Below, one piece after another: positions 1 through 64,000 of a stretch of DNA of 64,000 nt. Below the pieces are notes generated by a model. It worked only from the letters and a program-made list of their open reading frames with translations, did no database searches and was not told the DNA's origin. The DNA lies in the NCBI RefSeq assembly GCF_020685205.1, contig NZ_JAJERB010000002.1, forward strand, positions 496,001-560,000, read 5' to 3'. Within the stretch, counting starts at the first letter, position 1; the number at the start of each line of letters is the position of its first letter. The stretch is from Hymenobacter translucens (GTDB lineage Bacteria > Bacteroidota > Bacteroidia > Cytophagales > Hymenobacteraceae). The translations under genes and the position numbers were made by a program.

Positions 1-10
1 CTGCTTATCG

Positions 11-38
11 GTAAATGTTTACATCGGTAGAAGTTTAC
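11..38. promoter_or_regulatory. Candidate LacI-type operator upstream of the fucosidase gene
   Basis: Positions 11-22 read GTAAATGTTTAC, a perfect 5-bp inverted repeat around a 2-bp centre, and TTTACA recurs at 33-38. The shape resembles LacI-family operators (TGTAAACGTTTACA type), and the site lies in an AT-rich stretch before a sugar-catabolic gene. No regulator gene is in view, so this is an inference from sequence shape only. Confidence 0.25.
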
Positions 39-161
39 ACAATGGTTTGTGGAGATTGGACATTTGTAATGAAAAGCAAGTGCCCCAAGGCCGCTGTGGC
101 CCGGGGCGCCGTGCTCAAAGCCGACCTGACCCTGACCGGTGCCAACGTGGTACTTAACTAA
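15..161 (+). other. Short open frame or gene remnant before the fucosidase gene
   Basis: An ATG at 15 opens a 48-codon frame ending with TAA at 159-161. The second half (from about 69) has the high-G+C third-position pattern of the real genes here, while the first half is AT-rich. It is in the same frame as the fucosidase gene and stops 6 bp before that gene's TTG start. It could be a leader peptide, or the tail of a decayed upstream gene. I recognise no family. Confidence 0.2.
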
Positions 162-167
162 CTCCTC

Positions 168-2651
<2,484 letters not shown>

Positions 2652-2706
2652 CTGCGCTTTCGCTTTGGCACCGTTGGTTCCTAACCGGCTGGGCTTATCC
2701 TGAACC

Positions 2707-3330
2707 TCAGGCCGTGAGGGCGTAGAGCAGGATGTTGACGCCGAACTTGGTGTTGTCCTCGGCCAGGAACCGCTTGTTGCGGAAGTCATAGTCCCACTCA
2801 CAGCCGTAGTCCTTGTTGGAGTACAGCACGCCCAGGCGGCCGTTGATTTCGATGCCCTTCAGGTAGTCGTGCACGAGGTCGTCGCCCCAGCCGTTGAGCT
2901 CGAACGAGGTAGGCGGCGGGCCGTCGGGGAATTTAAAGAACTGCGAGTAGATCGGGTGGCTTTTGGGTAGCTTTTTCAGGGCTGCGGCCCCGAAGCACTG
3001 CCGCATCTGCTCCTCGAACGAGCGCGCAAACAGCCCGTCGATGTCGTGGTTGCAGTCGTCGACGAACACGAAGCCCCCGCCCCGCACGTACTGGATGAAA
3101 TTCTGCTTTTCCGGGGCCGAGAACTGCACCAGCCGATGGCCCGACAGGTAGCAGAACGGATAGTTGAACAGCTCGGGGCTGTCGAGGCTCACCACTTTCT
3201 CCTTCTGGATTACCGGCACCGTCGTGTACTGAATCAGGGAGTGCAGCAGGTTGGTGGGCATCCGCTCGTCCACGGCGTCCCAGTCGCCGGAGCGGTAGCG
3301 GAGCCGGACGAAGGTGAAAGGAGCGGGCAT
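2707..3330 (-). CDS. DUF4159 domain protein
   Basis: A 207-aa protein matching the DUF4159 family, whose fold is related to glutamine amidotransferase-like domains and whose function is not known to me. Visible family features are FTFVRLRYRSGDWD at the start, a central FVRGGGFVFVDDCNHDID-like segment, and the ending FGVNILLYALT. I placed the start at the ATG complementary to 3328-3330 (MPAPFTFVRL); the frame is open for 32 more codons upstream, but that part is proline/arginine-rich and unlike the family. There is no signal peptide in this version. Many DUF4159 genes sit in MoxR/vWA operons; this one stands alone, convergent with the fucosidase gene. Confidence 0.8.
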   Translation of the reverse strand: MPAPFTFVRLRYRSGDWDAVDERMPTNLLHSLIQYTTVPVIQKEKVVSLDSPELFNYPFCYLSGHRLVQFSAPEKQNFIQYVRGGGFVFVDDCNHDIDGLFARSFEEQMRQCFGAAALKKLPKSHPIYSQFFKFPDGPPPTSFELNGWGDDLVHDYLKGIEINGRLGVLYSNKDYGCEWDYDFRNKRFLAEDNTKFGVNILLYALTA

Positions 3331-3479
3331 AGAAAGTAAACGAAGCGGTAGTCGGCGGGCAAATGGACGGCTGCGGCCGGTGGTTGGTTGCCTGGTGGAG
3401 GTTGGTTCTGGCCTGGCGGGCCGCAAGAAACGAGCAACGGCCGGTAAACGGGTTCTGGTTCGGGCCGGAACCGTCGTGG

Positions 3480-3511
3480 TTGCAATCCAGTAGGCCAGCG
3501 CCTTATCTTAG
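3480..3511 (+). promoter_or_regulatory. Candidate Bacteroidota-type promoter for the barrel gene at 3568
   Basis: TTG at 3480-3482 and TATCTTAG at 3504-3511 are 21 bp apart, close to the TTTG / TAnnTTTG pattern of primary-sigma promoters in this phylum (one mismatch in the -7 element). It would give a leader of about 50 nt to the ATG at 3568. Confidence 0.4.
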
Positions 3512-3567
3512 AGCCTGGATTTTACATTCCATCCGGCTTTCGCCCCGCTCAGCTTCGCTCTACCTGT

Positions 3568-4203
3568 ATGAAACGCACCCTTCTGCTTACCATCTGCTTT
3601 CTCGGAATCTTCTTCAGCGCCCACGCCCAGTTCGGTATCAAGGCCGGCGGCAACGTAGCCGTACTCGATGGTGACATCGGCAAAAACACCGACTATAAGT
3701 TCTACTACCACGCCGGTCTGCTGTACGACTACAAGCTATTCGGTCCCGTTTCGCTGCAGCCGGAGCTCATTTACTCGCTCCAGGGTACGGAATACAAAAC
3801 CGTGACCGAGAACTACGACACCAAGCTGCACTACCTGCTGCTGCCCGTGCTGGCCAAGGTCAAACTCGGCCCGGTGCGGGTGCTGGCCGGTCCGCAGTTC
3901 GGCCTGCTGATGACGGCCCGCGAAGCCGGCACCATGCTGGTAAGCCCGCCCGGCACCACGCCCCAGTACGACAACGCCAGCCGGCAGGCCACCGACCAGT
4001 ACAACAAGGGCGACTTCAGCGTGTGCGGCGGCATCGAGCTCAAGCTGTTCGACGGGCTGATGCTCGGAACCCGTATGAACGCCGGCATCAGCGACATCAA
4101 CGAGGTCAAGAACATCACCGGCGTCAACGACCCCAAGCTGCGCAACCGGGTGTTTCAGGCCTACCTCAGCCTGGAGTTCGGGGGCAGCGACTCCCGCAAG
4201 TAA
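3568..4203 (+). CDS. Outer-membrane beta-barrel protein, PorT-like
   Basis: A 211-aa exported protein. Residues 1-21 form a signal peptide ending in SAHAQ, immediately followed by FGIKAGGNVA, the typical first strand of small PorT/OmpA-type barrels in Bacteroidota. Alternating hydrophobic and polar residues continue to the end (FQAYLSLEFGG), as expected of an 8-10 strand barrel. Predicted to sit in the outer membrane; no ligand can be inferred. It is followed by a strong hairpin terminator and then a second gene of the same general kind, so the pair may be related by function, though they are not in one transcript if the terminator works. Confidence 0.8.
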   Translation: MKRTLLLTICFLGIFFSAHAQFGIKAGGNVAVLDGDIGKNTDYKFYYHAGLLYDYKLFGPVSLQPELIYSLQGTEYKTVTENYDTKLHYLLLPVLAKVKLGPVRVLAGPQFGLLMTAREAGTMLVSPPGTTPQYDNASRQATDQYNKGDFSVCGGIELKLFDGLMLGTRMNAGISDINEVKNITGVNDPKLRNRVFQAYLSLEFGGSDSRK

Positions 4204-4228
4204 TACCGGCCGCTTCGCCTCGTTCGGA

Positions 4229-4257
4229 AGTCCCGCAGTATTTTGCGGGACTTTTTT
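4229..4257 (+). terminator. Rho-independent terminator after the first barrel gene
   Basis: AGTCCCGCA (4229-4237) pairs perfectly with TGCGGGACT (4244-4252) around a 6-nt loop and runs into six T residues. Confidence 0.85.
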
Positions 4258-4267
4258 CATTTCTGCT

Positions 4268-4867
4268 ATGCTCCGTTATCTACTAAAACTTACCGCCGTC
4301 GGCGTTCTGGCAATCGGAACGCACACCAGTTTTGCCCAGGCCACCGGTGGCACGCGGGTCGGCCTGAAAGCAGGCGTTTCCCTGGCTTCCTTTAATAATG
4401 CCGTGAATGCAGAGCTGGGCACCCGCACCGATTTTGTGGTGGGGCCCATGCTGCGGCTGAAGCCCTCGGCCCAGGGGTTCGGGGTGCAGCTCGAGGCGCT
4501 TATCAGCGGGCAGGGCGCCAGGCTGGAAACCAGCACCGGCACCCAGGTAGAGAAGGTGTACTACCTGAACGCGCCCCTGCTGCTCCGGCAGTATGTGGCC
4601 CGGAAGTTCTACGTGAACGTGGGTCCGCAGCTAGGCGTGTTTCTGGGCTCGAAAGGCCGGGAGTACAAGCCGCTGGAAGGCAGCGTCGTGGGTGGCGTGG
4701 GCGTGGAGCTCCCTAACGGCCTGACCGCGGACATGCGGCTGCAGTTTGGCCTCACCGAGATTATAGGCGACCCGGCGGAGCGGAGTCTGCGCCGGCAGCT
4801 GAGCATCCCGGCCCAGCACAACCGGGTTTTGCAGTTCACGTTTGGCTACCTGTTCGGCGGAAAATAG
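4268..4867 (+). CDS. Outer-membrane beta-barrel protein
   Basis: A 199-aa exported protein with a signal peptide (about residues 1-24, ending HTSFAQ) and a PorT-like first strand, TRVGLKAGVSLASF. The segment YYLNAPLLLRQYVARKFYVN followed by GPQLGVFLG is typical of this barrel class, as is the C-terminal QFTFGYLFGGK. It begins 10 bp after the terminator that closes the preceding barrel gene, so it probably has its own promoter overlapping that hairpin, or is reached by readthrough. No specific substrate can be assigned. Confidence 0.8.
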   Translation: MLRYLLKLTAVGVLAIGTHTSFAQATGGTRVGLKAGVSLASFNNAVNAELGTRTDFVVGPMLRLKPSAQGFGVQLEALISGQGARLETSTGTQVEKVYYLNAPLLLRQYVARKFYVNVGPQLGVFLGSKGREYKPLEGSVVGGVGVELPNGLTADMRLQFGLTEIIGDPAERSLRRQLSIPAQHNRVLQFTFGYLFGGK

Positions 4868-4884
4868 CCGTCAGTCAGCAAGAT

Positions 4885-4920
4885 AAAAGCCCCGTAATCC
4901 GGCCGGATTACGGGGCTTTT
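4885..4920. terminator. Bidirectional terminator
   Basis: AAAAGCCCCGTAATCC (4885-4900) and GGATTACGGGGCTTTT (4905-4920) form a perfect 16-bp stem with a 4-nt loop. It lies between the convergent barrel gene and the TldE gene and has T tracts on both strands. Confidence 0.92.
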
Positions 4921-4938
4921 GGGGCTGGGCTAATGTCC

Positions 4939-6255
4939 TTACACCGCGTCGGAAAGGCTGGTGAAGGTGAAGTCCCGGATTTTCATCGGGGGCACCAGGC
5001 TTCCTTCCAGCCGCTCGGGCCGGCCCAGGGCCTCGATGTTGTTGAGCATGATGATGGGCGACTCGTTGAAGCGGAAGTTCTTGATCGGGTGCTTGATCTT
5101 GCCGTTCTCAATAAAGAACGTACCGTCGCGGGTGAGGCCGGTGTACAGCAGCGTCTGCGGGTCCACGGCCCGGATATACCACAGGCGCGTGACCAGGATA
5201 CCGCGCTGGGTGCTCTTGATCATGTCCTGCAGGCTTTGGGTGCCGCCCTCCATGATAAATCCGCCCGGCTCCGGAATATCCGCGCTGCCCGACTTCTGGG
5301 CCCAGAACCGCGAGCTGAACATGTTCTTCACGACGCCCTTCTCCACCCAAGTCGTTTTCCGGCGGGGACGGCCGTCGTCGGCAAAGGCCAGGCTCGGAAC
5401 TTCGGCGTGGGTGGGGTCCGAGTAAATCGTGACGCGCGGGTCGAACAGCTTTTCGCCCTTGCGGTTGCCACCGCCTTTCTTGCTCAGGAAGGAGCGGCCC
5501 TCATCGGCCGAGCGGGCGTCAAACGACTCCATCATATTGCCCAGCAGCTCTACGGAAGCGGCCGGTTCCAGAATCACGGTGTACTTGCCCGGCTCAATGG
5601 CTTTGGCGCCCAGGGAGCCGGCTGCTTTCGTGGCCGCCGTCTGGGTCATGCGGCCAGCGTCGAACTTGCTGCGGTCAGTAAAGTCGGCTACGGCGTAGCC
5701 CGAGCCTTTGGCGTCGGGCGTGCGCACCGTCACGGAAAAGGCGAGGTTGGTAGCCTGCTGGTAGGCTTCGAGGCCCTTCGAGTTGCGCTTGGCCACGAAG
5801 CTGGTCGTGTCCTCCAGAAAAGCCGCGGACGACAGCTTTTTCTCGTCGCAAAGCCGGATGCTGGCCCCGGCCTGCTCGGCGCGGTAGTCCGGGGTAATGC
5901 CGGCCGTACTCGGGGCATAGGCGTTGGACGACACGTACTGCTGCGGCCCGAGCAGGGGCATGTACTCGGGACTTTCGGGAGCCAGGCGCGCTATTTCCTC
6001 GGCGCGCTGCACGCAGCGGCGCAGCGTAGCGTCGTCGAACTCGTTGCAGGTGGCTCTGCCGGAGCGTTTGCCGAAGCGGGACTCTACTTCCAGCTCCACG
6101 TTGTCGATGGCGCCGCTGGTGCTGACCATGTTGCGGGCCGTGCGGATGTTGCCGCCGGTGGTGCCGGTGAGCGTGATTTCGCACTCGTCGGCCTTGCTGT
6201 AGCTCAGCACCTTGGTAAGAATGGTCTGAGCCTCGTCTTTTGATAGTATTGCCAT
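4939..6255 (-). CDS. tldE: TldE/PmbA-like subunit of the TldD/TldE protease
   Basis: The 438-aa non-metal partner of a TldD/TldE proteolytic pair, a family known for degrading flexible peptides and for maturing some ribosomal peptides such as microcin B17. It shows the PmbA fold pattern (N-terminal helices, then FSVTVRTPDAKGSGYA, RVTIYSDPTHAEVPSLAFADDG split over two strands, and the C-terminal TRDGTFFIENGKI). It lacks the HExxxH metal motif of its partner, as expected of TldE. It starts 16 bp after the TldD stop, so the two are surely co-transcribed. There is no signal peptide, in contrast to the partner. Confidence 0.88.
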   Translation of the reverse strand: MAILSKDEAQTILTKVLSYSKADECEITLTGTTGGNIRTARNMVSTSGAIDNVELEVESRFGKRSGRATCNEFDDATLRRCVQRAEEIARLAPESPEYMPLLGPQQYVSSNAYAPSTAGITPDYRAEQAGASIRLCDEKKLSSAAFLEDTTSFVAKRNSKGLEAYQQATNLAFSVTVRTPDAKGSGYAVADFTDRSKFDAGRMTQTAATKAAGSLGAKAIEPGKYTVILEPAASVELLGNMMESFDARSADEGRSFLSKKGGGNRKGEKLFDPRVTIYSDPTHAEVPSLAFADDGRPRRKTTWVEKGVVKNMFSSRFWAQKSGSADIPEPGGFIMEGGTQSLQDMIKSTQRGILVTRLWYIRAVDPQTLLYTGLTRDGTFFIENGKIKHPIKNFRFNESPIIMLNNIEALGRPERLEGSLVPPMKIRDFTFTSLSDAV

Positions 6256-6271
6256 GGGGATGAAGGTGCGG

Positions 6272-7924
6272 TTAGCCGACTTTGCGGGCGGTGTTGATGA
6301 CGTTCACGCCGTTAAAGCGGGTGGTGCTGGAGCCGTGGCTCACGGCCGAAACCTGGCTGGGCTGGCCTTTGCCGTCGAAGAAGGAGCCGAACAGGCGGTA
6401 GTCCGACTCGTCGCAGATGGCGGCGCAGGAGTTCCAGAATTCCTGGGTGTTGGCCTGATAGGCCACGTCCTCGATCATGCCGGTGATTTTGCCTTTCTCA
6501 ATGGCATGGAACGTGGTGCCGCCGAACTGGAAGTTGTAGCGCTGCTGGTCGATGGAGAAAGAGCCCCGGCCGGCAATGTAGATGCCCTTGTCCACGTTTT
6601 TGATCATGTCGTCGACGCTCATCTTCTGCTTGCCCGGCAGTAAGCTCACGTTGGCCATGCGCTGAAACTGTACGTCCTGCCACGACTGCGCGTAGCTGCA
6701 CCCATCCGACTCCTGCTGACCGACAATGGCCGCCTGGTCGCGGGTCTTCTGGTAGTCGACCAGCATGCCGTCCTTGATGATGTCCCAGCGCTTGGTCTTC
6801 ACGCCTTCGTCGTCGTAGCCCACGGCGCCCAGGGAGCCAGGCTGCACCTTGTCGGCTACGACGTTCACCATCTTCGAGCCGTAGGGCTGCTTTTTGGCTT
6901 TCCAGTCGAGCGTGGCAAAGGAAGTACCGGCGTAGTTGGCCTCGTAGCCCAGCACCCGGTCCAGCTCCGTGGCGTGCCCGATGCTCTCGTGAATGGTCAG
7001 GCCGAGGTGGTTGGGGTCGAGCACGAGGTCGTACTTGCCCGGCGTCACGCTTTTGGCGGTGAGCTTTTCCTTGGCCTGCCGCGCCGCCAGGGCGGCGTCT
7101 TCCAGGATGTCGTAGCTGTTTTTGTAGCCGATAAGCCCGGTGCCGGCGGGTCCGGCAATCTTATCGGCGGCTTTGGGCATCAGGTACTCGTAGCCCAAAC
7201 CCATCGGGGCGCTCAGGGCTTCGCGGGTGCGGAACTTGCCGGAAGCACGGTCAATGGCCGTCACGCCGAATGTGGGCCAGATGCGGTGCACGTCCTGGTC
7301 GATGTAGGAGCCGTCGGTGGAGGCGAAGTACTTCTGCTCGTTGATCTGAAACAGGCGGGAGTTCACGAAGTTGGCGCCGTTTTCCAGGGCTTTGGCATTA
7401 GCCGCCAGCAGCAGGTCTACTTTCTGGGCGATGGGCACCTCAAAGGCATTCTGCTGAATGGGCGTTTTCCAGCTCACTTCGCCGTAGCCTTTCTGGGGAG
7501 CCAGCTTCACAGGATCCTTTTGCACTTTGGCGTTAGCCTTGGCAATCTGCACGGCCAGCTGGGCCGCCTTGGCTAAACCCGCCTCCGTCACGGAGTTGGT
7601 GGCGGCGAAGCCCCAGGTGCCGTTGGCCAGCACCCGCACACCGGCGCCGTAGCTTTCGCCGCTGGCAATGTTCTGCACCTGTTTTTCACGGGTAAAGATG
7701 CTTTGGTTGAGGTAGCGCCCGATGCGGACGTCGGCGTAGGAAGCCCCGGCTGATTTGGCCGCATTCAGGGCCGCATCGGCCAGCCGCTTGTTTACGGTGG
7801 CGTCCATTACCGGCTCCAGCAGCCGGGCGGGGTCCACCAGGTTGCCCCCAAAGCCAGGGAAGTTGGGCAGAAAGAGGGCTCCGGTCGCCAGACCGGTGAG
7901 CCCCACGAAGTTGCGTCGTTTCAA
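6272..7924 (-). CDS. tldD: TldD-like metalloprotease subunit with Tat-type leader
   Basis: The 550-aa metal-binding subunit of the TldD/TldE pair. The zinc motif HExxxH is present as HESIGH (H312-H317), followed by the conserved ATELDRVLGYEANYAGTS-type stretch and GYDDEGVKTKR. The N-terminus, MKRRNFVGLTGLATGALFLP, has a twin-arginine motif and a hydrophobic segment, suggesting export through Tat and possibly membrane anchoring. Escherichia coli TldD is shorter and cytoplasmic, so the leader is the notable difference. First gene of a two-gene operon with TldE. The start is fixed by the leader. Confidence 0.9.
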   Translation of the reverse strand: MKRRNFVGLTGLATGALFLPNFPGFGGNLVDPARLLEPVMDATVNKRLADAALNAAKSAGASYADVRIGRYLNQSIFTREKQVQNIASGESYGAGVRVLANGTWGFAATNSVTEAGLAKAAQLAVQIAKANAKVQKDPVKLAPQKGYGEVSWKTPIQQNAFEVPIAQKVDLLLAANAKALENGANFVNSRLFQINEQKYFASTDGSYIDQDVHRIWPTFGVTAIDRASGKFRTREALSAPMGLGYEYLMPKAADKIAGPAGTGLIGYKNSYDILEDAALAARQAKEKLTAKSVTPGKYDLVLDPNHLGLTIHESIGHATELDRVLGYEANYAGTSFATLDWKAKKQPYGSKMVNVVADKVQPGSLGAVGYDDEGVKTKRWDIIKDGMLVDYQKTRDQAAIVGQQESDGCSYAQSWQDVQFQRMANVSLLPGKQKMSVDDMIKNVDKGIYIAGRGSFSIDQQRYNFQFGGTTFHAIEKGKITGMIEDVAYQANTQEFWNSCAAICDESDYRLFGSFFDGKGQPSQVSAVSHGSSTTRFNGVNVINTARKVG

Positions 7925-8103
7925 AAGAGAGGATGGTTTGGAAGTGGGAAGTCAGCCAGTTCGAAAATAAGAAATTTTCAAGACCAAGGACGTACTTTCA
8001 ATCCGGGGGCTGCAAAAGAGAAACGAGTACTGCGCGTTTTTAAAGTTCGGCCCGCCTAGGTCCGCGCTACGGGAACCTCCGCTGACGACTTCACTATTCG
8101 CGC

Positions 8104-9135
8104 TCAGCGAACCAGCGCCAGCAGGTCGGCCGCAATGCCGGGCCAGGGCTGCTGCAGGTTCAGCGTCACGACCCGCACGGGGTGGCCACCGAGCGTATAG
8201 CGCGCATCAACTTCCTGGGCGGCGGTGGGGTAGAGGAGGATGCCTTCGAGGAGCTGTCCGGGAGCGGCGGGCTGGTTTTGCAGGTAGGCGTAGAGCTGGT
8301 AGAGGTGGGGCGAAATCAGTCGCTGCCGGTCGTAGCGGGGCTTCAGCGCCGCGGCGTAGTACTTGGTGTCGAGAATGATTTTACGGTCGGGAGCTACCAA
8401 GGACGTGTCGGTAATCATGGCCGGCAGCAAATCCAGGTCCGGCGCGTGGGCGGCGGCGGCCTGCCAGGCAATGGTTTCGGACAGCACGTGGTAGCGGCGC
8501 TGCTCAAGGCGGTAGAAGTTGCGCACAAAGGCCTCGAATAGCCGGGCCATTAGCGGCTCGTCGCGCCGGAAGTCGCGGAAGCGGGTGCGGCCATCGGCGG
8601 CCGGCTCGGGCAGGGCGCTGGCCTGAATCAGCTCCGACATGTGCAGCAGGAAGGCCTCCAGGCCCACGGGTCGGCTCCGGCGCACGGTCTGGAGCGCGGC
8701 ACGGGAAAAAGGCGTGGCCTCCACCGCCGCCGGAAAGCTGCGGCCCACCTGGCTTACCTGCTGGCGCTGCGCCGGAGTTAGTTGCCGGGCCCGGCGCAGG
8801 TGCTCCAGCGTGCCGCGCAGCAGGGCATTGAAAGGCGTATTAAAGCTCAGCTCGTCGTAGCGGCACACCGCCCGGCTCCGCCGCAGCAGGTCGCGGCTCA
8901 GTGTGGGCGTCAGCAGCAGGCGGCCCCGCAGCTCGGTCAGCTCTTCCTCCCGCTCGGTGTAGCCGGTGCTCAGGCCCTGGCGTAGCAGGCGGCGGGTGCC
9001 GTGCAGCAGCACGTGAGTGAGCAGGCCCAGCGGATGATGAAAATCAGCAGCCGTGGTCGTCAGCTCCTCTTCCTGCACGGGCAGGCGCTGCCAAGCGTAG
9101 CAAAGCAGGTAGTAGAGGTTCTGAATGGGAATCAT
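8104..9135 (-). CDS. mcrC: McrC-like nuclease subunit of a type IV restriction system
   Basis: A 343-aa McrC-family protein. It opens with IPIQNLYYLLCYAWQRL, the usual start of this family, and near residues 235-265 carries a PD-(D/E)xK-type nuclease core: acidic residues in MITDTSL followed by IILDTKYY. McrC gives DNA-cleaving activity to the McrB GTPase motor, and such pairs cut modified DNA of phages or foreign origin. It follows the McrB-like gene by 71 bp on the same strand, in the usual order. The substrate modification cannot be read from the sequence. Confidence 0.88.
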   Translation of the reverse strand: MIPIQNLYYLLCYAWQRLPVQEEELTTTAADFHHPLGLLTHVLLHGTRRLLRQGLSTGYTEREEELTELRGRLLLTPTLSRDLLRRSRAVCRYDELSFNTPFNALLRGTLEHLRRARQLTPAQRQQVSQVGRSFPAAVEATPFSRAALQTVRRSRPVGLEAFLLHMSELIQASALPEPAADGRTRFRDFRRDEPLMARLFEAFVRNFYRLEQRRYHVLSETIAWQAAAAHAPDLDLLPAMITDTSLVAPDRKIILDTKYYAAALKPRYDRQRLISPHLYQLYAYLQNQPAAPGQLLEGILLYPTAAQEVDARYTLGGHPVRVVTLNLQQPWPGIAADLLALVR

Positions 9136-9206
9136 GCCGGAAGAAGCTAGGAAATAGGAGCTGCTACGCAGGAGCTAGGAGAAAAATCGTTGAACGAGTC
9201 TACGTT

Positions 9207-10475
9207 CTACGAAAGCAGCCTGCGGCGCTGGGCGGCGGCTTTGCCGGGTTGGTCGAGCCAGTACTCGTCGAGCAGGGGCGCAATTTCCTGTTCCAGGATC
9301 AGGCGCAGCCAGTGTTCGGCATCTTCCGAACCGGCGGGAGGCTGGCAGAAGTAGCTGTGCCCGATCCGGTAGCCCGGGCCCAGGTCGGGGTCATCGGCAA
9401 TGGTCTGGTTAAGCTCGGTCAGGCGCCCCACCAGCCGCTCGATTACGGGAGGCGGTACCCCCTGCCCGGCCAGCAGGGCCTGAAAGAGCACCCCAAACTC
9501 GGGCTGCATCGGTACGAAGGCAAAGCGGCGGCGCAGCGCGTAGTCGAGCGGGGCCAGACTGCGGTCGGCGGTGTTCATGGTGCCGATGAAATACACGTTT
9601 TCCGGCACGAAGAACCGGGCTTCGGTGGCGGCGGCGTAGGGCAGGCGTACGGCGTGGGCGGGCCCGCGCTTATCGGCTTCGAGCAGCAGCAGCAGCTCCC
9701 CGAAGATGCGGCTCAGGTTGCCCCGGTTCAGCTCGTCAATCAGCAGCACGTAGGGCCGCGCCGGGTCGGCCTGGGCCCGGCGGCACACGTCAAGCAGCAC
9801 GCCCGGGGTGAGCAGGAACCGGCCCTTGGCATCCGGCCGGAAGCCCTGTACGAAATCCTCGTAGCTGTAGCTGGGGTGAAACTGCACCAGCTCGATGCGG
9901 GCGGCATCGGTAGCCCCGAGCAGCAGCCAGGCCAGGCGGCGGGCCAGAAACGTCTTGCCCGTGCCCGGCGGGCCCTGCAGTACCAGGTTGCGCCGCCGCC
10001 GCAGGGCCGTCAGCGCGTCTGCCAGCTTTTCCTCCGCCACAAACACTTCCCGCAGCGCCTCCGCCATTCCATAGGGCTGTATACCTCCCGACTCATACGC
10101 GGCCCCCGGCTCCTGGGCAATGGCCGCCCGCCCTGGCCCCTCACTGGGCCGACCAGTGTATAGCTGCTGCATCTCGTGCTGGGCGGCCACGTCGCCGTCG
10201 AGCGGGGAATTAGCCAGGGTGGGCCGCTTGGTAGCCACAGTGAAGTCAAGCCGCTCCAGCACGGCGTTGGTCGGCGCCCCGGCGGGCAGGGGCCAGGCGG
10301 CGCCAGAATCCCCGGTAGCCAGCCGAAACGCCAGCTGCACCACCGCCCGCGGCGGGTAGCGCCGCCCCCGGTACACCAGATCATACACCGTGCTGGCCGC
10401 CGGCTTCGCGTCCGAGCGGTCCAGCTGGCGCAATGCTTTCAGCACATGGTCGCGGGTAATCAGGTCAGGGTCCAT
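9207..10475 (-). CDS. mcrB: McrB-like AAA+ GTPase of a type IV restriction system
   Basis: An AAA+ motor of the McrB type. Walker A is GPPGTGKT (about residue 166), Walker B lies in LLIDELNRGN, and the McrB hallmark MNTADRS follows with an arginine-finger region ALRRRFAF. The N-terminal 75 residues (ITRDHVLKALRQLD, then YDLVYRGRRYPPRAVVQLAF) resemble the small head domain that precedes some McrB/ScoMcrA-type proteins; this domain would recognise DNA or a modified base, and it is not the DUF3578 domain of E. coli McrB. I chose the ATG at 10473-10475 (MDPDLITRDHV); an in-frame ATG 15 codons upstream (10520) is also possible. It precedes mcrC and both are read together. Confidence 0.87.
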   Translation of the reverse strand: MDPDLITRDHVLKALRQLDRSDAKPAASTVYDLVYRGRRYPPRAVVQLAFRLATGDSGAAWPLPAGAPTNAVLERLDFTVATKRPTLANSPLDGDVAAQHEMQQLYTGRPSEGPGRAAIAQEPGAAYESGGIQPYGMAEALREVFVAEEKLADALTALRRRRNLVLQGPPGTGKTFLARRLAWLLLGATDAARIELVQFHPSYSYEDFVQGFRPDAKGRFLLTPGVLLDVCRRAQADPARPYVLLIDELNRGNLSRIFGELLLLLEADKRGPAHAVRLPYAAATEARFFVPENVYFIGTMNTADRSLAPLDYALRRRFAFVPMQPEFGVLFQALLAGQGVPPPVIERLVGRLTELNQTIADDPDLGPGYRIGHSYFCQPPAGSEDAEHWLRLILEQEIAPLLDEYWLDQPGKAAAQRRRLLS

Positions 10476-10698
10476 TCGGGGTGAGTAGCGGCTGGCAGTG
10501 GGCTTGTGGGCGTTAGGCATCCCGGACCCGGCATCAAGAGCAGCCAGAGAAATTGCCTCTGATACGCAGGGAGCTTATATGGTTACGTGGGCCTTGCCGT
10601 GGGAAGTTAGGCAGAAGACAGACTACTGATTAGGCAAGGCATACGTTGTGCTGCCGGTTGTAAGCCAGCCGCCTGCTTTCGTCCGGGCAGGCTCAGCC

Positions 10699-13600
10699 TC
10701 AGGCTACCGCCTCACTCAGGGGCAAAAACAGCCGGAACCGGGTGCCCCGGCCAACTTCGCTTTCGACTTCCAGTCGCCCGCCCACCTGCTGGACGATGCG
10801 GTTGACGAGGTAGAGGCCCATGCCCGAGCCCTCGACGTGGTAGTGAAACCGCCGGAACATCTGAAACAGCTGGGGGCCGTGCCGGCCCAGGTCGATGCCC
10901 AGGCCATTGTCCTCTACTTCTAGCACCAGCGTGCCCGGCAGAAGGGCGGTGGCAACGCGGATGCGGGGTGGCCGCCCGGGGGCTGCGTACTTCAGGGCGT
11001 TGCTGATCAGGTTGAACAGGATGCTCTGCAGGTTCGGACGCACAAACTCTACCGTGGGCGCAGCCGCAAAGTTTAGCTCCACGCGGGCCTGCAGCTCTTC
11101 TACCTGGTCCTGCAGGCTACGAACTACCTCCTGGGTGAAAGGCAGCAGCTCGATGCGCTCCACCGGCAGGTGCTCGTGCCGGCGCTGCACCTGCACCACG
11201 GCCGAGAGGTCCTGGATGGTGGTGTTGATCTGCTGCAGGGCGCCTTCGAACATGCCCGCCAGCTGGGCAGCAGCCTCGTCGTGGAAGGTGGCGCTGCGCT
11301 TGAGCTCCTCAAAGATGCCGGCCATATTGTTGATGGGCTGCTTGAGGTCGTGGGAGGCGGTGTACACGAAGTTGTCGAGGGCCTGGTTGATCTGGGTCAG
11401 CTCGGCGTTCTGCAGCTGCATCAGCTCCTGGTTCTGCTTTACGTCGTGGATGTCGGTGCAGGAGCCAAACCACCGCAGAATCTCGCCCGCCTCGTTGCGC
11501 AGGGGCTCGGCCCGGCCCAGAAACCAGCGGTAGCCGCCCAGGCGCGACACGAATCGGTACTCAATCTCGTACGAACTGCCGCTCTCGTAGGCCGCCTGCC
11601 AGGTGTGCAGGGACCGTAGCTGATCGTCGGGGTGCAGGATGGCCGCCCAGGCCGTGGTGCCCAGGCAGTCCTCCGGGCGCAGACCGGTGACTTCAAAGAG
11701 CCGCTCATTGAAGTAATCGACCTGCCCGTCAGCCTGGGCTGTCCAGGTAACCTGGGGAACGATTTCAGCCAGGAAGCGGAAGTGCTCCTCACTCTGGCGC
11801 AGCGCGTCGGTCAGCTCCTTCTGCTCGTGTACGTCGGTGATGGAGCAGTACCAGCGCAGCAACTCCCCGGTTTCGCTCAGCTCGGGCTGGGCCTGATTCA
11901 GAAACCAGCGGTACTGGCCGTCGTAACGGCGGAAGCGCAGCTCAATGCTCCAGGGCTGGTGGTTCTGCCACGCCGTCTGATAGGCCTCTTCCACCCGGGC
12001 GCGGTCGTCAGGGTGCATCACCGCCCGCCAGTGGTCGGCAATGTTGGTATCGGTAGGAAGGCCGGTATAGGCGTACCACTGGGGACTCGCGTAGTGGCCG
12101 GTGCGGGAAGCTTCGTTGATATAGGTGATGTTGGGGACAGCCTCGGTCATCCGGCGCAGCCGCTCGTCGCTGCGCCGTACTTCGGCCGCCAGGGTATCAG
12201 CGCGCTGCCGGGCCAGTACCTGCTCGGTTACGTCGACGCCAAAAGCCAGAATGCCCTGCACCTGGTTTTCGCCGTCGTAGAGCGGCTGGTACACGAAGTT
12301 CAGGTAATGCTCCCGGGTGCCGCCGGTGGTCGGGTCCAGCAGCTGAATCGGCGTTTCGTGGCCCACATACGGCACCCGGGTGGTATACACCGTATCGAGC
12401 AGGTCGATAAAGCCCTGGGCCGCTACCTCGGGCAGCAGGTCCACGGCCCGCTGGCCCAGTTGCACCCGCCCGCTCATCAGGGCATTGTAGCTGGGCGTGG
12501 CAAAAGTAAACCGGTGCTCCGGCCCGCTCACGGAGGCAATGTAGGCGGGTACCTGACTGAGAATCTGCTGCAGCTGCCGGTCTTTGGCTTCGAGCTGCTG
12601 CTGAAACAGCTTCCGGTCATGAATGTCAATGCTGGAGCCATACCAGTTCAGGGCGCGTCCCTCCGCATCGAGGGTGGGTACGGCATGGCTGAGGTGCCAG
12701 CGGTATGCGCCGTCGTGGCGGCGCAGCCGGTATTCTCCCGTCCAGGGCTTTACTTCGCGCCGCCCCCGGGCGGCAGTTTCGCGGATGGCGGGCAGGTCGT
12801 CGGGGTGGATGGCTGCTTCCCAGTGGGCCGTAGACGGGTCCGGCTCCTGGCCGGTGTAGGCATCGCGCTGGGGATTGATGTAAATAATCTGGCCGTCGCT
12901 GTCGGAGATGTAAACAAACAGGGGCAGGGATTCCACCAGGGCCCGGAACTGCTCGTCCTGCCGGCGGATTTCCTCCATCAGCTCGGCCGTGCGCTGGCGG
13001 GCCCGCACCCGCTCGGTCACGTCGATGCCAAAGACGAGGATGCCCTGGGTTTGGCCGTGCTCGTCAGTGAGGGGCTGCAGGGAGCCGTCGAAGTAAAGCG
13101 TGGTCGTAGCGCCGTCGGGCCCCAGGGGCTGCTCGGTGGGCATCTCGCTCAGTAGAAACGGCTCGGCGGTGCGGTACACCTGGTTTACCAGGTTCAGGTA
13201 CCCGTTGCTGACTAGCTCCGGCCGGGCCTGGGCCGCTGGTATGCCCAGCTCCACGGTTCCCCGGAAAAGCTGCTGACTACGCTTGTTCAGGAACGTATAG
13301 ATGTGGTCGGGGCCGCTGAGCGTGGCAATGTGGGCCGGAATCTGCTCCAGTATCTGGTGGAGCTGCCGGTCTTTGGCGGCCAGCAGCTGCTGGGTTTCCT
13401 TTTGCTCGTGGATGTCGGTGCCGGTGCCCACCCAGGTAGTAATGGCTCCGGCCTCGTTACGGCGGGGCAGGGCCCGCACCAGCATCCAGCGGTATGCCCC
13501 GTCGTGGCGGCGCAGGCGGTATTCCACCTCGTACTCGGTTTCCGCGACGAGGGCCTGCTGCCACTTCTGCTGCACCAGGGGCAGGTCGTCGGGGTGAATG

Positions 13601-14205
13601 TCTTCCAGCCAACCCCAGCCCAGGGCGTCAGCCAGGGCGCGGCCGGTGTACTGCAGCCAGCGTGGATTCTGGTAGTCGGCCCAGCCGTCGGGCCGGGTGG
13701 TCCACATCATCACGGGCAAGCTTTCGAGCAGAAAACGGGCCCGGTCCTGGGTTTCCGCCAGCTCGGCCCGGGTTTGCTGCTGCTGCTGCTCGGCTTGGTG
13801 CCGGGCCGTGACGTCTTCGGTTTGCTGCAGAATGAATTCCAGCCCGCCCTGCGCGTTCGGGATAGGATAGTGGGTCGCTTGCCAGTACCGCTCCTGCCGG
13901 CCCCCGCCTTGGCCAGCGGACTGTTCGAGGTCGTAGCGGATGCGGGGCATCGTGTGCGCCTGCCGGGTTTGACGGACGTGCTCCAGCGAGTCGCGCAGCG
14001 TTTGGTAGCTTTCCTGATCAGTGGGCGGGAAGGCCTCAAACAGAGGACGGCCTACCACTTCCTCCCGCGTTTTTAGCGCCACGGCCACGTGCCCGTCCGA
14101 GTTATCGGCAATAGTGAAGTCCGCATCCGCCCGGAGCAGCAGGTAGTTGCCCGGCAGGTGCCGAAACAGATTCAGGTAATCGGAGGGCAACGGGAAAGCA
14201 CGCAT
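10699..14205 (-). CDS. Hybrid sensor histidine kinase with seven PAS domains
   Basis: A 1168-aa kinase without transmembrane segments. About seven PAS domains run from residue 20 to 935; five have the PAC-type ending (for example WYGSSIDIHDRK), and two end in GIDVTERVRARQR and GVDVTEQVLARQR. The kinase core follows: HisKA with ASHDLKQPINNM (H952) and HATPase with NLISNALKYA, EDNGLGIDL and GSGMGLYLV. PAS domains 2-3 and 4-5 look like a duplicated pair. There is no receiver domain and no response regulator nearby, so the output partner is unknown. It is orthodox rather than hybrid in the strict sense, as no phospho-receiver is fused. Start taken at MRAFPLPSDYLNLF; 13 more codons are open upstream. 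Confidence 0.9.
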   Translation of the reverse strand: MRAFPLPSDYLNLFRHLPGNYLLLRADADFTIADNSDGHVAVALKTREEVVGRPLFEAFPPTDQESYQTLRDSLEHVRQTRQAHTMPRIRYDLEQSAGQGGGRQERYWQATHYPIPNAQGGLEFILQQTEDVTARHQAEQQQQQTRAELAETQDRARFLLESLPVMMWTTRPDGWADYQNPRWLQYTGRALADALGWGWLEDIHPDDLPLVQQKWQQALVAETEYEVEYRLRRHDGAYRWMLVRALPRRNEAGAITTWVGTGTDIHEQKETQQLLAAKDRQLHQILEQIPAHIATLSGPDHIYTFLNKRSQQLFRGTVELGIPAAQARPELVSNGYLNLVNQVYRTAEPFLLSEMPTEQPLGPDGATTTLYFDGSLQPLTDEHGQTQGILVFGIDVTERVRARQRTAELMEEIRRQDEQFRALVESLPLFVYISDSDGQIIYINPQRDAYTGQEPDPSTAHWEAAIHPDDLPAIRETAARGRREVKPWTGEYRLRRHDGAYRWHLSHAVPTLDAEGRALNWYGSSIDIHDRKLFQQQLEAKDRQLQQILSQVPAYIASVSGPEHRFTFATPSYNALMSGRVQLGQRAVDLLPEVAAQGFIDLLDTVYTTRVPYVGHETPIQLLDPTTGGTREHYLNFVYQPLYDGENQVQGILAFGVDVTEQVLARQRADTLAAEVRRSDERLRRMTEAVPNITYINEASRTGHYASPQWYAYTGLPTDTNIADHWRAVMHPDDRARVEEAYQTAWQNHQPWSIELRFRRYDGQYRWFLNQAQPELSETGELLRWYCSITDVHEQKELTDALRQSEEHFRFLAEIVPQVTWTAQADGQVDYFNERLFEVTGLRPEDCLGTTAWAAILHPDDQLRSLHTWQAAYESGSSYEIEYRFVSRLGGYRWFLGRAEPLRNEAGEILRWFGSCTDIHDVKQNQELMQLQNAELTQINQALDNFVYTASHDLKQPINNMAGIFEELKRSATFHDEAAAQLAGMFEGALQQINTTIQDLSAVVQVQRRHEHLPVERIELLPFTQEVVRSLQDQVEELQARVELNFAAAPTVEFVRPNLQSILFNLISNALKYAAPGRPPRIRVATALLPGTLVLEVEDNGLGIDLGRHGPQLFQMFRRFHYHVEGSGMGLYLVNRIVQQVGGRLEVESEVGRGTRFRLFLPLSEAVA

Positions 14206-14375
14206 ACGGTGGGCAGGGAAGGAGCAGGCAGCCAGCAGACCCATACCAAGGGGCTCTGCTGTTCGCTAAAGATAGTAACCCGTACCGGCTCGGGTGTTTC
14301 CGGTCCAGGCATTACCCGCCTGGTCCCGGACCGGCGCTGCCGTCAACACAGCCCAGCTCCGGCCGGCTTTAAACA

Positions 14376-14408
14376 AAGAAAGGCGCTGATATTCTCAGCG
14401 CCTTTCTT
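14376..14408 (-). terminator. Terminator of the lipoprotein gene at 14426
   Basis: GGCGCTGA (14382-14389) pairs with TCAGCGCC (14395-14402), with AAGAAA and TTTCTT flanks extending the stem. On the minus strand it lies 17 bp beyond the stop of the lipoprotein gene and ends in a T-rich run. Confidence 0.8.
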
Positions 14409-14425
14409 GCCGGGAAAGCAATAGC

Positions 14426-15466
14426 CTACTGATACTGAATGTACAGCGGCGAAGGCTTAAGCGCAATTACCTCGGAGGGGGTCATGATGTGGTGGGGCTT
14501 GGGCCGCGCGTCGTACTCGTAGAACAGCTTGAAGCCCGTGTACTGTACCGGCTCGGCTACGATGTAGTCTTTGTAGGAGTCCTTTTTCAGAACCGGGTCG
14601 CCGTGGCCATCCATGTGCATAACGATCTGCACCCGCGGGTCGAGCTTGATGTTCTTGTAGTTGGTAATCATCCGGCGCGTAAAGCGGTGCACGGTCAGCA
14701 CCTTGGGCGGTAGCTTGTTTTCGCTGACGATACGGGCCAGGAAGTTCACGGTGAAGTTGATGTCCTTCGCGTCGAGGGTGCCGATGCGCTGATTGGGTCG
14801 CACACCGGGCATGGTGGACAGCGAGAATTCCGGGTCGATGCCGAGGTGAATGTCGGGCGACTTCAGGTACTGCTCGAGCTTGGGCAGCTCGGCCTGCAGC
14901 GTGCTGTGGCCCGGCTGCACGTCCAGGAACAGAATGCACTTGTGCTCCCGGGCCCAGGAAATAACCTCCTCGATGGTGGCCTTCGAGTTCATCAGGCGCC
15001 ACTTGCCGTCCTTGCCGGGCGTGCCCTGGGCCGTGATGGTCACATTGTGCAACGCGGGCTGCACCGGGATGGAAGGGTCGGCGGCCTCCCATTCCTTGAT
15101 AACTCCGGCAAACTTGCGGAACATCTGCTCCTTGGGCTCCCGGCCCAGAATGCCCATGCCCTTCGAGCGAATGTTGCCATAGAAGGCCACGATGCGGCGG
15201 CCAGGCAGAATGGCGCCCGGCAGCTGCCCGCTTTTCCGCACGATGGAGTCGGCCCGGAGCGAGTCGCGGCGCATGGCGAGCCGCTGCAGAGCCGCCGAGT
15301 CAACGGGGGCGGGCTGGGCGGCGGTAGCCGTTTCAGCGGTGGCCTTGGAGTCGGGCGTTTCGCCCTCGGAGCGGGTACCGCAGCCGGTCAGGGCCGACGA
15401 GAAAATCAGGCCCAGCGCGGAAACAAAAAGGGCCGAGCGGCGGGCAGCAGTTGAAAAAGAAGACAC
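14426..15466 (-). CDS. Lipoprotein of a conserved family, probable TIM-barrel fold
   Basis: A 346-aa lipoprotein with a clear lipobox, ALTGC (C29). After a low-complexity alanine/threonine linker, the domain begins at VAFYGNIRSKGMGILGREP and contains CILFLDVQPGHST, HLGIDPEFSL, LPPKVLTVHRF and VQIVMHMDGHGDP. The alternating strands with acidic or histidine ends suggest a beta/alpha barrel. I recall similar lipoproteins in actinobacteria with the same order of motifs, but know no activity for them. The acidic and histidine residues (D in DVQPG, D in DPEF, H in TVHRF, D in HMDGHG) would suit a hydrolase, which is an inference. It stands alone with its own terminator. Confidence 0.75.
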   Translation of the reverse strand: MSSFSTAARRSALFVSALGLIFSSALTGCGTRSEGETPDSKATAETATAAQPAPVDSAALQRLAMRRDSLRADSIVRKSGQLPGAILPGRRIVAFYGNIRSKGMGILGREPKEQMFRKFAGVIKEWEAADPSIPVQPALHNVTITAQGTPGKDGKWRLMNSKATIEEVISWAREHKCILFLDVQPGHSTLQAELPKLEQYLKSPDIHLGIDPEFSLSTMPGVRPNQRIGTLDAKDINFTVNFLARIVSENKLPPKVLTVHRFTRRMITNYKNIKLDPRVQIVMHMDGHGDPVLKKDSYKDYIVAEPVQYTGFKLFYEYDARPKPHHIMTPSEVIALKPSPLYIQYQ

Positions 15467-15646
15467 TGAAGAAAATAGGATTGAAGGCGGAACAGGTCAG
15501 CAAGTTACGCCTTTTTGCCGCGAAAAAGCCCGCCTTTTCCGCGTTTGCCCTATCAGGACCAGCCGGCCGGGGCCAAAAAAAGCCTGGTTTCGCCCTTAGA
15601 ATAGCGAAACCAGGCTTTGGTAGAGCAGCGCGAAAGGCAATAGTAC

Positions 15647-17002
15647 CTAGGGCTGAAAGGAGAGCGGCACCACAAAGCTCACGGCCACTGCTTTGCCCTG
15701 GTGGCGGCCCGGCTTCCATCCTGTGCCCGAAACGCCCACCAGAATGGCATCGGTAGCAGCCTTGTCCAGCAGCCTGGCCAGTGCCTCCTGACCCGCCGGC
15801 GCCTTCGCGCGCTGCTTGAAGTCAATCACGCTGATTTGCCCTTCGGAATTAATCACGAACTCAATGAGAACCGTGCCGCCCAGCCCGGCGGCCTTGGCGT
15901 CGGCCGGGTACTTCAGGTTGGCCATGATGTCCTGCATCAGCTTGGCCTGCCCGCCGGGGTACTCCGGCATCTGGTCCACCTTATCGTAGACTTTTTCCTG
16001 TTTCACGCCCACGAGGGGTGGCGGCGGTGGGGGTGGGGCCATTGGCGCCGGCGGCGGGGGCGGGGGGAGAGGGGGTGGCCCAATCGAATCGATGTCCGTG
16101 CAGGCAGCCAGGGTAAGCAGCAGGGCCGTAGCCGCCGGCAGGGGCAGCCAGTGTTTCCAGCGCCGGGCCGGGTGGGAAGTTTTGAGCATAGCGATGCGGG
16201 TAAGGGTTTGGGAATAAGTGAAAGAATGGACCAGGGGAAAGTCGATAGCGAAACGCTGGAGCGTCAGCCGGGCCAGCAGCGCGCTATAGGCCGATGCCGC
16301 TTCCGGTGTGGGCGCCTCGCCCAGGGCCGCTTCGTCGGCGAGGTACTCGTGGGTGAGCTCCAAAGCCCGGGGGTAGAGATGAACGAAGGGGTTCAGCCAG
16401 AGCAGGCTGCGCAGCAGTTCCAGCCCGAGCCGGTCGCGGGAGTGGCGCTGCACGACGTGGGCGGCTTCGTGAGCCAGAATCAGCTGCGCCTCGGCTGGGG
16501 TCAGCGCGGCGGTTTCATCCCAGAACACCCGGCTCCCAAACGAGCTGATGGGCAACTTTCCGGCCGTACAGACCAGCTCGTAGCCCGGGCCCGGTTTTCC
16601 CGGCAGCCGGCGGGTGCGCTGCCACAGCCGGCACAGCTGCCAGCCCAGCCGCCCCAGCACCAGCAGGGCGCCCGCGAGGTACAGCCCCAACAGCCACGGC
16701 AGCAGGTCGATGCCTCCGGCGCCGCTAGATCCGGCGGTTACGGCCGGCAGCAGCACACTGGGCCGCAGCAAAGCCGGGGTTGATTCCCGGGCCGGCAGCC
16801 AGGCCTGCAGCCAGGGCGTGGCCAGCGTCAGCAGCGGTGGCAGCACCAACGCCAGCAGCGGAGTCCAGCGCAAAAACTGCCGGTTATAGCGGAAGGTCGG
16901 CTCGGAGCGCAGGGCCAGCCGGTACAGCAGCCAGGCGCTGCCCAGAATCAGGCAGCTTTGCCACCACCAGTTAATCAGCGTGGGGAGGGTCAGAGTCAGC
17001 AT
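15647..17002 (-). CDS. M56 family membrane protease-like protein with TonB C-terminal domain
   Basis: A 451-aa inner-membrane protein. It begins with several membrane helices (MLTLTLPTLINWWWQSCLIL onward) and has the M56/BlaR1 metalloprotease motif HEAAHVVQRHS with the downstream ELTHEYLADE glutamate. A last helix is followed by a very proline-rich linker and a TonB-type domain (MPEYPGGQAKLMQDIMANLK, then GTVLIEFVINSEGQISVIDF). BlaR1 proteins use the protease to destroy the BlaI repressor on sensing a signal; here the sensor domain is replaced by TonB, as is common in Bacteroidota. The start (ATG complementary to 17000-17002) overlaps the end of the BlaI gene by 32 bp, showing translational coupling. 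Confidence 0.88.
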   Translation of the reverse strand: MLTLTLPTLINWWWQSCLILGSAWLLYRLALRSEPTFRYNRQFLRWTPLLALVLPPLLTLATPWLQAWLPARESTPALLRPSVLLPAVTAGSSGAGGIDLLPWLLGLYLAGALLVLGRLGWQLCRLWQRTRRLPGKPGPGYELVCTAGKLPISSFGSRVFWDETAALTPAEAQLILAHEAAHVVQRHSRDRLGLELLRSLLWLNPFVHLYPRALELTHEYLADEAALGEAPTPEAASAYSALLARLTLQRFAIDFPLVHSFTYSQTLTRIAMLKTSHPARRWKHWLPLPAATALLLTLAACTDIDSIGPPPLPPPPPPAPMAPPPPPPPLVGVKQEKVYDKVDQMPEYPGGQAKLMQDIMANLKYPADAKAAGLGGTVLIEFVINSEGQISVIDFKQRAKAPAGQEALARLLDKAATDAILVGVSGTGWKPGRHQGKAVAVSFVVPLSFQP

Positions 17003-17390
17003 CGGCGTCGGGTGTTGGTTTGGAAAGGTCCTGCTGAGCCAGGTGCAGCAGCTTTTCCAGCTGGGCTGCATCCAGATCTTCTTCTTTGGCGAAAAACGAA
17101 ACCAGCCGGCTGAACGAGCCACCGAAATAGCCGCCCAGCAGCTTGCGAAGCGAAAACCGGCGGTAGTCGTCCTGGGCTACCACGGCAAAGTAGCGGTGGG
17201 TGCGGCCAAAGGCTTCGTGGTCGACAAAGCCTTTCTGCTCCAGGATGCGGATGATGGTCGAAACGGTGTTGTAGGCGGGCGGCGGAGCGGGCATTTCGAC
17301 CAGCACGTCCTTCACAAACGAAGGGCCGCGCTGCCAGAGTACCTGCATCACCTGCTCTTCGGCTTTGGTGAGTTCGGGGAAGATTTCCAT
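16971..17390 (-). CDS. BlaI/MecI/CopY family transcriptional repressor
   Basis: A 139-aa winged-helix repressor beginning MEIFPELTKAEEQVMQVLW, the usual start of the BlaI family, with the recognition region AYNTVSTIIRILEQKGFVDH. In this family the repressor blocks its own operon until the partner M56 protease removes it. Its gene is the first of the pair, overlapping the M56/TonB gene by 32 bp, and a palindrome suitable as its operator lies at 17419-17434, 28 bp before the start codon. The last 30 residues are acidic and disordered-looking. No beta-lactamase gene is nearby, so the regulated function is unclear. Confidence 0.9.
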   Translation of the reverse strand: MEIFPELTKAEEQVMQVLWQRGPSFVKDVLVEMPAPPPAYNTVSTIIRILEQKGFVDHEAFGRTHRYFAVVAQDDYRRFSLRKLLGGYFGGSFSRLVSFFAKEEDLDAAQLEKLLHLAQQDLSKPTPDADADSDPPHAD

Positions 17391-17418
17391 GGGGAGCTGC
17401 TTGGTGATCTAAACGTAT

Positions 17419-17434
17419 AACTAAATTTTTAGTT
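17419..17434. promoter_or_regulatory. Candidate BlaI-type operator
   Basis: AACTAAA (17419-17425) and TTTAGTT (17428-17434) form a perfect inverted repeat around TT in an AT-rich intergenic region between the BlaI gene and the divergent hydrolase gene. BlaI/MecI repressors bind short A/T-rich dyads of this kind. It could control both directions. Confidence 0.5.
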
Positions 17435-17546
17435 TAACAACTATTTTTTTAGGTGATAGAAAATAAGCGCTTTCCTGGCTCCTTGCCCCAGCCCCAGTAC
17501 ACTGATTTAAGGCTGTTTAAGGAAATCTTTTAGGCTGGCCGGTGTT

Positions 17547-18782
17547 GTGGCTTCGATAACCACTATCCGGAACGCTGTGATTCTCCACGACTTTTCAAAA
17601 CGCCTGCTCCGCTTCAGCCTGCTGCTGTGGATAGGTCTGGGCACGGCTTCGGCCGGCTGCACCAAAAATGAAGTTGCCGCCCCGGTTGAGGCCGCAAAAG
17701 CCGAAACTCACCTTGTCAGTGCCACGCTCATTGGCGAGTACAGCCCCGCTACCTTGGCCGGGCGCGTATCCGGCCTGCCGATGGCGGCCCAGCTGGTTAG
17801 GTACCCGGTGCGCGCCTACAAGCTTACCTATACCACGCTCAACACCGACGGCCGGAAAATCACGGCATCGGGGGCGCTGCTGCTGCCCGTTACCACCCAG
17901 TCTCTGCCACTGCTGAGCTACCAGCACGGCACCATCCAGCCTGCCGATGAGCCCCGGGCGCCTTCCTACTACACCACCGGGGGCGAAGTCTGGTCGGCTG
18001 TATCCGTGCTGGCTTCCACGGGCTACGTGGTGTCGGCTCCCGACTACATTGGCTACGGCGCTTCCAAAGACCACCCCCATCCGTACGAGCACGCCCCGTC
18101 TCTGGCTTCGGCTTCGCTCGACATGCTGCGGGCGGCGCGGGAGTTCTGCGAAAAAGAAAAGGTGACGCTCAACCAGAAGAACTTTCTGTTGGGCTACTCC
18201 GAGGGAGGCTTTGCCACCATGGCCCTGCACAAGCTGATCGAGGAAAAACACGCCGCCGAATTTACCGTCACGGCCAGCGCGCCCGGGGCCGGGGCCTACC
18301 ACAAAACGGCCTTCGCCCGCTACATCCTCGATTCCGACCAGTCGCTGGACTTCCTGACTTCCTACGTGTGGGTGCTCGATACCTACAACCGGGTGTACGC
18401 AATCAACCGGCCCCTGCCGTTCTACTTCAACCAGCCCTACGCCAATCAGCTTCAGGCCAACCCGCTGGCGGCCGTATCGCGCCAGCCCAAGGAGTTGTTC
18501 ACCGCCGGCTTCCGTCAGGGCGTGCTGAATGGCACTGACCAGGCCATGCTGGCGGCCTTCCGCGACAACGACATTCACGACTGGCAGCCTAAGGCGCCGC
18601 TGGCGTTGTTTCACGGCACCGCCGACGATTATGTTCCCTATTTCAACTCGGAGAATGCCTACCGCGCCATGCGGGCCCGGGGCGCGACCCAGGTTGAGCT
18701 GCATCCCATCCAGGGTGGAAACCACTTCACGTCGATTACCAATTATACGCTGCAGTCCCTGCTCTTCATTTCCCAGTATTAG
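17547..18782 (+). CDS. Secreted alpha/beta-hydrolase, probable lipoprotein esterase or lipase
   Basis: A 411-aa alpha/beta-hydrolase of the secretory-lipase / prolyl-peptidase-like group. The catalytic triad can be read: serine in GYSEGG (S218), aspartate in HGTADDYVP (D360 or D361) and histidine in GGNHF (H393). The N-terminus has a basic and hydrophobic signal with the possible lipobox SAGC, so it is probably anchored in a membrane facing the periplasm. The frame starts with GTG at 17547; a second GTG at 17577 is nearly as good and I cannot decide. It is divergent from the BlaI gene, whose operator candidate lies 113 bp upstream, so regulation by BlaI is possible. Confidence 0.82.
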   Translation: MASITTIRNAVILHDFSKRLLRFSLLLWIGLGTASAGCTKNEVAAPVEAAKAETHLVSATLIGEYSPATLAGRVSGLPMAAQLVRYPVRAYKLTYTTLNTDGRKITASGALLLPVTTQSLPLLSYQHGTIQPADEPRAPSYYTTGGEVWSAVSVLASTGYVVSAPDYIGYGASKDHPHPYEHAPSLASASLDMLRAAREFCEKEKVTLNQKNFLLGYSEGGFATMALHKLIEEKHAAEFTVTASAPGAGAYHKTAFARYILDSDQSLDFLTSYVWVLDTYNRVYAINRPLPFYFNQPYANQLQANPLAAVSRQPKELFTAGFRQGVLNGTDQAMLAAFRDNDIHDWQPKAPLALFHGTADDYVPYFNSENAYRAMRARGATQVELHPIQGGNHFTSITNYTLQSLLFISQY

Positions 18783-18802
18783 GCAGAAGAATGAGCTGCG
18801 GA

Positions 18803-18846
18803 TACAAAAAAGAGGCCCTGGAATCTTCCAGGGCCTCTTTTTTGTA
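18803..18846. terminator. Bidirectional terminator
   Basis: A perfect 21-bp stem (18803-18823 with 18826-18846) centred on TC, with GAGGCCCTGGAA as its G+C core and A/T runs at both ends. It separates the convergent hydrolase and T9SS cargo genes. Confidence 0.92.
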
Positions 18847-18863
18847 TTAGGGTAAAGCGAAAG

Positions 18864-19928
18864 CTACTGCTTTACGATCTTCGAGGTGGCCCGCTGGGTA
18901 GCGTCCGAGTACTCTACCATGTAGATGCCGCTGGCCAGCGACTCAACGTTGATTTCGGAGCTGGCGGCGCCGACGGCGGGAACAAAGGAAACCAGACGCT
19001 GACCCGTAGCCGAGTAAACGGTCACCCGGGCATCAGCCTTGGCGGCAGGGTGAGCTAGCACGAGCTGACGCTGGGCCGGGTTGGGGTAGATGCCCAGCTG
19101 AGCAACAGCCTTGCCGTTTCTCACCCCCGTCACGCGCTGCTGGCTTTTGATGATTACATCCTTCAGCAGGATGTAGCGGCCTACGCCGGTGCTGCCTACG
19201 CCGAAGTAGATACGGGTCGTGAGCGTCTGCCCAGCCGTCAGGGTTACGCCCGTAGCGCCGTTTAGCGCCAGACGAAAGGTGCGGGCACTTTGCGCCATGC
19301 CGGTGCTGTACTGCGGGACGGTGGCGGGCGTGTTGGCCGTACCACCGGCAACGCCGGTTGAGTTAACGCCAAACGTAGCATTGGCCGTGGCGGGCAATGC
19401 GCCGTTCGGGCCTTTGCCGCCGGTTACGTCGGATGAGTCAGCCGTGAAGTTGCTGCGCGAGTAGACTACAGCCACGCGGCCAGCTGATGAGCTCGGAACG
19501 GCAGCGCTGAAAATAATGGAGTCGACCCGGGCCGCGGCAGTAGCCGTAATCTGGAACTGCTCATAGTAGGTGCGACGGGGAGCCGAGCCAGGACCAGGAG
19601 GCGTGGCATTGCTGCTCCAGCCACCGCCATCAGCCTGCACGCCGAATGCCTGCCCAACGCTCGAATACGGAGCGTAAGCCGTAGCACCCGTCGGTACCTG
19701 GCCGTTGGACAGCACGTAGCGCCGGAAGGTAGGAGTGCCCACCGTAACGTTGGCCGAGCGCACGGCGGCGCTGTCCTGGTTGTTGCGCGTCATGGGCCAC
19801 TGAACGAATACGGGCGTCTGCGCCGAAGCCTCAGCAGCCAGACCCAGGCCGAGGCAGGCCGCTGCGGCCAGACCTTTCCAGCGGGCCGTCAGGGAGCGGG
19901 AAAAGGAGTTTTGTAAAGTTTTCATCAT
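18864..19928 (-). CDS. Secreted protein with type IX secretion sorting domain
   Basis: A 354-aa exported protein. It has a signal peptide ending LAAEASAQ (about residue 37), a serine/glycine/threonine-rich beta-type body, and a C-terminal sorting domain of the type A kind: LGIYPNPAQRQLVLAHP, then VTVYSATGQRLVSF and LASGIYMVEYSD. It should cross the outer membrane by the type IX machinery and be attached to the surface or released. The body (residues 40-270) shows no catalytic motif that I know; it may be an adhesive or structural module. Two consecutive ATG codons start the frame; either would serve. Confidence 0.85.
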   Translation of the reverse strand: MMKTLQNSFSRSLTARWKGLAAAACLGLGLAAEASAQTPVFVQWPMTRNNQDSAAVRSANVTVGTPTFRRYVLSNGQVPTGATAYAPYSSVGQAFGVQADGGGWSSNATPPGPGSAPRRTYYEQFQITATAAARVDSIIFSAAVPSSSAGRVAVVYSRSNFTADSSDVTGGKGPNGALPATANATFGVNSTGVAGGTANTPATVPQYSTGMAQSARTFRLALNGATGVTLTAGQTLTTRIYFGVGSTGVGRYILLKDVIIKSQQRVTGVRNGKAVAQLGIYPNPAQRQLVLAHPAAKADARVTVYSATGQRLVSFVPAVGAASSEINVESLASGIYMVEYSDATQRATSKIVKQ

Positions 19929-20101
19929 TTCAAAAAGGCGAAGTGGGAGGTATTGTACTTGAATCCAATACGTAAGTTTGACTTCCGCAGAGTGAAAAAA
20001 AAGAACTTAGACGGCATTATTCATGCAAACGTTACCGGGAACGTTGCCAAAAGCCTGAGGAAGTCCCAAACCCGGGAGCTACGGTCCCCACAACAAACAA
20101 A

Positions 20102-20133
20102 TTCCCCACCTGCCTCGCCGGACAAGTGGGGAA
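20102..20133 (-). terminator. Probable terminator of the small membrane protein gene
   Basis: TTCCCCAC (20102-20109) and GTGGGGAA (20126-20133) form an 8-bp stem with a 16-nt loop. On the minus strand the stem is followed by TTTGTTTGTTG, and it lies about 60 bp beyond the stop at 20194. Confidence 0.5.
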
Positions 20134-20193
20134 ATGGATGATACTCGAACTGCCGATCTGACCATCCAGGGCCCGGCCGAAAGTGCTGTAAAT

Positions 20194-20574
20194 CTACCTT
20201 TGTAGGGGTGCGTCCGTCTGCGTTGGCGCCGGGCGGGCTCCCAACGCCTGCCGCAGCCAACTGCCGGCCAGGGCTGCTGTTCCACCTGCCAGCCCCCCGA
20301 CGAGCGTGGTAATGAGCACCACTGCCAGGCCGCTGCCGCCCAGACCCAGCAGCTCGGCTACCCGGTTGCTGAGGCGGCCGTCGGAGCGCAGGTGGTACCA
20401 CAAGCCCAGCACCAGCCAGGCCAGCCCAACTCCGCCAAAGCCCGCCAGAAACGATTTGCCCCCGCTCCGGCCCTGCCAGGCCGCCAGGGCAAACGCAACC
20501 GGGGCCACCACCCACCACGGCAGGAAAAGCTGGGCTACGGCAGCCAAAACCAGAATCAGCAGAAACAGGCGCAT
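20194..20574 (-). CDS. Small membrane protein of unknown function
   Basis: A 126-aa protein with three or four hydrophobic segments (about residues 3-20, 22-35, 43-60 and 82-105) and a short polar C-terminal tail rich in proline and threonine. Long alanine/leucine/glycine stretches make it look like an inner-membrane protein without obvious catalytic residues. I recognise no family. It lies between the T9SS cargo gene and the delta-60 repeat gene, all on the same strand, but with gaps of 84-265 bp that suggest separate units. Confidence 0.65.
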   Translation of the reverse strand: MRLFLLILVLAAVAQLFLPWWVVAPVAFALAAWQGRSGGKSFLAGFGGVGLAWLVLGLWYHLRSDGRLSNRVAELLGLGGSGLAVVLITTLVGGLAGGTAALAGSWLRQALGARPAPTQTDAPLQR

Positions 20575-20658
20575 AAGCAGGGAAAAGAAAGGGGGTAGAA
20601 GACGGGTTTGAAGAACGACCGGGACGGAGGCCGGCCGCTGATGGTAGCGCGGCAGGCG

Positions 20659-23163
20659 TTACTCTACTAGTACCCGGCGCACGACGGGGCCATCCTGGTA
20701 ATCGACGCGAAGCAGGTAAACCCCGGCCGCCAGGCCGTCGAGCGAAACGTCGAGGCGGGTTGCCGGGGCCGTTTGGGTTCTTAGTAGCTGACCGATGGGG
20801 CTAAGCAGGGAAACCCGGCCTGGCCGGGCGGAGGCGTCAAGCCGGAGGTGCAGCACACCCCGGGCCGGGGTCGGCCAGGCTTCCAGCGTCGCGGCGGAGA
20901 CCCCGGCTTTTACGTGCAGCACGTTGGCGTCAATCAACCGGGCCAGGCCCAGCTGGTCACTTGTACCCACCTGGTTAAAGTAGCCGCCCACGACAATCTT
21001 GCCATCCGTTTGTACCAGCAGGCACAGGGGCGCCATGTCGGGGCCGACGCTCAGGTTGAAATCCGGGTCCTGGGCTCCGAAGCTGGTCAGCCGCATCAGG
21101 GTGACGTAGCCCGTCCCGGACGTGGTCAGGTCTCCGCCGGCCAGGATGCGCTGATTGGGCTGCATGGCCAGGGTATACACAAAGGTATTGCGGTTGAAGG
21201 GTGAGGTAAACGATGGATCGGGCGCGCCGGAAGGCAGCACCCGAATCAGCCCGTTGGCGGTGACGCCCCCGACTTCGTCGAAATAGCCGCCAAGCAGAAT
21301 GCTGCCGTCTGCCTGCAGGGCCATTGAAAGAACCTCGCTAAAGGTTGCGGTGCCGGTATGGAGAAGCGGGGCAAAGGCCGGGTCGATGGCTCCATTGGAG
21401 AGCAGACGACGGAGCAGATAGGGGGTGGCGCCCGGTCCGGCCTGATAACTTCCCCCAATCAGGATACGCCCGTCGGGCTGCACCAGCAGCGTGGAAATGT
21501 ACTGGTTGGAAATACCCTGAAAAGTAGGGTCGGGTTGTCCGTTGGCCAGCACGCGGGCAAGGGTGCTCGAGCCGCGGACCAGCAGCATCCGGCCGTCGCC
21601 CAGCACCGCTAACCGGGTCACTGCTATTCCGCCGGAGGCAAAGCTGTTGTCGGGAGCTCCCGAAGGCAGGAGCCGGGCTACCGCGGAGCGTTGCGTCGTC
21701 CCGACCCAGGTGAAGCCGCCGCCCACCACCAGCCGTCCATCGGGCTGCAAAGCCAGGCACTCCACGCTGCCCCCGCTCAGCGCCCCGGCGGTGGAATAAG
21801 CGGCATCCACCGTGCCGTCAGGGTTCAGGCGGGCCAGGTTGCGGACCGGCACCCCGTTCACGACCGAGAAACGCCCACCGATAATTAGCTTGCCATCGGG
21901 CTGCTCTACTACCGTGTTGACGGTGCCGACGGCCTGCAGCTGGGGTACAAAACCTGTTTCGACGCTGCCGGTAGCGGTGAGCAGGGCTACGGATGGCGAC
22001 GTGGCGGGAAACACGTCGGAGTCGTTGTTATAATACGAGGTAAGTACCTGGCCGTCGGGCAGGGCCTGGAGGGAAAGAACCGGCTGATTCAGCAGCATCT
22101 CAAAGCTGGTGTCGGCGGCGCCGTTGGGCAGGACGCGCATCACCTTACCCGCGGGCCGTCCGGGCAGAAAGCCGGTTGCCAGCAGCACCTTGCCATCCGA
22201 CTGAAGCTGCAGAACGTTGAAGTTATAAGTGGTGTAAGAGCTGGCGAAGGAGCTGGTAAAGCCGCTGTTGAAGGAAGCATCGACGGCGCCGCTGGGCTGC
22301 AGGCGTACCAGGCGCATCCCCGTATTACCGAGGAAGCCGGCGGACAAAGCAACCACTGCTTTACCATCCGGCTGCACAGCCAGACTCCGGACGAATGTGC
22401 CGGACGCCGCCTGGGCATTGAAGCTCCCATCCAGGCTGCCATCGGGCTGCAGCCGCACCAGCGCCGGCTGGACCTGCCCGTTGAACGTGCGGAAGCCACC
22501 ACCCACCAGAATCTGCCCGTTCGGCAAAACGGCCAGCGAGGTCGGTTCCGTGTCGGGCCCGGTGCCGACCGAAAAGGAAGGGTCCACCGCGCCGCCGGGC
22601 AGCAGCCGCACGACCCGCATGGCAGCGGTGCCGCCAAACAAGGTGAAGCGGCCGGCCAGCAGAATTTTGCCATCGGGCTGAATGGCGGCGTACCGGATGC
22701 TGCCATTGGCGCCCGTACCTGGGCTGAAGCCGGGGTCACCGGTACCATCCGCATTCAGACGGAGCAGGCTCTGCCGCGAAATGCCCCCCACGGTGACCGT
22801 GCCCTGCCCCGAGCCGAACACCAGCAACTGCCCGTTTGGCAGGGGCTCCAGGTGCGTAATGTAGGTGTACAGGATGTTCTGCCCCTGGTTGACGTTGGCA
22901 TTGAAGCCCTGGTCGAGGCTTCCATTCGTGAGGTAGCGCACCAGCTGCGGGGCTACCGTGCCCTCGGCCCGCGCAAACTCCCCGAGCATGATGCGCTTGC
23001 CGTCGGGCTGCTGCACGGCCTGGTACACTGCGGCCGGCTGAAGAACCTCCTGCGGGAAAAAGGACGGGTCGGGCTGGGTTTGCTGGGCAAAGGCCGCAGC
23101 CGTCAGTAGTCTCAGCGCCAGCGCCAGAATAAGCTGTCGGGATAGTCGAAGTAAATAAGGCAT
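20659..23163 (-). CDS. Delta-60 repeat protein with type IX sorting domain
   Basis: An 834-aa exported protein made of about a dozen repeats of roughly 50-60 residues, each with the pattern QPDGK(I/V)L(V/L)GG.F followed by R(L/V)LP.G..D.SF, the delta-60 repeat that probably folds as a beta-propeller. A signal peptide ends at AAAFAQ near residue 27, and the C-terminus is a type IX sorting domain (LEAWPTPARGVLHLRLD, LLSPIGQLLRTQ, LAAGVYLLRVDY). The role is likely surface attachment or binding, as no catalytic motif is seen. The gene starts 48 bp after the penicillin acylase gene on the same strand, so the two may be co-transcribed. DNA-level repeats at 20,950-23,000 are only the coding of these units. 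Confidence 0.88.
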   Translation of the reverse strand: MPYLLRLSRQLILALALRLLTAAAFAQQTQPDPSFFPQEVLQPAAVYQAVQQPDGKRIMLGEFARAEGTVAPQLVRYLTNGSLDQGFNANVNQGQNILYTYITHLEPLPNGQLLVFGSGQGTVTVGGISRQSLLRLNADGTGDPGFSPGTGANGSIRYAAIQPDGKILLAGRFTLFGGTAAMRVVRLLPGGAVDPSFSVGTGPDTEPTSLAVLPNGQILVGGGFRTFNGQVQPALVRLQPDGSLDGSFNAQAASGTFVRSLAVQPDGKAVVALSAGFLGNTGMRLVRLQPSGAVDASFNSGFTSSFASSYTTYNFNVLQLQSDGKVLLATGFLPGRPAGKVMRVLPNGAADTSFEMLLNQPVLSLQALPDGQVLTSYYNNDSDVFPATSPSVALLTATGSVETGFVPQLQAVGTVNTVVEQPDGKLIIGGRFSVVNGVPVRNLARLNPDGTVDAAYSTAGALSGGSVECLALQPDGRLVVGGGFTWVGTTQRSAVARLLPSGAPDNSFASGGIAVTRLAVLGDGRMLLVRGSSTLARVLANGQPDPTFQGISNQYISTLLVQPDGRILIGGSYQAGPGATPYLLRRLLSNGAIDPAFAPLLHTGTATFSEVLSMALQADGSILLGGYFDEVGGVTANGLIRVLPSGAPDPSFTSPFNRNTFVYTLAMQPNQRILAGGDLTTSGTGYVTLMRLTSFGAQDPDFNLSVGPDMAPLCLLVQTDGKIVVGGYFNQVGTSDQLGLARLIDANVLHVKAGVSAATLEAWPTPARGVLHLRLDASARPGRVSLLSPIGQLLRTQTAPATRLDVSLDGLAAGVYLLRVDYQDGPVVRRVLVE

Positions 23164-23211
23164 GGGCGGTGGTAAGCTTACGTGAATAGAAAAAGGATTA
23201 GTATAAGGGTA

Positions 23212-25659
23212 TTATCGGGAGCCGCCCCGCAGCTCCCAGGCTGCATGCACGTGCGGGTTTTTTTCGTCGGCGCTCCGCAGAAACACCAACTCGTCCAGCG
23301 TGCCCGTCCGCCACGTTTCAATCATATCCGTGTAGTAAGCCGAGCCCGGGTTGCCGGACTGCCCGCCCGGGAACACCCCGTAGGCTTTCGGCTGGGGCCC
23401 CAGGGCCACTACCATCCGCCAGGACGGGCCGTTGCGCTCGGAAATGGCATTCACGATACCCGCTCCGCCGCCCACGTCCAGGTCCAGGCTGCCAAAGCCC
23501 TTCAGCTGAGCCAGGTGCAGAATATCGGTGCTTTTCTGGTTGGCCCACCGCCAGTCGGGGCCGAGGGCGCCGAACTTGCGCTGCAGGGAGTCGGTAGCCA
23601 GCTGAAACGACTGCAGCACCAGGTCGGGCAGGGTTTCGTGGGCGGGCGTGGTGCGGTTGTCAATCCAGGGCGACGCAGGCTGCTGCAAAACCAGGGTGTT
23701 GGTCCGGTCGCGGCCGGGGTAGCGCATCTCCACCCCGGTTTTCGGCCCGAAGTCGTCGTCCCACAGCGCCTTTACCAGGCGGCTGTACCAGAGGTCAAAG
23801 ATGCTGGGCCCGATGGCACCGGCGTCGTGCACGTAATTCCAGCGCTGCAGCTCGGCGTACGCCTGGCGCTGGGCCTCGTTCAGCTTATCGGCGGGCAGCA
23901 AAGCCAGCATGCGGGGCAGCATCAGCCGGGCGTTCAGGTTCAGGTTGTCGTTCTGCAGGTGGCGCAGGCTGTCCGGCGTAGCCTGGGTCATGGAAGCCAG
24001 CCGCTCGTTGATGCGGTGCCCCCGCTCGTAGGAGGCGTACGACCACCCCAGATAGTAAGGATAGTCGGGGCCGGCCGAGCTTTGGTTGGCGGAGCTGACA
24101 AAGCCCCGGGCCGGGTTTTTTACGTGGGGATTGTGGGCCTGCGGAATCCAGCCCTGCCAGTCGTAGGCCGGGTCGGTGCCGTCGAGGATAAACTTGCCCT
24201 GGTTGCGCCACTTCAGCGGGAACCGGCCGTTGGGCCAGAGGGCAATGTCGTTCTGCTGGCTGGCGAAGATGAAGTTCTGCGCCGGGGAGCCGTAAAACTG
24301 CAGGGCGGCGGTATAGTCGGCGTAGTTCCGGGCCCGGTTGAGGCGGTAGAACGTCATCATCTCGTTCATGCCGTCGTGGGCCGTCCAGCGCATGGCGTGA
24401 CGGATGGGCGTCTGGGCCGTGAAAGGCTTCTCGTCGCGGTCGTACACCACCGGGCCGTGGTGGGTGTAGAGCACCGTGTCAACCTTATCGGCCTGGCCCC
24501 GGACTTTAATCCGCTCGACTACGCGCCGTACCAGTTTCCAGCGCCCGTCGTGCCAGTATTCCTGCTGACGGGCATCCCGGAACCGGATCTGGTACCAGTC
24601 GAGCACGTCGCCGCCCACGTTGGTGACGCCCCAGGCCGCCTGCTCGTTGAACCCGATAATGACCAGCGGCGCTCCGGGAATGGTAACGCCGTACACGTTT
24701 ACGCCCGGGGCCGACAGCTGCACCTGGTACCAAATGCTGGGCAGGTTGAGCTGCAGGTGAGGGTCGTTGGCCAGAATCGGGTAGCCGGTGGCTGAGCGGG
24801 TGCCGCTCACGGCAAAGTTGTTGGAGCCCAGCTCGGGGTCAGCGTCCCGGGCCGGCATTTTGGCCGTCATAGCCGCCCCAAACGATTTGGGCGTAGCCGG
24901 CACGGACAGGGGCTTGAAATCGAGCGGGGTGCCGGTGGGCACGATGGGGTCTTCGCGGGTGGGCAGGTCCGGGAACAGGTCTTTCACCACCGCCGGGCCG
25001 TACTTGCCCAGGATGTTGGACATGCGCAGGTCGTCGTTGGAGCGCCCGCTCAGGTCGAAGGCCATCAGCTTGAGCAGCAGCGAGCATTTCAGCGGCTGCC
25101 AGGGCTCGGGGGCGTAACCCAGCAGCTTGTACTCGAAGGGCAGCGTCTGGGGCGTGAGGGAGTTGATGTAGGCATTCACGCCCGCCGAGTAGGATTCGAG
25201 CACTGTCCGGGTGGTCGGGTCGGCCATCATTACCGCTAACGACCTTTTAGCCCCGTACACCATGCCAATGCGGCGAAAGTACCGGTCGGTTTCAAGCCGT
25301 TCCCCGCCCACAATCTCCGACAGGCGGCCGGCGGCTACGTGAGTCTGAAACTCCATCTGCCAGAGCCGGTCCCGGGCCGTCAGGTAACCCTGGGCGAAGT
25401 ACAGGTCCTGGTTGTTCTGGGCGAAGATGTGGGGCACGTGCCGCTCGTCGAAGCGTACCTGCACCGGCTGCTGCAGGCCAGGCAAATCAAGCCGGTGCTG
25501 CTCCGGAAACGAGGTGGGCGTTTCGCTGTTGGTCCAGAACCCCCGAAACGGGCTCAGGAATTTGCCCAGCGGGGGCGCCACGCCGAGGCGGGAGTTGAGC
25601 GCCCAGGTAAGCGAAACACAGGCAACCAGGGCAAGCAGGGCTTTAATCCAGCGAATCAT
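23212..25659 (-). CDS. Penicillin acylase family N-terminal nucleophile hydrolase
   Basis: An 815-aa precursor of the penicillin/acyl-homoserine-lactone acylase family, which cleaves amide bonds of acylated small molecules after self-processing into two chains. The N-terminus has one membrane helix or signal (residues 5-22). The start of the alpha chain pattern is clear (VRFDERHVPHIFAQNNQDLY, then AQGYLTARDRLWQME). The new N-terminal serine of the beta chain should be S279 in GSNNFAVSG, followed by ANDPHLQLNLPSIWY and the asparagine-containing region later on. Typical length for the family. Substrate (antibiotic, lactone, or peptide) cannot be told from sequence. No regulatory gene is adjacent. 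Confidence 0.9.
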   Translation of the reverse strand: MIRWIKALLALVACVSLTWALNSRLGVAPPLGKFLSPFRGFWTNSETPTSFPEQHRLDLPGLQQPVQVRFDERHVPHIFAQNNQDLYFAQGYLTARDRLWQMEFQTHVAAGRLSEIVGGERLETDRYFRRIGMVYGAKRSLAVMMADPTTRTVLESYSAGVNAYINSLTPQTLPFEYKLLGYAPEPWQPLKCSLLLKLMAFDLSGRSNDDLRMSNILGKYGPAVVKDLFPDLPTREDPIVPTGTPLDFKPLSVPATPKSFGAAMTAKMPARDADPELGSNNFAVSGTRSATGYPILANDPHLQLNLPSIWYQVQLSAPGVNVYGVTIPGAPLVIIGFNEQAAWGVTNVGGDVLDWYQIRFRDARQQEYWHDGRWKLVRRVVERIKVRGQADKVDTVLYTHHGPVVYDRDEKPFTAQTPIRHAMRWTAHDGMNEMMTFYRLNRARNYADYTAALQFYGSPAQNFIFASQQNDIALWPNGRFPLKWRNQGKFILDGTDPAYDWQGWIPQAHNPHVKNPARGFVSSANQSSAGPDYPYYLGWSYASYERGHRINERLASMTQATPDSLRHLQNDNLNLNARLMLPRMLALLPADKLNEAQRQAYAELQRWNYVHDAGAIGPSIFDLWYSRLVKALWDDDFGPKTGVEMRYPGRDRTNTLVLQQPASPWIDNRTTPAHETLPDLVLQSFQLATDSLQRKFGALGPDWRWANQKSTDILHLAQLKGFGSLDLDVGGGAGIVNAISERNGPSWRMVVALGPQPKAYGVFPGGQSGNPGSAYYTDMIETWRTGTLDELVFLRSADEKNPHVHAAWELRGGSR

Positions 25660-25734
25660 ACGCGACCATAGAATTGGACGGGTAAGGTAGAAAATCTGTT
25701 CTGACTTGTAGCCGTTCAGGCAGGGGCATAAAAA

Positions 25735-25765
25735 AGCCCTCAGCGGCGCGGGGCAGCTGAGGGCT
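25735..25765 (-). terminator. Terminator of the RlpA gene
   Basis: AGCCCTCAGC (25735-25744) pairs with GCTGAGGGCT (25756-25765). On the minus strand it is followed by a run of T residues and lies 26 bp beyond the stop at 25792. Confidence 0.82.
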
Positions 25766-25791
25766 CTAAAAGGTAGTAGTCGGCGGGCAGC

Positions 25792-26589
25792 CTAGAAGTT
25801 CTCCCGCTGGCGCACCAGGCCGGTAATGCCCTTCGTCAGCAACTGCTTGCGCAGCGCCTCGGCGGCTTCCCGGTCGGTAAACTGTCCGACGAGCACCCGG
25901 CTGAGCGAGCGGCCACCCGCCGTTTCCTGGGCGATGGTAACGGGCAGCTGCTTGTCGATAGCCTGAATCCTGGCTTGCACGGCCTGGGCATTGCGCGGGT
26001 CGCCAAACGTGCCGGCCTGCACAACAAACGTAGGCGCGGGCTCGGGCGTGGTGGGCACCAGCTCTACGGCCGGAATATCGGCTGCCGGTGTGATGACGGC
26101 TTCTTCCGTTCCCAGCGAGGCCAGATCGGCAGGAGCATCCGTGGGGCCCAGGGGCGTGGTGTCGGGTACGACCTCGGCAACGACGGAAACGGCGCCCAGG
26201 CGCACGATGTCCAGCGGGCGGGCAGCTATTTCGGACAGGTCGAGGATGCGCTGATGGCGGAACGGTCCCCGGTCGGATACCCGCACGACAACTGATTTGC
26301 CGTTCTGGGGGTTGGTAACGCGCAGTCTGGTGCCGAAGGGCAGGGTTTTGTGCGCGCAGGTGTACTTCATCCGGTCGAACCGCTCGCCATTGCTGGTGCG
26401 GTGGCCCTGGTGTTCGCGGCCGTACCAGGAGGCGCGGCCCCGCAGTACGGTGGCTTTCTTGGCAGTAACAGGGGCTTTGTCGTCGCTATCCGAGCCCAGG
26501 GCCCGGGCTGCTCCGGGAGCAGCTGAGAACAGCATAAGAAGCGAGGCCATCAGCAAGCCCGAGAGGTGCAGTCGTGTAATCAACTTCAT
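25792..26589 (-). CDS. rlpA: RlpA-like septal lytic transglycosylase with SPOR domain
   Basis: A 265-aa exported protein. After the signal peptide (about residues 1-30) comes a double-psi beta-barrel of the RlpA type (RGRASWYGREHQGHRTSNGE, then PFGTRLRVTNPQNGKSVVV and VSDRGPF with the catalytic aspartate). A proline/threonine linker leads to a SPOR domain (FVVQAGTFGDPRNAQAV to about residue 262), which binds denuded peptidoglycan at the division site. Predicted to cut peptidoglycan during cell separation. It has its own terminator. Upstream is an AT-rich 370-bp region that must contain its promoter. Confidence 0.9.
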   Translation of the reverse strand: MKLITRLHLSGLLMASLLMLFSAAPGAARALGSDSDDKAPVTAKKATVLRGRASWYGREHQGHRTSNGERFDRMKYTCAHKTLPFGTRLRVTNPQNGKSVVVRVSDRGPFRHQRILDLSEIAARPLDIVRLGAVSVVAEVVPDTTPLGPTDAPADLASLGTEEAVITPAADIPAVELVPTTPEPAPTFVVQAGTFGDPRNAQAVQARIQAIDKQLPVTIAQETAGGRSLSRVLVGQFTDREAAEALRKQLLTKGITGLVRQRENF

Positions 26590-26958
26590 TCATTCTCTTG
26601 GTTGGTGAGTAAGTCAAATCTAGAAGCCTGATCTGAACTACCTCGCAATTGCCAATGCCCTTAGTAATCGAAAATCCTACCTTATTTACCTTTTTAAAGA
26701 AAATTTGCACAAAAGTTATCCACAGAAATAGGGAAAAATGGACGTTTGTGTTTCGGAAAGGCGCATTTAGGATTCTTTTGGGACGCCAAGCCGAACTCTA
26801 GTTAAATTATACTATCCGCCGGTGAAAAAAATTCGGGCATCACGGCCCACCCATCTTCGGAGCCGGGTTGCATATGTCCCGGTTTTTTAGTAAGGGTGTA
26901 AGCAGACGTTGACGTCGGCTTGGCGCACCGGGCCACCGGTTTTGCCGTACTTGCAGCC
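26590..26958. other. AT-rich intergenic region with a DnaA-box-like site and a hairpin
   Basis: This 369-bp gap between the divergent RlpA and DUF72 genes has no convincing coding frame. It is distinctly A/T-rich compared with its surroundings. It contains one perfect DnaA box, TTATCCACA, at 26716-26724, and a terminator-like hairpin at 26861-26888 in front of the DUF72 gene. It presumably holds the two promoters. Confidence 0.6.
26861..26888 (+). terminator. Terminator-like hairpin in the DUF72 leader
   Basis: AGCCGGG (26861-26867) can pair with CCCGGTT (26878-26884, one G-T pair) around a 10-nt loop, followed by TTTTTT up to 26888. No plus-strand gene precedes it, so it would act as an attenuator for the DUF72 gene or end a very short transcript. 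Inference from shape only. Confidence 0.35.
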
Positions 26959-27870
26959 ATGGATTTTGGCCGCCTCTCCGACCTGCGTACGGTCGACTTT
27001 TCACTTCCGCCCGACCACCCCGAAACGGCCCGCGTGCTGGCCCGCGCCTCTGCCCTGGCCGGCCCGCCTCAGGTGTACGTAGGCTGCCCGCTCTGGACCA
27101 ACAAAGCCTGGCTGGGCAACTACTTCCCGGCCGGCATCAAGGATACCGACTATCTGCACTACTACGCCCGGCAGTTTAACTGCATCGAGCTGAATACCAC
27201 GCACTACCGAATTCCGGATGCGCCCACGGTACGCAAGTGGCGCGATGCCGTGCCGCCGGAGTTCCGCTTTTGCCCCAAGCTGCCCCAGAGCATCAGCCAC
27301 GAGCGGGAGCTCTACAATGCCGATGAGCTGACGACCACCTTCTGCCGGGCCATCAGTGGCCTCGACGAGCGGCTGGGGATGGCTTTTCTGCAGCTGCCGC
27401 CCACGTTCGGGCCCGAGCACCTGCCCCGGTTGGAGCGCTACCTGCTCGACTTTCCCGACTATGTGCCGCTGGCCGTAGAGCTGCGCCACCCGCGCTGGTT
27501 TGCCGATGCCGGGCTGCGCGACGCGGTGTTTGCCCTGCTCGAAGCCCTGGGCAAGACGCTCGTGCTCACCGACGTGGCCGGGCGCCGCGACGTGCTGCAC
27601 CAGCGCCTGACCACGCCCACGGCCTGCATCCGGTTTAACGGCCACGGCCTGATCCGGAGCGACTATCAACGCGCCGATGCCTGGGCCGCCCGCCTTGCCG
27701 ACTGGCTGGCCGCGGGCCTGCAGTCTGTTTACTTCTTTGTTCATCAGAAGGACATCATGCACAGCCCGGTCTGGACGCAGTATTTTCTGGAAAAGCTCAA
27801 CGCCCTGACCGGCCTGAGCGTGGCCCCGCCCCGGATAATTGTGCAGCCGATTCAGGGCAGCCTGTTTTAG
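26959..27870 (+). CDS. DUF72 domain protein
   Basis: A 303-aa member of the DUF72 (YecE-like) family, which has a TIM-barrel fold and no settled function. Typical segments are VYVGCPLWTNKAWLGNYFP, ARQFNCIELNTTHYRIP, FRFCPKLPQSISHER and FLQLPPTFGPEHL. I chose the ATG at 26959 (MDFGRLSDLRTV); an in-frame TTG at 26920 is less likely. It is divergent from the RlpA gene across the AT-rich intergenic region, and a terminator-like hairpin ends 70 bp before the start codon. Confidence 0.85.
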   Translation: MDFGRLSDLRTVDFSLPPDHPETARVLARASALAGPPQVYVGCPLWTNKAWLGNYFPAGIKDTDYLHYYARQFNCIELNTTHYRIPDAPTVRKWRDAVPPEFRFCPKLPQSISHERELYNADELTTTFCRAISGLDERLGMAFLQLPPTFGPEHLPRLERYLLDFPDYVPLAVELRHPRWFADAGLRDAVFALLEALGKTLVLTDVAGRRDVLHQRLTTPTACIRFNGHGLIRSDYQRADAWAARLADWLAAGLQSVYFFVHQKDIMHSPVWTQYFLEKLNALTGLSVAPPRIIVQPIQGSLF

Positions 27871-27957
27871 GCGGGCGGGCTGCGGGGCGGCGCCGACCAG
27901 ACGGGCAGTTTTACCGTATCTTGGTTTGCGCCCGGTTTTCTGCCCCGGGCCCTGCCT

Positions 27958-30066
27958 ATGAAGCTTTCTACTCTTTTTCGCCTTGCTGTTGCGCTGACCT
28001 GCTTTGCTGTCTCCCGGCCTGGTCTGGCTCAGACTGCCGGCCCTGAAACGCATTGTCTGCTTCTGCCCCTGGACCCCGTTGAACGGACCCGGGCTTCTGC
28101 CCTGATAGTGGAGGCAGAGGTACTCGATGCCCGCAGCTTCTGGGATGCCGGCCACCGCCGGATCTACACTGCCCACCGCCTGCGCGTGTTCAAGTCATTT
28201 AAAGGAGCGCCGGCAGCTACCCTGACCCTTATCACCGAAGGCGGCACTGTGGACCTTGACCGGCACGAGCTGACCAATACGCTGACCCTGCAGCCCGGAG
28301 AGCAGGGTGTATTGTTTCTGTACCCCGCGCCGTTTGCCGACCTGGGCCTTTCCGATGCGTGGGCGGCGTACGGCAGTCAGCAGGGCTTTATCCGCTACGA
28401 TCTTACCCAGGCCAGTGCGGCTGAGCCTTTCCGCCAGTATCCACTGCTTGGTTTAACTTTTTATACTGAGCTGACTGCCGCCACGGGCCAGCCGCTGCGG
28501 GAGCTGCAGCCCAATCCAGCTCTGCAGGCTGCCGTGAGCCGCCGCAGCCAGCCCCCGGCCGACCGCCGGGGTGGGCAGGCCCCCATCATTGCCACCGTGG
28601 CTCCTGCCACCATCACTGCCGGCACTGATGCCGTGCTGACTATTAACGGCTCTGGGTTTGGTGCCACGCGGGGCAATGGGTTCGTGGAATTCCGCAATGC
28701 GGACGACGGCGGCGCCACCTTTATCAGGCCCCAGGATGCCGAGTATGTGAGCTGGACCGATACCCGGATTCAGGTGCGGGTACCCACGCTCAGCACCTCT
28801 CGCAACCCGGCAGGCAGCGGCGTAGTGCGGGTGACCAGCAATGAACAGCTCCAGGCTATCAGTCCCGGGCAGATTACCGTGGTTTATGCCATTATCAACG
28901 TGCAGGACACCCAGAGCCAGCAGATCGTGCGGCCGGGCCACTTCAATCAGAACGGGATGGGCGGGTATTCCTTCCGGCCCGAGGCCAACCTGACCGCTGC
29001 CGCTGCGGCTTCGTTTCAGCGGGCCCTTACTACCTGGCGCTGCCAGACCGGCGTGAACTGGGACCTGGGTGCCGCCCGCTCGGGTCGGGGGCCGGCTGAA
29101 GACGACGAAAACGCCCTGGGCTTTGATATGGCCAATGAGCTGCCGGCGCGGGTGCTGGGCCGCACGACCAACTACTACCGGGGCTGCCGCCTGCAGCCCT
29201 CGGGAAGAGTGGTGTTCTGGGTCAAGGAAATCGACATGCAGTTTGATGATGCCACGAACTGGCAGTTCGGTCCCGGCCTGCCTGTGGTCGGGCAGTACGA
29301 CTTCGAAACGGTGGCCGTGCACGAGCTGGGCCACGCCCAGCAGCTCACCCACCTGATTCTGCGCGGGGCTGTGATGCACTTTGCCATCGACGTGCTGCAG
29401 GTTACGCGCCAGCTGAATCCGCAGAGCGACGTGGCCGGGGGGCGGTTCCTGCTCCGGAACCGTAGCTTCGTACCTCCCGGCTGCGGACCGGCGCCCATGC
29501 TGCCGGCTCCGCTGACCACCGTGAATGCGCGTTCCGTCGCTGGAGCCGGCACCGAGGTAACCTGGACTACCCAGTCGGAATGCTTTGTGCAAAGCTTTGT
29601 CGTAGAGCGGGCGCCGGCCACCGATACCACCTCCTGGCAGCAGCTGTCCGTCGTCTCTGCGGGGGCGGCCGGCGGTACTTACCGGTTTGTTGATGCCCAG
29701 CCCCCGGGCGGACTGTTGTACTACCGGCTCCGGGTGCGACGACCCGATGGCTCGCTTGACAACGTGGCCCCCCAGGCCGTCACGGCTGCGGGCGGGGTAC
29801 TAACCCAGCTGCAGGTATTTCCAAACCCGGTTGCCGACGAGAACCTGATGCTGCAGTTCGACGGGGGCATCAAGGCCGGCCAGGTGACAGTCTTCCTCTA
29901 CGATGCTCTGGGACGGTACCAGCGGGGGATACAACTTGACTACAACAGCGGTATTAACATTCTGACCCTGAACGTGGGCGGGCTCCACGCGGGGTGGCAT
30001 CTGCTGCGGTGGCGGGATTCGGAAGGAAAAACCGGCTATACCCCCTTTATCAAGGTGGCGCGGTAG
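27958..30066 (+). CDS. Matrixin-like T9SS protein with IPT/TIG domain
   Basis: A 702-aa secreted protein. It has a signal peptide (about residues 1-24), an N-terminal domain of unknown type (25-190), an IPT/TIG-like immunoglobulin domain (about 215-310, ATITAGTDAVLTINGSGFGA), a metalloprotease-like domain with HELGHAQQLTH (H455, E456, H459, H465), a fibronectin-like region and a C-terminal sorting domain (LQVFPNPVADENLML, ALGRYQRGIQLD, LHAGWHLLRW). The protease motif has metzincin spacing, but glutamine replaces the usual glycine between the second and third histidine. It is predicted to act at the cell surface or outside, though activity is not certain. It converges with the FabH-like gene with only 6 bp between stops. 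Confidence 0.8.
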   Translation: MKLSTLFRLAVALTCFAVSRPGLAQTAGPETHCLLLPLDPVERTRASALIVEAEVLDARSFWDAGHRRIYTAHRLRVFKSFKGAPAATLTLITEGGTVDLDRHELTNTLTLQPGEQGVLFLYPAPFADLGLSDAWAAYGSQQGFIRYDLTQASAAEPFRQYPLLGLTFYTELTAATGQPLRELQPNPALQAAVSRRSQPPADRRGGQAPIIATVAPATITAGTDAVLTINGSGFGATRGNGFVEFRNADDGGATFIRPQDAEYVSWTDTRIQVRVPTLSTSRNPAGSGVVRVTSNEQLQAISPGQITVVYAIINVQDTQSQQIVRPGHFNQNGMGGYSFRPEANLTAAAAASFQRALTTWRCQTGVNWDLGAARSGRGPAEDDENALGFDMANELPARVLGRTTNYYRGCRLQPSGRVVFWVKEIDMQFDDATNWQFGPGLPVVGQYDFETVAVHELGHAQQLTHLILRGAVMHFAIDVLQVTRQLNPQSDVAGGRFLLRNRSFVPPGCGPAPMLPAPLTTVNARSVAGAGTEVTWTTQSECFVQSFVVERAPATDTTSWQQLSVVSAGAAGGTYRFVDAQPPGGLLYYRLRVRRPDGSLDNVAPQAVTAAGGVLTQLQVFPNPVADENLMLQFDGGIKAGQVTVFLYDALGRYQRGIQLDYNSGINILTLNVGGLHAGWHLLRWRDSEGKTGYTPFIKVAR

Positions 30067-30072
30067 AACTCG

Positions 30073-31020
30073 TTAGCGCGTGAGCAGCATTGCTCCGTAA
30101 GAGTAGCCCCCGCCAAACACGGTCACGACGATATGATCCCCCGGCTTGAGCACATCCAGGTTTTCGGCCAGGGCAATGGCGGCGCCCGCACAGCCCGTGT
30201 TGCCAAGCCGGTCAATGTTGGAGATGGCGCGGTCGTTGGAAAGCCCCAGGCTTTGCAGCACGTTGTTGGTGATGCGCAGGTTGGCCTGGTGAGGAATCAG
30301 GTAAGCCACGTCGTCAACGCCCAGCCCATTCTGGTCCAGGATCTGCCGGGTTACTTTGGCCATGTACTGGCAGGCGTGGGTGAAGACGTCGCGCCCGTGG
30401 GGCATTACGATGCCTCGCTCAACCGGCTTAAGCGTAACGGCCGTGCTGGCTTTGCCAACCGTAGCGGCGCCCCCGGTAATGATGTCGACCACGTGCAGGT
30501 CCTCGGGAGCTAGGCGCTCCTTGGAAATAAGCAAGGCTGCCGCACCGTCGCCCCAGAGGTGGCCGGCCACGGTGTCGTCCTCGTTGTTGTAGGCCGTATT
30601 ATGCTCCGAAACCACGACCAGGGCCCGGGTTGCCTTGCCCATGGCAAAGTAGCCCTGCACCACCTCCACTGCATTCAGCAGCGACGAGCAGGCCGACGAC
30701 ACGCTGACCACCGGAATGTCGGACACGCCCACGGCAAGCTGCACGGCATGGGCCACGGTAAAGATGGTATCGTGGGGCGTGTACGTGGCGGCTACAATAA
30801 GGTCGATGCGTTCGGCCGGGAAGCCCGGGGCGGAGCTGAGGGCCTGCTCCGTGGCGGCCACCGCCATGGTATTCGTGTTTTCGCCAGCTTCGGCTTTACG
30901 CCGTTCCCGGATGCCGGTGCGCTCAATAATCCACTCGTGCGAAAGGCCGTTCAGGCGCGTGAAATGCTCGTTGGTGATGACGTGGGTGGGCAGATACGCC
31001 GCGACCTGGTGAATGTACAC
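30073..31020 (-). CDS. 3-oxoacyl-ACP synthase III family protein
   Basis: A 315-aa thiolase-fold enzyme of the FabH type, which condenses an acyl-CoA with malonyl-ACP to begin fatty-acid or related chain synthesis. The full triad is visible: cysteine in SSACSSLLNA (C111), histidine in IPHQANLR (H244) and asparagine in GNTGCAG (N274). The opening WIIERTGIRERR is a family hallmark. No other fatty-acid genes are next to it, and Bacteroidota often carry extra KAS III copies, so this may be a secondary enzyme rather than the housekeeping fabH. Start at MYIHQVAAYLP; no signal peptide. Confidence 0.9.
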   Translation of the reverse strand: MYIHQVAAYLPTHVITNEHFTRLNGLSHEWIIERTGIRERRKAEAGENTNTMAVAATEQALSSAPGFPAERIDLIVAATYTPHDTIFTVAHAVQLAVGVSDIPVVSVSSACSSLLNAVEVVQGYFAMGKATRALVVVSEHNTAYNNEDDTVAGHLWGDGAAALLISKERLAPEDLHVVDIITGGAATVGKASTAVTLKPVERGIVMPHGRDVFTHACQYMAKVTRQILDQNGLGVDDVAYLIPHQANLRITNNVLQSLGLSNDRAISNIDRLGNTGCAGAAIALAENLDVLKPGDHIVVTVFGGGYSYGAMLLTR

Positions 31021-31162
31021 TGTGGGAGTGGGATGAAGGCGAAAACCTAAGCAAGGTACGCCACGAATAGGTGGGAGGCTTAAGTCGGCCCGTACTTTGC
31101 TTCAACGTTCTGCGTTCAAACGCGTACCGGCCGGCCGGGTTTACCCATTATTCTGTAATTCT

Positions 31163-31705
31163 ATGTCTGCACGCATTTCCTTTCCCCGTTTGCTACGGCT
31201 GTTGAGTTTAACGGGACTGCTGATAACAGCCTCCCTCGAGGCCCAGGCCCAGAAATACCGCACTGCTATTGGTCTACGACTCGGCGGAAAATCCTACTCG
31301 GGTTTAACTGTTCAGCAGCGGATCGGAGAAAAGTCCACCCTGGAGGGCCTGGCCATGTTCAACACCGAGGAAGTCAGTGGGACACTGCTGGCGGAGCGTC
31401 ACTTCGGCATTTTCGGGCGTAGCCTCAACGTGTACACTGGTGCCGGCGCGCATCTGGGCGCCCATAACAAGACCGGTGCGTTCGGGGGTGTCGATGGCCT
31501 GGTGGGCCTTGAGTATAAGGTGGCGATTATCCCCCTGCTGCTCTCGTTCGATTTCAAGCCGACCATTGAAATCAATGCTCCCGAACGAATGCGGTTCCCC
31601 ACTGCCTTTTCAATCCGCTACGTGCTTATCAAGGAAAAGAAGCGCGGCCTGTTTGGCGGCAGCGACCGGGATACCAAGGCTGACAAAAGAAAAAATCGGG
31701 ACTAA
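31163..31705 (+). CDS. Small outer-membrane beta-barrel protein
   Basis: A 180-aa exported protein. The ATG at 31163 gives a signal peptide ending LEAQAQ (about residue 29) and then YRTAIGLRLGGKSYSGLTVQ, a barrel-type first strand. Further strands end in glycine-rich turns (VYTGAGAHLGAHNKTG, GVDGLVGLEYKV), and the tail after SIRYVL is very basic (KEKKRGLFGGSDRDTKADK). The frame is open for 22 more codons upstream, but those do not form a signal. Divergent from the FabH-like gene. The function is unknown. Confidence 0.72.
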   Translation: MSARISFPRLLRLLSLTGLLITASLEAQAQKYRTAIGLRLGGKSYSGLTVQQRIGEKSTLEGLAMFNTEEVSGTLLAERHFGIFGRSLNVYTGAGAHLGAHNKTGAFGGVDGLVGLEYKVAIIPLLLSFDFKPTIEINAPERMRFPTAFSIRYVLIKEKKRGLFGGSDRDTKADKRKNRD

Positions 31706-31801
31706 CGCTGGCCGGGTCCAAGGGAATTTGAGCACCAACGTGTAAGTGAAGCCTGGTCGCGTTTCGGCTTTAGTACACCGCCACGACTGCTAAGTCTCTC
31801 T

Positions 31802-31862
31802 TCGTTTCGCTCAACCCTGCTGACGCGAAACGAGGCGGCCCCTGTCCGGGAACCGCCTCGTT
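31802..31862. terminator. Overlapping hairpins between convergent genes
   Basis: AACGAGGCGG (31829-31838) pairs with CCGCCTCGTT (31853-31862). An alternative stem pairs TCGTTTCGC (31802-31810) with GCGAAACGA (31825-31833), sharing five bases. Neither has a strong T tract. The likely role is a weak terminator for the barrel and DUF2807 genes. Confidence 0.4.
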
Positions 31863-31897
31863 CATCTATTGCAAAGCCCACGGGGGGCGGAAGTAGA

Positions 31898-32611
31898 CTA
31901 TCCCTTGTGCACCCGGCCACTGCCCATCACAGTGGAGTCGATCTGGGGCGGATTGCCCTTTACGTACACGTCGCCGGAGCCCATGATGCTGGCTTTCAAC
32001 GAGCGGGTGGCGTGCAGGCGGAAATCGCCCGAGCCGCTGATGCTCACGCTGCTGGCTTCCGTTTTCAGCTCACTGGCATCAATGTCGCCGGAGCCGCTGA
32101 TGCTGGCGTCATGCTTGGGGCTGTTACCGGCCAGGCGGATGTCGCCGGAGCCTGACAGCGACGAATGAACCTCGGCCGCCTGCACCTGAGGCACTACGAG
32201 CCGGCCCGAGCCGCTCACGGCCAGCATCAGCTTCTGCGCCTGGCAGGCGGTAATAACCTGCATCCGGCCCGAGCCGCTTACGCTCAGCCCTTCAATGGCC
32301 GGCATGGTAACGTACACTGTAACAGGCTTCTGAAAACGCACGTTTTTCAGTCCCGGCTTCGCCCCGATGCGCAGCCGGTTGTTTTTCACCGCCGTTTCCA
32401 GCTGAGCCAGGTCAGAGGCCAGGCCTTCAATCTCCACCAGCTGGGTGCTGCCCTGCTTGATTACCACCGCCACCGACCCGGCCAGCGTTACGGATGTGAA
32501 AGGCGAAACCTGCCGCACTTCGCGGCCGTCGGACGCGGTAGCCGCTTTAAAGGATGTCAGCGCCAGCGCGGCGAAAAGCAGGGGAAGCAGAAACAGGCGT
32601 AGCGTTTTCAT
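31898..32611 (-). CDS. DUF2807 (head GIN) domain protein
   Basis: A 237-aa exported protein of the DUF2807 family, called putative auto-transporter adhesin in databases. The signal peptide is about residues 1-27. The domain starts with REVRQVSPFTSVTLAGSVAV and then repeats the SGSG(D/R)(I/L/F) motif about seven times (for example SISGSGDFRLHA and SIMGSGDVYVKG), which forms a right-handed beta-helix-like stack. It lies downstream of, and on the same strand as, the HxlR regulator gene by 125 bp, probably by chance. The molecular role is not known; surface or periplasmic location is expected. Confidence 0.87.
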   Translation of the reverse strand: MKTLRLFLLPLLFAALALTSFKAATASDGREVRQVSPFTSVTLAGSVAVVIKQGSTQLVEIEGLASDLAQLETAVKNNRLRIGAKPGLKNVRFQKPVTVYVTMPAIEGLSVSGSGRMQVITACQAQKLMLAVSGSGRLVVPQVQAAEVHSSLSGSGDIRLAGNSPKHDASISGSGDIDASELKTEASSVSISGSGDFRLHATRSLKASIMGSGDVYVKGNPPQIDSTVMGSGRVHKG

Positions 32612-32736
32612 ACTAGGCGAAATAAAAGGTGAATGATGCGTTCAGCGGGGTAGATGAAGCCGCTACCCGAAGCGTTGCCCGGCACCTGCATTTTTTGCTT
32701 TTGCCCCGGGCAGCAGCGGGCCTTAGGCCGGCAGCC

Positions 32737-33123
32737 TTAGGCCGGCACCCGGTCCCGCTGCAGATAGCCGTGGCCCCAGTTGATGAGCTGCTCAAACATG
32801 GGCTGCACGCGGCGACCCAGGTCGGTAAGCTGGTACTCGACTTTGGGTGGCACCTGCTGATACACCAGCCGCTCCACAATGGCGTCGGCCTCCAGCTCCC
32901 GCAATTCCTGGATCAGCATCTTCTCAGTCACTTCGGGCATCAGGCGGCGCAGCTCTCCGTAGCGGCGCGGTCCTTCGAGCAGGTAGGAGAGAACCAGCAG
33001 CTTCCACTTACCCCCCAGCACGTTAAGCGTGGTGCGTACCGGGCACACGGCCCCGGCGGGTTGCGGTTCGGTGCAGGCTGCCCATTCGGCCTCGGCCTGT
33101 TGCTGTTTTGTGAGCTTGTTCAT
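32737..33123 (-). CDS. HxlR family transcriptional regulator
   Basis: A 128-aa winged-helix regulator of the HxlR type. It contains CPVRTTLNVLGGKWKLLVLS, the family opening, and the wing and recognition segments YGELRRLMPEVTEKMLIQEL. Members such as YodB, QorR and YtfH sense quinones or electrophiles through an N-terminal cysteine; C27 here is at the usual place and C17 is a second candidate. It is divergent from an NmrA-like oxidoreductase gene (33295), a pairing seen as ytfH/qorB in E. coli. The shared intergenic region has repeated GTAGGTA motifs that could be its operator, so self-regulation is likely. Confidence 0.9.
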   Translation of the reverse strand: MNKLTKQQQAEAEWAACTEPQPAGAVCPVRTTLNVLGGKWKLLVLSYLLEGPRRYGELRRLMPEVTEKMLIQELRELEADAIVERLVYQQVPPKVEYQLTDLGRRVQPMFEQLINWGHGYLQRDRVPA

Positions 33124-33162
33124 AAAATTTAGTTGTTGATAATCAGTATTACTGTCGGAAAG

Positions 33163-33189
33163 GTAGGTAGCCTACAAAATAGTAGGTAC
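33163..33189. promoter_or_regulatory. Candidate HxlR operator
   Basis: GTAGGTAGCCTAC at 33163-33175 is an inverted repeat (GTAGG/CCTAC around TAG), and GTAGGTA recurs at 33182-33188, 19 bp from the first. A TATTTTG element on the minus strand (33175-33181) lies between, suitable as the regulator's own -7 promoter element. Confidence 0.45.
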
Positions 33190-33294
33190 TTGCGAAAAGT
33201 GAAGGTAAGGCGTTTCCTTTGACCCGGCAATGCACCAGGCTATTCGGGCTGGCCGCCGGCCATTACTTTTTGCCTACCCTCTTACCTTCTTTTT

Positions 33295-34212
33295 ATGAGC
33301 AAGCACATTGTCGTACTGGGTGCTACCGGCCAAATCGGCTCCCAGCTTATCCATCTTTTGCTGCAGCGCGGCCACCGCGTAACGGCCGTAGCCCGCAGCA
33401 GCCAGCGCCTCGATGCCCTGCGGGCGGCCGGGGCCGAATCCCGGGCCGGCGACCTGCAGGACACCGCCTTCCTGACCGATGCCCTGCGCGGGGCTGATGC
33501 CGCCTTCCTGATGCTGCCGCCCCACGTGACGGCCCCCGACAACCTGGCTCATCAGGCGGCGGTAGGTGAAAGCGTTGCCGCTGCCGTCCGGGCAGCGGAG
33601 CTGCGCTACGCGGTAAACCTGAGCAGCATCGGTGCCGAGCTGGAAGCCGGAACGGGCCCGATTGTGGGCGTGCACCGGCAGGAGCAGCGCCTCAACGCCA
33701 TCGATGGCCTGAATGTGGTGCACCTGCGCCCGGCTTATTTTATGGAAAACCTGCTGAGCAGCATCGGCCTGATTCAGGGCATGGGCATCAATGGCTCCGC
33801 GACCCGCCCTGACGTAGCGTTTCCTATGATTGCTACCCAAGATATTGCCGCCCGCGCCGCTCAGCTGCTCGACGCCGGAGTGCCGACGGGTAAGTCGGTG
33901 CAGCTGCTGCTCGGGCCCCGCGACTACACCAACGCCGAAGCCACGGCTATCTTCGGGCGGGCTATTGGCCGGCCGGAGCTGCCGTACGTGCAGTTTCCTT
34001 ATGAGCAGGCTAAGCAGGGCATGATGGGCGCGGGCTTGTCGGAGTCGATGGCCGACCTCTACATTGAGATGACCCGGGGCATCAACGAGGAAAACTTCAT
34101 GCTGCATGAGGTGCGCACGGCTGAAAACACCACGCCGACCACGCTGGAGCAGTTTGCCGAGCAGGTGTTTGCCCCGGCTTTCCGGAAAGCAGCCCAGCCG
34201 GTAGCTTCGTAA
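33295..34212 (+). CDS. NmrA-like NAD(P)-binding oxidoreductase
   Basis: A 305-aa atypical short-chain dehydrogenase. The Rossmann motif VLGATGQIGSQLIHLLLQRG at the start binds NAD(P)H. Domain order and length match the NmrA/QorB group, with the segment VHLRPAYFMENLL in place of a canonical YxxxK site. The nearest known analogue in context is E. coli QorB, an NADPH-dependent quinone reductase paired with an HxlR regulator. Here the HxlR gene is directly divergent. A role in quinone or electrophile detoxification follows from that context. The start ATG is unambiguous. Confidence 0.87.
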   Translation: MSKHIVVLGATGQIGSQLIHLLLQRGHRVTAVARSSQRLDALRAAGAESRAGDLQDTAFLTDALRGADAAFLMLPPHVTAPDNLAHQAAVGESVAAAVRAAELRYAVNLSSIGAELEAGTGPIVGVHRQEQRLNAIDGLNVVHLRPAYFMENLLSSIGLIQGMGINGSATRPDVAFPMIATQDIAARAAQLLDAGVPTGKSVQLLLGPRDYTNAEATAIFGRAIGRPELPYVQFPYEQAKQGMMGAGLSESMADLYIEMTRGINEENFMLHEVRTAENTTPTTLEQFAEQVFAPAFRKAAQPVAS

Positions 34213-34306
34213 GCCCGGGTGAGGTTAGTGCGCAGCGCCTTTCAGCCGTGGGGTTGGAAGGCGCTGTTTTTTTACCAGCTTTGAGGGTTTTCAACCCCCG
34301 CCAGCC

Positions 34307-34786
34307 ATGCACCCGCACGAAGAACTGCTGCACCGCTTCTACCAGAGCTTCCAGCGCCGCGACCACGCCGGCATGGCCGCCTGCTACCATCCCCGGGCCA
34401 GCTTCCGCGACGGCGCTTTTCAGCTGCAGGGCGCGGCAGAAGTGGGGGCCATGTGGCGGATGCTGTGCGAGCGGGGCAAGGACCTGGCCCTCACCTACGA
34501 CCACCTGCGCGCCGACGACAGCCATGGACAGGCGGTATGGGACGCCCGCTACACCTTTTCCCAGACCGGCCGGCGGGTACACAACCACATTCAGGCTCGC
34601 TTCACCTTTCAGGACGGCAAAATCCTGACGCACCACGACGAGTTCAGCTTCTGGCGCTGGTCGAGGCAGGCCCTGGGACCGGTGGGCTGGCTGCTGGGCT
34701 GGACCCCGCTGCTGCAAAAGAAAGTGCAGGCCGGCGCCCGGCAAAGCCTCACGGCGTTTATGGCCCAGCGGGGAATCACGAGCTGA
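34307..34786 (+). CDS. NTF2-like / SnoaL-type protein
   Basis: A 159-aa protein with the cone-shaped NTF2-like fold. Signs are LLHRFYQSFQRRDHAGMAAC at residues 5-24, FRDGAFQLQGAAEVGAMWRM, and a final HHDEFSFWRWSRQALGP strand. The family covers small hydrolases, isomerases and ligand-binding proteins, so no exact activity can be given. It follows the NmrA-like gene by 94 bp on the same strand and may be in the same transcript. A strong hairpin terminator follows. Confidence 0.82.
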   Translation: MHPHEELLHRFYQSFQRRDHAGMAACYHPRASFRDGAFQLQGAAEVGAMWRMLCERGKDLALTYDHLRADDSHGQAVWDARYTFSQTGRRVHNHIQARFTFQDGKILTHHDEFSFWRWSRQALGPVGWLLGWTPLLQKKVQAGARQSLTAFMAQRGITS

Positions 34787-34812
34787 CCGAAAACCGGAAT
34801 GAAGCAACGTAT

Positions 34813-34847
34813 AAAAGCCCTTCCGTCAACTCACGGAAGGGCTTTTT
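34813..34847. terminator. Bidirectional terminator
   Basis: AAAAGCCCTTCCGT (34813-34826) pairs with ACGGAAGGGCTTTT (34833-34846) around a 6-nt loop, between the convergent NTF2-like and M13 peptidase genes. Confidence 0.9.
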
Positions 34848-34901
34848 GATAATAAGGTTCAGGCTGATTGCTAACGGTAGCGGCACTCCTGGCCAGCAAC
34901 T

Positions 34902-36962
34902 TTACCAGATCGTGACCCGGGCCGAGTCGGGGCGGTAGAGAGCCTGGCCGGGCTGCACGTTGAAGGCTTCGTAAAAGGCGGGCACGTCGGCCAGGGGGCC
35001 GTTCACGCGGTACTTGGCCGGGGAGTGCACGTCGGTAAGGATGCGCTGGGCCAGCACTTCGTCGCGCTGGTGGCTCTGCCAGCCCAGGGCGTAGCCCAGG
35101 AAGTAACGCTGCGTGGGCGTGAGTCCTCCGATTTTCTCGCCTTTCTTGTACTGCTCGGTTTTCTTGAAAGCATCGAAGGCAATGACGATGCCGCCCAGGT
35201 CAGCAATGTTTTCGCCCGCCGTAGCCTTGCCGTTGATGTGCAGGGAGTCGAGCACCTGGTAGCCGTTGAACTGCCGCACGATGCCGTTCACGCGCTGCTG
35301 GAAGGCGGCCCGGTCTTTCTTGCTCCACCAGTTGCGCAGGTTGCCGTTCTCGTCGTACTGGCTGCCTTCGTCGTCGAAGCCGTGGGTGAGCTCGTGGCCG
35401 ATGGTGGACGCCCCGCCGTAGCCGTACACCACCGCGTCGTCGGCATCCTCGTCGCGCAGGCCGGGAATGGCGAAGATGGCCGCCGGCAACACGATTTCGT
35501 TGTTCGACGGGTTGTAGTAGGCGTTGTAGGTCTGGGGCGTCATGTCCCACTCGGTGCGGTCCACCGGCCGGCCCAGCTTGCTGATGTTGTAGCGGTACAG
35601 CCACTCGTTGGCGCGCATCACGTTCTGGGCGTAGGAGCTCCGGTCGATGGTGAGGGCCGAGTAGTCGCGCCACTTGTTGGGGTAGCCTACTTTCGGGGTG
35701 ATTTTGTTGAGCTTAACCAGAGCTTTCTGCTTGGTGGAGTCACTCATCCAGCTCAGGGCCTGGATATGCTCCCGAAACGAGGCCATGACGTTCTTCACCA
35801 TCTGCTCGTACCGCTCCTTGGCGGCGGGCTTGAAGTACTCTTTCACGAACAGCTGCCCCAGCATTTCGCCCATGGCCATTTCTTCGTTGTCGAGCACCCG
35901 CTTCCAGCGGGCCCGCTGCTCTTTCTGGCCCTGCAGAATAGTGCCGTAAAACCGGAAATGCTCGTCGTCGAGGCCTTTGCTGAGCACGGAGGAGTATTCG
36001 CGCAGCAGCTGCCACTGCAGGTAGGCTTTCCAGTCGTCGATGGGAGCGGTTTTCAACAGCCGGCCGGCCGTCTGGTAAAACTCCGGCTGACCCACGATGG
36101 CGGTATCCGCTTTAGCCAGTGCCATCTGGCTGAGCCAGGGCTTCCAGCTGAGGCCGGGCGTAAGCTTGTCCAGCTCCGCTACTGACATCTTATGGTAGTT
36201 GGCGTAGGGGTCGCGCAGGTCTTCCAGCTTCCGCGACGAGCGGGCCAGCTCGGTTTCCAGCTTGAGCACACGGGCGCTGCCGGCGGCGGCCTGCTCGGGC
36301 GTCTGGCCGGCCAGCTTCAGCATGTTGGCGACGTGTACCCCGTACTCCTTGCGGATGTTGCTGGTGCGGGCATCCTTGTTGAAGTAGTAGTCCCGGTTGG
36401 GTAAGCCCAACCCGCCCTGCCACATCATAAGGGCCATATTTTCGCTGTTTTTCGGGTCCTGTGTCACATAAGAGCCAAACAGCACGTTCACGCCCAGGGG
36501 CTTGAGCCGGGCAATTTCAGCCTGCACGTCGGCCGCGGTGCGCATGGCCGCAATGCGGTCCAGCTCCGGCTTCAGCGGGGCGATACCCTGCTTTTCGATG
36601 GCGGCCGAATCCATGCCGGCGGCCCAGAAGTCACCGATTTTCTGCTGGTTGGTGCCAGCAGCGGCGTTGGCTTTGGCGGCTTCCTCGTTGATGGTGCGCA
36701 GGCGGGCGTAGATTTCGTTCTGCACTTCCTTGCCGATGCCCCAGGAGCTTTCGGAAGCCGGAATCGGGTGCTTTTTCAGCCAGCCGCCGTTGGCGTAGGT
36801 GAAGAAGTCGTCACCGGGGCGGACGGTGGTATCGAGACTGGCCTGAAGCACGTCGGGGGAGCCGCTGCCGGCTTTGCCGCCGGGCTGACAGGCCCCGAAG
36901 GCCAGGGTGGCGGCCGGAGCAGAAGCCAGCAGCAGCCGGCGCAAGGAGTAGGGAAAGCGCAT
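34902..36962 (-). CDS. M13 family zinc metallopeptidase, lipoprotein
   Basis: A 686-aa neprilysin/PepO-type peptidase. The zinc motif HELTH is at H523-H527 with the downstream ENIADLGG glutamate near residue 583; NAYYNPSNNEIVLPAAI, the substrate-binding NAY motif region, precedes it. The N-terminus has a signal with a possible lipobox, FGAC (C25), so it is likely anchored to a membrane outside the cytoplasm. The family cleaves peptides shorter than about 40 residues. The C-terminus ends in RVTIW, as in other family members that finish with a tryptophan. It stands alone, convergent with the NTF2-like gene. Confidence 0.93.
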   Translation of the reverse strand: MRFPYSLRRLLLASAPAATLAFGACQPGGKAGSGSPDVLQASLDTTVRPGDDFFTYANGGWLKKHPIPASESSWGIGKEVQNEIYARLRTINEEAAKANAAAGTNQQKIGDFWAAGMDSAAIEKQGIAPLKPELDRIAAMRTAADVQAEIARLKPLGVNVLFGSYVTQDPKNSENMALMMWQGGLGLPNRDYYFNKDARTSNIRKEYGVHVANMLKLAGQTPEQAAAGSARVLKLETELARSSRKLEDLRDPYANYHKMSVAELDKLTPGLSWKPWLSQMALAKADTAIVGQPEFYQTAGRLLKTAPIDDWKAYLQWQLLREYSSVLSKGLDDEHFRFYGTILQGQKEQRARWKRVLDNEEMAMGEMLGQLFVKEYFKPAAKERYEQMVKNVMASFREHIQALSWMSDSTKQKALVKLNKITPKVGYPNKWRDYSALTIDRSSYAQNVMRANEWLYRYNISKLGRPVDRTEWDMTPQTYNAYYNPSNNEIVLPAAIFAIPGLRDEDADDAVVYGYGGASTIGHELTHGFDDEGSQYDENGNLRNWWSKKDRAAFQQRVNGIVRQFNGYQVLDSLHINGKATAGENIADLGGIVIAFDAFKKTEQYKKGEKIGGLTPTQRYFLGYALGWQSHQRDEVLAQRILTDVHSPAKYRVNGPLADVPAFYEAFNVQPGQALYRPDSARVTIW

Positions 36963-37121
36963 AGGAACAGGGAAAGGATGAGCGCAGCTAAACTATGGGA
37001 ATTAAGCCAACCGCAAGCCGGTACACGGGCCGCACGCTACCTTGCAACGGCCCGGCCGCCGGCTAAAGAGTAAGGCGCCGGGTTCGGGGCTGCATTCGCC
37101 CCGCCTTTTTCACGTTTCGCT

Positions 37122-37544
37122 ATGTCGACCCAACTGCTGCTACTGCTCAACTTTGCCCTGGCCGCCTACCTGACCGGGGTAATCTGGACCGTACAGCTCG
37201 TGCACTACCCCGGCTTTGCGCAGGCAGCCCGCGAAACCTTTCCGGCGTTTCATGCCCAGCACGCCCGCCGCGTCAGCTGGGTGGTGATGGGGCCGATGGT
37301 GCTGGAGCTGCTGCTGGCCTTGTGGCTGGCCTGGCAGGAGCGGGCCCAGGGGCAGCTGGTTTGGTGGGCATTGGGCCTGGTGGGGCTGATCTGGGCGGCA
37401 ACGTTCTTTATTTCCGTGCCCTTTCACAACCGGCTCGCCCAAGGCTACGACTACATTGCCATCGATGGGCTGGTGCGCACCAACTGGGTCCGGACCCTGG
37501 CCTGGACTGCCCGAACCGGGCTGCTGGGCTGGCTGTGCGTTTAG
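37122..37544 (+). CDS. Small integral membrane protein
   Basis: A 140-aa protein with about four membrane helices (residues 4-24, 50-68, 77-97 and 118-139). Notable polar residues include VQLVHYPGF and VPFHNRL, with histidines near helix ends. The pattern resembles DUF-type four-helix proteins common in Bacteroidota, whose function is unknown. It lies 97 bp upstream of the ArfB gene on the same strand and divergent from the M13 peptidase gene. Confidence 0.7.
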   Translation: MSTQLLLLLNFALAAYLTGVIWTVQLVHYPGFAQAARETFPAFHAQHARRVSWVVMGPMVLELLLALWLAWQERAQGQLVWWALGLVGLIWAATFFISVPFHNRLAQGYDYIAIDGLVRTNWVRTLAWTARTGLLGWLCV

Positions 37545-37641
37545 CCGGATGTAAACAAAGCTGCTGCTAAAGGAGTGCGCTATTTTCGTCGCCGGGCCGT
37601 AAAACAGTCCGCATACACCTTCAACCCTGCTGCGCCGCTTC

Positions 37642-38049
37642 ATGCTTCCCTCTGCCGACGACTTTCTACCCGAGCTTCAGTTTCAGACCAGCCGCAGCAG
37701 CGGGCCGGGCGGGCAGAACGTAAACAAGGTGGAGTCGCGCGTAGAGCTGCGGTTTTCGGTGCCGAACTCCCAGCTGCTGACCGAGGAGCAAAAGCAGGTG
37801 CTGCTGGAAAAGCTGGCTTCCCGCCTGACGACTGAGAATGAGCTGCTGGTCGTGGCCCAGGAAGACCGCAGCCAGCTGCGCAACCGCGAAATCGTGCTGC
37901 GCAAGTTCCACGACCTATTGCTCAAGGCCCTGCACAAGCCCAAGGCCCGCAAAGCCACCCGCCCCAGCAAAGGCGCCGTGCGCAAGCGGCTGGAGTCGAA
38001 GAAAAAGCAGGGCGAGAAAAAGGCCAACCGCGGCCGGCTTGATTTCTGA
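37642..38049 (+). CDS. arfB: ArfB-type peptidyl-tRNA hydrolase (ribosome rescue)
   Basis: A 135-aa protein with the release-factor catalytic motif GGQ at residues 23-25 (SSGPGGQNVNKVESRVELRF region) and a basic C-terminal tail (KARKATRPSKGAVRKRLESK and more). This is the ArfB/YaeJ plan: the tail enters the empty mRNA channel of a stalled ribosome and GGQ hydrolyses the peptidyl-tRNA. Length is standard. It converges with the lipoprotein gene at 38061 with only 11 bp between stop codons and no visible terminator. Acts in the cytoplasm. Confidence 0.93.
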   Translation: MLPSADDFLPELQFQTSRSSGPGGQNVNKVESRVELRFSVPNSQLLTEEQKQVLLEKLASRLTTENELLVVAQEDRSQLRNREIVLRKFHDLLLKALHKPKARKATRPSKGAVRKRLESKKKQGEKKANRGRLDF

Positions 38050-38060
38050 TTTCGCCCGGG

Positions 38061-38777
38061 CTAGTTCAGGTCCAGCCCAAACAGCACCCCGAACCACGGC
38101 TTGCGCTGGTAAAGCCAGTGGCGTCCGTCGGGGCCCAGCAGCTGGTCGGCGCCCACGGCCAGGCCCAGGTTGAAGATGCGGGCGTCGTAAATAGCCGCCA
38201 CCCCGGCATGCGCCACAAAGCCCTCGTACTCGGCCACCCGGCTCCGCTGATTGGTGACGTCGGGGTTGACGATGGTGGAGCCCAGGCCGGTAAATATGCC
38301 GTAGCCGAACCCGACGCTGCGCACCTGCGGCTGTTGCCGGCCGTTGAGGTGCAGGCGGCTGTTGACGTGGTAGAAGTCGAGCCGACGGCCGTAGTAGAGC
38401 GCCGCGTTGAAGTTGGTATTCAGCTGTAGCGGCACCGGACCCCGGGGCAGCCTTGCTTTAAACGGAATCGTAAAGACATCCAGGTCGAACTTGCGGTCGA
38501 CAAGAATGACGTACCGGCCCGGCTTGATCGGGTAGCTGAAGCGACGGACCACGGTATCCTGCTTTGGCTGGGAAAGAAACCGCAGCGAGTCGATGGTCTG
38601 CTCTACGTAAAACGCCCGGTCTTTCCCCGCCTTTGCCAGCAACGCCGGGTCATTGGTCTTAAACAGCTGGTAGTCGCCCGTCTCCAGGCCGGACAGCCGG
38701 CCCACCGCCGCGCAGCCCGACAGCAGGATGCTCGTCAGAAAGCCCACCGCCAGCCGGAAGCACAGGAAACGATTCAT
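38061..38777 (-). CDS. Lipoprotein of unknown function
   Basis: A 238-aa lipoprotein with a lipobox LSGC (C22). After it comes a domain with KPGRYVILVDRKFDLDVFTI and repeated short strands (LNTNFNAALYYGRRLDFYHV, RSVGFGYGIFTGLGSTIVNP), ending KPWFGVLFGLDLN, which looks like a small outer-membrane-associated barrel or sandwich. I recognise no family. It starts 4 bp after the MgtE stop codon on the same strand, so it is almost certainly co-transcribed with mgtE, though a link to magnesium transport is only a guess. Confidence 0.72.
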   Translation of the reverse strand: MNRFLCFRLAVGFLTSILLSGCAAVGRLSGLETGDYQLFKTNDPALLAKAGKDRAFYVEQTIDSLRFLSQPKQDTVVRRFSYPIKPGRYVILVDRKFDLDVFTIPFKARLPRGPVPLQLNTNFNAALYYGRRLDFYHVNSRLHLNGRQQPQVRSVGFGYGIFTGLGSTIVNPDVTNQRSRVAEYEGFVAHAGVAAIYDARIFNLGLAVGADQLLGPDGRHWLYQRKPWFGVLFGLDLN

Positions 38778-38781
38778 CTTC

Positions 38782-40164
38782 TTAGAGCAGCGTCCCGCTC
38801 AGAAACAGCACCGCAAACGAGAAGTAGATGACCAGCCCCGTCACGTCGACCAGCGTAGCCACGAAGGGGGCCGACGAGGTGGCCGGGTCGGCACCCAGGC
38901 GCTTGAGCAGCAGCGGCAGCATGGAGCCGCAGAGGGAGCCCCACAGCACGATACCCACCAGCGAGAAGCCCACCGTGAAGCCGATCCGCCAGTAATGCAC
39001 GCCGTACTCGTCGGGGTAGATGCGGGACCACAGCAGAATGCGCAGCAGCCCGACGATGCCCAGAATGGTACCCAGCATCAGGCCGGTTGCCAATTCCCGG
39101 CGCATCACCCGCCACCACTCGCTCAAACTCAGTTCGCCCAGGCTCATGGCCCGGATGATAAGGGAGGTGGCCTGCGAGCCGGCGTTGCCGCCGGCGCTGA
39201 TGATAAGCGGGATGAACATGGCCAGCACCACGGCTTTGGCAATCTCCTCCTCGAAGAAGCCCATGGCCGTGGCCGTGAACATCTCTCCGATAAGCAGAAT
39301 TACCAGCCAGCCGGCCCGCTTGCGCACCATCCCAATCAGCGGAATGCTCAGGTACGGCTCGTCGAGGGCCTGGGAGCCGCCCAGCTTCTGGATGTCCTCG
39401 GTATCCTCTTCCTCCCGGATGTCCAGGATGTCGTCGATGGTCACGATGCCAAACAGTACGCCCTCGTCGTTGACTACCGGCAGCGCTACCCGGTCGTTGC
39501 GGCGAAACACCTCAATGGCTTCTTCCTGGTCCTGCATGGCCCGCAGGTGCACGAAGCGACGGTCCATCAGCTCACTGACGTGCTTGTCGGGCTCGGCCAG
39601 CAGAAACTCCCGGATGCGGATGTCATCAATCAGAATGCCCCGCTCGTCGGTCACGTACAGTACGCTCAGCGTTTCGGAGTGCCCACCGTGCACCCGGATG
39701 TAGTCGAGGACCTGCCGCACCGTCCACGATTCGCGGATGGCAATGTAGTCGGGCGTCATCAGGCGGCCCACGCTGTACTCGGGATAGCCCAGCAGCTCCA
39801 GCGTCACCTTGCGCTCGGGCTCCGACAAGGTCTGAATCAGCTCCTTGACGAAGTCGTCGGGCAGAAACTCCAGCAGGGCCGTCCGGTCATCGGGCGACAT
39901 CTCGTTCAGGATGTCGGTGATTTTGTCCTGGGTGAGGTTGTTCAGAAAGTGCTTCTGAATCTCCAGGTCCAGGTACTCAAACACCTGGGTGGCGAGCTGC
40001 AGGGGCAGCAGGCGAAAGATGATCAGCTGCTCGCGCTCCTCCTCGGCCTCGATCAGCTCCACCAGCTCGGCGGGCTCGAAGCCCTTGAGCACCTGTTTCA
40101 GCTTAAAAAACTCGCCCTCCTGAATCAGGGACGTGATGGTTTCCACGGGCTGCTGCTGGATCAT
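38782..40164 (-). CDS. mgtE: Magnesium transporter MgtE
   Basis: A 460-aa MgtE-type channel. It has the N-terminal superhelical domain (about residues 20-125, with LPDDFVKELIQTLSEPER), a pair of CBS domains (about 130-255, with RRFVHLRAMQDQEEAIEV and GIVTIDDILDIREEE), and a five-helix membrane domain with the conserved SAGGNAGSQATSLIIRAMSLG pore region. The cytosolic domains sense Mg2+ and close the channel. I chose the ATG complementary to 40162-40164 (MIQQQPVETITSL); an extra 44-codon open frame upstream does not look like the family. A TACTTTTG promoter element lies 56 bp before this start and supports it. Confidence 0.93.
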   Translation of the reverse strand: MIQQQPVETITSLIQEGEFFKLKQVLKGFEPAELVELIEAEEEREQLIIFRLLPLQLATQVFEYLDLEIQKHFLNNLTQDKITDILNEMSPDDRTALLEFLPDDFVKELIQTLSEPERKVTLELLGYPEYSVGRLMTPDYIAIRESWTVRQVLDYIRVHGGHSETLSVLYVTDERGILIDDIRIREFLLAEPDKHVSELMDRRFVHLRAMQDQEEAIEVFRRNDRVALPVVNDEGVLFGIVTIDDILDIREEEDTEDIQKLGGSQALDEPYLSIPLIGMVRKRAGWLVILLIGEMFTATAMGFFEEEIAKAVVLAMFIPLIISAGGNAGSQATSLIIRAMSLGELSLSEWWRVMRRELATGLMLGTILGIVGLLRILLWSRIYPDEYGVHYWRIGFTVGFSLVGIVLWGSLCGSMLPLLLKRLGADPATSSAPFVATLVDVTGLVIYFSFAVLFLSGTLL

Positions 40165-40580
40165 CGGTTGAGGGCGGTTGTGCTTCGCTAGGCGACTGGT
40201 TGAGGTAGGAAATCGGCGGGCAAAAGTAGGTCGAATTTGTGGCCCCGCCACACCCCAGGCCGAAGTTTCGGCGTGGTGCTTTAATTCCTGTCGCAACGAA
40301 GCCCGCCGCGCCGCAGTTCCGCCTTACTGTCGGGGTTCCTCCCGCCGTTCCGGCAGCCCGGCACGCCCACTCCAACGCCTGAACTGCCCGGCAGCCCAGG
40401 AGTGCGCAGAATAGGTTGATTGCAGCCTGAGCGAGAGGTTTTTGCGGTCCCATAAGCCCGACAGTGATTTGATTTCCGGCATTTTTCAACAACCCGGCCG
40501 GCAGCCGTGCGTTTGGATTTCGGCTATCCGCCTACTTTTAGGCGGGCTATCAACCTTATTTACAAGCCTGCTGCGTTTTT
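40165..40580. other. Intergenic region between mgtE and the cyanophycinase gene
   Basis: This 416-bp divergent gap has no convincing gene. It holds the mgtE promoter element at 40221-40228, and before the cyanophycinase gene an inverted repeat CCGCCT/AGGCGG (40528-40533 and 40540-40545). No magnesium riboswitch structure was recognised. Confidence 0.5.
40221..40228 (-). promoter_or_regulatory. Candidate -7 promoter element of mgtE
   Basis: The minus strand reads TACTTTTG, a full match to the TAnnTTTG element of Bacteroidota promoters. It would place the transcript start about 50 nt before the chosen mgtE ATG. No clear -33 TTTG is seen. Confidence 0.4.
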
Positions 40581-41411
40581 ATGCCAAAGTCATCCGCCCT
40601 ACCGCTCGGAACCCTTGTTGCCCTTGGCGGCGGCGACGATGATGCCATGCTGGCGTTGCTGAGCACCATGCTGCCCAGTCCGGAGTCTCCGGTCGAAGTG
40701 CTGGCCATGGCCGCCAGCGACGCTACTACCACGGCCAACAACTACGCCCGGGCTTTGCGCAAGCTGGGCTGCGCCAACGTGCACCACCTCAAGATTGATG
40801 AGCGCCATTCGGCGGATAAGCCAGGCTCCCTGCGCCGGCTGGAGGAAGCCAGCCTGGTGTTCTTCACCGGCGGCGACCAGGAGATGATTACCGACTTTCT
40901 GAAAGGCACGGAGTTCGTAAAAGTGCTGCGCCGCCGCTACCAGACCGATGCCGGCTTTATCGTGGCTGGTACCAGCGCCGGCGCAGCCGTCATGCCCGAC
41001 CACATGCTGGTGTCTGGCTACGGCTGGCGCTCCCTGCGCAAAGGGGGAATCATGGTGTGCCGGGGCCTAGGGCTGCTTCCCAACCTGCTCATCGATCAGC
41101 ACTTTGTGGAGCGGGGCCGGTTTGGGCGGCTGGCGCACGCCATTCTGGTTCATCCCAAATACCTTGGGCTGGGCTTGTCGGAGGAAACCGGCATCATCAT
41201 CCGGGGCGGGCAGGAAGTGGAAGTGTTCGGCGACGGCGTGATGGTAGTCGTAGACGGCAAAAAGCTGGAAGGCAACAGCCTTCCCCGGCTGCAGCGCGGT
41301 CAGCCCATATCGGGGTATGGCTTTCAGGTAGGGCTGCTCGTGAGCGGGCAGCGCCTTGATCTGCGAACCCGCCGGGTAGTGGAGCCGGCCGAGGAGGCAG
41401 TAACCCGGTAA
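40581..41411 (+). CDS. Cyanophycinase-like serine peptidase (S51 family)
   Basis: A 276-aa S51 peptidase of the cyanophycinase group. The nucleophile is the serine in GTSAGAAV (S132), with FFTGGDQEMITDFLKGT and DQHFVERGRFGRLAHAIL as further hallmarks. Cyanophycinase cuts the storage polymer multi-L-arginyl-poly-aspartate into dipeptides. No signal peptide is seen, so it acts in the cytoplasm. No cyanophycin synthetase gene is in the window. Related peptidases act on aspartyl dipeptides, so the substrate is uncertain. The ATG at 40581 follows an AT-rich leader. Confidence 0.88.
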   Translation: MPKSSALPLGTLVALGGGDDDAMLALLSTMLPSPESPVEVLAMAASDATTTANNYARALRKLGCANVHHLKIDERHSADKPGSLRRLEEASLVFFTGGDQEMITDFLKGTEFVKVLRRRYQTDAGFIVAGTSAGAAVMPDHMLVSGYGWRSLRKGGIMVCRGLGLLPNLLIDQHFVERGRFGRLAHAILVHPKYLGLGLSEETGIIIRGGQEVEVFGDGVMVVVDGKKLEGNSLPRLQRGQPISGYGFQVGLLVSGQRLDLRTRRVVEPAEEAVTR

Positions 41412-41480
41412 AAGAAGGCCGGCCAGCGCGCTACGGGTTCCGGATACATGCTGAAAAGCGGCATATTGCCCCGGTAGTTT

Positions 41481-41506
41481 AAAGTAGTAGGCTAGCCGAC
41501 TACTTT
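41481..41506. promoter_or_regulatory. Near-perfect 26-bp palindrome before the FadL-like gene
   Basis: The two 13-bp halves, AAAGTAGTAGGCT and AGCCGACTACTTT, are complementary except at one position. It lies 65 bp before the FadL-like ATG and 70 bp after the cyanophycinase stop, between TTTA and TACTTTAT elements with 19-bp spacing that may be a promoter. It could be an operator or, with the T-rich run that follows, a terminator hairpin. Confidence 0.5.
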
Positions 41507-41570
41507 ATTTGTTTTTCTGCTACATTTAGAGCCAAGTAAGTACCCACTCAACTTTCTACTCACTTCTATT

Positions 41571-42857
41571 ATGAATCTAAAACATCTACTCCTTGCGGGA
41601 GGGGCATTGCTGACGGGTACGTCGGCCTGGGCCGGGGGCTTTCAGGTAACGCTGGCCGGCCAGAAAAACAACGGCATGGGCGGCGTAGGTGTTGGTCTTT
41701 CGCTGGACCAGGCTGCCATGTTCTACAATCCCGGCGCGCTGGCGATGGTGCGGCAGAATGGGGTGCAGATCGGAGCCAATGCCACGTTTGCCCGCAGCGC
41801 CTTCCGGGCGCAGTCCGGCACCGAGCAGCGCGAGCTGCGCAACTCGACCGTAACGCCTTTCAGCCTGTATGGCAGCTTTGGTCCGAGCGAGGGCAAGTTC
41901 CGGGCGGGTATTGCCGTGTACACGCCGTTTGGCAGCAAGCTGCAGTACGCCAATGGCTGGGAAGGCCGCTACTCGCTTACCGACATTGACCTGAAGTCGA
42001 TTTTCGTGCAGCCGACGGTTAGCTACGCCATTACCGACCAGCTCAGCGTTGGTGCCGGTCTGGTCGTGCTGGCCTACGGCTCCGTAAACCTGCAGAAGGA
42101 TATTCCGATTACGGGCCAGTCGGGTCAGCCGGGTCACCTGGAGCTGGATGGCAAAGCCAAAAACAAGCTGGGCTTCAACGCCGGCGTGTTCTTCAAGCCT
42201 TCCGACAAGCTGAGCATCGGCGTCAGCTACCGTTCCCGCGTGGATGCTACGGTTGAGGGCGGCGACGTGAAGTTTACCAACCTGCCGGCTTCGGTGGGCG
42301 CTAACTTCACCGCCAATCAGTTCGACGTAACGCTGCCCCTGCCCGCTACAACCAGCGTGGGCGTGGGTCTGATGCCCACCGAGAAGGTAACCATCGGCTT
42401 CGATGTCAACTTCGTAGAGTGGAGCTCCTACAAGTCGCTGGACTTCACCTTCGCCGGCAACAACGGTGGCGGCCCCAATGCCGGTCTGGTAGGCGGCTCT
42501 ACCACCAGCAGCTCCCGTCGGGAGTACCAGGATGCCCTCACCTTCCGCCTCGGCGGCCAGTACCAGGTTACCGAAGGCCTGACGGTGCGCCTGGGTACTT
42601 CGTACGACTTCTCGCCTGTGAAAGACAGCTTTGTGACTCCCGAAACGCCCGACGCGGACCGGGTGGGCATTTCGACCGGTATCACCTACAAGATTGGGGA
42701 AAACTTTGGCGTTGACGCCTCGGTGCAGTTCATCGACGTTGCCAAGCGCACTCAAACTCAGGACGACCTGATCAATTCCGGCACTACGGACCGCGTTGCC
42801 GGCACGTACAAAACCCGGGTAGTTACGCCGGGTCTGGGATTCACTTACAACTTCTAA
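41571..42857 (+). CDS. OmpP1/FadL family outer-membrane transporter
   Basis: A 428-aa barrel of the FadL type, which lets long-chain fatty acids or other hydrophobic compounds through the outer membrane. A signal peptide (about residues 1-21, ending SAWA) is followed by GGFQVTLAGQKNNGMGG and the family motif FYNPGALAM, in place of the NPA(A)L hatch sequence. Then the pattern of long strands continues up to GLGFTYNF, with an aromatic C-terminal residue as needed for barrel assembly. The next gene, a GDSL esterase lipoprotein, starts 22 bp later, so the two form an operon. Confidence 0.9.
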   Translation: MNLKHLLLAGGALLTGTSAWAGGFQVTLAGQKNNGMGGVGVGLSLDQAAMFYNPGALAMVRQNGVQIGANATFARSAFRAQSGTEQRELRNSTVTPFSLYGSFGPSEGKFRAGIAVYTPFGSKLQYANGWEGRYSLTDIDLKSIFVQPTVSYAITDQLSVGAGLVVLAYGSVNLQKDIPITGQSGQPGHLELDGKAKNKLGFNAGVFFKPSDKLSIGVSYRSRVDATVEGGDVKFTNLPASVGANFTANQFDVTLPLPATTSVGVGLMPTEKVTIGFDVNFVEWSSYKSLDFTFAGNNGGGPNAGLVGGSTTSSSRREYQDALTFRLGGQYQVTEGLTVRLGTSYDFSPVKDSFVTPETPDADRVGISTGITYKIGENFGVDASVQFIDVAKRTQTQDDLINSGTTDRVAGTYKTRVVTPGLGFTYNF

Positions 42858-42879
42858 TCACTGCCTAGCTCCCTGCGTC

Positions 42880-44319
42880 ATGCACTCACTAATTCATAAA
42901 ACACTGCCTGGGCTTGCTGTTTTAGGCCTGATTCTCACCGGCTGCCAGCCCGACCTGGAAGCCCCGGAAGCCGCCACCAGAGGCACTGCCGACTTCAGCC
43001 GCTACATCGCGGTGGGCAACTCGCTCACGGCAGGCTTCTCCGATAATGGCCTCTACCTCGAGGGCCAGCAGAATTCCTATCCCAGCATCCTGGCCCAGCA
43101 GTTCAAAGCAGCCGGCGGCGGCGACTTCGTGCAGCCTTTGTTTCCGGATGCCAACTCCAACGGCTCGGGCTACCTACGCCTGACTGGCTTCGACGCTAAT
43201 GGCTCACCCGTTACGGCCCAGGTGCCCGGTAATGCCGGCCGTAACCCGGGCGCCCCGGGCTCGGCCCCGTACGTGCGGTTTGAGCAGCCGATCAACAACC
43301 TGGGGGTTCCCGGCATTCGGATGTCGGATGTGCAGACGGCCGGCTACGGTAGCACGCTGGGCAACCCGTACTTCGAGCGCATCACGCCGAATACCACTCC
43401 CACGGCTCCGTTTGAAACCTATTTTCAGCGGGTGAAGCGCGAAGCAGCAAATGCAACCTTCTTCACCTCCTGGCTGGGCAACAACGACGTGCTGGGCTAC
43501 GCTACCGCCGGTGGCGCCTCGTCCACTACCACCACGAACGTCGACACCTTCCGTCTAAAGTCCAACCGCATCATCAACGCGCTGACTGCCAACGGTGCGA
43601 AAGGTGTGATTGCCACGATTCCGGACGTAACCGGGATTCCCTTCTTTACCACGGTGGGCCCCCGCCTGAAGGCTACGCTGCTGAGCCGGAGCGTAGCGGG
43701 CCTGGTGGTGATGACCGGCGCAGCCCCCGGCGGCCCCGCCACTGCCAACCGTAAGGTGGTTCCTACCGCTGATATCCGGGATGCCAGCGGCGGGCGTCAG
43801 CTGTTTACGCTGACCGGCGCCGGATCCGTTGGCTTTATCGGAGCACCTACGGGCAAGCCCTGGCGCGACTTATACCGCGCTGGCGGCGGCTCCGGACCAG
43901 CCGGCCTGGCGGCCCTGCTAAACGCCTACGGGGTAGACACCACGGCTGCCTTCGGGGTTACTCCCCAAAACCCTTTCCCCAGTGCCTTCGTGCTGGATGA
44001 TGTAGAGCAAGGCAACATCACGACGGCCCTGACCTCGTACAACAACACCCTGCGGACCCAGGCTGCGGCGAAAAACCTGGCTCTGTTCGATGCCAACGGC
44101 TTCTTCAGCAGCGTGGTGCAGAACCGCTACGCCACCGACGCCGTGGTTAACTCGACCTCGTTTATTACGGGCAACATTTTCTCGCTCGACGGCGTGCACC
44201 CCACGCCCCGCGGCTATGCAATCATCGCCAACGAGATGATTAAGGTGATCAACGCCAAGTATGGCTCGACCATACAGCCGGTAAACGCCAACAACTACCG
44301 CGGCGTCCGCTTTCCGTAA
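42880..44319 (+). CDS. SGNH/GDSL hydrolase, lipoprotein
   Basis: A 479-aa esterase-type lipoprotein. The lipobox is LTGC (C22). The SGNH blocks are visible: nucleophile serine in VGNSLTAG (S48), SWLGNNDVLGYA with the oxyanion asparagine, and the aspartate-histidine pair in LDGVHPTPRGY (D437 and H440). It is longer than single-domain GDSL proteins because of insertions between the blocks (about residues 55-150 and 200-370). Following a FadL-like gene in the same operon, it may free fatty acids from lipids outside the cell for uptake by that transporter. The order FadL, GDSL is common in this phylum. Confidence 0.88.
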   Translation: MHSLIHKTLPGLAVLGLILTGCQPDLEAPEAATRGTADFSRYIAVGNSLTAGFSDNGLYLEGQQNSYPSILAQQFKAAGGGDFVQPLFPDANSNGSGYLRLTGFDANGSPVTAQVPGNAGRNPGAPGSAPYVRFEQPINNLGVPGIRMSDVQTAGYGSTLGNPYFERITPNTTPTAPFETYFQRVKREAANATFFTSWLGNNDVLGYATAGGASSTTTTNVDTFRLKSNRIINALTANGAKGVIATIPDVTGIPFFTTVGPRLKATLLSRSVAGLVVMTGAAPGGPATANRKVVPTADIRDASGGRQLFTLTGAGSVGFIGAPTGKPWRDLYRAGGGSGPAGLAALLNAYGVDTTAAFGVTPQNPFPSAFVLDDVEQGNITTALTSYNNTLRTQAAAKNLALFDANGFFSSVVQNRYATDAVVNSTSFITGNIFSLDGVHPTPRGYAIIANEMIKVINAKYGSTIQPVNANNYRGVRFP

Positions 44320-44340
44320 GCAGCCTCGCCCGGACTTTTT

Positions 44341-44376
44341 AAAAGCGCCTTCCCAAATCGGGGAGGCGCTTTTTTC
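44341..44376 (+). terminator. Terminator of the FadL/GDSL operon
   Basis: AGCGCCTTCCC pairs with GGGGAGGCGCT (one G-T pair) around a short A/T loop, flanked by AAAA and TTTTTT. Confidence 0.85.
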
Positions 44377-44437
44377 TTTTCAGCTAAATCAAGGATTCAG
44401 GGCGTTGGGTTTATGATGATTTCATGAAAATATTTCC

Positions 44438-44445
44438 TATTTTTG
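44438..44445 (+). promoter_or_regulatory. Candidate -7 promoter element of the lipoprotein gene
   Basis: TATTTTTG fully matches TAnnTTTG and lies about 100 bp before the ATG at 44544, in an AT-rich region. No clear -33 element is seen. It supports the shorter reading of the lipoprotein gene. Confidence 0.35.
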
Positions 44446-44543
44446 ACGCTGCCTCATCGGGTATTGGTAGCAGTACCTTGCTCAGGCGGTGGTTTTCACT
44501 ACTCTTCTTTTGCAGTATTATTCACCTTTTTACCAACCCAATT

Positions 44544-45008
44544 ATGAAGCGTTTTAATTTGATTTTTGGTCTGCTGGCAGTGGCCGCGTCTTTCACGGCC
44601 TGTAGCAAGGAAGATGATCCGAAAACCAAGACTGAGCTGATTACCGCCAAAAGCTGGCGTATGACGGCTTTCACAATCACAACGACCACCGGAAGCAACA
44701 CAACCACGCAGGATCTTTATGCTTCTGCCGGCGCGTGCAGCAAAGACAACTTCACGAAGTTTAACACGGACAAGCGGGTGATTTTCGATGAAGGCACTAC
44801 CAAGTGCTCAACCACTGATCCGCAGTCCGAGACGGGCAACTGGGATTTCACGGCCAACGAAGCCAAGCTGTTGCTGTCGGAGCCCGGCAGCTCCTCGGCC
44901 ATCACCTACGATCTGGTAGAATTGTCGGAATCAACCCTGAAGCTGCGCGCCACAGAGGTTTTCGGCACTACCACCTACGTCGACAACATAACCTACGCCT
45001 CTTTCTAA
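44544..45008 (+). CDS. Surface-type lipoprotein, lipocalin-like
   Basis: A 154-aa lipoprotein. The ATG at 44544 gives a clear signal with lipobox FTAC (C20), followed by SKEDDPK. An acidic cluster right after the cysteine is the export signal that moves lipoproteins to the cell surface in Bacteroidota. The rest (ITAKSWRMTAFTITTTTG, then FDEGTTKCS, NWDFTANEAKLLL, LKLRATEVFGTTTYVDNI) has the strand pattern of lipocalin-like DUF4923/DUF5004-type domains, where W and L positions are typical. The frame is open 40 more codons upstream but those lack a signal. Single gene with its own terminator. Confidence 0.8.
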   Translation: MKRFNLIFGLLAVAASFTACSKEDDPKTKTELITAKSWRMTAFTITTTTGSNTTTQDLYASAGACSKDNFTKFNTDKRVIFDEGTTKCSTTDPQSETGNWDFTANEAKLLLSEPGSSSAITYDLVELSESTLKLRATEVFGTTTYVDNITYASF

Positions 45009-45027
45009 GCTGATTCAGAGCCATCGG

Positions 45028-45069
45028 CAGGGCTGCTCCACGCTGGTGGGGCAGCCCTGTTTCGTTTTC
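45028..45069 (+). terminator. Terminator of the lipoprotein gene
   Basis: CAGGGCTGCTCCAC (45028-45041) pairs with GTGGGGCAGCCCTG (45046-45059) apart from one G-T pair, followed by TTTCGTTTT. Confidence 0.85.
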
Positions 45070-45077
45070 CAGGAAGC

Positions 45078-46043
45078 TTACCTCAGCTGCGCGGCAATAA
45101 CAGCCGCGTGGTGGCGGCCATTCTCAATAAACCAGCGGCTGGTGTTCAGCCCCCCGCACACGGTGCCGGCCAGAAACACGCCGGGGCGGTTGGTTTCGAA
45201 CGTTTCCTCGTCGTGCCAGGGCGTGCGGGCGGAGTCGGCTCGGCAGCTGATGCCCAGGGCCGTGAGCAGGGAATAGTCGGGATGGTAGCCGGTGAGGGCA
45301 TACACGAAGTGCGCGGGCACGGCAAGCGGCCCTTCCGGCGTTAGCACGTCCACGTATTCCGGGGTGATGCGCTGGATAGTCGTGTTGAACAGGGCGGTGA
45401 TGCGCCCCTCGGCAATACGGTTGAGCAGGTCGGGCCGGATCCAGTACTTGACGGATTCGGAAACGGCCCCTCCGCGCACGACCAGGGTGACCTGGGCTCC
45501 GGCCCGCACCAGCTGCAGGGCCGCTTTGGCGGCCGAGTTCTTGGCCCCGATAACCACGACCGGCTGGCCCATGTGCGGGTAGGGCTCCTTGTAGTAGAAG
45601 CTCACGTGGGGCAGGTCCTCGCCGGGCACGCCGAGCCGGTTCGGAACGTCGAAAAAGCCGGTTGCCACCACCACGTAGCGGGCCTGGAGGTAACCCTTTT
45701 CAGTAAGCAGCTCGTAGGCGCCGGGCTCTCCTTCCAGACTTATCACCCGCTCGTAGAGGCGCAGCGTCAGCTTTTCGCTCACGGCCACCCGGCGGTAGTA
45801 GTCGAGGGCGTCTTCGCGCAGGGGCTTGTAGTGGGCCGTGGGGAAGGGGTAGCCCCCGATTTCAAGCAGCTCAGGCGTGGAGAAGAACTCCATGTTGGTG
45901 GGGTAGCCCACCAGGGAGTTGACGAGCGTGCCCTTGTCGACCACGGCCACCGAGAGGCCCCGGCGCTGAATCTCGATGGCGCAGGCCAAGCCCACCGGTC
46001 CGGCCCCCACGATAACGGCATCAAAGAAATCTGCTTGCTTCAC
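45078..46043 (-). CDS. ypdA: YpdA-type FAD/NADPH oxidoreductase (bacillithiol disulfide reductase family)
   Basis: A 321-aa flavoprotein of the YpdA family, which reduces oxidised bacillithiol with NADPH in Firmicutes. The FAD motif is VGAGPVGLACAIE (G13, G15, G18), followed by the YpdA hallmark VNSLVGYPTNMEFFSTPELL. A second nucleotide-binding motif is VVIGAKNSAAKAALQLV. There is no CxxC pair as in thioredoxin reductase, fitting YpdA. It suggests that this bacterium makes bacillithiol, which has been reported for some Bacteroidota; the synthesis genes bshABC are not in view. It follows polA by 76 bp on the same strand. Confidence 0.9.
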   Translation of the reverse strand: MKQADFFDAVIVGAGPVGLACAIEIQRRGLSVAVVDKGTLVNSLVGYPTNMEFFSTPELLEIGGYPFPTAHYKPLREDALDYYRRVAVSEKLTLRLYERVISLEGEPGAYELLTEKGYLQARYVVVATGFFDVPNRLGVPGEDLPHVSFYYKEPYPHMGQPVVVIGAKNSAAKAALQLVRAGAQVTLVVRGGAVSESVKYWIRPDLLNRIAEGRITALFNTTIQRITPEYVDVLTPEGPLAVPAHFVYALTGYHPDYSLLTALGISCRADSARTPWHDEETFETNRPGVFLAGTVCGGLNTSRWFIENGRHHAAVIAAQLR

Positions 46044-46119
46044 GAACTACGCGGTCTGGTGCCGCCTGCTTAAACCGGGCGGAGGCTGGCAGGTTTCCGA
46101 AAAAAGGCAGAAGGGGGCT

Positions 46120-48996
46120 CTAGTGGGCCTGCAGCCAGTTCTGGCCGGTGCCCACCTCCACTTCCATCGGTACGCTCAGGGGCAGAGCGCCAATCATCAG
46201 CTCCTTGATATGGGGAATGACGTAGTCGACTTCCGCCTTGGGCGCATCAAACACAAGTTCGTCGTGCACCTGCAAGATCATGCGGGTACCGAGCTTTTCC
46301 TTTTCCAGCCAGTCGTGAATCCGGATCATCGCAATTTTGATGATGTCGGCGGCCGTGCCCTGGATGGGGGCGTTGATGGCGTTGCGCTCGGTAAAGCCCC
46401 GCAGCGTGGCGTTGCGGGAGTTGATATCGCGCAGGTAGCGGCGGCGGCCGAGCAGGGTTTCGGCGTACTCCAGCTCCCGGGCTTTGTTGATGCTGGCGTC
46501 CATGAAGGTCTTCACGGCCGGAAACTCTTGGAAGTAGGCGTCGATGATGTCCACGGCTTCCTTGCGGCCCACACCCAGGCGCTGGGCCAGTCCGAAGGCC
46601 GAGATGCCGTAGATGATGCCGAAGTTGACCATCTTGGCCTTGCGGCGCATCTCGCCGTCGACCTCGCTCAGCGGCACTTTAAACACCTTGCTGGCCGTGC
46701 TGGTGTGGATGTCGATGCCCTGGCGGAAGGCCTCAATCATGGTCTTGTCCTTGGAGAAGTCAGCCATGATGCGCAGCTCGATCTGGGAGTAGTCGGCGGC
46801 TACCAGGATGTGGTCGGCGTCGCGGGGCACGAAGGCCTTGCGGATTTCCCGGCCCTTCTCGGTGCGAATCGGAATGTTCTGCAGGTTGGGGTTGGTGCTG
46901 CTCAGGCGGCCGGTAGCCGTTACGGCCTGGTTGAAGGACGTGTGCACCCGCCCGTCCATTTCGCACACCAGCTGGGGCAGGGCTTCCACGTAAGTGGAGC
47001 GTAGCTTGGTAAGCTGGCGGTGTTCCAGGATCAAAGCGGCAATGGGGTTTTCGGGGGCCAGCACGCTCAGCACCTCCTCGCCGGTAGCGTACTGCCCGGT
47101 TTTCGTCTTTTTGATCTTGCCCCCGCCCAGTTGAAGCTTGTCAAACAAAACCTCCCCGAGCTGCTTGGGAGAGCCGATGTTGAACTCCTGCCCGGCGGCG
47201 GAAAAGATCTGTTGCTCGATTTCGGTGATGTAGCCCTGAAGCTGGGCCGAGTACTCGTTCATCGCGCCCGAGTCGATGCGGACGCCTTCGTACTCCACAT
47301 CGGCCAGCACCGGGACGAGCGGGTTTTCCACTTCGTTCAGCAGCTTCAGCAAGCCCAGGTCACGGAGCTTGGGCTCGAACACGTGCTTGAGCTGCAGCGT
47401 CACGTCGGCATCCTCGCAGGCGTAGTCCGATACTTCCGCCGGGGGCAGGTCGGCCATGGTTTTCTGCTTTTTGCCCTTTGGACCGATCAGGTCGATGATG
47501 GAAACCGGGTCGTAGTGCAGATAGGTGGCGGCCAGGATGTCCATGTTGTGGCGCATGTCGGGCTCCAGCAGGTAGTGGGCCAGCATGGTGTCGAACAGCG
47601 GCCCGCGCACCGTGATGCCGTAGTGCTTCAGGATGGTCAGGTCGTACTTGATGTTCTGGCCCACCTTCACGATATCGGGGTTTTCCAGGAAGGGCCGGAA
47701 TTCATCCACCAGGGCCTGCGCCGCGGCTTGGTCGTCGTGCGGCACGGGTACGTAGTACGCCTCGCCGGGCAGCCAGCAGAAGCTCAGGCCCACGAGACGG
47801 GCCGTCATGGTGTCGAGGCCGGTGGTTTCGGTGTCGAAGCTGACTTCCTTCTGGCGCAGCAGAAACTCCAGTAGGGAGCGGCGCAGCGCGGGCGTGTCCA
47901 CCAAGTGGTACTGGTGGGGCACGTCGGCCAGGGTGCGGCGGTGGCCGGTGAGAGCGGTAGGGTCTTCTTCCTCGTCTTCCCGCTCGATGGTGATACCGGT
48001 GGGTTGGGCAAACAGGGAAGCCTGGTGCCCGGCGCCGGTGGGCACGCTGCTCTTGCGGCCCTTGGCCGGGCTGATGGGCGCGGCGGTTCGGGGCTTGGAG
48101 CCGCCCCCGAGCACCCGGGCGGCGAGCTGCCGGAACTCCAACTCGTCAAACAGCTGGGTGAGGCGGGCTTCGTCGGGACTGGTGCAGCACAGGTTTTCCG
48201 GCTCGAAGGGCAGGGGCACGTTTACGTGGATGGTCGCCAGCTCCTTGCTCAGCAAACCCTGCTCGGCGAAGTTGCGCACGTTTTCCTGCTGCTTGCCCTT
48301 CAGCTCGTCCACGTGGGCAATGAGGTTTTCTACCGAGCCGTACTTCTGAATGAGCGTCTTGGCCGTTTTCTCCCCGATGCCGGGAATGCCGGGAATGTTG
48401 TCGGAGGCGTCGCCCTGCAAGCCCAGGATGTCGGTTACCTGCTCCACCCGCTCAATCTCAAACCGCTTGAGCACATGGTCGAGGTCCAGGATTTCGGCGG
48501 CGTTGCCCATAAAGGCCGGCCGGTAGATCTTGATCTTGTCCGTGACCAGCTGGCAGTAGTCCTTGTCGGGCGTCATCATGTACACCTCGTCGAAGCCGTG
48601 CTCGGCGGCCCGCTTGGCGAGGGTGCCAATGACGTCGTCGGCCTCGTAGCCCTCCAGAATCAGGATGGGAATGTCGAAGGCCTCGATAATCTTCTTGATG
48701 TAGGGAATGGCGGTGCCGATGTCCTCGGGCATCGCCTGGCGCTGGGCCTTATAGTCGGCGTACTGCTCGTGGCGGAAGGTTTTCTTGGGCCCGTCGAAGG
48801 CTACGCCGATATGGGTGGGCTTTTCCTTTTGCAGCACCTCCACCAGCGTGTTGGTGAAGCCCAGGATAGCCCCGGTGTTCATGCCTTTGGAGTTGATACG
48901 CGGGTTTTTGCTGAAGGCAAAGTGGGCGCGGTAGATCAGGGCAAAAGCGTCGAGCAAGAAAAGCTTTTTGGCGGGAGCGGCGGATTCGGCAGTCAT
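46120..48996 (-). CDS. polA: DNA polymerase I
   Basis: A full three-domain DNA polymerase I of 958 aa. The 5'-3' exonuclease (about residues 10-300) has ADDVIGTLAKRAAEHG and DASDNIPGIPGIGEKTA. The 3'-5' proofreading domain keeps its acidic residues: DTETTG near residue 387, NIKYDLTIL, and EDADVTLQL. The polymerase domain has motif A DYSQIELR (about 733), motif B KMVNFGIIYG (about 790) and motif C QVHDELVFD (about 908). It fills gaps, removes RNA primers and takes part in excision repair. Single housekeeping gene; the start ATG gives a short linker before KKLFLLDAFALIYRAHF. Confidence 0.97.
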   Translation of the reverse strand: MTAESAAPAKKLFLLDAFALIYRAHFAFSKNPRINSKGMNTGAILGFTNTLVEVLQKEKPTHIGVAFDGPKKTFRHEQYADYKAQRQAMPEDIGTAIPYIKKIIEAFDIPILILEGYEADDVIGTLAKRAAEHGFDEVYMMTPDKDYCQLVTDKIKIYRPAFMGNAAEILDLDHVLKRFEIERVEQVTDILGLQGDASDNIPGIPGIGEKTAKTLIQKYGSVENLIAHVDELKGKQQENVRNFAEQGLLSKELATIHVNVPLPFEPENLCCTSPDEARLTQLFDELEFRQLAARVLGGGSKPRTAAPISPAKGRKSSVPTGAGHQASLFAQPTGITIEREDEEEDPTALTGHRRTLADVPHQYHLVDTPALRRSLLEFLLRQKEVSFDTETTGLDTMTARLVGLSFCWLPGEAYYVPVPHDDQAAAQALVDEFRPFLENPDIVKVGQNIKYDLTILKHYGITVRGPLFDTMLAHYLLEPDMRHNMDILAATYLHYDPVSIIDLIGPKGKKQKTMADLPPAEVSDYACEDADVTLQLKHVFEPKLRDLGLLKLLNEVENPLVPVLADVEYEGVRIDSGAMNEYSAQLQGYITEIEQQIFSAAGQEFNIGSPKQLGEVLFDKLQLGGGKIKKTKTGQYATGEEVLSVLAPENPIAALILEHRQLTKLRSTYVEALPQLVCEMDGRVHTSFNQAVTATGRLSSTNPNLQNIPIRTEKGREIRKAFVPRDADHILVAADYSQIELRIMADFSKDKTMIEAFRQGIDIHTSTASKVFKVPLSEVDGEMRRKAKMVNFGIIYGISAFGLAQRLGVGRKEAVDIIDAYFQEFPAVKTFMDASINKARELEYAETLLGRRRYLRDINSRNATLRGFTERNAINAPIQGTAADIIKIAMIRIHDWLEKEKLGTRMILQVHDELVFDAPKAEVDYVIPHIKELMIGALPLSVPMEVEVGTGQNWLQAH

Positions 48997-49087
48997 AGAT
49001 GCGAAAGTACGTAAGCGGGCCGTGCAAGGGTATGGCAGTCCTTCCGGTCAGCCAACACCACCGAAGCCCTCCAATTGTTTCGGCCGG

Positions 49088-51496
49088 CTACAAAGCTGCC
49101 TTCACCTCCACCGTAAAGCTGGTGCTGCCGGGCAGGCCGGTGGCCGACAGGCCCTGCACCACCACGACGTAGCGCCCGGCCTGGTCGCCGGTATAGAACT
49201 CGACTTTCTGCGGGGTTGTCGACGTCGTAATAGCCGGGTTCCAGTACAGCAGATTGCGCAGGTCGGGCAGGCGGCTTTGCTTTTCCTGGGGCGTGTCGTA
49301 GCGGGGAGCGTAGAACTCACGCTGGCGCTGCAGGCCCTCGTACTGCTGCACCAGCACGCGCGGGTCGAGCTGAAAGCCCGCCAGGTCGCCTTTGTAGGTC
49401 GTGAAGCTGACCACGCCCTTGTAAAGCGCCCGGCCGTGCACGTAGGTGCGGCTGATCACCTCGAGCTTCTGGAGCCGGAGCGGGCTCAGGGCCATCAGCT
49501 TGTTGAGGTTGAACACCGGCACCCCGTCGAGCAGCGTCATTGGGTTGTCCTCGAACACGGTCTTGTGCAGGTTATCCACTACCAGGAAGTGAAAGCCGTC
49601 TTTGCGGAGGCGCACCACGACGCCGGGCACGTACTCGCGCAAAACCTCTTCCAGCACCTGAAAGCGGGTGAACTTGTCCAGGAAGTAGGTTTCGTCGGGC
49701 TGACCGTAGAACGCCAGGCTGTCGGCCGGCAGGCGCACGAAGCGGTTACGGGCCGGCCCGTCGTAGAGGCGCTGCACCTGGGTCTGGAGGTGGCGGCGGG
49801 CGTAGTCGGCCTGAAAGCGCGGGTTCAGGCGGAAAGCCGGGGCCGGCACGGACGAAAACCGGGTGGAGTACGGGTCGAAGATGGTGATGCGGCAGGTGCT
49901 GTCCTGGCCCGGGTCGGTCTGCACGACAATCCGGCGCAGGCTGTAGAAGTTGTTCATCTCAAACTGAACGAGGCCATCGGCCCGGCTTACGGAGTTGTTG
50001 AGCCGGATAAGGCGGCTCGGCGTCGAGAGAAAGGTCGTGACGCCCGCCCGGGGCAGGTCCGAGCCGGCCTGGGTGAGACGGCCCCGCACGACCAGCCCGT
50101 TGGGCTCGGGCAGGTAGGCCAGGGGCGTGGGCGGGCCCAGCACATCTTCCCACCGGAACCGGCTCCAGCCCTGGGTCAGCATCAGGTTGTCGGCCGCTTC
50201 GGCCGCCTCGGGGCCGGTAGCCGAAAAGTAGTACCCTGGGTTTTCAATCGTGCCTTTCAGGTCTGATGTCAGCCCCAGGTACTGGTCGATAGAGACGGGC
50301 GGCGCGGCGTTAAGCGAGTCGAGGCGGTACACGGCCATCGACAGGCCGGCCGCCAGCGGAATTTGCTGGCTGGCCGTAGCCAGGTCCACGGTTACCTTGC
50401 CGCGGGTGGGGTACTGGGCCTGGTCGGCCCGGGCCGAGATGCTGAGCTGCTGCCGGGGACGCTGGAAGTAAAGCCGCTCACACAAAGGCTTCTGCTCGGC
50501 GTTAAAGAGGGTAAAGTGCGAGATACCGTCGAGCAGCCGGGCTTTGTCCACGATAAACACCGCGTGCCCGTTCACCAGCGGGGCCTGGGAGGCAAAGGCT
50601 ACCTTCTGCCCCGAGTGTGCCAGCAGGAAGATGCTCTCAACCCGAACGGAGGTGGCGTCTACCGTTACCGTAAGCTGGCCGGGGGGGGTGTCTTCGAGGC
50701 GGAGCACGTAGCCCTGCTCGTACACCGGCGGCATCGGGTAGGTGGCCGGCTTGTCTTTACCCAACGTCAGCACGGCCGTATAGGGGCCCTGCCCGGCTCC
50801 CGGGGTCAGCGCAAACGAGCCCATGCCCAGGCGCAGGGTTTTAAAGGTGGCGACGGTGCGGCCCCGCGCGTCCAGAACCTTTCCTTCGGCGGGGGCACCC
50901 TTGCCGGTAGGAGCAGTTACCTTAAATGCCACTTTGCTGCGCAGCCCGGCTACCAGATTCCCTCCTTCGGGGAAAAACTGCACGTCGAAGCGGGCCGAGT
51001 CCTTGCCCGCGGCCACACCCGAAGCTACTGTGGTATTCACCACTATTATGGAACCGTGGAAGAAGGTTTCGGGTGCGAAGTTCTGCATCCAGCTGGTGTA
51101 GGCCCGCACGGTATAGGTGCCCGCGGGCAGGTCGGCGGGCAGCACAAAAGAGCCCTGGCCGGTGGCGTCTTTCAGCGCGACCTTGCCCTGCAGCACCGGC
51201 CGGCGGGTTCGGTCGAGCACTTCCACGTAGGCCACGCTGCTCAAAGCCAGGGGGCGGGAAGAGGTGGCATCCACGGCGTATACCTTCAGCCACAGCGTTT
51301 CTCCGCTCAGGTACAGGGGCCGGTCGAGGTGAAGGAACAGCTTTTCCTGAGGCGCCCGGCCGTGGCGGAGCACCTTGGAGGTCAGCCCCCCGAGCGAGTC
51401 GAGCTGGGCAGCGGCGGGGCCGCTGACACCCAGGCCGAGCAAAAGGAAGAGCAGGACGCGGTGAAGCCGGGCAGCCTTGTTATGTAGCACGTTCAA
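49088..51496 (-). CDS. Exported MG2-like / TonB-plug-like protein
   Basis: An 802-aa exported protein, last gene of a four-gene TonB-receptor operon. It has a signal peptide (about residues 1-31), then an alpha-2-macroglobulin MG2-like domain (EKLFLHLDRPLYLSGETLWL, then PAGTYTVRAYTSWMQN), several further beta domains, and near residues 610-700 a segment like a TonB-receptor plug (FTRFQVLEEVLREYVPGVVV, then NPMTLLDGVPVFNLNKLMAL). It ends in a strand-rich domain without a barrel. Such proteins are common in Bacteroidota beside TonB receptors, with unknown function; a role in outer-membrane uptake of proteins or peptides is suggested by the neighbours. It follows the DUF4249 gene by 7 bp. Confidence 0.82.
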   Translation of the reverse strand: MNVLHNKAARLHRVLLFLLLGLGVSGPAAAQLDSLGGLTSKVLRHGRAPQEKLFLHLDRPLYLSGETLWLKVYAVDATSSRPLALSSVAYVEVLDRTRRPVLQGKVALKDATGQGSFVLPADLPAGTYTVRAYTSWMQNFAPETFFHGSIIVVNTTVASGVAAGKDSARFDVQFFPEGGNLVAGLRSKVAFKVTAPTGKGAPAEGKVLDARGRTVATFKTLRLGMGSFALTPGAGQGPYTAVLTLGKDKPATYPMPPVYEQGYVLRLEDTPPGQLTVTVDATSVRVESIFLLAHSGQKVAFASQAPLVNGHAVFIVDKARLLDGISHFTLFNAEQKPLCERLYFQRPRQQLSISARADQAQYPTRGKVTVDLATASQQIPLAAGLSMAVYRLDSLNAAPPVSIDQYLGLTSDLKGTIENPGYYFSATGPEAAEAADNLMLTQGWSRFRWEDVLGPPTPLAYLPEPNGLVVRGRLTQAGSDLPRAGVTTFLSTPSRLIRLNNSVSRADGLVQFEMNNFYSLRRIVVQTDPGQDSTCRITIFDPYSTRFSSVPAPAFRLNPRFQADYARRHLQTQVQRLYDGPARNRFVRLPADSLAFYGQPDETYFLDKFTRFQVLEEVLREYVPGVVVRLRKDGFHFLVVDNLHKTVFEDNPMTLLDGVPVFNLNKLMALSPLRLQKLEVISRTYVHGRALYKGVVSFTTYKGDLAGFQLDPRVLVQQYEGLQRQREFYAPRYDTPQEKQSRLPDLRNLLYWNPAITTSTTPQKVEFYTGDQAGRYVVVVQGLSATGLPGSTSFTVEVKAAL

Positions 51497-51503
51497 GGGT
51501 CAG

Positions 51504-52661
51504 TTAAGGCCAGAAGCTGGGCTTGATGGCGGTGCCGCGCTTGCGGCAGTCGATGCAGTCGGGAGTGGAAGCCAGGTAGCCGGCGAACCGGCCCCGCTCG
51601 TCATACGCTTCGCTGATGGGCAGCAGCAGGCCCCGGCCAAAGTACAGGTCGAGAAAGCCGATCTTGGCCGTATCCGGCGGAAAGCACCCCTCGTAGCCGG
51701 TCGTGGTAATCCAGGTGCGGGGCAGATCATTCCGGTCGACGAACAGCCGCTTTACTTCCCGGGAATGCACGCCCACGTAGCCCAAAGCCAGCTCGGAAGG
51801 GTTGGTCAGGCAGCGTACGTTGCCCGTGAGCTGGGACGGCTGGGGGTCAAACAGGGTGCCGATGCTTTCGGTGTTTTTCTTGAGCAGCTCCCAGTATTCG
51901 TACTCGGTGCGGGTCAGGGCCGATTGCTGCACCAGGATGCTGTAGCGGCGCTGCAGGCGGTCGGAGGAAGGGGACAGCTTGCGGACCGGAAACTTATAGA
52001 CCACGTCCCGGCTCAGGCCGGTAGTTTTGCTGATGTCGATGGAGGTGGTGCGGGCACTGCGCCAGCACACCGAGGGGTAGGGGATGGTGATGGGCCGGAT
52101 GCGCCCGCCCGCGTACTCCAGGGAAGGGGCGTAGGCGGAGGTGTACTCCCAGGTTTCGTCGTACTCCCAGCGGTAGTACTGGCTGGTGTTGGTGTCGTCA
52201 TGGCTGTTCACGTACACCGTCAGGCCGCTGCCGGCGGCTTCCCAGAGCAGGGTATCGATGGGCGGGGTGATTTTGGCCGGCACAAACTCCGAAGCGTATT
52301 CGGCCCCGGCCAGCGTTTTCAGGTAGAGGCGGTACCTGGCTCCCGCGGTCAGTGCCAGCAGGTCCGACTGGTAAGTGCCCCGCACGGCGCCCTCGCGCAG
52401 CAGGTAGCGGTTGGCGCCGCCTTCCTGCTCGATATAGACGGCCGCCCGCGTTTCAGCCGGGACAGCCGCTTTCGCGGCCACCGCCTGCGTGCGGGTCAGC
52501 GTGATGTTCGTCACGCCCTTGGCGTTGATAAAGCCTTCGACGACCAGGTAGCTGCTGGGGCCGCTGATGACGTCGGGCATGTAGGGGTCGATGCAGCCGG
52601 GCAGCAGCAGGGCCAGCCACCCGAGCAGCGCCAATCGGCGGGAAATAAGGAATGCGCGCAT
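51504..52661 (-). CDS. DUF4249 lipoprotein
   Basis: A 385-aa lipoprotein with lipobox LLPGC (C23) and then IDPYMPDVISGPSSYLVVEG, the usual start of DUF4249 proteins. Strand-rich domain with FINAKGVTNITLTRTQAV, YLKTLAGAEYASEF and a C-terminal part containing PDCIDCRKRGT with a CxxC pair. These proteins are encoded right after TonB-dependent receptors and may serve as their surface partners, like SusD does for SusC, which is an inference from context. The gene begins immediately after the stop codon of the TonB receptor gene and ends 7 bp before the MG2-like gene. Confidence 0.88.
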   Translation of the reverse strand: MRAFLISRRLALLGWLALLLPGCIDPYMPDVISGPSSYLVVEGFINAKGVTNITLTRTQAVAAKAAVPAETRAAVYIEQEGGANRYLLREGAVRGTYQSDLLALTAGARYRLYLKTLAGAEYASEFVPAKITPPIDTLLWEAAGSGLTVYVNSHDDTNTSQYYRWEYDETWEYTSAYAPSLEYAGGRIRPITIPYPSVCWRSARTTSIDISKTTGLSRDVVYKFPVRKLSPSSDRLQRRYSILVQQSALTRTEYEYWELLKKNTESIGTLFDPQPSQLTGNVRCLTNPSELALGYVGVHSREVKRLFVDRNDLPRTWITTTGYEGCFPPDTAKIGFLDLYFGRGLLLPISEAYDERGRFAGYLASTPDCIDCRKRGTAIKPSFWP

Positions 52662-55436
52662 CTAGAATTTGAAGTTGTAGGTGATAGACGGAATCGGCTG
52701 CCCGAAGATGGACAGCTTGTAGCCCTTGATCTGGCCGTTTTCCGACTTGAAATAGATCGAGTAAGGATTCCGGCGCCCCGTCAGGTTATACACGCCCACC
52801 GTCCAGGAGCTATGGGCCAGCTTTTTGATTTTGTGGTTGCCTTCGATGTTCACGCCCACGTCGAGGCGCAGGTAGTCGGGCACCCGGTAGGCGTTGCGGT
52901 CGGAGTACAGCACGCGCATCGAGTTGCCCACGTAATATTTCGCCAGGGGCAGGGTGATGGGCCGGCCGGTGCTGTAAGTGAAGTTGGTGGACGTGCTGAA
53001 GCGGCGGCTGAAGCGGTAGTTGCCCACCACCGTCACATCGTGGGGCTTGTCGAAGTTGCTGGGGTAGTAGCTGCCCCCGTTGATCATGTCCGACGTCGTA
53101 GCCGCGTTGACGCGCACCAGGGACCGGGAGTAAGTGTAGCTAACCCAGCCGTTAAGCTTGCCGGTCAGCTTCTTCACCATCACCTCGACCCCGTACGACT
53201 GGCCCAGCGCGTTGATGACGTCGGTTTCGATGTGGTGGTTGAGCAGCAGCGACGCCCCGCTCTTGTAGTCGACAAAGTCGCGGGAAGACTTGTAGTACGC
53301 CTCCACCGAGCCCTCGATGGTGTTCGACTTGAAGTTGCGGTAGTAGCCGATGGAGGTTTGGTCGCCCACCTGGGGGCGGATGTGCGAGTCGCTCAGCTTC
53401 CAGATGTCGACCGGCGAAACTGAGGCGGTGTTGGACAGCTGGTGAATGTACTGCCGGGTGCGGTTGTAGCTGACTTTCACCGACGAGTTCTCCGTGAGTG
53501 AGTAGCGTGCCGAGGCCCGGTACTCGGGGCCGTGGTAGGAAGCCAGCACCTTGCCCCGCTGGTAACGGACGGTGTCGGTGATGGAGCCTTCGGTGCGCGA
53601 CTCGCCCGGGGCGTAGCGGTACACCTCCCGGGGGCCCAGGGCCTGGTAGAAGGAGTAGCGCAGCCCTACCGACACCGACAGCCGGGGGCTGATGTCAATC
53701 TTATCGGAAGCGTAGATAGCGCTTTCCAGCGCCCGTTCCCGGTCCAGCAGGTCCGGCTTTACCAGGGAGGCCCCGCCGACGGGGCGCAGGCTGCCCGGAG
53801 AAATGTTGTAGAACTGGGTGCTGACCCCGGCATCGATGGTGTGCTTGGCGCTGGGGAAGTAGCTGAAGTCGGCGCGCAGGGCGGGCTGGTCGATGCTGTA
53901 CTTCAGCTGGGAGGCGTTGACTTCGTTGCGCGAGTTGGTAACGTCGTACTCGTAGTGGCTGTAGGTACCGGTCAGCACGCCGTAAAGCTGGTTGTTGACG
54001 TTGTGGCGCCACTTCACGCTGGCGTTCTGGTTGAGGTAGTGGTACGCCGTGTCGCCGGCCAGCCGGAACCGGTCGGAGCTCATGTAGCCGGTGGCGTACA
54101 CGGTGTTCTTCTCGTTTACCTCGTGGCTGGCGTGGGCCGTCAGGTCGTAGAACATGGCCGAGCTTTGCTTGAGGCCGGGGCTCGACAGGCGGTGCAGAAT
54201 CCAGTCGGAGTAGCTGCTGCGCCCACTGATGAAAAAGGCGCTGCGGTCCTTCAGAATCGGGCCTTCCAGGGTCAGGCGGCTGGTCAGCGGACCAATGCCG
54301 CCGGAGCCGGCAAACTTCTTCTTGTTGCCTTCCCGGGTGGTGATGTCGAGCACCGACGACAGCCGCCCGCCGTACTTGGCCGGAATGGCGCTTTTATAGA
54401 GCTCCACGCCCTGTAGGATGTCGGGGTTGAAGGCCGAGAAAAAGCCAAACAGGTGGGACGGGTTGTAGATGATGGCGTCGTTAAACAAGATCAGGTTCTG
54501 GTCGGTGGCCCCGCCGCGCACGTTCAGGCCCGTGCTGCCCTCACCCACGCTTTTCACGCCGGGCAAGGTCAGCACCACCCGCAGGATGTCGGTCTCGCCG
54601 AAGGCCGTAGGCACCTGCCGCATGGTTTTGATGTCGAGCTTTTCCAGTCCCATCTGCATGCCCGACACGTTCCGGTCCTTCTCCGCCTCAATCACGACTT
54701 CGCGGAGCGGGATGATGTCCTCCTCCACCTCGATTTCCAGCTTGCCGTCGGCCCGCACGACCACCTGGCGCTTGGTGTTCTTGATGCCCACGCCCCGAAC
54801 CTTCAGGTCGTAGCGGCCCACCGGCAGCGTGAGCGAGTAGGAGCCGAACTGGTCGGTGCTGGTCCCGATGTTGGGCGACTCGATGTACACGGCCGCGCCG
54901 ATGACCGGCTCCCCGGTTTTCTGCTGCCGGACGTGTCCGGCCAGGGTGGCTTTGCCCTTACTGGAGCCCGCCGCGCCGATTTCATGGACCTTATACTCCG
55001 AGGCGCTTACCTCGCGGGGCCGGTCCGGGCTCTGCTCCAGGGTGGGGTCGTCGGGTCGGGCCGTGGCGGCAGAACTGGCCGGGGCCGGCTGAAAGAACAG
55101 GCTGGACAGGTCGGTCTGGGGCATGTCGCCGGTAAAGACGAACACCCGGTTTTCCTCATCCGCGACAAAATGAAAGCCGGTGTTCTGCAGGGCTTGCTCC
55201 ACCACTGCCCGCACCGGCTGATTCTGCACCTGCAGGGTGATAAGCAGACTGTCCACGACAGTCGGGTCGAAAAAGAACCGGACGGGCGCCTGGGCCTCAA
55301 TCTGACTGGCAAACTGCTCGAACGGCGCGCGGGTAAAGGTGCCGCTGACCAGCTTCTCAGCCGGCTGCTGCCCGTAAACCGGCCTCCCGCTCAGGAGTAA
55401 GATCACGCCAATAAGTAAAAGGTACGCATGCTTCAT
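52662..55436 (-). CDS. TonB-dependent receptor with STN and CarboxypepD-like domains
   Basis: A 924-aa outer-membrane receptor. It starts with a signal peptide (about 1-22), an STN domain (about 28-110, FTRAPFEQFASQIEAQAP), a low-complexity linker, a carboxypeptidase-regulatory-like beta domain (about 165-245, LAGHVRQQKTGEPVIGAAVY), a plug (about 265-370, LPGVKSVGEGSTGLNVRGGA) and a barrel to the last phenylalanine (SITYNFKF). The STN domain often sends a signal to an anti-sigma factor, but no sigma/anti-sigma pair is near. It is the second gene of a four-gene operon with a 250-aa protein before it, and DUF4249 and MG2-like genes after it. The substrate is not known. Confidence 0.94.
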   Translation of the reverse strand: MKHAYLLLIGVILLLSGRPVYGQQPAEKLVSGTFTRAPFEQFASQIEAQAPVRFFFDPTVVDSLLITLQVQNQPVRAVVEQALQNTGFHFVADEENRVFVFTGDMPQTDLSSLFFQPAPASSAATARPDDPTLEQSPDRPREVSASEYKVHEIGAAGSSKGKATLAGHVRQQKTGEPVIGAAVYIESPNIGTSTDQFGSYSLTLPVGRYDLKVRGVGIKNTKRQVVVRADGKLEIEVEEDIIPLREVVIEAEKDRNVSGMQMGLEKLDIKTMRQVPTAFGETDILRVVLTLPGVKSVGEGSTGLNVRGGATDQNLILFNDAIIYNPSHLFGFFSAFNPDILQGVELYKSAIPAKYGGRLSSVLDITTREGNKKKFAGSGGIGPLTSRLTLEGPILKDRSAFFISGRSSYSDWILHRLSSPGLKQSSAMFYDLTAHASHEVNEKNTVYATGYMSSDRFRLAGDTAYHYLNQNASVKWRHNVNNQLYGVLTGTYSHYEYDVTNSRNEVNASQLKYSIDQPALRADFSYFPSAKHTIDAGVSTQFYNISPGSLRPVGGASLVKPDLLDRERALESAIYASDKIDISPRLSVSVGLRYSFYQALGPREVYRYAPGESRTEGSITDTVRYQRGKVLASYHGPEYRASARYSLTENSSVKVSYNRTRQYIHQLSNTASVSPVDIWKLSDSHIRPQVGDQTSIGYYRNFKSNTIEGSVEAYYKSSRDFVDYKSGASLLLNHHIETDVINALGQSYGVEVMVKKLTGKLNGWVSYTYSRSLVRVNAATTSDMINGGSYYPSNFDKPHDVTVVGNYRFSRRFSTSTNFTYSTGRPITLPLAKYYVGNSMRVLYSDRNAYRVPDYLRLDVGVNIEGNHKIKKLAHSSWTVGVYNLTGRRNPYSIYFKSENGQIKGYKLSIFGQPIPSITYNFKF

Positions 55437-55497
55437 TAATGGGTCGGAAATAGCAATAGGCGAAGAAGAGCAGTACCGGGTAGGCCCGGCAAAAAGG

Positions 55498-56250
55498 TTA
55501 TTGGGCGGTCAGCATATTGTAGTGGCGGGCCAGCTCGACCAGGCTGGCTTCGAAGTAGGTGCTGCTGAACTTCAGCTGCCGGTCCCGGATAAACTTCTGC
55601 ATCTCGGGGGCTTTGTCGGCAAACAGGCGCATGGCCGCACCCTTCCGGCTGATGGCGTAGTAGCGCCCCGCCCTCTGCAGGTACAGCCGGTCGATGGAAA
55701 TAAACTCCACGTCGACGTAGTTCTGGTTTATTTTCTCCTGCTGCCGCTTCGCGCGCTTGGCCAGCACCTGTACGCGGCCTTCCGCCAGCACCTCGTAGTA
55801 GCCGGTGCGGAGCACGCGGCGGCTGGCGCTGTCGGCTACCAGCCGCACGAAGCGGTGGTCGTTGAGGGTAAAGCTCCGCACGTTTTCGTTGATCAGGTGC
55901 AGGGTCAGCGGACTGGTAGGGTGCTTGAGCACCACCTGGTCGCGCACGACGTCATAGGCCAGGGGCACAGCCGTAAAGTGCAGGTCGTTGTAGTACACGT
56001 TGCCCGGCTGCCGCTCCGGCGTCAGGAAAAACTGGTGGCCGGTGCGGGTGTGGTAGCGGCGGGAATAGTCGACGTACTCCGGGCCGTTGTAAAGCTGCGG
56101 ATGGCTGACAAACGAGTTGGTGTACTGCTGCTGAATAGCTTCGGCTGAGGTAGCCAGCGCTGCTTCCGGGGTGGTTTTCTGGGCCAGGGCCAGGGAATTA
56201 AGCCCGAGCGCGCCTCCCAGCGCAAGCAGGGTGGCAACAAGTATTTTCAT
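55498..56250 (-). CDS. Exported protein of unknown function, first gene of the receptor operon
   Basis: A 250-aa protein with a signal peptide ending LNSLALAQ (about residue 24) when read from the ATG complementary to 56248-56250. The frame is open 35 codons further upstream, but without a signal. The body contains YNDLHFTAVPLAYDVVRDQV and VDVEFISIDRLYLQRAGRYY; many short strands and basic residues suggest a periplasmic or outer-membrane-associated beta protein. I recognise no family. It ends 61 bp before the TonB receptor gene on the same strand, so it is probably part of that operon. Confidence 0.75.
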   Translation of the reverse strand: MKILVATLLALGGALGLNSLALAQKTTPEAALATSAEAIQQQYTNSFVSHPQLYNGPEYVDYSRRYHTRTGHQFFLTPERQPGNVYYNDLHFTAVPLAYDVVRDQVVLKHPTSPLTLHLINENVRSFTLNDHRFVRLVADSASRRVLRTGYYEVLAEGRVQVLAKRAKRQQEKINQNYVDVEFISIDRLYLQRAGRYYAISRKGAAMRLFADKAPEMQKFIRDRQLKFSSTYFEASLVELARHYNMLTAQ

Positions 56251-56425
56251 GACGAAGGATACGGTACAGCTAAATGATCTGGTCCGGGAATAACGGCTGC
56301 GCCAGGCAGTCAGGAATAAAGGTGCCCCGAATAAGCACTCAATATAAGACATCAAAGCTCAGCCGGCCGCGCACCGGGCGGCAGCGTATGTTCGCTGCCC
56401 GTCCCGGTTATGCGTATGGGCTTGG

Positions 56426-57022
56426 ATGCGCTACGTTTCGCTCGACCTGGAAACTACCGGCGGCCATGCCGATCGGCATCAGATTATTGAGTTGGCCGCG
56501 GTGGTTGAAGACACCCGGAATGTATTGCCGCTGGCCGAGCTGCCCGCATTTCGCCGGGTAGTACGCCATGCCGAATACGTCGGTACGGCCGGGGCGCTGG
56601 CCCTCAACGCGGGCCTGCTGGCCGAGCTGGCCCGCAAAGACGAAAACCCGGAACTGTGTACGCCGGCCGAACTGGTGCCGCAGCTGCGGGCGTTTCTGGT
56701 GCAGCAGAACTTCCGGCCCGACAAGCACGACTGTGTGGTGGTCACGCTGGCCGGGAAGAACATCGGCCCGTTTGATATTCCGTTTCTGCGGCACCTGGCC
56801 GGCTGGGGCACCCTGGTGCGCAACGAGCCCGCCTTGCTGGACCCGGCCTGCTTTTACCTGAACTGGCGCAAGGATACCCGCCTGCCCACCATGAGCATCT
56901 GCAAAGCCCGCGCCCACTTCCCCGACGACTCCGTGGCGCACCAGGCCCTGGCCGATGCGCTGGACGTTGTTCAGCTGCTCCGCCCGTTCTACGAGCGGCC
57001 TTTTTACAAGGAAGTGAAATGA
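56426..57022 (+). CDS. DEDDh 3'-5' exonuclease (DnaQ-like)
   Basis: A 198-aa exonuclease of the DEDDh class. The motifs are visible: Exo I LDLETTG (D7, E9), Exo II GKNIGPFDIPFLRH, and Exo III HQALADALDVV with the histidine and aspartate. It could be an RNase T-, oligoribonuclease- or DnaQ-epsilon-like enzyme; size and lack of other domains do not decide. It may trim RNA or DNA ends in the cytoplasm. It stands alone, with a bidirectional terminator downstream that also serves the TPM protein gene. Confidence 0.86.
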   Translation: MRYVSLDLETTGGHADRHQIIELAAVVEDTRNVLPLAELPAFRRVVRHAEYVGTAGALALNAGLLAELARKDENPELCTPAELVPQLRAFLVQQNFRPDKHDCVVVTLAGKNIGPFDIPFLRHLAGWGTLVRNEPALLDPACFYLNWRKDTRLPTMSICKARAHFPDDSVAHQALADALDVVQLLRPFYERPFYKEVK

Positions 57023-57098
57023 TGAGCAGGCGAAGTGGTAGGTTCTGGTTCGAACGGCGAGAATAGGGCTTTCATGAGCGGGCGCTGAACACATAGCA

Positions 57099-57133
57099 AA
57101 AAGCCCCAACGTCATTCCGACGCGGGGGCTTTT
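57099..57133. terminator. Bidirectional terminator
   Basis: AAAAGCCCC (57099-57107) pairs with GGGGCTTTT (57125-57133), with GTC and GAC extending the stem inside. It lies between the convergent exonuclease and TPM protein genes. Confidence 0.85.
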
Positions 57134-57238
57134 GACTTTTTAACACAAGAAAGCGGACCGGGACGAAATTTGGCCGTCAGGCAGAGGTTGCCTGGCACGA
57201 ACAGTTGCCGAGCCCAAACCCGGCATACCACCAGTGCG

Positions 57239-58084
57239 CTACCAGCTGCCGCTGGCCCCACCGCCGCCGGAGCTGCCCCCGCCGAAGCCGCCGAAGCCAC
57301 CGCCACCGCCACCGCCACCACCAAATCCACCGCCAAAGCCGCCACCGCCGCCAAACACCCCGCGGCCGCCACTGAAGTCGCCGAAGATGATGGGGGGAAT
57401 GAACATGCCGCCGCTGCCGCGGTTGCGGCCGCCGCCTTTGCCTCCCCCGCGGGAGCGGAGCAGGATGAACAGAATAATGGCGCCGATAATCAGCCAGAAG
57501 CGCCAGCCCGAGCCGCTGCCATCGGTGGAGCGGGGGCGGGGCATCTGCTCCGGGTCGGCTTTGTACTCACCCCGGGCCAGGGCAATCAGCTGGTCGGTAC
57601 CGCGGTCCAGACCCTCGTAGTAGCGCTCCTGCTGAAATGCCGGAGTCATGGTGTTGGAGATGATGCGCTTGGCCAGGGCGTCGGGAATGGCGCCTTCCAG
57701 GCCGTAGCCCGTTTGAATGCGCACCTTGCGCTCCTGCTGGCTGAGCAGCACCAGCACGCCATTGTTGTTGCCTTTTTGCCCGATGCCCCAGCTTTCATAA
57801 AGCTGCTGGGAATAGTCGGCAATTTCCTGGCCGCCCATGCTGGGCACTATTACGACTGCAATCTGGGAAGAGGTGGAGTCGTTGTAGGCCACGAGCTTGC
57901 GCTCCAGGGCATCTTCCTCGTCGGGGCGCAGCAGGCCCGCCAGGTCATTGACCAGGCGGGGTGGGTTGGGCCGGGGCGGTATCTTGCCGTCCTGGGCCTG
58001 GAGAAGCCCGGGAAAGCTGAACAGTAGCAGGAACAGGAGCGAAGCCAGCCAGGGGCGGAGCCGCAGTGAGAGGAGCCGGTTCAT
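57239..58084 (-). CDS. TPM domain membrane protein with glycine-rich tail
   Basis: A 281-aa protein of the TPM family. It has a signal peptide (about 1-31), the TPM domain (about 45-165, VNDLAGLLRPDEEDALERKL, SQIAVVIVPSMGGQEIADYS, then VRIQTGYGLEGAIPDA), a single membrane helix (about 188-205), and a long tail of GGGG/GGFGG repeats to the end. TPM domains are reported as acid phosphatase-like or photosystem-repair proteins; in bacteria they often sit beside LemA. Its start overlaps the stop of the next TPM gene by 4 bp (ATGA), so they are translated together. The glycine tail may mediate interaction. Confidence 0.88.
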   Translation of the reverse strand: MNRLLSLRLRPWLASLLFLLLFSFPGLLQAQDGKIPPRPNPPRLVNDLAGLLRPDEEDALERKLVAYNDSTSSQIAVVIVPSMGGQEIADYSQQLYESWGIGQKGNNNGVLVLLSQQERKVRIQTGYGLEGAIPDALAKRIISNTMTPAFQQERYYEGLDRGTDQLIALARGEYKADPEQMPRPRSTDGSGSGWRFWLIIGAIILFILLRSRGGGKGGGRNRGSGGMFIPPIIFGDFSGGRGVFGGGGGFGGGFGGGGGGGGGFGGFGGGSSGGGGASGSW

Positions 58085-58536
58085 ACCTTGGGCGGGGCCG
58101 GCTTGCCGTACGAAATAGTGTCGTCGAGCTCGTTGCGGTCGGTGGTGGCGTCGTAGGGGAAGTACTTCTGCAGTTGCTCGCCCACCATCTTCACGCCCTT
58201 TTCCAGGCCGGTTACGTAGTCCTCGGCCCGGAAATGGTTAAGCACCGTTTCCTTGGTGATTTCCCAGAAGTCGTCGGACACGGCGGCATTGATGGCCGCG
58301 TCGCCGATAACGGCGAACTGCCGGGCCTGCCAGGCCAGGTAAAACAGCACGCCGTTGCGCAGCTCCGTGCGGTGCATGTTGAGATCGGCAAATACCTGCG
58401 CGGCCCTGTCCAGGGGTTCGGGCGTGGGGCAGACGTCTTCGAGGTGCACCCGGATTTCGCCGGAGGTGGTGATTTCCGCCTGCCGGATAGCAGCAACCAG
58501 CCGGGCTTCCTGCTCCGGGGTGAGGGGGTTAGTCAT
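58081..58536 (-). CDS. Second TPM domain protein
   Basis: A 151-aa protein containing one TPM domain (LTPEQEARLVAAIRQAEITT, GEIRVHLEDVCP, then GVLFYLAWQARQFAVIGDAA and ELRNGV). It lacks the signal peptide and the membrane helix of its neighbour; a hydrophobic strand is part of the domain. Known pairs of TPM genes with LemA suggest that the three proteins work together at the membrane, but no activity is established. The gene ends in ATGA overlap with the longer TPM gene and lies 102 bp after the LemA gene, with a long inverted repeat in between. Confidence 0.86.
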   Translation of the reverse strand: MTNPLTPEQEARLVAAIRQAEITTSGEIRVHLEDVCPTPEPLDRAAQVFADLNMHRTELRNGVLFYLAWQARQFAVIGDAAINAAVSDDFWEITKETVLNHFRAEDYVTGLEKGVKMVGEQLQKYFPYDATTDRNELDDTISYGKPAPPKV

Positions 58537-58558
58537 AGGTCTGGGGGCTTGGGGTCTC

Positions 58559-58629
58559 GGGGTCTTGGGGTCTTCGATTTTATGTTCTAAAGCAGAACAA
58601 AGACCAAGAACCTAAGACCCCAAGACCCC
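58559..58629. repeat. Intergenic palindrome of GGGGTCTT units, copy 1
   Basis: GGGGTCTTGGGGTCTT at 58559-58574 and AAGACCCCAAGACCCC at 58614-58629 form a perfect 16-bp inverted repeat. The 39-bp centre contains a second hairpin, TGTTCT/AGAACA (58583-58588 with 58594-58599). Further GGGGTCT-like units (58541-58558) extend the left side. It lies between the lemA and TPM genes. A related copy is at 62568-62702. Confidence 0.75.
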
Positions 58630-58638
58630 ATTAACCAA

Positions 58639-59217
58639 TTAGAACTGAACGGTCGGAGCTTTCTGCGAAGCGGCGTCGGCCTCGAAGTAGGGCTTCTCCT
58701 TAAAGCCGAACATGCCCGCGAACAGGTTATTGGGGAAGGAGCGGATGTAGCCGTTGTAGTCGTTGGTGACCGTGTTGAACTTGTTGCGCTCCACGTTGAT
58801 GCGGTTTTCCGTGCCCTCGATCTGGGCCTGCAGCTCCTGGAAGTTGGCGTTGGCCTTCAGCTCGGGGTAGTTTTCCGAAACCGCCAGCAGCCGACCCAGC
58901 CCGGAGCTGATCTGGCCCTGGGCTTCCTGGAACCGCTTAATGTTCTCCGGCGTCAGGTTCTCGGGCGACACCTGTACGCTGGTAGCCTTGGCCCGGGCCT
59001 CAATCACGTCGGTCAGCGTCGACTTCTCGAAGTTGGCGGCGCCCTTCACGGTGTTCACCAGGTTGGGAATCAAGTCGGCGCGGCGCTGGTAGGCACTTTG
59101 CACGTTGGCCCACTGGCCTTTCACGGCCTGGTCCTTCGTTACCATGGAGTTGTAGCCGCAGGACGATTGGGAGAGCAGGATAACCAGGCCAGCGAAATAG
59201 AGGAGAAAGCGTTTCAT
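58639..59217 (-). CDS. lemA: LemA family lipoprotein
   Basis: A 192-aa LemA-type protein. A signal ends in a lipobox SSC (C20), followed by VKGQWANVQSAYQRRADLIP and LVNTVKGAANFEKSTLTDVI, the highly conserved helical hairpin of the family. The C-terminal half continues as helices with NFQELQAQIEGTENRINVER and FPNNLFAGMFGFKEKPYFEA. LemA proteins are small membrane-linked helical proteins of unknown activity, often encoded with TPM proteins as here. First gene of the group on this strand. Confidence 0.93.
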   Translation of the reverse strand: MKRFLLYFAGLVILLSQSSCGYNSMVTKDQAVKGQWANVQSAYQRRADLIPNLVNTVKGAANFEKSTLTDVIEARAKATSVQVSPENLTPENIKRFQEAQGQISSGLGRLLAVSENYPELKANANFQELQAQIEGTENRINVERNKFNTVTNDYNGYIRSFPNNLFAGMFGFKEKPYFEADAASQKAPTVQF

Positions 59218-59436
59218 GAGAGGAAAAAAAGGTGAGGGGAAAGGATATGCAAGGATAGCTATTGGTTTGATGATTTAAGTTAACGACCGGCTGCCGCCCG
59301 CGTTGCAACGTTGCTCATCGCCCGCAATTCTACCCCTGCACCGCAGCAACGTACGAATTCAGGTGCCGGCGGTTGTGCGCGGCGCTTGCTGGCGTTCTAA
59401 TGACTATTTTGCGGCCTTACGCTACGTCAGCTGTTC

Positions 59437-60432
59437 ATGAAAGCCATCATTCCCGTCGCCGGCATTGGTTCGCGCCTGCGTCCCCACACCCACACCCAGC
59501 CCAAGTCGCTGGTTCCGGTGGCCGGCAACACCATTCTGGGCCACATTATCGACCGTCTCCGGGCGGCCGGTATCGAAGAGTTCGTGTTCATCATCGGCTA
59601 CCTGGGCGAGAAGGTCGAAAGCTACGTGCGCCGCTACTACCCCGAGCTGCAAAGCACGTTTGTGGTGCAGGAACCCCGCGAAGGCATCGGCCACGCCCTG
59701 TGGCTGGCCCGCGAAACGTTCCGGCACGAGCAGGGCGGCATCCTGATCATGCTCGGCGACACCATCGTGGACGTGGACCTACCCGAGCTGCTGCGCGCGC
59801 CCGGCAATGTGCTGGCCGTAAAGGAAGTGAAAACGCCTTCTCTGTTCGGTCTGGTTGAAACCTCCGCCGGTGGCCGCGTTACGAAAGTGGTGGAGAAGCC
59901 CCGGATTCCGAAGTCGAACTTTGCCCTGGTGGGTTTGTACAAGATCGAAAACCCCGCCTGGCTGGCCTCGGCCCTGGAGCGCATCATCGACGAGGACCTG
60001 CGCACCCATCACGAGTTTCAGCTTACCGATGCGCTGATGCTGATGATTCAGGAAGGCGCCGAGATGACCACCACGCCGGTCGACAACTGGTTTGACTGCG
60101 GCCGGAAAGAGTCGTTGCTCGAAGCCAATGCCAAGCTGCTGAACCGCCCGGAGTTTACGAGCGACTACCCCGAGTTTCCGGATACCATTATCATCCCGCC
60201 GGTCAGCATCGGCCGCGACTGCCAGATTTCCCATTCCATTATCGGGCCCAACGTAGCCATCGGCGACCGGACCATCGTGAAGAACACCATCCTGAGCGAC
60301 TCCATCATCGGCTCGTACTCCGAGCTGCGCCAGGCCGTGCTGCACGACTGCATCGTGGGGTCGGACGCCTCGTTCCGCGGCCTGAATCACAGCCTGAACA
60401 TCGGCGACAACACCGAAATCGACTACAGCTAA
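59437..60432 (+). CDS. Sugar-phosphate nucleotidyltransferase
   Basis: A 331-aa nucleotidyltransferase of the RmlA/GalU fold. It starts with MKAIIPVAGIGSRLRPHTHT followed by QPKSLVPVAG, the nucleotide-binding loop with the catalytic arginine and lysine. Later come VVEKPRIPKSNFALVGLYKI and, at the end, a short left-handed beta-helix (SIGRDCQISHSIIGPNVAIG, then VKNTILSDSIIGSYSE). It makes an activated sugar (NDP-glucose or NDP-mannose type) for polysaccharide or glycan synthesis. No other sugar genes are near. A TATTTTGC element at 59405-59412 might be the -7 part of its promoter. Confidence 0.9.
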   Translation: MKAIIPVAGIGSRLRPHTHTQPKSLVPVAGNTILGHIIDRLRAAGIEEFVFIIGYLGEKVESYVRRYYPELQSTFVVQEPREGIGHALWLARETFRHEQGGILIMLGDTIVDVDLPELLRAPGNVLAVKEVKTPSLFGLVETSAGGRVTKVVEKPRIPKSNFALVGLYKIENPAWLASALERIIDEDLRTHHEFQLTDALMLMIQEGAEMTTTPVDNWFDCGRKESLLEANAKLLNRPEFTSDYPEFPDTIIIPPVSIGRDCQISHSIIGPNVAIGDRTIVKNTILSDSIIGSYSELRQAVLHDCIVGSDASFRGLNHSLNIGDNTEIDYS

Positions 60433-60458
60433 AGGCTGTGCTAACCCTGGCGGGAAGT

Positions 60459-60498
60459 CCCGGCGCCTCACTGTTGCAGCAGGGCGCCGGGGCTTTTT
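60459..60498 (+). terminator. Terminator of the nucleotidyltransferase gene
   Basis: CCCGGCGCC (60459-60467) pairs with GGCGCCGGG (60483-60491), followed by GCTTTTT. The loop is 15 nt. Confidence 0.78.
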
Positions 60499-60676
60499 AG
60501 TTTTAGCCAGCGGTGCTAACAAGCTGATCCGCAGACGCGATAGGGCGGGGGTAGTCCTATATGTGGTTTTCGTAATAAAATTTCATAGCCTTACGGGCGT
60601 TCCGCCCACAACCTGCCGGGCCTCCCGGCAGTACGCACAGGGCGACGCGCGTCGACTCCTACTTACTCCGTACCGA

Positions 60677-62053
60677 ATGCATTCATCTGCTTTTCTTCGT
60701 TTGCTTCCTTCCGTGGCTGTGGCCCTGCTGCTCAGCGGCTGCTACTCCCGCGAAGACATGAATGCCGGCGGCGAAGCCACCCGGCCCGAAACCGAAGAGA
60801 CCACAGCCCCGGCTCCGAACGATTCCAAACCGGCCCCAACCACGGCAGAAGCCCCGGAGCAAGGCAGTGCCGCCGGGCCCCTGGCCCAGGCCAGCATCTT
60901 TCTGGAAGTTTCCGGCTCGATGGAAGGCTTTATGCCCAAAGCCAGCGGGGCGGAAAATACCCGGTTTCAGCAGCACGCGGCCCAGTTTCTGTCGGACCTC
61001 AACCGCAGCACCGCCGTGCAGCGCAAAAGCTATTTCCGCATCAAGGAAAAGCCTTACGCCGACTCGTATCAGCAGCTTTCCCAGACGGTGCGCAGCGGTA
61101 TTCAGCAGCCGGCCAGCAGTACCGACATTCCTTCAGTGCTCGATACGCTCGTGAGCCGCTACTACGCGCCCAACTCGGTAAGCGTGCTGATTTCCGACTT
61201 TATCTACTCGCCGAAAAACGCCGGGGCTATTCCCTACATCAGCACCGACGTCACGGACGCTTTGAACCGGGCCGGCCGGTCGGACCTGGCCGTGTCGGTA
61301 TATGGGTACACCTCCGACTTCCGGGGCGCGTTTTACCCGGCCTTGAAAACGGCCGTCAAAAAAATCAACCCGTGCTGCGACACCGACATTCCCTACTACT
61401 TCTGGGTGGTGGGGCCAGCCGACGCCGTGCGGCGGTTTGATGCGCTGCTGCTGGAGCGGCAGCCGGCGCAGCAGGCCCATTTCGGGGTGAAGTACCCGAC
61501 CCCGGCTTCGTCCCTGCTCAACCGGTTCCAGAACGTAGGCTCGTGGTACTACGGCGAAAAGGACGCCAGCAAGCGCACCGCCGGGGCTTCGTACCATACC
61601 GTGGCCGTCAGCAAAGTGTCGGCCCAGGAACCGGTGGAGTTTGTGGTGGGGCTTGATCTGAAGACCCTGCCGGCCCTGTACCGCGACGTGAACTACCTGA
61701 AGCCCAACCTACAGCTGCAGGCCCAGGATACCGACGCGAAGATTGTGAGCGTATTTGCCGCCACCGACCAGACGAAAAACAGCAGCGGGGCCGAAAATCT
61801 GTACACGCATTTCGTGAAAGTGCGCGTTACCCGGCTCGGCAAGGCGGCCCGGCCCCTGCAGCTGACGCTAAACGACCAGCGCCCGGGCTGGATCGGGCAG
61901 TGGACCACCAAGAATGACAGCAACATCAACCAGGCCGGCGCCAAAACCTTTGCCCTGAGCAGCCTGCTCGACGGCGTGGCGGCCGTCACGACCGGTGAGC
62001 AGGAGCAGGCCCCGGTTTTCCGGATTCCGCTCACCCTGCAGCCCGCCGATTAA
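60677..62053 (+). CDS. vWA-like lipoprotein in an FtsZ-like gene cluster
   Basis: A 458-aa lipoprotein with lipobox LSGC (C22), a proline/threonine-rich linker (25-65), then a von Willebrand A-like domain. The metal site can be traced as FLEVSGSMEGFM (E77-x-S79-x-S81, with glutamate where aspartate is usual), a threonine in SSTDIPSVL (T149), and an aspartate in VLISDFIY (D174). The second half is a strand-rich domain with no family that I know. The ATG at 60677 is chosen because the signal begins there; 38 open codons upstream have no such signal. It is followed by a small membrane protein gene (121 bp later) and an FtsZ-like gene, with which it probably forms one unit. Confidence 0.72.
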   Translation: MHSSAFLRLLPSVAVALLLSGCYSREDMNAGGEATRPETEETTAPAPNDSKPAPTTAEAPEQGSAAGPLAQASIFLEVSGSMEGFMPKASGAENTRFQQHAAQFLSDLNRSTAVQRKSYFRIKEKPYADSYQQLSQTVRSGIQQPASSTDIPSVLDTLVSRYYAPNSVSVLISDFIYSPKNAGAIPYISTDVTDALNRAGRSDLAVSVYGYTSDFRGAFYPALKTAVKKINPCCDTDIPYYFWVVGPADAVRRFDALLLERQPAQQAHFGVKYPTPASSLLNRFQNVGSWYYGEKDASKRTAGASYHTVAVSKVSAQEPVEFVVGLDLKTLPALYRDVNYLKPNLQLQAQDTDAKIVSVFAATDQTKNSSGAENLYTHFVKVRVTRLGKAARPLQLTLNDQRPGWIGQWTTKNDSNINQAGAKTFALSSLLDGVAAVTTGEQEQAPVFRIPLTLQPAD

Positions 62054-62174
62054 GGATAACGCAACCCGCCGAACCCGCGTAACGACGCCCTAAAGGCACG
62101 TTTCTTGCGGCCCCGCCCACCTTCGACTTTCCACCGACCCGCGAAGCATCCGCTTTCGCGCCATTTCCTGACCC

Positions 62175-62567
62175 ATGAAAGGCTTCTTCCGCTTTCTCTA
62201 CGAGCTGATTGGCTCGCCCCAGCCCCCCTCCGAAACGCCCGTGTACCGGGAGGTGATTTTCCCGAATGTGGGTTTGCTTACCCTGGGTTTGTCCCTGGCG
62301 CTGGTGCTGATTTTCTACTACCTGATCAACCGCGCCATGGGCGTCGCCACGTTCAACAAGGTGCGGCACTGGGTGATTTTCCTGGTTATCAGCGCGGTGC
62401 TGTCCTTTCTGATCGGTATCTGGCAGGCTAACTCCCAGGCCGTGGCTTCTCACTCCTACATCTACTGGATGTCGACCTGGAACGCCATCCTCGGCATGGT
62501 CTGGTTTTTTCTGTTCTCCATCATTCTCAAGCGCGGCTCCACCAACGCCAGCACGACTCCTTTTTAG
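62175..62567 (+). CDS. Small three-helix membrane protein in the FtsZ-like cluster
   Basis: A 130-aa protein with three clear membrane helices (about residues 33-53, 66-84 and 100-120). The N-terminal 30 residues are polar with a SPQPPSETP stretch, and the tail is short. No catalytic motif and no family that I know. It is placed between the vWA-like lipoprotein gene and the tubulin-like gene on the same strand. It might connect the cytoplasmic FtsZ-like filament to the lipoprotein across the inner membrane, which is a guess from position. Confidence 0.75.
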   Translation: MKGFFRFLYELIGSPQPPSETPVYREVIFPNVGLLTLGLSLALVLIFYYLINRAMGVATFNKVRHWVIFLVISAVLSFLIGIWQANSQAVASHSYIYWMSTWNAILGMVWFFLFSIILKRGSTNASTTPF

Positions 62568-62702
62568 GGGCTCGGGGTCCTGGGTGCTTAGGGTCTTAGC
62601 TGATGTTCTGATGACTGGCAAGAATCATTATTGTCAGCGACTAACGTCCAAGACCCCAAAACCCGGAAAAATCCAAGACCCCAGGTTCCCAAGATCTTAA
62701 GA
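62568..62702. repeat. Intergenic palindrome of GGGGTCTT units, copy 2
   Basis: The left part (62577-62597) has GGGGTCC and AGGGTCTTAG. The right part has CCAAGACCCCAAAACCC (from 62648) and CCAAGACCCCAGG (from 62674). The units are the same as in the copy at 58559, and GATGTTCTGATG in the centre resembles the inner hairpin arm of that copy. Pairing here is imperfect. It occupies most of the gap between the small membrane protein gene and the tubulin-like gene. Confidence 0.6.
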
Positions 62703-62712
62703 ACCCAATTCC

Positions 62713-64000
62713 ATGGCTAAACTCTTTTTATTCGGCATTGGCGGCACGGGCTCCCGCGTGATTCGCTCCCTGACCATGCTGCTGGCTTCGGGCGTGAAGC
62801 TCGCCAACTGCGACCGGGTGGTGCCCATCATCATCGACCCTGACGCCCACAACGGCGACATGAACCGCACAGTGGACATGCTGAAAAGCTACCAGCAGAT
62901 CTACCAGCGCCTGGGCAAGCGGGAAGACGGCTTCTTCCAGACCGACATCAGCACCCTGAGCAGCATCTCGGCCGATACCAACGGGGGCGTGAAGGACACG
63001 TTCGTGTTCGATTTCGGTGGCATCAACCAAAGCTTCCGGCAGTACCTGAGCTACGACCAGCTTTCGGTCGACTCCAAGGGCCTCGTGGAGCTGCTCTTCA
63101 CCCAGGACAACCTGGAAAGCCCGCTGACCATCGGCTTCCGCGGCTCGCCCAACGTGGGCAGCATCGTGCTGAACAAAGTGGTGGAGTCGCCGGAAATCCG
63201 GTTTTTCGCCGACAACTTCCAGGCCGGGGACCGGGTGTTTTTCGTGTCGAGCATCTTCGGCGGCACCGGCGCGGCCGGCTTCCCGCTTTTGCTCAAAAAC
63301 CTCAAGGACCCGAACACCCGCCTCAGCAACGCCCGTTACCTGCGCGACGCCCTGACGGGGGCCGTGACGGTGATGCCCTACTTCGCGCTGCAGAGCGAGG
63401 ACAACTCGGTTATCGACTCGAACTCCTTTCTAACCAAGACCAAGGCCGCGCTCAGCTACTACGAGCACAACCTGCAGGGCCTTGACGCGCTGTACTACCT
63501 GGCCGACACGCCCGACACGCCCTACGAAAACCAGCCCGGCGGCACCGCTCAGCGCAACAAGGCCCACCTGATCGAGCTGCTGGCCGCGCTGAGCATCGTG
63601 GACTTCATGCAGTACTCCGAGTCGGAGCTGCGCAACGGCGGGCCCCACTTCCACGAGTACGGGCTGGGCGTGGACTCGCAGGAGCTGAACTTCAGCCATA
63701 TGCCCGACGAAAGCCGGGAGCTGATTGCCAAGCACCTCACCCAGCTGCTGTACTTCACCCGCTACCACAAGCAGCACCTGCCCACCGACAAGGCGCCCTA
63801 CCACGACAACCTGAACCTGGACCACGCCCTGCGCAACGAGCCCATCTTCAAGGAGCTCAACAACTTCCTGCACAGCCCCGAGTACGGCGTGGACGAGTGG
63901 CTCAAGGAGCTAAGCCAGAACCGCCGCTCCTTCCGCCCCTTCGACCTGACCACCGACGACTTCAACGCCATGATTGCGGGCAAGCCGGTGGAAAAGAAGT
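62713..64000 (+). CDS. Tubulin/FtsZ-like protein, partial (runs past the window end)
   Basis: An ATG at 62713 opens a frame with no stop up to the window edge (429 codons seen). The N-terminus, MAKLFLFGIGGTGSRVIRSL, is a glycine-rich nucleotide-binding start as in tubulin-like proteins, and residues 179-190 (SSIFGGTGAAGF) hold the tubulin/FtsZ signature GGTG(A)AG. Beyond that, helices and strands continue without homology that I can see. Large proteins of this kind (tubulin-like, over 800 aa) are known from bacterial genomes next to vWA genes. It should bind GTP and might polymerise. No signal peptide, so cytoplasmic. No start alternative is needed. Confidence 0.78.
   Translation, partial: MAKLFLFGIGGTGSRVIRSLTMLLASGVKLANCDRVVPIIIDPDAHNGDMNRTVDMLKSYQQIYQRLGKREDGFFQTDISTLSSISADTNGGVKDTFVFDFGGINQSFRQYLSYDQLSVDSKGLVELLFTQDNLESPLTIGFRGSPNVGSIVLNKVVESPEIRFFADNFQAGDRVFFVSSIFGGTGAAGFPLLLKNLKDPNTRLSNARYLRDALTGAVTVMPYFALQSEDNSVIDSNSFLTKTKAALSYYEHNLQGLDALYYLADTPDTPYENQPGGTAQRNKAHLIELLAALSIVDFMQYSESELRNGGPHFHEYGLGVDSQELNFSHMPDESRELIAKHLTQLLYFTRYHKQHLPTDKAPYHDNLNLDHALRNEPIFKELNNFLHSPEYGVDEWLKELSQNRRSFRPFDLTTDDFNAMIAGKPVEKK

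What the first reader, a model, noticed from the sequence alone, without database searches (positions are those of the whole stretch)
60677..64000. Tubulin/FtsZ-like protein clustered with a vWA-like lipoprotein and a membrane protein
The sequence shows a tubulin-type loop (FGGTGAAG, residues 182-189 of the 62713 frame) downstream of a lipoprotein with a vWA-like metal site and a three-helix protein. From memory, Makarova and Koonin (Biology Direct, 2010) predicted a membrane-remodelling system pairing an FtsZ-like family with a vWA protein, a GTPase and OmpA-type proteins. This looks like the left end of such a system in a Hymenobacter-like genome, in a layout where the vWA part is an exported lipoprotein and not cytosolic. 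If so, the filament would be coupled through the small membrane protein to the periplasm.
Basis: partly seen in the sequence, partly recalled or inferred. Interest (0 to 1): 0.8.

Follow-up and report, generated by a model that had tools for sequence, protein, structure and literature searches.

The report
Tubulin-actin cassette with ion motor
A Hymenobacter gene cluster encodes a tubulin-like protein, an actin-like protein, an exported lipoprotein and the two parts of an ion-driven membrane motor side by side, and related bacteria keep the set together, which points to an undescribed machine linking the inside of the cell to its envelope.

The parts
60677..62053 (+). vWA-like lipoprotein, 458 aa (first cassette gene)
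62175..62567 (+). small membrane protein, 130 aa, three predicted TM helices
   Evidence: homologue in 76 of 80 named loci
62713..64000 (+). tubulin/FtsZ-fold protein, 482 aa; the window holds the first 429 aa, the gene ends at 64161. The cassette goes on beyond the window, all + strand, in window position = L002 position + 60000: actin-superfamily protein 64707..68177 (1156 aa); accessory 159-aa lipoprotein-like ORF 68202..68681; 509-aa linker 68694..70223; MotA/ZorA-like 70446..71906; MotB/ZorB-like 72278..72961
   Evidence: tubulin-like; beyond the window:

Best explanation
The operon encodes one trans-envelope machine. In the cytoplasm a tubulin-like GTPase and an actin-like ATPase form a pair comparable to FtsZ and FtsA. 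Through the small membrane protein and the 509-aa linker they sit on the inner membrane. There they organise or gate an ion-driven 5:2 motor made of the MotA/ZorA-like and MotB/ZorB-like subunits, whose long cytoplasmic tail is the likely contact with the pair. The OmpA-like domain grips peptidoglycan, and the vWA-like lipoprotein is the periplasmic or outer-membrane part that senses or receives the motion. Shown here: the tubulin fold; actin-superfamily loops; conserved ion-channel residues; a conserved gene set and order; a natural tubulin-actin fusion; genes kept after operon break-up; exchange of the cassette as a block. Inferred: nucleotide use, filaments, physical contact, torque, and the role (envelope upkeep or remodelling is my best guess). 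Where no motor is recognised the same core must act through another output.
For: Fold. Actin loops: 14 of 14 aligned rows, and in Prevotella, Gloeothece, Picosynechococcus and two of three distant relatives; profiles. Motor: MotB-like Asp21 is invariant in 13 of 13 and aligns with D24 of 8vvn and D26 of 8qyd, positions counted by me; PMC11890865 names D24 (ZorB type I) as critical. MotA-like Thr136 and Ser172, invariant in 13 of 13, fall on a GT and GS of ZorA (T147/S184 by my count), in an alignment that is weak on its own, E=0.24. Linkage: 66 of the 70 named loci with enough context hold all seven genes in order on one strand. In 395 phylum genomes, 9 of 9 with the actin-like gene have the tubulin-like gene next to it. 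Fusion: P0353, 1641 aa, tubulin-like 31-511, actin-like 523-1639. Unlinked but kept: in G040 lipoprotein-TM-tubulin, actin + motA, and motB lie at three sites of one contig. Block evolution.
Against: No experiment. The motor is not seen everywhere: G056, G305, G427, G074 and G148 have the core but no match to either motor profile in the whole genome, and four named loci with enough context lack motB or more. The named loci are the closest 80 of 579, and the profiles were built from relatives that overlap with them. NTP use and polymerisation are untested and I did not locate a T7 loop. The MotA-like match to solved chains is weak (E 0.025-0.24 for TolQ and ZorA). The vWA assignment rests on middling Z and a non-canonical loop. 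High distance correlations are partly expected from shared descent. The fusion is one metagenomic protein cluster. Gaps of 545, 222 and 371 bp inside the cluster mean a single transcript is not shown.
Confidence: 0.6

Rival explanations
1. Zorya-like anti-phage defence: the ZorAB-type motor senses envelope damage by phage and the tubulin/actin pair is the effector or scaffold.
For: ZorB1 profile E=5.7e-13 and ZorA2 E=5.2e-5 in PADLOC. Patchy in the phylum: actin-like gene in 9 of 395 genomes, 4 of those 9 in the window's genus, its own genome included. Cassette swapped in place in three Hymenobacter. TerD-like genes beside one distant relative.
Against: Among the seven cassette ORFs scanned with PADLOC (the 159-aa ORF was not scanned) nothing matches ZorC, ZorD or ZorE; besides ZorA/ZorB models only LmuB appears (E=0.008, MotA-like tail). 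A tubulin-like homologue is in 36 of 36 congeners, more like a core function. Several lineages have the core without a recognised ZorAB pair.
Confidence: 0.17
2. The core four genes are a membrane-remodelling or positioning scaffold in which the motor is an add-on, as in the 2010 FtsZl1 prediction; force comes from filament dynamics and not from ion flow.
For: Core without a motor-profile match in the whole genomes of G056, G305, G427, G074, G148, and without one in the stretches fetched from Prevotella sp. oral taxon 299 and two cyanobacterial plasmids. Prediction in PMC2875224.
Against: In 66 named loci and in the distant genome G365 motor genes travel with the core. Channel residues are invariant. 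Absence is not firm: the MotA profile also missed the MotA-like gene of G365 that Pfam finds, and G148's locus ends at a contig edge.
Confidence: 0.2
3. A Ter-like stress or metal response complex, with the tubulin and actin relatives acting as non-filament nucleotide switches.
For: Three TerD-like ORFs beside the pair in G241 (one scanned, PF02342 E=2.8e-68; the others alike by eye).
Against: TerD seen in one relative only; no Pfam TerD match in the window's operon.
Confidence: 0.05

Closest known systems
FtsZl1 (Tubulin_2, PF13809) / vWA / OmpA predicted membrane-remodelling system, Makarova and Koonin 2010 (PMC2875224; parts 1-3 of 5 read, term search of the whole main text)
   Same: Divergent FtsZ-like protein in operons with a vWA protein, sometimes with a signal peptide, an OmpA-domain protein and membrane proteins; found beside conventional FtsZ.
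   Different: That paper lists a GTPase and protein kinases. Its main text has 0 hits for MotA, ExbB or TolQ, and its 'actin' hits are background, Actinobacteria or references (supplements not read). Here there is an actin-like protein and a stator pair, and no GTPase or kinase in the Pfam scans. Most published members have a long coiled-coil; this one is 482 aa (coiled-coil not predicted here).
Zorya ZorAB motor (PMC11890865; abstract and passages seen)
   Same: MotA-like subunit with a long cytoplasmic tail and MotB-like subunit with a TM Asp and peptidoglycan-binding domain.
   Different: No ZorC, ZorD or ZorE match; tubulin-like, actin-like and vWA-like partners instead; tubulin-like homologue in all 36 congeners searched.
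vWA force transducers with TolQ-like motors (PMC12204202; section 8 read, passages)
   Same: vWA proteins linked with PMF-driven motors, function unknown.
   Different: Those vWA proteins have a TM helix that binds or enters the motor; here the vWA-like protein is a lipoprotein and a separate MotB exists. That text has 0 hits for tubulin or FtsZ.
FtsZ-FtsA of the divisome (general knowledge)
   Same: Adjacent tubulin-fold and actin-fold genes; FtsA is the best Pfam match of the actin-like protein, below its cut-off.
   Different: Not the division pair: another locus over the tubulin-family cut-off, presumably the division FtsZ, lies elsewhere; the actin-like protein has 1156 aa.

Membership tests
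FtsZ/tubulin superfamily | GTPase-domain fold | tested here: met
FtsZ/tubulin superfamily | glycine-rich T1 and T4 loops | tested here: met
   G10, G11, G13, R15 and F182-A187 invariant in 39 rows; loop names recalled
FtsZ/tubulin superfamily | T7 catalytic loop, GTPase activity, filaments | not tested
   T7 not located; activity needs the bench
FtsZl1 / Tubulin_2 (PF13809) | profile score over the curated cut-off | tested here: inconclusive
   15.7 bits against 27 for the window protein; relatives such as P0015, P0023 and P0086 carry precomputed PF13809
FtsZl1 / Tubulin_2 (PF13809) | operon with vWA and OmpA-type genes | tested here: met
   OmpA/MotB-type gene and a vWA-like (not proven vWA) lipoprotein in order
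FtsZl1 / Tubulin_2 (PF13809) | operon GTPase or kinase (frequent, not universal) | tested here: not met
   none in the Pfam scans of the operon ORFs and three ORFs to the right
Actin superfamily | phosphate-1 and phosphate-2 loops and profile match | tested here: met
   both loops in 14 of 14 rows; 13 PDB sequences at E<=1, all actin, MreB, FtsA, exopolyphosphatase or Hsp70, best 6.2e-4; Pfam FtsA below cut-off; no fold predicted
MotAB/ZorAB 5:2 motor | MotB-type TM Asp | tested here: met
   D21 invariant in 13 of 13, aligned to ZorB Asp
MotAB/ZorAB 5:2 motor | MotA-type Thr/Ser ring | tested here: met
   T136 and S172 invariant in 13 of 13; alignment to ZorA weak, E=0.24; PF01618 23.6 bits against 22.9, 21.3
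MotAB/ZorAB 5:2 motor | 5:2 stoichiometry and ion flow | not testable with these tools
   needs purified complex
Zorya defence system | ZorC/ZorD or ZorE genes | tested here: not met
   no match among the seven cassette ORFs scanned; genes further out not scanned with PADLOC
vWA domain | vWA fold | tested here: inconclusive
vWA domain | canonical MIDAS DxSxS | tested here: not met
   0 of 17 aligned; the Gloeothece relative reads DGSGSM

The most novel reading that the evidence does not exclude
A machine class not described before, in which a tubulin-superfamily and an actin-superfamily protein jointly steer, or are driven by, an ion-powered rotary motor across the envelope: a cytoskeleton-coupled stator with a modular output, old enough that its four-gene core is shared by Bacteroidota and cyanobacterial plasmids.
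Probability: 0.4. Interest if true: 0.95.

Novelty: new variant of a known kind. Interest (0 to 1): 0.8.

Why it matters
In 2010 a reviewer of the FtsZl1 paper asked how a cytoplasmic FtsZ-like protein could work with periplasmic and outer-membrane partners. This cassette offers a concrete answer: a transmembrane motor with a cytoplasmic tail and a periplasmic grip. It makes the question testable in culturable Hymenobacter, Pontibacter and Rufibacter. It would also add a new partner set to the 5:2 motors and give tubulin and actin relatives a shared, once even fused, bacterial use apart from the division FtsZ.

Tried and rejected
Rejected: (a) a P-loop GTPase or extra vWA genes to the right: none in the Pfam scans, which went to about window 77524. 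(b) The S9 peptidase and the nucleotidyltransferase as members: they flank only part of the loci. (c) The 159-aa lipoprotein-like ORF as a core part: no relative in 20 loci. (d) SrfB kinship of the actin-like protein: PF07520 E=0.072 only; not pursued. (e) A phage or plasmid origin: no match of the tubulin-like protein in 50,697 phage records; in 72,556 plasmid records 6 with the tubulin-like and 1 with the actin-like protein, of which I opened 3.

Led nowhere: sequence search of solved structures with the vWA-like alignment (no relevant hit) and with the tubulin-like one (22 rows: CetZ, FtsZ and 20 glutathione transferases, best E=0.15); Foldseek for the vWA-like model. Paper searches listed nothing on this gene set that I recognised; two listed papers that hold some of the words, PMC7824862 and PMC5898192, were not opened. 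Supplementary files could not be read. In the VIA lists 845 of 1000 and 997 of 1000 chains were aligned, so absent families are not excluded.

Counts left out or adverse: the 80 named loci are the best of 579 confirmed relatives and the tubulin-like gene was the query; 10 of the 80 lacked flanking DNA and were not counted for order; of the other 70, L082, L109 and L112 lack motB and L115 lacks p509, motA and motB. L112 has its actin-like frame in two pieces. I fetched 20 of the 39 relatives with a match, 17 of them congeners. Of 36 congeners, G036 has only a distant homologue (39%), and G003 and G005 have the gene in two frames. The actin-like neighbours of G241 and G340 match weakly and were not found by the whole-genome search; Pfam found no family in those of G241 and G365. 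G445 has no actin-like match.
Full report
What is there. The window is C21:496001-560000 of a 4.96-Mb genome. The contig continues, so I read on to the right. On the + strand lie, in order: a lipoprotein (60677..62053), a small membrane protein (62175..62567), the flagged protein (62713..64161, 482 aa), a 1156-aa protein (64707..68177), a 159-aa lipoprotein-like ORF, a 509-aa linker, a 486-aa MotA/ExbB-like protein (70446..71906) and a 227-aa MotB/OmpA-like protein (72278..72961). A prolyl oligopeptidase follows; a nucleotidyltransferase-like gene precedes (name by my reading).

The actin-like protein. FtsA, MreB and related profiles match weakly around residues 815-880, below curated cut-offs. 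The 13 PDB sequences at E<=1 are actin, MreB, FtsA, exopolyphosphatase or Hsp70, best 6.2e-4. Both phosphate loops (DFGT[ST]N near residue 594, DIGGG[TS][TS]D near 825) are in 14 of 14 aligned rows. I predicted no structure for it, and the N-terminal half has no assigned domain. NCBI names some relatives 'cell division protein FtsA'.

The motor. The last gene matches ZorB1 (E=5.7e-13) and the one before it ZorA2 (E=5.2e-5) in PADLOC; the MotB-like profile finds two solved MotB/ZorB-type chains (8vvn 1.4e-6, 8qyd 2.3e-5). Asp21, invariant in 13 of 13, aligns with D24 of 8vvn and D26 of 8qyd by my count. PMC11890865 (passages seen) names D24 (type I) as the critical residue, packed against Ser/Thr of ZorA. 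MotA-like Thr136 and Ser172 are invariant in 13 of 13 and fall on a GT and GS of ZorA in an alignment that is weak on its own (E=0.24). Roughly 285 aa follow the membrane part. Two other MotA/ExbB-family genes lie elsewhere in the genome.

Conservation. A tubulin-like homologue is in 36 of 36 congeners and 3 of 22 other genomes, the window's own apart. I fetched 20 of these 39; of the 17 congeners among them 14 had enough DNA and all 14 carry the actin-like gene, motA and motB. In the 80 named loci, the closest of 579 confirmed relatives (Hymenobacter, Pontibacter, Rufibacter, Adhaeribacter, Cesiribacter, Nafulsella, Flavobacteriaceae and others), the profiles find tubulin 80 (the query), actin 79, lipoprotein 77, TM 76, linker 73, motA 72, motB 66. 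Of the 70 with enough context 66 have all seven in order on one strand. The profiles were built from relatives that overlap with these species, so this is not an independent sample. In 395 genomes drawn from the phylum (two searches, taken to be the same draw because the handles agree) the actin-like gene is in 9, 4 of them in the window's genus with its own genome included, and the tubulin-like gene in 13; in all 9 the two are adjacent.

The other four of the 13 are distant or broken. G241, G340 and G365 have an actin-like neighbour that matches weakly (E 9.9e-6, 1.9e-6, 1.6e-12 in the small set); the whole-genome search found the one in G365 but not those in G241 and G340. Loop patterns of the actin kind are present in the G241 and G365 neighbours, and one of the two in G340. 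G445 has a split tubulin frame followed by partial motA and motB, and no actin-like match. G365 has an OmpA/motB gene, lipoprotein, TM protein, tubulin, actin, a coiled-coil-like ORF and a MotA_ExbB gene in a row.

Three signs of joint function. Second, in G040 the lipoprotein-TM-tubulin group, actin with motA, and motB lie at about 3.36, 3.60 and 1.71 Mb of one contig, yet all six are kept; the linker was not tested. Third, pairwise distances of five cassette proteins correlate at 0.91-0.99 over 67 loci, the window's own included; shared descent explains part of this, as a flanking gene also reaches 0.79-0.91 among unreplaced loci.

Cassette replacement. Between the same flanking genes, L095 (H. 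telluris), L097 (H. norwichensis) and L099 (H. gummosus) hold a cassette of another lineage in the opposite orientation, with a linker-gene copy beside the peptidase that looks left over. The flanking nucleotidyltransferase is 80-85% identical to ours, but tubulin, actin, motA and motB only 40-46%. With these three loci the flank/tubulin correlation over 28 loci is 0.37, without them 0.89.

Core and modules. G056, G305, G427, G074 and G148 have the core but no match to the motA or motB profile in the whole genome. This is not proof of absence: the MotA profile also missed the gene of G365 that Pfam finds, and the G148 locus ends at a contig edge. In G305 and G427 a WG-repeat protein lies downstream, in G074 a protein with a sub-threshold SH3 match, in G241 TerD genes. 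Prevotella sp. oral taxon 299 has lipoprotein, TM, tubulin, actin and a short linker match and no motor match in the 19.5 kb fetched. Of 5 cyanobacterial plasmid records I opened two, Gloeothece and Picosynechococcus: both have a lipoprotein match (E 5.5e-13, 2.3e-8), a small protein with several hydrophobic stretches (by position and size, no profile match), tubulin (3.2e-65, 1.4e-54) and actin (4.6e-12, 1.7e-19) with both loops. In Gloeothece the lipoprotein gene is on the opposite strand. So the four-gene core looks like the constant part and the ZorAB-type motor one output.

Literature. PMC2875224 (parts 1-3 of 5 read; term search of the main text) predicts FtsZl1 with vWA, GTPase and OmpA; it has 0 hits for MotA, ExbB, TolQ and no actin-like operon partner. 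PMC12204202 (section 8 and passages) describes vWA proteins linked with TolQ-like motors and has 0 hits for tubulin or FtsZ; PMC12505986 (passages) likewise. PMC9871819 (passages) treats Tubulin_2 proteins as sparse FtsZ-like relatives. My searches showed no description of the tubulin-actin-motor set; they cover open-licence PMC papers only, and supplements were not read.

Verdict. The reading as a relative of the 2010 system is partly right. New and surprising are the actin-like partner, the ZorAB-type motor, the fusion and the block exchange. Mechanism and role remain to be tested.

Noticed in passing
L095, L097, L099: In-place replacement of the whole cassette by an inverted cassette of another lineage, with a linker-gene copy that looks left over; possible local exchange between Hymenobacter strains.
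   Followed up: partly
just right of the window, 64176-64629 (L002 4176-4629): A 45-nt inverted repeat pair (93% complementary, 364 nt between) bounds a 127-aa ORF between the tubulin-like and actin-like genes; the gap is about 200 bp in the close congener L018, so it looks like a recent insertion.
   Followed up: partly
L024 and L036: The tubulin-like gene is split into two frames in G003 and G005 while the other cassette genes still match: sequencing error or decay.
   Followed up: no
L123 1013-2901: TerD-like genes directly downstream of a distant tubulin/actin-like pair (one of three scanned).
   Followed up: no
L131 1-3420: F0F1 ATP synthase subunit genes on the same Picosynechococcus plasmid as the four-gene core.
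   Followed up: no
proteins P0304 and P0321; P0244 and P0301: Two different actin-like proteins are listed under each of the names H. siberiensis and H. lapidiphilus, so some species may carry two cassettes.
   Followed up: no
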